A stretch of DNA of 10,523 bases. It comes from a bacterium. GTDB lineage: Bacteria; 4484-113; JALSIF01. A program made the position numbers and the translations under genes. Positions 1 through 10,523 of the stretch are shown here, one piece after another. Positions within the stretch are counted from its first letter, which is position 1. Each line of letters begins with the position of its first letter. The notes below the pieces were generated by a model. It ran no database searches. It saw only the letters and a program-made list of their open reading frames with translations, and had not been told where the DNA came from. Where the stretch lies: NCBI GenBank assembly GCA_026981635.1, contig JALSIF010000281.1, forward strand, positions 1-10,523, in the 5' to 3' direction.

Positions 1-243
1 GTCCCCGCTGGACAGCCCCTTAGCGTGGGGCAGCCCTACACCTTCTATGCCCAGGTGGACAATGTGATGGGGCTGGCGGGCACCCAGGTGGAGATCAACT
101 GGGACATCAACGGCCAGCCCTTCAGCGGCCAGATCGTGGAGATGACCTTCAACAACCCAGGCACCAACATCCGCGCCCTGGTCACCGTCACCGAGGGCAA
201 CCGTACCCCCGCCCTGGATCAGGTTATCTTCAACGTCCAGTAG
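1..243 (+). CDS. C-terminal fragment of an Ig-like beta-sandwich protein
   Basis: The reading frame is open from the first base of the window and ends at TAG 241-243, so this is the last 80 codons of a longer gene. The GTG at 25 is an internal valine codon and not a convincing start. The visible residues show alternating polar and hydrophobic strands (Y-T-F-Y-A-Q-V, Q-V-E-I-N-W-D-I-N-G, I-R-A-L-V-T-V-T) and end on a strand, F-N-V-Q. This is typical of PKD, CARDB or other Ig-like repeat domains at the end of cell-surface or secreted proteins. There are no cysteines and no basic C-terminal anchor. The function of the whole protein cannot be judged from this piece; a role at the cell surface is an inference. 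A strong terminator follows 25 bases after the stop, so this is the last gene of its transcript. Confidence 0.7.
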   Translation, partial: VPAGQPLSVGQPYTFYAQVDNVMGLAGTQVEINWDINGQPFSGQIVEMTFNNPGTNIRALVTVTEGNRTPALDQVIFNVQ

Positions 244-268
244 AGGGCAGCTTAAATCAGGAGTTGTG

Positions 269-316
269 GGCCGCCTGCCAGCAAGGAGGGGGGCAGGCGG
301 CCTTCCTCTTTCTTCC
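269..316 (+). terminator. Rho-independent terminator of the left-edge gene
   Basis: A perfect 11-bp GC stem pairs 269-279 (GGCCGCCTGCC) with 292-302 (GGCAGGCGGCC) around a 12-base loop. It is followed on the plus strand by the pyrimidine tract TTCCTCTTTCTTCC (303-316). It lies just after the stop of the Ig-like gene. On the minus strand the stem has no T-rich tail, so it would serve the oppositely oriented tRNA-Thr transcript poorly, except perhaps as a barrier to RNA 3' processing. Confidence 0.85.
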
Positions 317-367
317 CTCAATGGCGTGCGGGGGATGGCCGATTAACTTCGTATGGAGCGGAGAGAG

Positions 368-439
368 AGCCGGTGGTCGGATTCGAACCGACGACCTGCT
401 GATTACGAATCAGCTGCTCTACCACTGAGCTACACCGGC
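368..439 (-). tRNA. tRNA-Thr (anticodon CGU)
   Basis: Read on the minus strand, the sequence folds as a 72-nt cloverleaf. The acceptor stem is GCCGGTG (439-433) with CACCGGC (375-369). The D arm is GCTC/GAGC with a 7-base loop. The anticodon arm is GCTGA/TCAGC with loop TTCGTAA, giving anticodon CGT. The variable loop is AGGTC, the T arm GTCGG/CCGAC has loop TTCGAAT, and the discriminator base is T. CCA is not encoded: the bases after the discriminator are CTCTCT. This differs from the two other tRNA genes of the window. A clear promoter lies 20 bases upstream, and no obvious terminator follows within 100 bases on this strand. Confidence 0.97.
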
Positions 440-458
440 TCAGGTGCGAGGGGTCTAG

Positions 459-486
459 ATTCTATTTACCCCCGAGGCTGCGTCAA
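459..486 (-). promoter_or_regulatory. Sigma70-type promoter of tRNA-Thr
   Basis: On the minus strand TTGACG (486-481) is followed by a 16-base spacer and then TAGAAT (464-459), one base from the TATAAT consensus. The predicted transcription start lies near 452, about 12 bases before the mature 5' end of tRNA-Thr at 439. The -10 box and the bases after it (TAGAATCTAGA) recur exactly at the promoter of the tRNA-Ile/tRNA-Val pair, with the same 16-base spacer. The promoter lies within the presumed 5' coding end of the oppositely oriented exported-protein gene. Confidence 0.82.
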
Positions 487-1375
487 GTGGCTAGGCTGGC
501 TCATACTAGTGGCCGCTTTCGCCCTTGCCTTTCCCCATCCGGCCCAGGCGGACGACGCCCAAGGCAGTGGGGGCAGATATCCTCCCCTGGTGGTGGAGGT
601 TGAGCCGGCGGGTCTTTTTACCTCCGGGCTGGCAGGCGCGCTGGAGGAGGCGCTGGTCTTCTGGCTTTCCCGCGACCGGGTCTTTCCGGCAGTCTATCGG
701 GCAGGTGGTGACTTGCCAGCGGAGCACCTCACCCTCCGGGTTTCGGTGGAGGGCTACCGGGTGGGCAGGTCGGAGGGGATGCTTCCCCAGCTCTCGTGGG
801 ATGGCCTTCTGAAGCTTGAGCCCCATGTGGCCGAGGTGAGCCTCACCTACCGGATTGAGGACGGGCAGGGCAGACTCGTGGAACAGGGAAACGTGCGGGG
901 CAAGGAGAGCAGGCGGGGAGAGGTGGGGGAGTTTGACCATCCTGCCGAGCTTGCCCAGGCAAGCCTGCTTGCGGGCGGGTTTGCCGAAAGCCGCCTGGGG
1001 CGGGCCCTGCGCAAGGCGGCGGCCCAGGTGGTGCTGGCCCTCTACCAGAGCTTTCCACTCCCCGAGCGCCGGGTGGTGGAGATCCTGGCCGATGGCAGGG
1101 TGGTGGTTGATGCGGGGGAGCGGGTTGGTGTCTGGCAGGGAGATAACCTCTACCTGGTTCTCTATCAGCCGGTTGAGCTTTCTCCCGGCCGGGTGGAGAT
1201 GATTCCTCTGCGCCCCATTGCCCGGCTGGTGGTGAGGCAGGTTAAGCGGGACTACTCCATTGCGGTGGTCAAGTGGAGGGAGCGGAGGTATCTTCCCCGC
1301 GACATTCTCATGCGGGAGGTGAGGGTGGAGTTTAAGGACGACCCCATCCTTCGCCGCTACCGGCGGATGCTCTAG
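464..1375 (+). CDS. Exported CsgG/FlgT-like protein
   Basis: Product of about 303 residues with a signal peptide: basic residues (R4, K8), a hydrophobic core (W-L-I-L-V-A-A-F-A-L-A) and an A-Q-A cleavage site before D30. The middle looks like the CsgG family: a strand pair (V-A-E-V-S-L-T-Y-R-I-E-D-G-Q-G), then G-G-F-A-E-S-R-L-G-R-A-L-R-K-A and a helix (A-A-A-Q-V-V-L-A-L). This resembles the F-x-x-S-x-L-G-x-A segment near the end of that domain. After it, V-x-I-L-A-D-G-R-V-V-V-D-A-G-E-R-V-G-V-W-x-G-D resembles the C-terminal domain of flagellar assembly protein FlgT. A periplasmic or cell-envelope role is inferred. The frame is open back to an ATG at 353, but that start would place the tRNA-Thr gene inside the coding sequence. 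Past the tRNA the only in-frame starts are a rare ATT at 464 (GAGGGG at 448-453, 10 bases upstream) and GTG at 509, which would lose the basic end of the signal peptide. I prefer 464, with low certainty. Confidence 0.72.
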   Translation: MYPRGCVKWLGWLILVAAFALAFPHPAQADDAQGSGGRYPPLVVEVEPAGLFTSGLAGALEEALVFWLSRDRVFPAVYRAGGDLPAEHLTLRVSVEGYRVGRSEGMLPQLSWDGLLKLEPHVAEVSLTYRIEDGQGRLVEQGNVRGKESRRGEVGEFDHPAELAQASLLAGGFAESRLGRALRKAAAQVVLALYQSFPLPERRVVEILADGRVVVDAGERVGVWQGDNLYLVLYQPVELSPGRVEMIPLRPIARLVVRQVKRDYSIAVVKWRERRYLPRDILMREVRVEFKDDPILRRYRRML

Positions 1376-1471
1376 CCCATCCCTGGCGGAACTTGCCTGC
1401 CAAGATCTGGTCTAAACCCCGGGTCAGTCTGCGGTGGGCTGATTTTCTCCCCACTAGAATTCAGGGTAGAC

Positions 1472-4066
1472 ATGATGGAGCACGAGGCGGAAAAAACGCG
1501 CATCATCTCCAAGGCTGAGGAGGCGGAGAAGACCGTCATCGGCCCCGACCGCCCCTACACCAAGCTGATTGCCAAGCCGGAAGGTGAGGCGACCATCATC
1601 GCCGAGCGTCCCCTGGGGGCGGAGGAGACGATAATTGGGGAGCCGGTCCAGGTCTCCCTGGGGGACCTTAGGCCCTACCTCTCCCTGGAATGTTTGGCCT
1701 ACAACCACTTTGCCTTGGCCGGCCAGCCCACCCAGAACTACCTGCTGGCTAACCTGAGCGCCGGCTACGAGGGAGGAACGAAGCTCGGCCGGCCGCCAGT
1801 GGCGCTGGTTTTGGTGCTGGACAAGAGCGGCTCCATGGAGGGGCGGCCGTGGGAGCACCTGATGATGGCGGTGCGCTACATCGCCTCCCAACTTACCCCG
1901 GCGGACCTTCTGGGCATCGTGGTGTTTGACGAGTATGTGGAGACCCTGCTTGAGCCCCAGCCGATGCTGGACGGGGAGGAGCCGGTGAGGATCATGGCCA
2001 AGGTCACCCCCCGTGGCACCACCAACCTCCACGCCGGCCTGGTGAGGGGGGTGGGGCTACTCAAAGATGCCAAGGCCCAAGGTGCGGTCAAGCGGATCCT
2101 GCTTTTAACCGACGGGGATGTGAACGAGGGGGTGACCGAGTACTCCCAGATCGTGATGGAGGCGCGCATCGCCCGCACCTACCAGATCGGGGTGAGTACC
2201 CTGGGGCTGGGGATTGAGTACAACGAGGAGCTGCTTACCGGCATCGCCAAGCACGGGGCGGGCAACTACCACTACATTGAGACCCCGGAGGACCTGGCCG
2301 AGGCCTTCAGCCAGGAGATGGAGAGCCTGTTTAAGGTGGTGGCCCAGGCGGCTAGCCTGACCCTGAAGCTAGGTAGGGGGGTGCGCTTTGACCGGGTCTA
2401 CGGGTTTGCCCACGAGCAGGTGGGCGACCGGGTGGAGATCGCCCTGCCCGACCTTGCGGCGGGCGAGAGCCTGCCGGTGCTTGCCAGGCTGGTGCTTGAG
2501 GGTGGGGAGCCGGGCGAGGAGACCTCGGTGGAAGTGGACCTTGCCTTCCGCTATGCGGGAAGCGATGAGGTGAGGCACCTCAGGGAGGTGGTCACCTACA
2601 CCTACACCGACGACCGCCAGAAGCTCCTGGAAGGGGTCAACCGGGCGGTGGACCGCATCATGCGGGAGAAGGATGTGGTGGAGGAGATCGCCCAGGCCAC
2701 CCAGATGATGGAGCGCGACCCCGCCTCCGCCACCCGCATCCTGGCCAAGGCCCAGGCCGAGCTGGCCAGGCGGGGCAGGGCAAGCGACGCCACCTTGATT
2801 GCCGCCGGGGTGGAGAAGGCGGAGCGGGGGGCGGTGGCCGATGCCACCAAGCTTATTTCCCAGAGCCTGTTTGCCCTGGAGCAGGGGAGGACCACGCCCC
2901 TGGGGGAGCTTGACTTGGCCAGCGAGGCGGAGGAGGCGGTAAGGCGGGCGACCGCCCCGGCAGAATTTGCCGGGGAGGAGCCGGGAGAGAAAACTATGGA
3001 AGAGAAGCATGGCCTAGTGGGCGAGGTACCGGAGGCCCGCCAGGCGGGCGGGGAGGCTGGTGAGGCGGGGAAGAAAGGCCCGGTTGCCCGGCTGGTTGAG
3101 GTGGGAGGCGGGCTTAGCTTTACCCTCTACGCCGATTCCCACTACCGCTTGGGCCGGAAGGTGGGTGAACTCATCATTCCGGAAGACATCTATGTCAGCC
3201 GATTGCATGGGGAGTTTGAGGTAAGCGGCGATGGCGTTCGTTACCGCGACCTGGGCAGCTCCAATGGAAGCGTGCTCAACGGTGAGCGGCTTCCCGCCGA
3301 GCACTGGGTGGAGCTCAATGACGGAGACACCCTCACCGTGGGACAGACCAGCCTTAGGCTGGAGATGATCGTCCCCCTGCTTCCACTTGGGGAAGGGAAG
3401 CAGGAGGCTCAGGCGGAAGAGAAGCCGGTGGTGGAGGTGGCCGAGGAAGAGGAGAAGACCGAGGAAGGGGAAGTTTCCCCCACTGAGCGGCCGGTTCCCA
3501 CCGGTGGTGAGCAGGTGGGGGAGTCGGGGGACCTTGAGGTGATGGCGGCCGCTGCCGGGGTGGGTCCGGAGGTGGGGGAGATGGCCCCGGAGGAGGAGCT
3601 GACTACCCCTACCTACCTCCTGGTCAGAGTGGAGGATGGCAGGAGCTGGCCCATAGAGCCGGGAGAGACGGTCTTTGGCCGGGGCGGCTCGGGGTGCGAT
3701 CAGGTAATTGACGGCGACGAGTACATCAGCCGGCGGCATTTTGCCATCTGCCTGGAGGCCGACGGGACCCTCTCCATCACCGACCTGGACTCCACCAACG
3801 GGACCCTGGTGGACGGCAAGGAGCTTGAGCCCCGAGTGAGCTATCCCCTGGCGCCGGGAGTGGAGATCAAGGTGGGCAAGACCACCCTTACCATCAAGGT
3901 CCCCGAGGAGCTGGTGGTGGAGGGGGAGGAGGCCGGCGAGGCCCCGCCCCAGGGAGAGGGAGAGGGAAAGGTTGAGCCTTCCTCCCCCCCGGAGGAGCTG
4001 GGTAGCTGGGAGAGTGAAGGAGGAGCTCCTGCCCCTCCCCCCCAAGAGGGGGAGGAGCAGGGCTGA
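1472..4066 (+). CDS. vWA protein with two FHA domains
   Basis: An 864-residue cytosolic-type protein with no signal peptide or membrane segment. Residues 1-60 carry five T-x-I/L motifs (T9, T21, T30, T41, T53). A von Willebrand A domain spans about 108-290 with a complete MIDAS metal site: D117-K-S-G-S121, T183/T184 in R-G-T-T-N, and D214 in L-L-T-D-G-D. A beta-rich region (290-380) and a helical region (385-475) follow. FHA domain 1 (about 548-635) shows R-L-G-R, S-R-L-H-G and S-S-N-G-S. FHA domain 2 (about 715-810) shows V-F-G-R-G, S-R-R-H-F and S-T-N-G-T. These are the pThr-binding residues known from FHA domains. The linkers and the C-terminus are Glu/Pro-rich and probably disordered. The ATG at 1472 has AGGG five bases upstream; ATG 1475 is an alternative. 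The protein is probably a scaffold that reads threonine phosphorylation, and the phosphatase encoded 24 bases downstream is its likely partner. Confidence 0.95.
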   Translation: MMEHEAEKTRIISKAEEAEKTVIGPDRPYTKLIAKPEGEATIIAERPLGAEETIIGEPVQVSLGDLRPYLSLECLAYNHFALAGQPTQNYLLANLSAGYEGGTKLGRPPVALVLVLDKSGSMEGRPWEHLMMAVRYIASQLTPADLLGIVVFDEYVETLLEPQPMLDGEEPVRIMAKVTPRGTTNLHAGLVRGVGLLKDAKAQGAVKRILLLTDGDVNEGVTEYSQIVMEARIARTYQIGVSTLGLGIEYNEELLTGIAKHGAGNYHYIETPEDLAEAFSQEMESLFKVVAQAASLTLKLGRGVRFDRVYGFAHEQVGDRVEIALPDLAAGESLPVLARLVLEGGEPGEETSVEVDLAFRYAGSDEVRHLREVVTYTYTDDRQKLLEGVNRAVDRIMREKDVVEEIAQATQMMERDPASATRILAKAQAELARRGRASDATLIAAGVEKAERGAVADATKLISQSLFALEQGRTTPLGELDLASEAEEAVRRATAPAEFAGEEPGEKTMEEKHGLVGEVPEARQAGGEAGEAGKKGPVARLVEVGGGLSFTLYADSHYRLGRKVGELIIPEDIYVSRLHGEFEVSGDGVRYRDLGSSNGSVLNGERLPAEHWVELNDGDTLTVGQTSLRLEMIVPLLPLGEGKQEAQAEEKPVVEVAEEEEKTEEGEVSPTERPVPTGGEQVGESGDLEVMAAAAGVGPEVGEMAPEEELTTPTYLLVRVEDGRSWPIEPGETVFGRGGSGCDQVIDGDEYISRRHFAICLEADGTLSITDLDSTNGTLVDGKELEPRVSYPLAPGVEIKVGKTTLTIKVPEELVVEGEEAGEAPPQGEGEGKVEPSSPPEELGSWESEGGAPAPPPQEGEEQG
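4028..4061 (+). other. Long GC hairpin just before the vWA/FHA stop codon
   Basis: Bases 4028-4041 (CCTGCCCCTCCCCC) pair with 4048-4061 (GGGGGAGGAGCAGG), giving 13 of 14 pairs with one C/A mismatch and a 6-base loop. The structure ends two bases before the stop codon of the vWA/FHA gene (TGA 4064-4066) and 29 bases before the ATG of the phosphatase gene. No T tract follows, so it is not a standard terminator. It could slow ribosomes, protect mRNA ends or set the level of phosphatase translation. It may also simply result from Pro- and Glu-rich codons. Confidence 0.45.
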
Positions 4067-4090
4067 TAGAGGGTCTAAGATTTCCCCTTG

Positions 4091-5584
4091 ATGATGGGGC
4101 CAACTCAACCTGAACCGGCAGACCCCACGGGCGTCATCCTCTACCGGACCAGCCTGGGGAGTACCTCGCTTGCCACCTCGGGCAATGGAGCCAGTGTCTG
4201 CCGCTGGGAGGCTGGCGAGGGGCTGCCCACCGAGGCGGTCAGCCGGCTGACCAACCTGCTGCTGCTTCACGAGGACCATCCCCTGATCCGGGTGAGGGAC
4301 TTTGTCAGCCACCCGGAGGCCAGGCTGATGGTGGACCTGGAGCCGGTGGAGTTTACCCTCGCCCAGGTCCTTTCCGGCGAGGTGTGGGCCCGGCCGGTGG
4401 CGGTGCTTGGCGCCCTTTGCGAGCTTGACCGGCAGATGGTGGAGCTTTCTGGCGAGGCAGGCGGCCTGCCCCCGCTTCCCGCCCCCGAGCAGGTCGGTTT
4501 TGAGCTGGCCGGAGAAGGGCTTGCCGCCCAGGATCTGGTCCCCCGCCTGCTGGCCCCGGAGCTCCTGGTGGCGGGGGATGAACTGGGCTCTGAGGAAGGG
4601 GCCGGAGAGCAGGCCGGGGAGGGGCTCTTGGTGCGCCTCTCCCGGTGGCTGAGGGAGGTGCCGGTTTGCTTTGGCGAGGGCCACCGCGAGCTGGCCGACT
4701 TTCTGGCCGAGGCGGGAGGGGAGGTGAACCGGGCCGGCTCACTCCATCCCCTCCTGGCGGAGGTGGGGATTAACCTTGGGCTTAGTGCCGAGACTTCGGT
4801 GGGGCTGGTGAGGGAACAGAACGAGGACCGCTACTTCACCTCCCTTACCGTGGTGGGGGAGCCGGAGAGGCTGGTGGGAGTGATCCTGGTGTGTGACGGG
4901 ATGGGCGGCCACGCCGCCGGGGAGGTGGCAGCCGACCTGGCCAGCCGCTACATGGGAGCGATGCTCACCACCCACGCTCTCACCTTTGATGCCCGCCACG
5001 ACCACCGGGTTGAGATCCAGGGCTATGTGGACTGGGTGGCGGAGAAGCTCTCCTCCATGGCGGCGGAAAGGCCCGAACTTGCCGGCATGGGGACCACCCT
5101 AAGCGGGGGGCTGGTGGTGGAGCGGGAGGGCTTTGGGGCGGACGGCCTGGTGGTTAACCTGGGTGACAGCCGCACCTACCTTTACTCCGCCGGCAGGCTG
5201 ATACGCCTCACCCGCGACCACGACGCGGCCAGCGAGATGGTGGCCCGGGGAGAGATGAGCGAGGAGGAGGCCCGCTCCAGTGGCTACTCCAGCATGCTCA
5301 CCCGCTGCCTATGTGCCGAGCCCTCCAACCGGGAGGTGGATGTCTTCTCCCTCACCCTGGGGGGAGGAGAGGCGCTCATTGCGGCAAGCGACGGACTAAC
5401 CGACCTGGTGGAGGATGGGGTCATCTTGCGGATCCTCGCTGAGGCCCACTCCCCCGACCAGGCGGCTGAGCTCCTGGTGGAGGAGGCCAACCGCCGGGGT
5501 GGCTTTGACAACTCAACCGTGCTGGTGCTCACCCTCTCCTGGCTGGTGCCAGAGTTTGCTGAGGGAGAAGAGGAAGAGGGGTGA
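4091..5584 (+). CDS. PP2C-family Ser/Thr protein phosphatase with kinase-like N-terminal region
   Basis: About 497 residues, soluble. The last 265 residues form a complete PP2C (PPM) phosphatase, which removes phosphate from Ser/Thr using two metal ions. Motifs in order (about residue): N-E-D-R (245), V-C-D-G-M-G-G-H (268-274), G-T-T (336), L-G-D-S-R (358), S-D-G-L (434) and F-D-N-S-T (473), which include the metal-binding Asp residues. The family core is about 240-260 residues, so the first 220 are extra. They show H-P-L-I-R-V-R-D-F, then L-M-V-D-L-E-P, T-L-A-Q-V-L, V-G-F-E-L-A and L-L-A-P-E-L-L in the order of kinase-lobe landmarks, but without the catalytic Lys, H-R-D or D-F-G. I infer a degenerate kinase-like domain. 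TTG at 4088 and ATGs at 4091 and 4094 are tandem starts; none has a strong ribosome-binding site, so translation may depend on the upstream vWA/FHA gene. The stop overlaps the next start as GTGA. Confidence 0.95.
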   Translation: MMGPTQPEPADPTGVILYRTSLGSTSLATSGNGASVCRWEAGEGLPTEAVSRLTNLLLLHEDHPLIRVRDFVSHPEARLMVDLEPVEFTLAQVLSGEVWARPVAVLGALCELDRQMVELSGEAGGLPPLPAPEQVGFELAGEGLAAQDLVPRLLAPELLVAGDELGSEEGAGEQAGEGLLVRLSRWLREVPVCFGEGHRELADFLAEAGGEVNRAGSLHPLLAEVGINLGLSAETSVGLVREQNEDRYFTSLTVVGEPERLVGVILVCDGMGGHAAGEVAADLASRYMGAMLTTHALTFDARHDHRVEIQGYVDWVAEKLSSMAAERPELAGMGTTLSGGLVVEREGFGADGLVVNLGDSRTYLYSAGRLIRLTRDHDAASEMVARGEMSEEEARSSGYSSMLTRCLCAEPSNREVDVFSLTLGGGEALIAASDGLTDLVEDGVILRILAEAHSPDQAAELLVEEANRRGGFDNSTVLVLTLSWLVPEFAEGEEEEG

Positions 5585-7593
5585 GGCTTCGCATCGGGAT
5601 CGATGTGGGCGGCACCTTCACCCACGCCGTCGCCCTGGACGAGGAGCTGAACCTGGTGGCCAGCGCCCGCACCCTGACCACCCACCGCCATCCCCTCGGG
5701 GTTGCCCAGGGGATCAGGGAGGTGCTGGATAGTCTCCTGCAGGAGATCCCTTCCCCGGGGAGGGTGGAAAGCATCGCCCACTCCACCACCCAGGCGACCA
5801 ACGCCCTGCTGGAAGGGAGGTTTGCCCCGGTCCGTCTGCTGGTGGTGGCACCGGGAGTGATGGGCCTGCTGGCCAGGGTGCAGCTTGGTAGTGGGGAGCT
5901 TTCGGTGGGGGAGGCAAGGCTTCTCTACTCCTTCCACCTCTTCCCCAACTTTTCGGAACTTGAGCGGCTGGGCGACATCTCTGACCCCGAGACCCTCACC
6001 GTGCTCCTTGTCCCCTTCCCCGATGAGCAAGGGCTGGTGGAGCGGGAGTTTGCTGCCCGCCATACGGGGATGATGGCGGCAAGTGGGGTCGCACCCCGCC
6101 TGGGGCTCAAGCACCGGGCCCTTACTGCCCTGGCCAATGCCGCCCTGGTCCCCATCATGGAGGGGACGGCCAGAGAGACTGAGCGGGTGTGCAGGGAGCT
6201 TATGCCCGGTGTTTCCCTGGCGGTGCTCAGGAGCGACGGTGGGGTGATGGGGGCGCGTGAGCTAAGCCAAAGTCCGGTCCAGGCCATCTATTCGGGACCG
6301 GCGGCCGGGGCCAGTGCGGCGGTGGGCTACCTGGGGCTGGGGGACGGCATCTTCATTGAGGTGGGGGGAACCTCCACCGACATCACCCTGATTGAGTGCG
6401 GCCAGGTGCCCAGAAGCCAGATCACCATCGGCGGCACCCGCCTGCTGGTGGAGGGACTAGACCTGAGGACGGTGGGGATTGGCGGTGGGAGCCTGCTCTC
6501 TGAGGAGGGCAGGCTCGGCCCCCACTCCGCCCACCAGGCAGGGCTAAGCTACTTCGCCTTCGGCCCCAAGGCCAGGCTTCCCCTCTCCGTCTCTACCCTG
6601 GAGCTTACTGAGCACCGCTACCTGGTCTTCACCGACGGGGCGGGGGAGCGGTTTGGCCTAACCCTCAGCGACATCTCCCTCTTTCTGGGGACGGCGGAGA
6701 AGGCCGGTGAGCCCGAGGGGGAGCGGATGGCTGCCATTGGCGAGGCGCTGGAGCTAGCCCAGCAGGTGGTGGGAAGGCCAGCCCACGAGCTTGCCTCCCG
6801 CTCCCTTGAGGGGGCAGTAAAGAAGCTTGCCGGTGAGATCAGAGGGCTGGTTCAGGACTACCAGCTGGAGGACACCTCCTCGCGCCTGCTCATCGGCGGG
6901 GGTGGGGGAGCCCCATACCTCATCTCGCCGCTGGCCAGCGAACTGGGCATGGGATTTAGGCTGGCCCCCCACACCGAGGTGATCAGCGCCATCGGGGCGG
7001 CCCTGGCGGTCCGCTCAGTGAGCCTGGTCAGGGAGGCGGCCGACCCCACCCCGGAGCTCTATCGGGAGCTCTCCCGAGAGGCGGCAAGGAGGCTTGGGGC
7101 AGAAAGCGAGGAAGCGGTGCGGCTGTCCTTCGCCTACTCTCCCTCAGCCCGCACCCTCACCCTCCAGGCCCACCTTCCCCTCCACCTGGGCAGGGGGGAA
7201 CTTTCCCTGCAGGAGCTCACCCGCCTAGCCGCCCAGTTCTTCCCCGCTGGCCGAGCGGAGCTGGTGGAGAGGGCGGGAGGGGTGGTGGTGTTTGGGGAGG
7301 GGGGAAGGAAGGGGAGGAAGCGACTGGTGGTGCTTGACCCAACGGGGAGACTTCTGGCCCGCCTCTACCGCTACCGGGTGGCCCCCGTCAGGGAGGTGGG
7401 GGAGGTGCTTGGGCTTTTGGACGAGAACCGACGCTTTGGGGACAGTGGCGGACGCATCCCGCTGGCTCTGGTGGCCTGGCGGGGATGTCTGATTGACCTT
7501 CGCAGTCTGCCTGAGCTTGAGCAGGTCCGCTCCGCGCTGGAGCTGCAAATGAAGGGAGAGGGAGAGGGGCTCCTTTTCCTGCGGCCGGTCTAG
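5581..7593 (+). CDS. Hydantoinase/oxoprolinase subunit A-like protein (HyuA family)
   Basis: A 670-residue protein, close to the usual length of HyuA, the ATP-dependent ASKHA-fold subunit of hydantoinase, 5-oxoprolinase and related enzymes. The Hydant_A N-terminal domain starts with G-I-D-V-G-G-T-F-T (residues 6-14) and S-T-T-Q-A-T-N-A-L-L-E (68-78). The second phosphate motif is E-V-G-G-T-S-T-D (260-267), followed by V-G-I-G-G-G-S (298-304). The adenosine-type motif is L-I-G-G-G-G-G-A-P (437-445). Residue 15 is His where most members have Asp (F-T-D), and 260 is Glu where D-x-G-G-T-S-T-D is usual. Residues 480-670 form a C-terminal region I do not recognise. GTG start, AGGA at 5571-5574, overlapping the phosphatase stop by four bases, so translation is probably coupled. 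No HyuB gene is present. Catalysis of hydantoin or oxoproline hydrolysis is doubtful; a signalling-related role is inferred from context. Confidence 0.92.
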   Translation: MRLRIGIDVGGTFTHAVALDEELNLVASARTLTTHRHPLGVAQGIREVLDSLLQEIPSPGRVESIAHSTTQATNALLEGRFAPVRLLVVAPGVMGLLARVQLGSGELSVGEARLLYSFHLFPNFSELERLGDISDPETLTVLLVPFPDEQGLVEREFAARHTGMMAASGVAPRLGLKHRALTALANAALVPIMEGTARETERVCRELMPGVSLAVLRSDGGVMGARELSQSPVQAIYSGPAAGASAAVGYLGLGDGIFIEVGGTSTDITLIECGQVPRSQITIGGTRLLVEGLDLRTVGIGGGSLLSEEGRLGPHSAHQAGLSYFAFGPKARLPLSVSTLELTEHRYLVFTDGAGERFGLTLSDISLFLGTAEKAGEPEGERMAAIGEALELAQQVVGRPAHELASRSLEGAVKKLAGEIRGLVQDYQLEDTSSRLLIGGGGGAPYLISPLASELGMGFRLAPHTEVISAIGAALAVRSVSLVREAADPTPELYRELSREAARRLGAESEEAVRLSFAYSPSARTLTLQAHLPLHLGRGELSLQELTRLAAQFFPAGRAELVERAGGVVVFGEGGRKGRKRLVVLDPTGRLLARLYRYRVAPVREVGEVLGLLDENRRFGDSGGRIPLALVAWRGCLIDLRSLPELEQVRSALELQMKGEGEGLLFLRPV

Positions 7594-7596
7594 GGG

Positions 7597-7672
7597 TGGT
7601 GGGCGGTAGAGGACTCGAACCTCTGACCTTCTGGGTGTAAACCAGACGCTCTGCCAACTGAGCTAACCGCCC
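7597..7672 (-). tRNA. tRNA-Val (anticodon UAC)
   Basis: On the minus strand: acceptor GGGCGGT (7672-7666) with ACCGCCC (7607-7601), D arm GCTC/GAGC, anticodon arm TCTGG/CCAGA with loop TTTACAC (anticodon TAC), variable loop AGGTC, and T arm AGAGG/CCTCT with loop TTCGAGT. The discriminator is A and CCA is encoded at 7599-7597. It follows tRNA-Ile2 by 11 bases and is surely transcribed with it. Its 3' end lies three bases from the stop codon of the convergent hyuA-like gene. No terminator is visible, so transcripts of the two strands must overlap. Confidence 0.97.
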
Positions 7673-7683
7673 AGCTTTGACCT

Positions 7684-7759
<76 letters not shown>

Positions 7760-7767
7760 CTATCTAG

Positions 7768-7795
7768 ATTCTAACTACCTCCAAAGCCAGCTCAA
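7768..7795 (-). promoter_or_regulatory. Sigma70-type promoter of the tRNA-Ile2/tRNA-Val pair
   Basis: On the minus strand TTGAGC (7795-7790) is followed by a 16-base spacer and TAGAAT (7773-7768). The mature tRNA 5' end at 7759 is only 8 bases beyond the -10 box, so the primary transcript would have almost no leader. It shares the -10 and following bases TAGAATCTAGA, and the spacer length, with the tRNA-Thr promoter. It lies just after the sdpI-family stop codon (7802-7800), so read-through from that gene may add to tRNA transcription. Confidence 0.78.
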
Positions 7796-7799
7796 CTCC

Positions 7800-8513
7800 T
7801 TATGGATGGGCGGTCGGGTCCTGGGCGTGGAGGCGCCGGTAGAGGATGAGGCTGTAGACCACCAGGATGAGGGAGACCAGGAGGACCCCTGCCACTATCA
7901 CCACCAGGGCGGCGGGGGAGGAGATGAAGATGAGGGGAACCGCCAGGGCGCCAATCAGGATAAACAGCCAGCCTCCCAGGCGGTGGGTGGCCTCCCACAC
8001 CCGGTCGTCCTCCAGCGTCCAGGGGGTCCTGATGCCGGCGAACCAGTTGGGTTTGAGCCGGGGAAGGATGAGCCCCAGAACGATAAACAGGAGGGCCATG
8101 GCCAGGGAGATGGAGACGCCGATGTCAATTGGCTGACCCATCATGGCCATTCCGGTGAGCACCTGTATGAGGAGTAAAAAACCGAGCAGGAACCAGACTA
8201 GACCGAGATAGACCTGGCGGAACTTGGCGTAGTTTGCCCGCCTTGGGTCAAGCAGTGGGATGAAGAGGAAGAGGAGCCAGAGGAAGGTGAGGATGATGGG
8301 GACGATCATCGTCCCCTCAAACTTGGAGCCGTAGCGGTCAACCTCACCCTGCAGGTTCCAGTGGACCGGCACCCGCTCAGGCAGGATCTGGTAGAGCCAG
8401 AGGGCGATGGCCCAGCTAGATATCACCAGCACACCGGAGGCAAACAGACTGCGGAGGGGGATGGCGGGGGTGTCCTGCTTCCCTCTCCCTGTTTTTGGCT
8501 CCAGGTTGGCCAT
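7800..8513 (-). CDS. SdpI/DUF1648-family integral membrane protein
   Basis: 237 residues with six predicted membrane segments (about 22-44, 68-88, 101-125, 131-150, 180-199, 201-224). After the first segment comes L-P-E-R-V-P-V-H-W-N-L-Q-G-E-V-D-R-Y-G (44-62), the hallmark of DUF1648. The loop after segment four reads P-N-W-F-A-G-I-R-T-P-W-T-L-E-D-D-R-V-W-E-A-T-H-R-L-G (155-180), the signature of the SdpI family. In Bacillus subtilis SdpI gives immunity to the SdpC toxin and takes part in sensing it. Most family members elsewhere have no such partner, and no toxin gene is seen here. The ATG at 8513 gives a normal family length; its upstream region lacks a good ribosome-binding site (the nearest is AGGAG, about 22 bases away). 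The gene diverges from the LptF/G-family gene across a 62-base gap and leads directly into the tRNA promoter. Confidence 0.92.
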   Translation of the reverse strand: MANLEPKTGRGKQDTPAIPLRSLFASGVLVISSWAIALWLYQILPERVPVHWNLQGEVDRYGSKFEGTMIVPIILTFLWLLFLFIPLLDPRRANYAKFRQVYLGLVWFLLGFLLLIQVLTGMAMMGQPIDIGVSISLAMALLFIVLGLILPRLKPNWFAGIRTPWTLEDDRVWEATHRLGGWLFILIGALAVPLIFISSPAALVVIVAGVLLVSLILVVYSLILYRRLHAQDPTAHP

Positions 8514-8564
8514 GGCTCAACTAGGTGGGGATTGCTCCTAGATATTAGACCCTTAGGGCGGGAC

Positions 8565-8570
8565 AGGGGA
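8565..8570 (+). promoter_or_regulatory. Ribosome-binding site deciding the TTG start of the permease gene
   Basis: AGGGGA lies five bases before TTG 8576. The next in-frame start, GTG 8606, is preceded by a C-rich tract without any such site. This favours the TTG start. Confidence 0.55.
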
Positions 8571-8575
8571 TTCCT

Positions 8576-9715
8576 TTGGCCGTACCGGGGCTAAACTTTC
8601 CCCCGGTGCGCATCCTGAGTACCCTTGATCGGATGCTCCTCAGGGAGGCTGTCCCGCCCCTGGGCCTGGGGCTGGTGGCCTTCACCCTGCTAATGGTGAG
8701 CGCCATCCTCATCCGACCCACCCTGGACTTCATGGTGGAGTACAACGTCCCCCTCTCCCTGGCGGGGAAGCTATTTCTGATGGGGCTTCCCCAGATCTTT
8801 GCCTACACCATCCCCATGTCCATGCTGCTTGGCACGCTGATTGCCTTTGGCCGGCTCAGTTCCGACCACGAGCTGGTCGCCCTCCGGGCGGCGGGCTACA
8901 GCCTTGCCCGGATCGTCGCGCCGGTTTTTGCCCTGGGGCTGGTGATGTCGGTTACCGCCTTTCTCATCAACGAGAAGCTGGCGGTGCACCTTGCCCGTCA
9001 GGTCAAGCAGATCAAGAACCAGGTGATTGAGCGAAAGACCGGCGCCATCCGGCAGGAGGAGGTGCTGATCCTTTTCAAGAACCCCACCGACCGGACCCGC
9101 TGGGTGCTCATGGCTGACCGGCTGGAGGGGGACAGACTCTATGGGGTGCGCTTTTTCTTCTTTGGTAAGCGGCTCACCGACGACTGGTGGCTGAGGGCGC
9201 CGGAGGCGGAGTGGACCGGCAACGACTGGAAGTTCTACCAGGTGATGATCTCCCAGCAGCAGGCCGACGGCTCCACCCGCACCATCAAGCACGAGACCAT
9301 GGAGGTAAAGGAGCTAAGGCTCTCCTCTCGCCAGCTGAGGGTTGAGACCCTAAGCTCGGAGGAGCGGGACTTCTGGGAGCAGCTTGACTTTATACGGCGC
9401 CGTGCCCTGAGCCTGCCCAAGAAGCAGGTGCTAAAGGAGCTAACCGAGCTCTATATGAAGGTGACGGTCCCCTTCTCGGCAGCCTTCTTTGTGCTCATTG
9501 CGGTTCCGCTGGGGATAATCCCTGAGCGGACCACCACCACCACCGGCTTTGGCATCGCTCTCTTTCTGGTCTTTGGCTACTACGTGGTGCTTATAGCCTC
9601 CATCCGCCTGGCCCAGGCGGGGGTGATTGCGCCCCTGGCGGCCAGCCTCATCCCCAATACGGTGGTGGCCCTGGTGGGGCTTGGGCTGATCTGGTGGAAG
9701 AACCGCCGGGGCTAG
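8576..9715 (+). CDS. LptF/LptG (YjgP/YjgQ)-family permease
   Basis: 379 residues, the usual length for the family (about 360-390). Three membrane segments near the N-terminus (about 31-49, 66-90, 109-131) and three near the C-terminus (about 295-316, 323-345, 355-374) flank a beta-rich soluble domain (about 155-265). The family hallmark F-G-R-L-S-S-D-H-E-L-V-A-L-R-A-A-G follows segment two (91-107). In Gram-negative bacteria LptF and LptG form the membrane part of the LptB2FG transporter, which extracts lipopolysaccharide from the inner membrane. F and G cannot be told apart here, and no second permease, LptB, LptA or LptC is in the window. Members also occur in some Clostridia as single genes of unknown substrate. 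The TTG start is chosen for its AGGGGA site and because it keeps the cytoplasmic N-terminal helix complete. Confidence 0.93.
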   Translation: MAVPGLNFPPVRILSTLDRMLLREAVPPLGLGLVAFTLLMVSAILIRPTLDFMVEYNVPLSLAGKLFLMGLPQIFAYTIPMSMLLGTLIAFGRLSSDHELVALRAAGYSLARIVAPVFALGLVMSVTAFLINEKLAVHLARQVKQIKNQVIERKTGAIRQEEVLILFKNPTDRTRWVLMADRLEGDRLYGVRFFFFGKRLTDDWWLRAPEAEWTGNDWKFYQVMISQQQADGSTRTIKHETMEVKELRLSSRQLRVETLSSEERDFWEQLDFIRRRALSLPKKQVLKELTELYMKVTVPFSAAFFVLIAVPLGIIPERTTTTTGFGIALFLVFGYYVVLIASIRLAQAGVIAPLAASLIPNTVVALVGLGLIWWKNRRG

Positions 9716-9753
9716 CCGGTATCTTCCCGCCCTCCCACACCGGCCGTCCGGCT

Positions 9754-9763
9754 AAGGAGGTGA
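9754..9763 (+). promoter_or_regulatory. Perfect Shine-Dalgarno sequence without a credible gene
   Basis: AAGGAGGTGA on the plus strand matches the 16S rRNA anti-Shine-Dalgarno over its full length. It is the strongest such site in the window. The only start at a proper distance is TTG 9770, opening a 56-codon proline-rich frame that ends at 9940 and runs antisense to the 3' part of the minus-strand gene at 9783-10523. The site may be a remnant of a lost gene downstream of the permease, or serve an unrecognised small peptide. Confidence 0.4.
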
Positions 9764-9782
9764 GGTAAGTTGCCAGCCTGCC

Positions 9783-10523
9783 CTAGGCCACCTGCTCCAC
9801 CTGCTCAACCAGCCTCTCTACCACCCTACGGCGGAGATCTGCTAGCTCCTCATAAGAAACAGTGCGTCTCTCATCGGGTTCCTGCTCCCTCGCTGCTTCA
9901 GCCAGCTCGCCGATGGACCGGTTCTCGCCGAGCCTGTTGATGAGTTCAACGGCCATCCCCCTAAGCTCCCGAAGCCTGCGGAGCATACCGGCAATGTGAG
10001 TGTGGGAGGATCTTGCCCACTGAGCCACCTCGGCGGCGACCCGGTTTTCTTCCGGCAGACCCAAAAGACTTGAAAACAGCCGCTCTGCCACCCCCTCTGC
10101 GCGGGCGAGCAGGTGGTCAGCCTGGCTGAACCTCTCTTCAATTTCTCTAAGGGTTATCTGGGCATAGGGGCGAAGGGGTTTGCGAGGGGGAAGAGGCGGC
10201 AGGGAGCGATGCGCAAGTTCAAGCAGACCGATCAGGTTGACGTAGAGGTCAACCGCTTCGTAGGGAAGGCTTATAGCAAGGGAAGTCGGGTGAGTTGGAG
10301 ACCTTCTCTCAAGGCGTATGATCCTTCGGCGAAGTTGCTCGGTGATTAGCAGAACCTCGTCCAGCTTGGCAATTCCGGTAATCCTGGGGAGTCGTTCATG
10401 GAGCCCATTTCCAAGCAATTCCAGGTACTTCCGGTCAATTTCTTCAGCGAGCTCCACTGCCTCACTGCTGGTGGCGTAGAGGTAGAGGGGCATCCCCTGC
10501 CAAACCACCACTTCGGCATAATC
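9783..10523 (-). CDS. Unrecognised helical protein, N-terminus outside the window
   Basis: The frame enters from the right edge without a stop (four more codons, D-Y-A-E, precede the first in-window GTG at 10511) and ends at TAG 9785-9783, giving 246 visible residues. I do not recognise the family. The sequence begins with short strands (V-V-V-W-Q-G-M-P-L-Y-L-Y) and is then almost wholly helical, charged and rich in Arg, Glu and Leu. The pattern is amphipathic, with possible coiled coils at about 165-200 and 220-246 of the visible part. No membrane segment, metal-binding cysteine cluster or nucleotide-binding motif is seen. Codon use is somewhat less GC-biased than in the neighbouring genes, especially around 10130-10350. 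It converges with the permease gene across a 67-base gap. The first visible valines are probably internal, so the true start is likely to lie outside. Confidence 0.72.
   Translation of the reverse strand, partial: DYAEVVVWQGMPLYLYATSSEAVELAEEIDRKYLELLGNGLHERLPRITGIAKLDEVLLITEQLRRRIIRLERRSPTHPTSLAISLPYEAVDLYVNLIGLLELAHRSLPPLPPRKPLRPYAQITLREIEERFSQADHLLARAEGVAERLFSSLLGLPEENRVAAEVAQWARSSHTHIAGMLRRLRELRGMAVELINRLGENRSIGELAEAAREQEPDERRTVSYEELADLRRRVVERLVEQVEQVA

What the first reader, a model, noticed from the sequence alone, without database searches (positions are those of the whole stretch)
1472..7593. Candidate phospho-signalling operon: vWA-FHA-FHA, PP2C and a HyuA-like ASKHA protein
Three genes in one direction, with a 24-base gap and then a four-base overlap, place a double-FHA vWA scaffold, a PP2C phosphatase and a hydantoinase-A-like ATPase-fold protein together. 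vWA plus PP2C plus a Ser/Thr kinase is known from the TerY-P triad, but here the kinase is missing or reduced to a degenerate domain, and a HyuA-like protein is added. I know of no described system with this composition. The pairing suggests that the HyuA-like protein is the effector, or a phospho-regulated partner, of the FHA/PP2C pair.
Basis: partly seen in the sequence, partly recalled or inferred. Interest (0 to 1): 0.65.

Follow-up and report, generated by a model that had tools for sequence, protein, structure and literature searches.

The report
Phospho-switch gene pair, unrelated enzyme downstream
Two neighbouring genes look like a bacterial phosphorylation switch similar to one known in archaea (a vWA protein carrying its own phosphothreonine readers, plus the phosphatase that would reset it), while the third gene is a separate, widespread metabolic-type enzyme that sits next to them only in this genome.

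Summary
The three genes, the 24-base gap and the 4-base overlap are real, and all signature motifs are intact. The neighbourhood, which is the heart of the claim, is not conserved. Relatives of all three proteins occur across the window's small phylum (10 genomes held), yet the HyuA-like gene is never beside vWA, FHA or PP2C there, nor in 34 loci from other phyla (47 loci, 503 called genes, no hit). Elsewhere that HyuA clade usually sits beside a membrane transporter, and this genome keeps that transporter on another contig. The vWA family's best match among solved structures is archaeal ArnB, whose phosphothreonines bind the FHA protein ArnA. The family also has a conserved tail with three invariant threonines in T-[IV]-[IV] repeats. 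Ser/Thr kinases exist elsewhere in the genome. Best reading: a fused ArnA/ArnB-like phospho-switch reset by PP2C, a new variant of a known kind. The 'degenerate kinase' in the PP2C protein could not be confirmed.

The parts
1472..4066 (+). vWA-FHA-FHA protein, 864 aa (ArnB-like vWA part fused to two FHA domains)
   Evidence: Pfam VWA and two FHA stretches; profile match to ArnB 8S05
1472..1645 (+). N-terminal tail with four T-[IVR]-I motifs (Thr 9, 21, 41, 53); Thr 21, 41 and 53 invariant in the family alignment
   Evidence: alignment A3; 4 motifs against 0.32 expected, none of 2000 shuffles reaches 4
1805..2308 (+). vWA domain with intact MIDAS DxSxS
   Evidence: Pfam residues 112-279; motif check
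3140..3364 (+). FHA domain 1
   Evidence: intact GR / SRLH / NG; two FHA stretches
3668..3877 (+). FHA domain 2
   Evidence: Pfam residues 733-802; intact GR / SRRH / NG
4091..5584 (+). PP2C phosphatase gene, 497 aa
   Evidence: Pfam PP2C and PP2C_2; all catalytic motifs; model matches tPphA and PstP with Z about 30
4094..4774 (+). N-terminal domain of the PP2C protein; found only within this phylum among 144 genomes searched; kinase-like origin not established
   Evidence: low-confidence model
5581..7593 (+). HyuA-like ASKHA protein, 670 aa, no HyuB partner found in the genome; judged not functionally part of the pair
   Evidence: Pfam; fold match to acetone carboxylase 5svc_B Z 34.4 over 488 residues; no HyuB in G000

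Best explanation
The first two genes encode a Hanks-type phospho-switch. A Ser/Thr kinase encoded elsewhere phosphorylates threonines of the vWA protein, most likely in its N-terminal T-[IV]-[IV] repeats. The FHA domains, here fused to the vWA protein itself, bind the phosphothreonines within the chain or between chains and so change its shape or assembly. The adjacent PP2C removes the phosphates and resets the switch. This is the logic of archaeal ArnA (FHA) / ArnB (vWA) / ArnC (kinase) / PP2A. The HyuA-like gene is a stand-alone metabolic-type ASKHA enzyme that happens to follow in this one lineage. Shown: domains, intact motifs, conserved threonines, ArnB similarity, recurrent vWA-FHA adjacency, kinases in the genome, non-conserved HyuA neighbourhood. 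Inferred: phosphorylation, FHA binding and dephosphorylation by this PP2C.
For: Domains and motifs. The vWA family profile matches ArnB (8S05 chain A) at E 2.4e-19 over vWA, beta-sandwich and helical part, the best PDB hit, and the ArnB paralog 5A8J at 2.4e-14 (8S05 is the ArnAB complex according to PMC12852372). In ArnA/ArnB, FHA binds phosphothreonines of ArnB, and dephosphorylation by PP2A dissociates the complex (PMC6509490; PMC7472852). Recurrent vWA-FHA adjacency: the separate vWA and FHA-FHA genes of family f3 (L071, L072) are one fused gene in the window; also L073/L183, L189, and L195 with PP2C-STK-vWA-FHA. Threonine tail. Kinases in trans. HyuA unlinked in all 47 loci.
Against: PP2C lies beside the vWA gene only in the window and in L195; in the rest of the phylum they are unlinked. 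vWA stands alone without FHA in families f2 and f4. In ArnB the mapped phosphosites are in the C-terminal helix bundle, not an N-terminal tail. Many bacteria carry vWA, FHA and PP2C genes in other roles. No phosphorylation data exist here.
Confidence: 0.6

Rival explanations
1. The three genes form one functional system: the HyuA-like ATPase-fold protein is the effector or phospho-regulated partner of the FHA/PP2C pair.
For: Four-base overlap with PP2C suggests translational coupling in this genome. In three Melainabacteria/cyanobacteria loci of the HyuA clade a large kinase gene lies two genes upstream of HyuA (L096, L101, L107).
Against: None of 47 HyuA-clade loci has PP2C, FHA or vWA. Relatives in all nine other genomes of the phylum are elsewhere. 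The clade's usual neighbour is a transporter (27 of 34 loci outside the phylum).
Confidence: 0.08
2. The vWA-FHA-FHA gene and the PP2C gene are also neighbours by chance; each belongs to the genome's general Ser/Thr phosphorylation network and they do not act on each other.
For: Within the phylum, PP2C is next to CorA or antiporter genes, not vWA.
Against: L195, in a different phylum, has PP2C-STK-vWA-FHA in a row; TerY-P triads pair vWA with PP2C (PMC11090510).
Confidence: 0.25
3. A reduced TerY-P triad (vWA + PP2C + kinase with zinc ribbon) whose kinase degenerated into the N-terminal domain of the PP2C protein.
For: Order of predicted secondary structure elements in the N-domain is loosely kinase-like.
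Against: No kinase similarity by Pfam, HMM or profile comparison; the N-domain is present in all ten genomes of the phylum, where the PP2C is not a vWA neighbour; no PADLOC hit.
Confidence: 0.07

Closest known systems
ArnA/ArnB/ArnC/PP2A archaellum regulatory module of Sulfolobus (PMC6509490, PMC7472852, PMC12852372)
   Same: vWA + beta-sandwich + helical protein with significant sequence similarity to ArnB, FHA domains as partner, Ser/Thr kinase and phosphatase
   Different: bacterial; vWA and FHA fused in one chain; two FHA domains and no zinc finger; conserved threonines in an N-terminal tail rather than the C-terminal helix bundle; phosphatase of PP2C type, encoded next door
TerY-P triad (definition in PMC11090510)
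   Same: vWA and PP2C genes adjacent; phospho-signalling theme
   Different: no kinase with zinc ribbon in the operon; FHA domains fused to the vWA; no match to PADLOC models
Mycobacterial FhaA/FhaB-PstP-PknA/B cluster (from general knowledge)
   Same: FHA proteins and a PP2C in one operon of a Hanks kinase network; PstP is among the closest PP2C structures
   Different: no vWA there; no rodA, pbpA or kinase genes here
HyuA-type subunits: acetone carboxylase, acetophenone carboxylase, caprolactamase, N-methylhydantoinase
   Same: residues 1-540 share the fold (Z 34.4 to 5svc_B) and ATP-binding motifs
   Different: no HyuB partner; relatives 27-38% identical form a stand-alone clade with GTFT-H/R in place of the usual GTFTD (comparison recalled); C-terminal region from about residue 545 not matched

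Membership tests
ArnA/ArnB phospho-module | vWA protein of ArnB architecture (vWA, beta-sandwich, helical domain) | tested here: met
   Family profile positions 105-430 align with ArnB 8S05 residues 41-339, E 2.4e-19
ArnA/ArnB phospho-module | FHA domain partner with phosphate-binding residues | tested here: met
   Two FHA domains, fused, residues intact
ArnA/ArnB phospho-module | zinc finger on the FHA protein | tested here: not met
   No zinc ribbon reported by Pfam in the window protein
ArnA/ArnB phospho-module | phosphorylation-dependent binding, reversed by phosphatase | not testable with these tools
   needs biochemistry
TerY-P triad | vWA and PP2C genes adjacent | tested here: met
TerY-P triad | Ser/Thr kinase fused to zinc ribbon in the same operon | tested here: not met
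   No kinase in the window; kinases lie on other contigs
HyuA/HyuB ATP-dependent hydrolase or carboxylase | HyuA domains and ASKHA motifs | tested here: met
HyuA/HyuB ATP-dependent hydrolase or carboxylase | HyuB subunit encoded nearby | tested here: not met
   No Hydantoinase_B in the 85% complete genome; the single HyuB in each of six relatives lies elsewhere than the ortholog of this HyuA
Pseudokinase-PP2C fusion | N-terminal domain of kinase fold | tested here: inconclusive
   No sequence signal; model of this part is low-confidence and structure hits were filled by the PP2C domain

The most novel reading that the evidence does not exclude
In this lineage the HyuA-like ATPase-fold enzyme was recruited into the operon and is switched by the vWA-FHA-FHA/PP2C pair, making it an ASKHA hydrolase-type effector of an FHA phospho-module, a combination for which no description was found here.
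Probability: 0.08. Interest if true: 0.6.

Novelty: new variant of a known kind. Interest (0 to 1): 0.35.

Why it matters
If right, the FHA-vWA-phosphatase switch worked out in archaeal motility control has bacterial relatives, including a natural fusion in which acceptor threonines and phosphothreonine readers sit on one chain. That gives a simple single-protein system in which to test how such switches assemble, and points to the conserved N-terminal T-[IV]-[IV] tail as the likely phosphorylation site. It also removes a misleading lead: the HyuA-like gene should not be read as part of a signalling operon.

Tried and rejected
Single-sequence scan of genome contigs with the HyuA protein found nothing; the alignment scan worked. 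Kinase origin of the PP2C N-domain: Pfam at E up to 5, an HMM of 20 kinase hits, and profile-profile alignment gave no signal; the profile comparison with the larger kinase set printed no result. Structure search of the PP2C model was filled by PP2C chains, so it does not test the N-domain. PADLOC: no hits for the trio. Longest-ORF gene calling gave false antisense genes in these GC-rich genomes and was replaced by codon-usage scoring; three of the 34 outside loci (L109, L111, L117) still had the HyuA gene called on the wrong strand, and in L190 and L196 the vWA gene was not called. Promoter and terminator scans gave nothing useful.

Full report
What is there. The window is a complete 10,523-base contig (C281) of a 1.75 Mb genome assembly estimated 85% complete. 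Three genes on the + strand match the description: vWA-FHA-FHA at 1472-4066, PP2C at 4091-5584 and a HyuA-like protein at 5581-7593. The gap and the overlap are as stated. All signature residues are intact. Upstream is a probable exported protein (353-1375; its N-terminus overlaps an antisense tRNA-Thr at 367-439, so the true start is likely near 485). Downstream are two convergent tRNA genes.

Is the neighbourhood conserved? The phylum has ten genomes in the collection. HyuA relatives occur in all ten, PP2C relatives in all ten if the contig-end fragment in G002 is counted, and clear vWA relatives in eight of the other nine, one of them a contig-end fragment; G009, the least complete, has only a weak vWA match. 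After codon-usage gene calling of the neighbourhoods, no other genome of the phylum has any two of vWA, PP2C and HyuA together. In 13 HyuA loci from the genome search plus 34 from a scan of named genomes (47 loci, 503 genes), HMMs for PP2C, FHA and vWA found nothing.

What the HyuA-like protein is. It belongs to a stand-alone clade found in Bacillota, Melainabacteria and cyanobacteria, Bacteroidota, KSB1, Planctomycetes and others. In 27 of the 34 outside loci a membrane-protein gene (mostly 430-550 aa) lies beside it or within two genes of it; one copy has a weak match to citrate:proton symporters. Other recurrent neighbours are a roughly 190 aa protein with an HExxH-like motif and an FAD oxidoreductase. 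The transporter has a homolog in all ten genomes of the window's phylum but not beside HyuA; in G000 it is on contig C101. G000 has no HyuB. The AlphaFold2 model (mean pLDDT 87.8) matches acetone carboxylase (Z 34.4, rmsd 3.7, 488 residues), acetophenone carboxylase, N-methylhydantoinase and caprolactamase over about residues 1-540. A metabolic ATP-dependent enzyme, perhaps acting on an imported compound, is the likeliest role (inference); the substrate is unknown.

What the vWA-FHA-FHA protein is. Its vWA part is a family of about 470 aa proteins. The family profile finds ArnB (PDB 8S05, chain A) as best PDB hit, E 2.4e-19, extending past the vWA domain, and the ArnB paralog vWA2/ArnE (5A8J) at 2.4e-14; that 8S05 is the ArnAB complex comes from PMC12852372. 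ArnB is phosphorylated on threonines and bound by the FHA protein ArnA (PMC6509490), and PP2A dephosphorylation dissociates the complex (PMC7472852). In family f3 of the window's phylum the vWA gene is followed by a separate FHA-FHA gene (L071, L072); in the window the two are one gene. FHA genes also adjoin the vWA gene in L073 and L183 (one other family), L189 and L195, and L195 reads PP2C-STK-vWA-FHA. This recurrence, with a fusion, is good evidence that vWA and FHA work together, and fair evidence that PP2C does too.

A conserved threonine tail. The first 58 residues contain EKTRII, EKTVIG, EATIIA and EETIIG. Relatives have the same kind of repeats (DATIV, GDATVV). In the nine-sequence alignment the only invariant residues before position 101 are three threonines, all in these motifs. 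The window has 4 such motifs against 0.32 expected, with none of 2000 shuffles reaching 4. These are plausible phosphothreonine acceptor sites; that they are phosphorylated is inference.

Kinase. None in the window, but the genome has a canonical Hanks kinase (C8, with HRDIKPSN and DFG, cut by the contig end) and a 1020 aa tandem kinase-like/TPR protein (C35). The suggestion that the PP2C protein's N-terminal 225 residues are a degenerate kinase found no sequence support, and the structure model is of low confidence over much of that part. The domain was found only in this phylum among 144 genomes searched.

Verdict. A phospho-switch pair (vWA-FHA-FHA and PP2C) of ArnA/ArnB-like logic, new as a fused bacterial variant, followed by a HyuA-like gene whose link is probably chance. 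The mechanism is inferred from family knowledge and conservation, not shown. A lineage-specific recruitment of HyuA cannot be excluded because no second genome of the window's own family is held.

Noticed in passing
L195 (G068:C37), 4501-10517: PP2C (with N-terminal zinc ribbon), Ser/Thr kinase with zinc ribbon, ArnB-like vWA, and zinc-ribbon FHA protein in one row: a TerY-P-like triad plus FHA, and a fuller version of the window's pair.
   Followed up: partly
L093-L125: The stand-alone HyuA clade is regularly next to an uncharacterised membrane transporter, often with a roughly 190 aa HExxH-like protein and an FAD oxidoreductase: an undescribed-looking metabolic locus across many phyla.
   Followed up: partly
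L096, L101, L107: In three Melainabacteria/cyanobacteria loci a 730-976 aa kinase gene lies directly upstream of the transporter-HyuA pair.
   Followed up: no
L149:837-3899 (G000:C35): 1020 aa protein with two kinase-like domains (both lacking canonical HRD/DFG) and C-terminal TPR repeats.
   Followed up: no
L042:6720-9632 (G001:C55): HyuA relative of 970 aa, larger than the 670-720 aa relatives.
   Followed up: no
window 8576-9715: LptF/LptG family permease gene, suggesting an outer membrane with lipopolysaccharide export, so the host is probably a diderm rather than a typical Firmicute.
   Followed up: no
window 353-1375: Probable exported protein just upstream of the trio with a non-significant FlgT_C match (E 0.047); the ORF's first start overlaps an antisense tRNA-Thr gene.
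   Followed up: no
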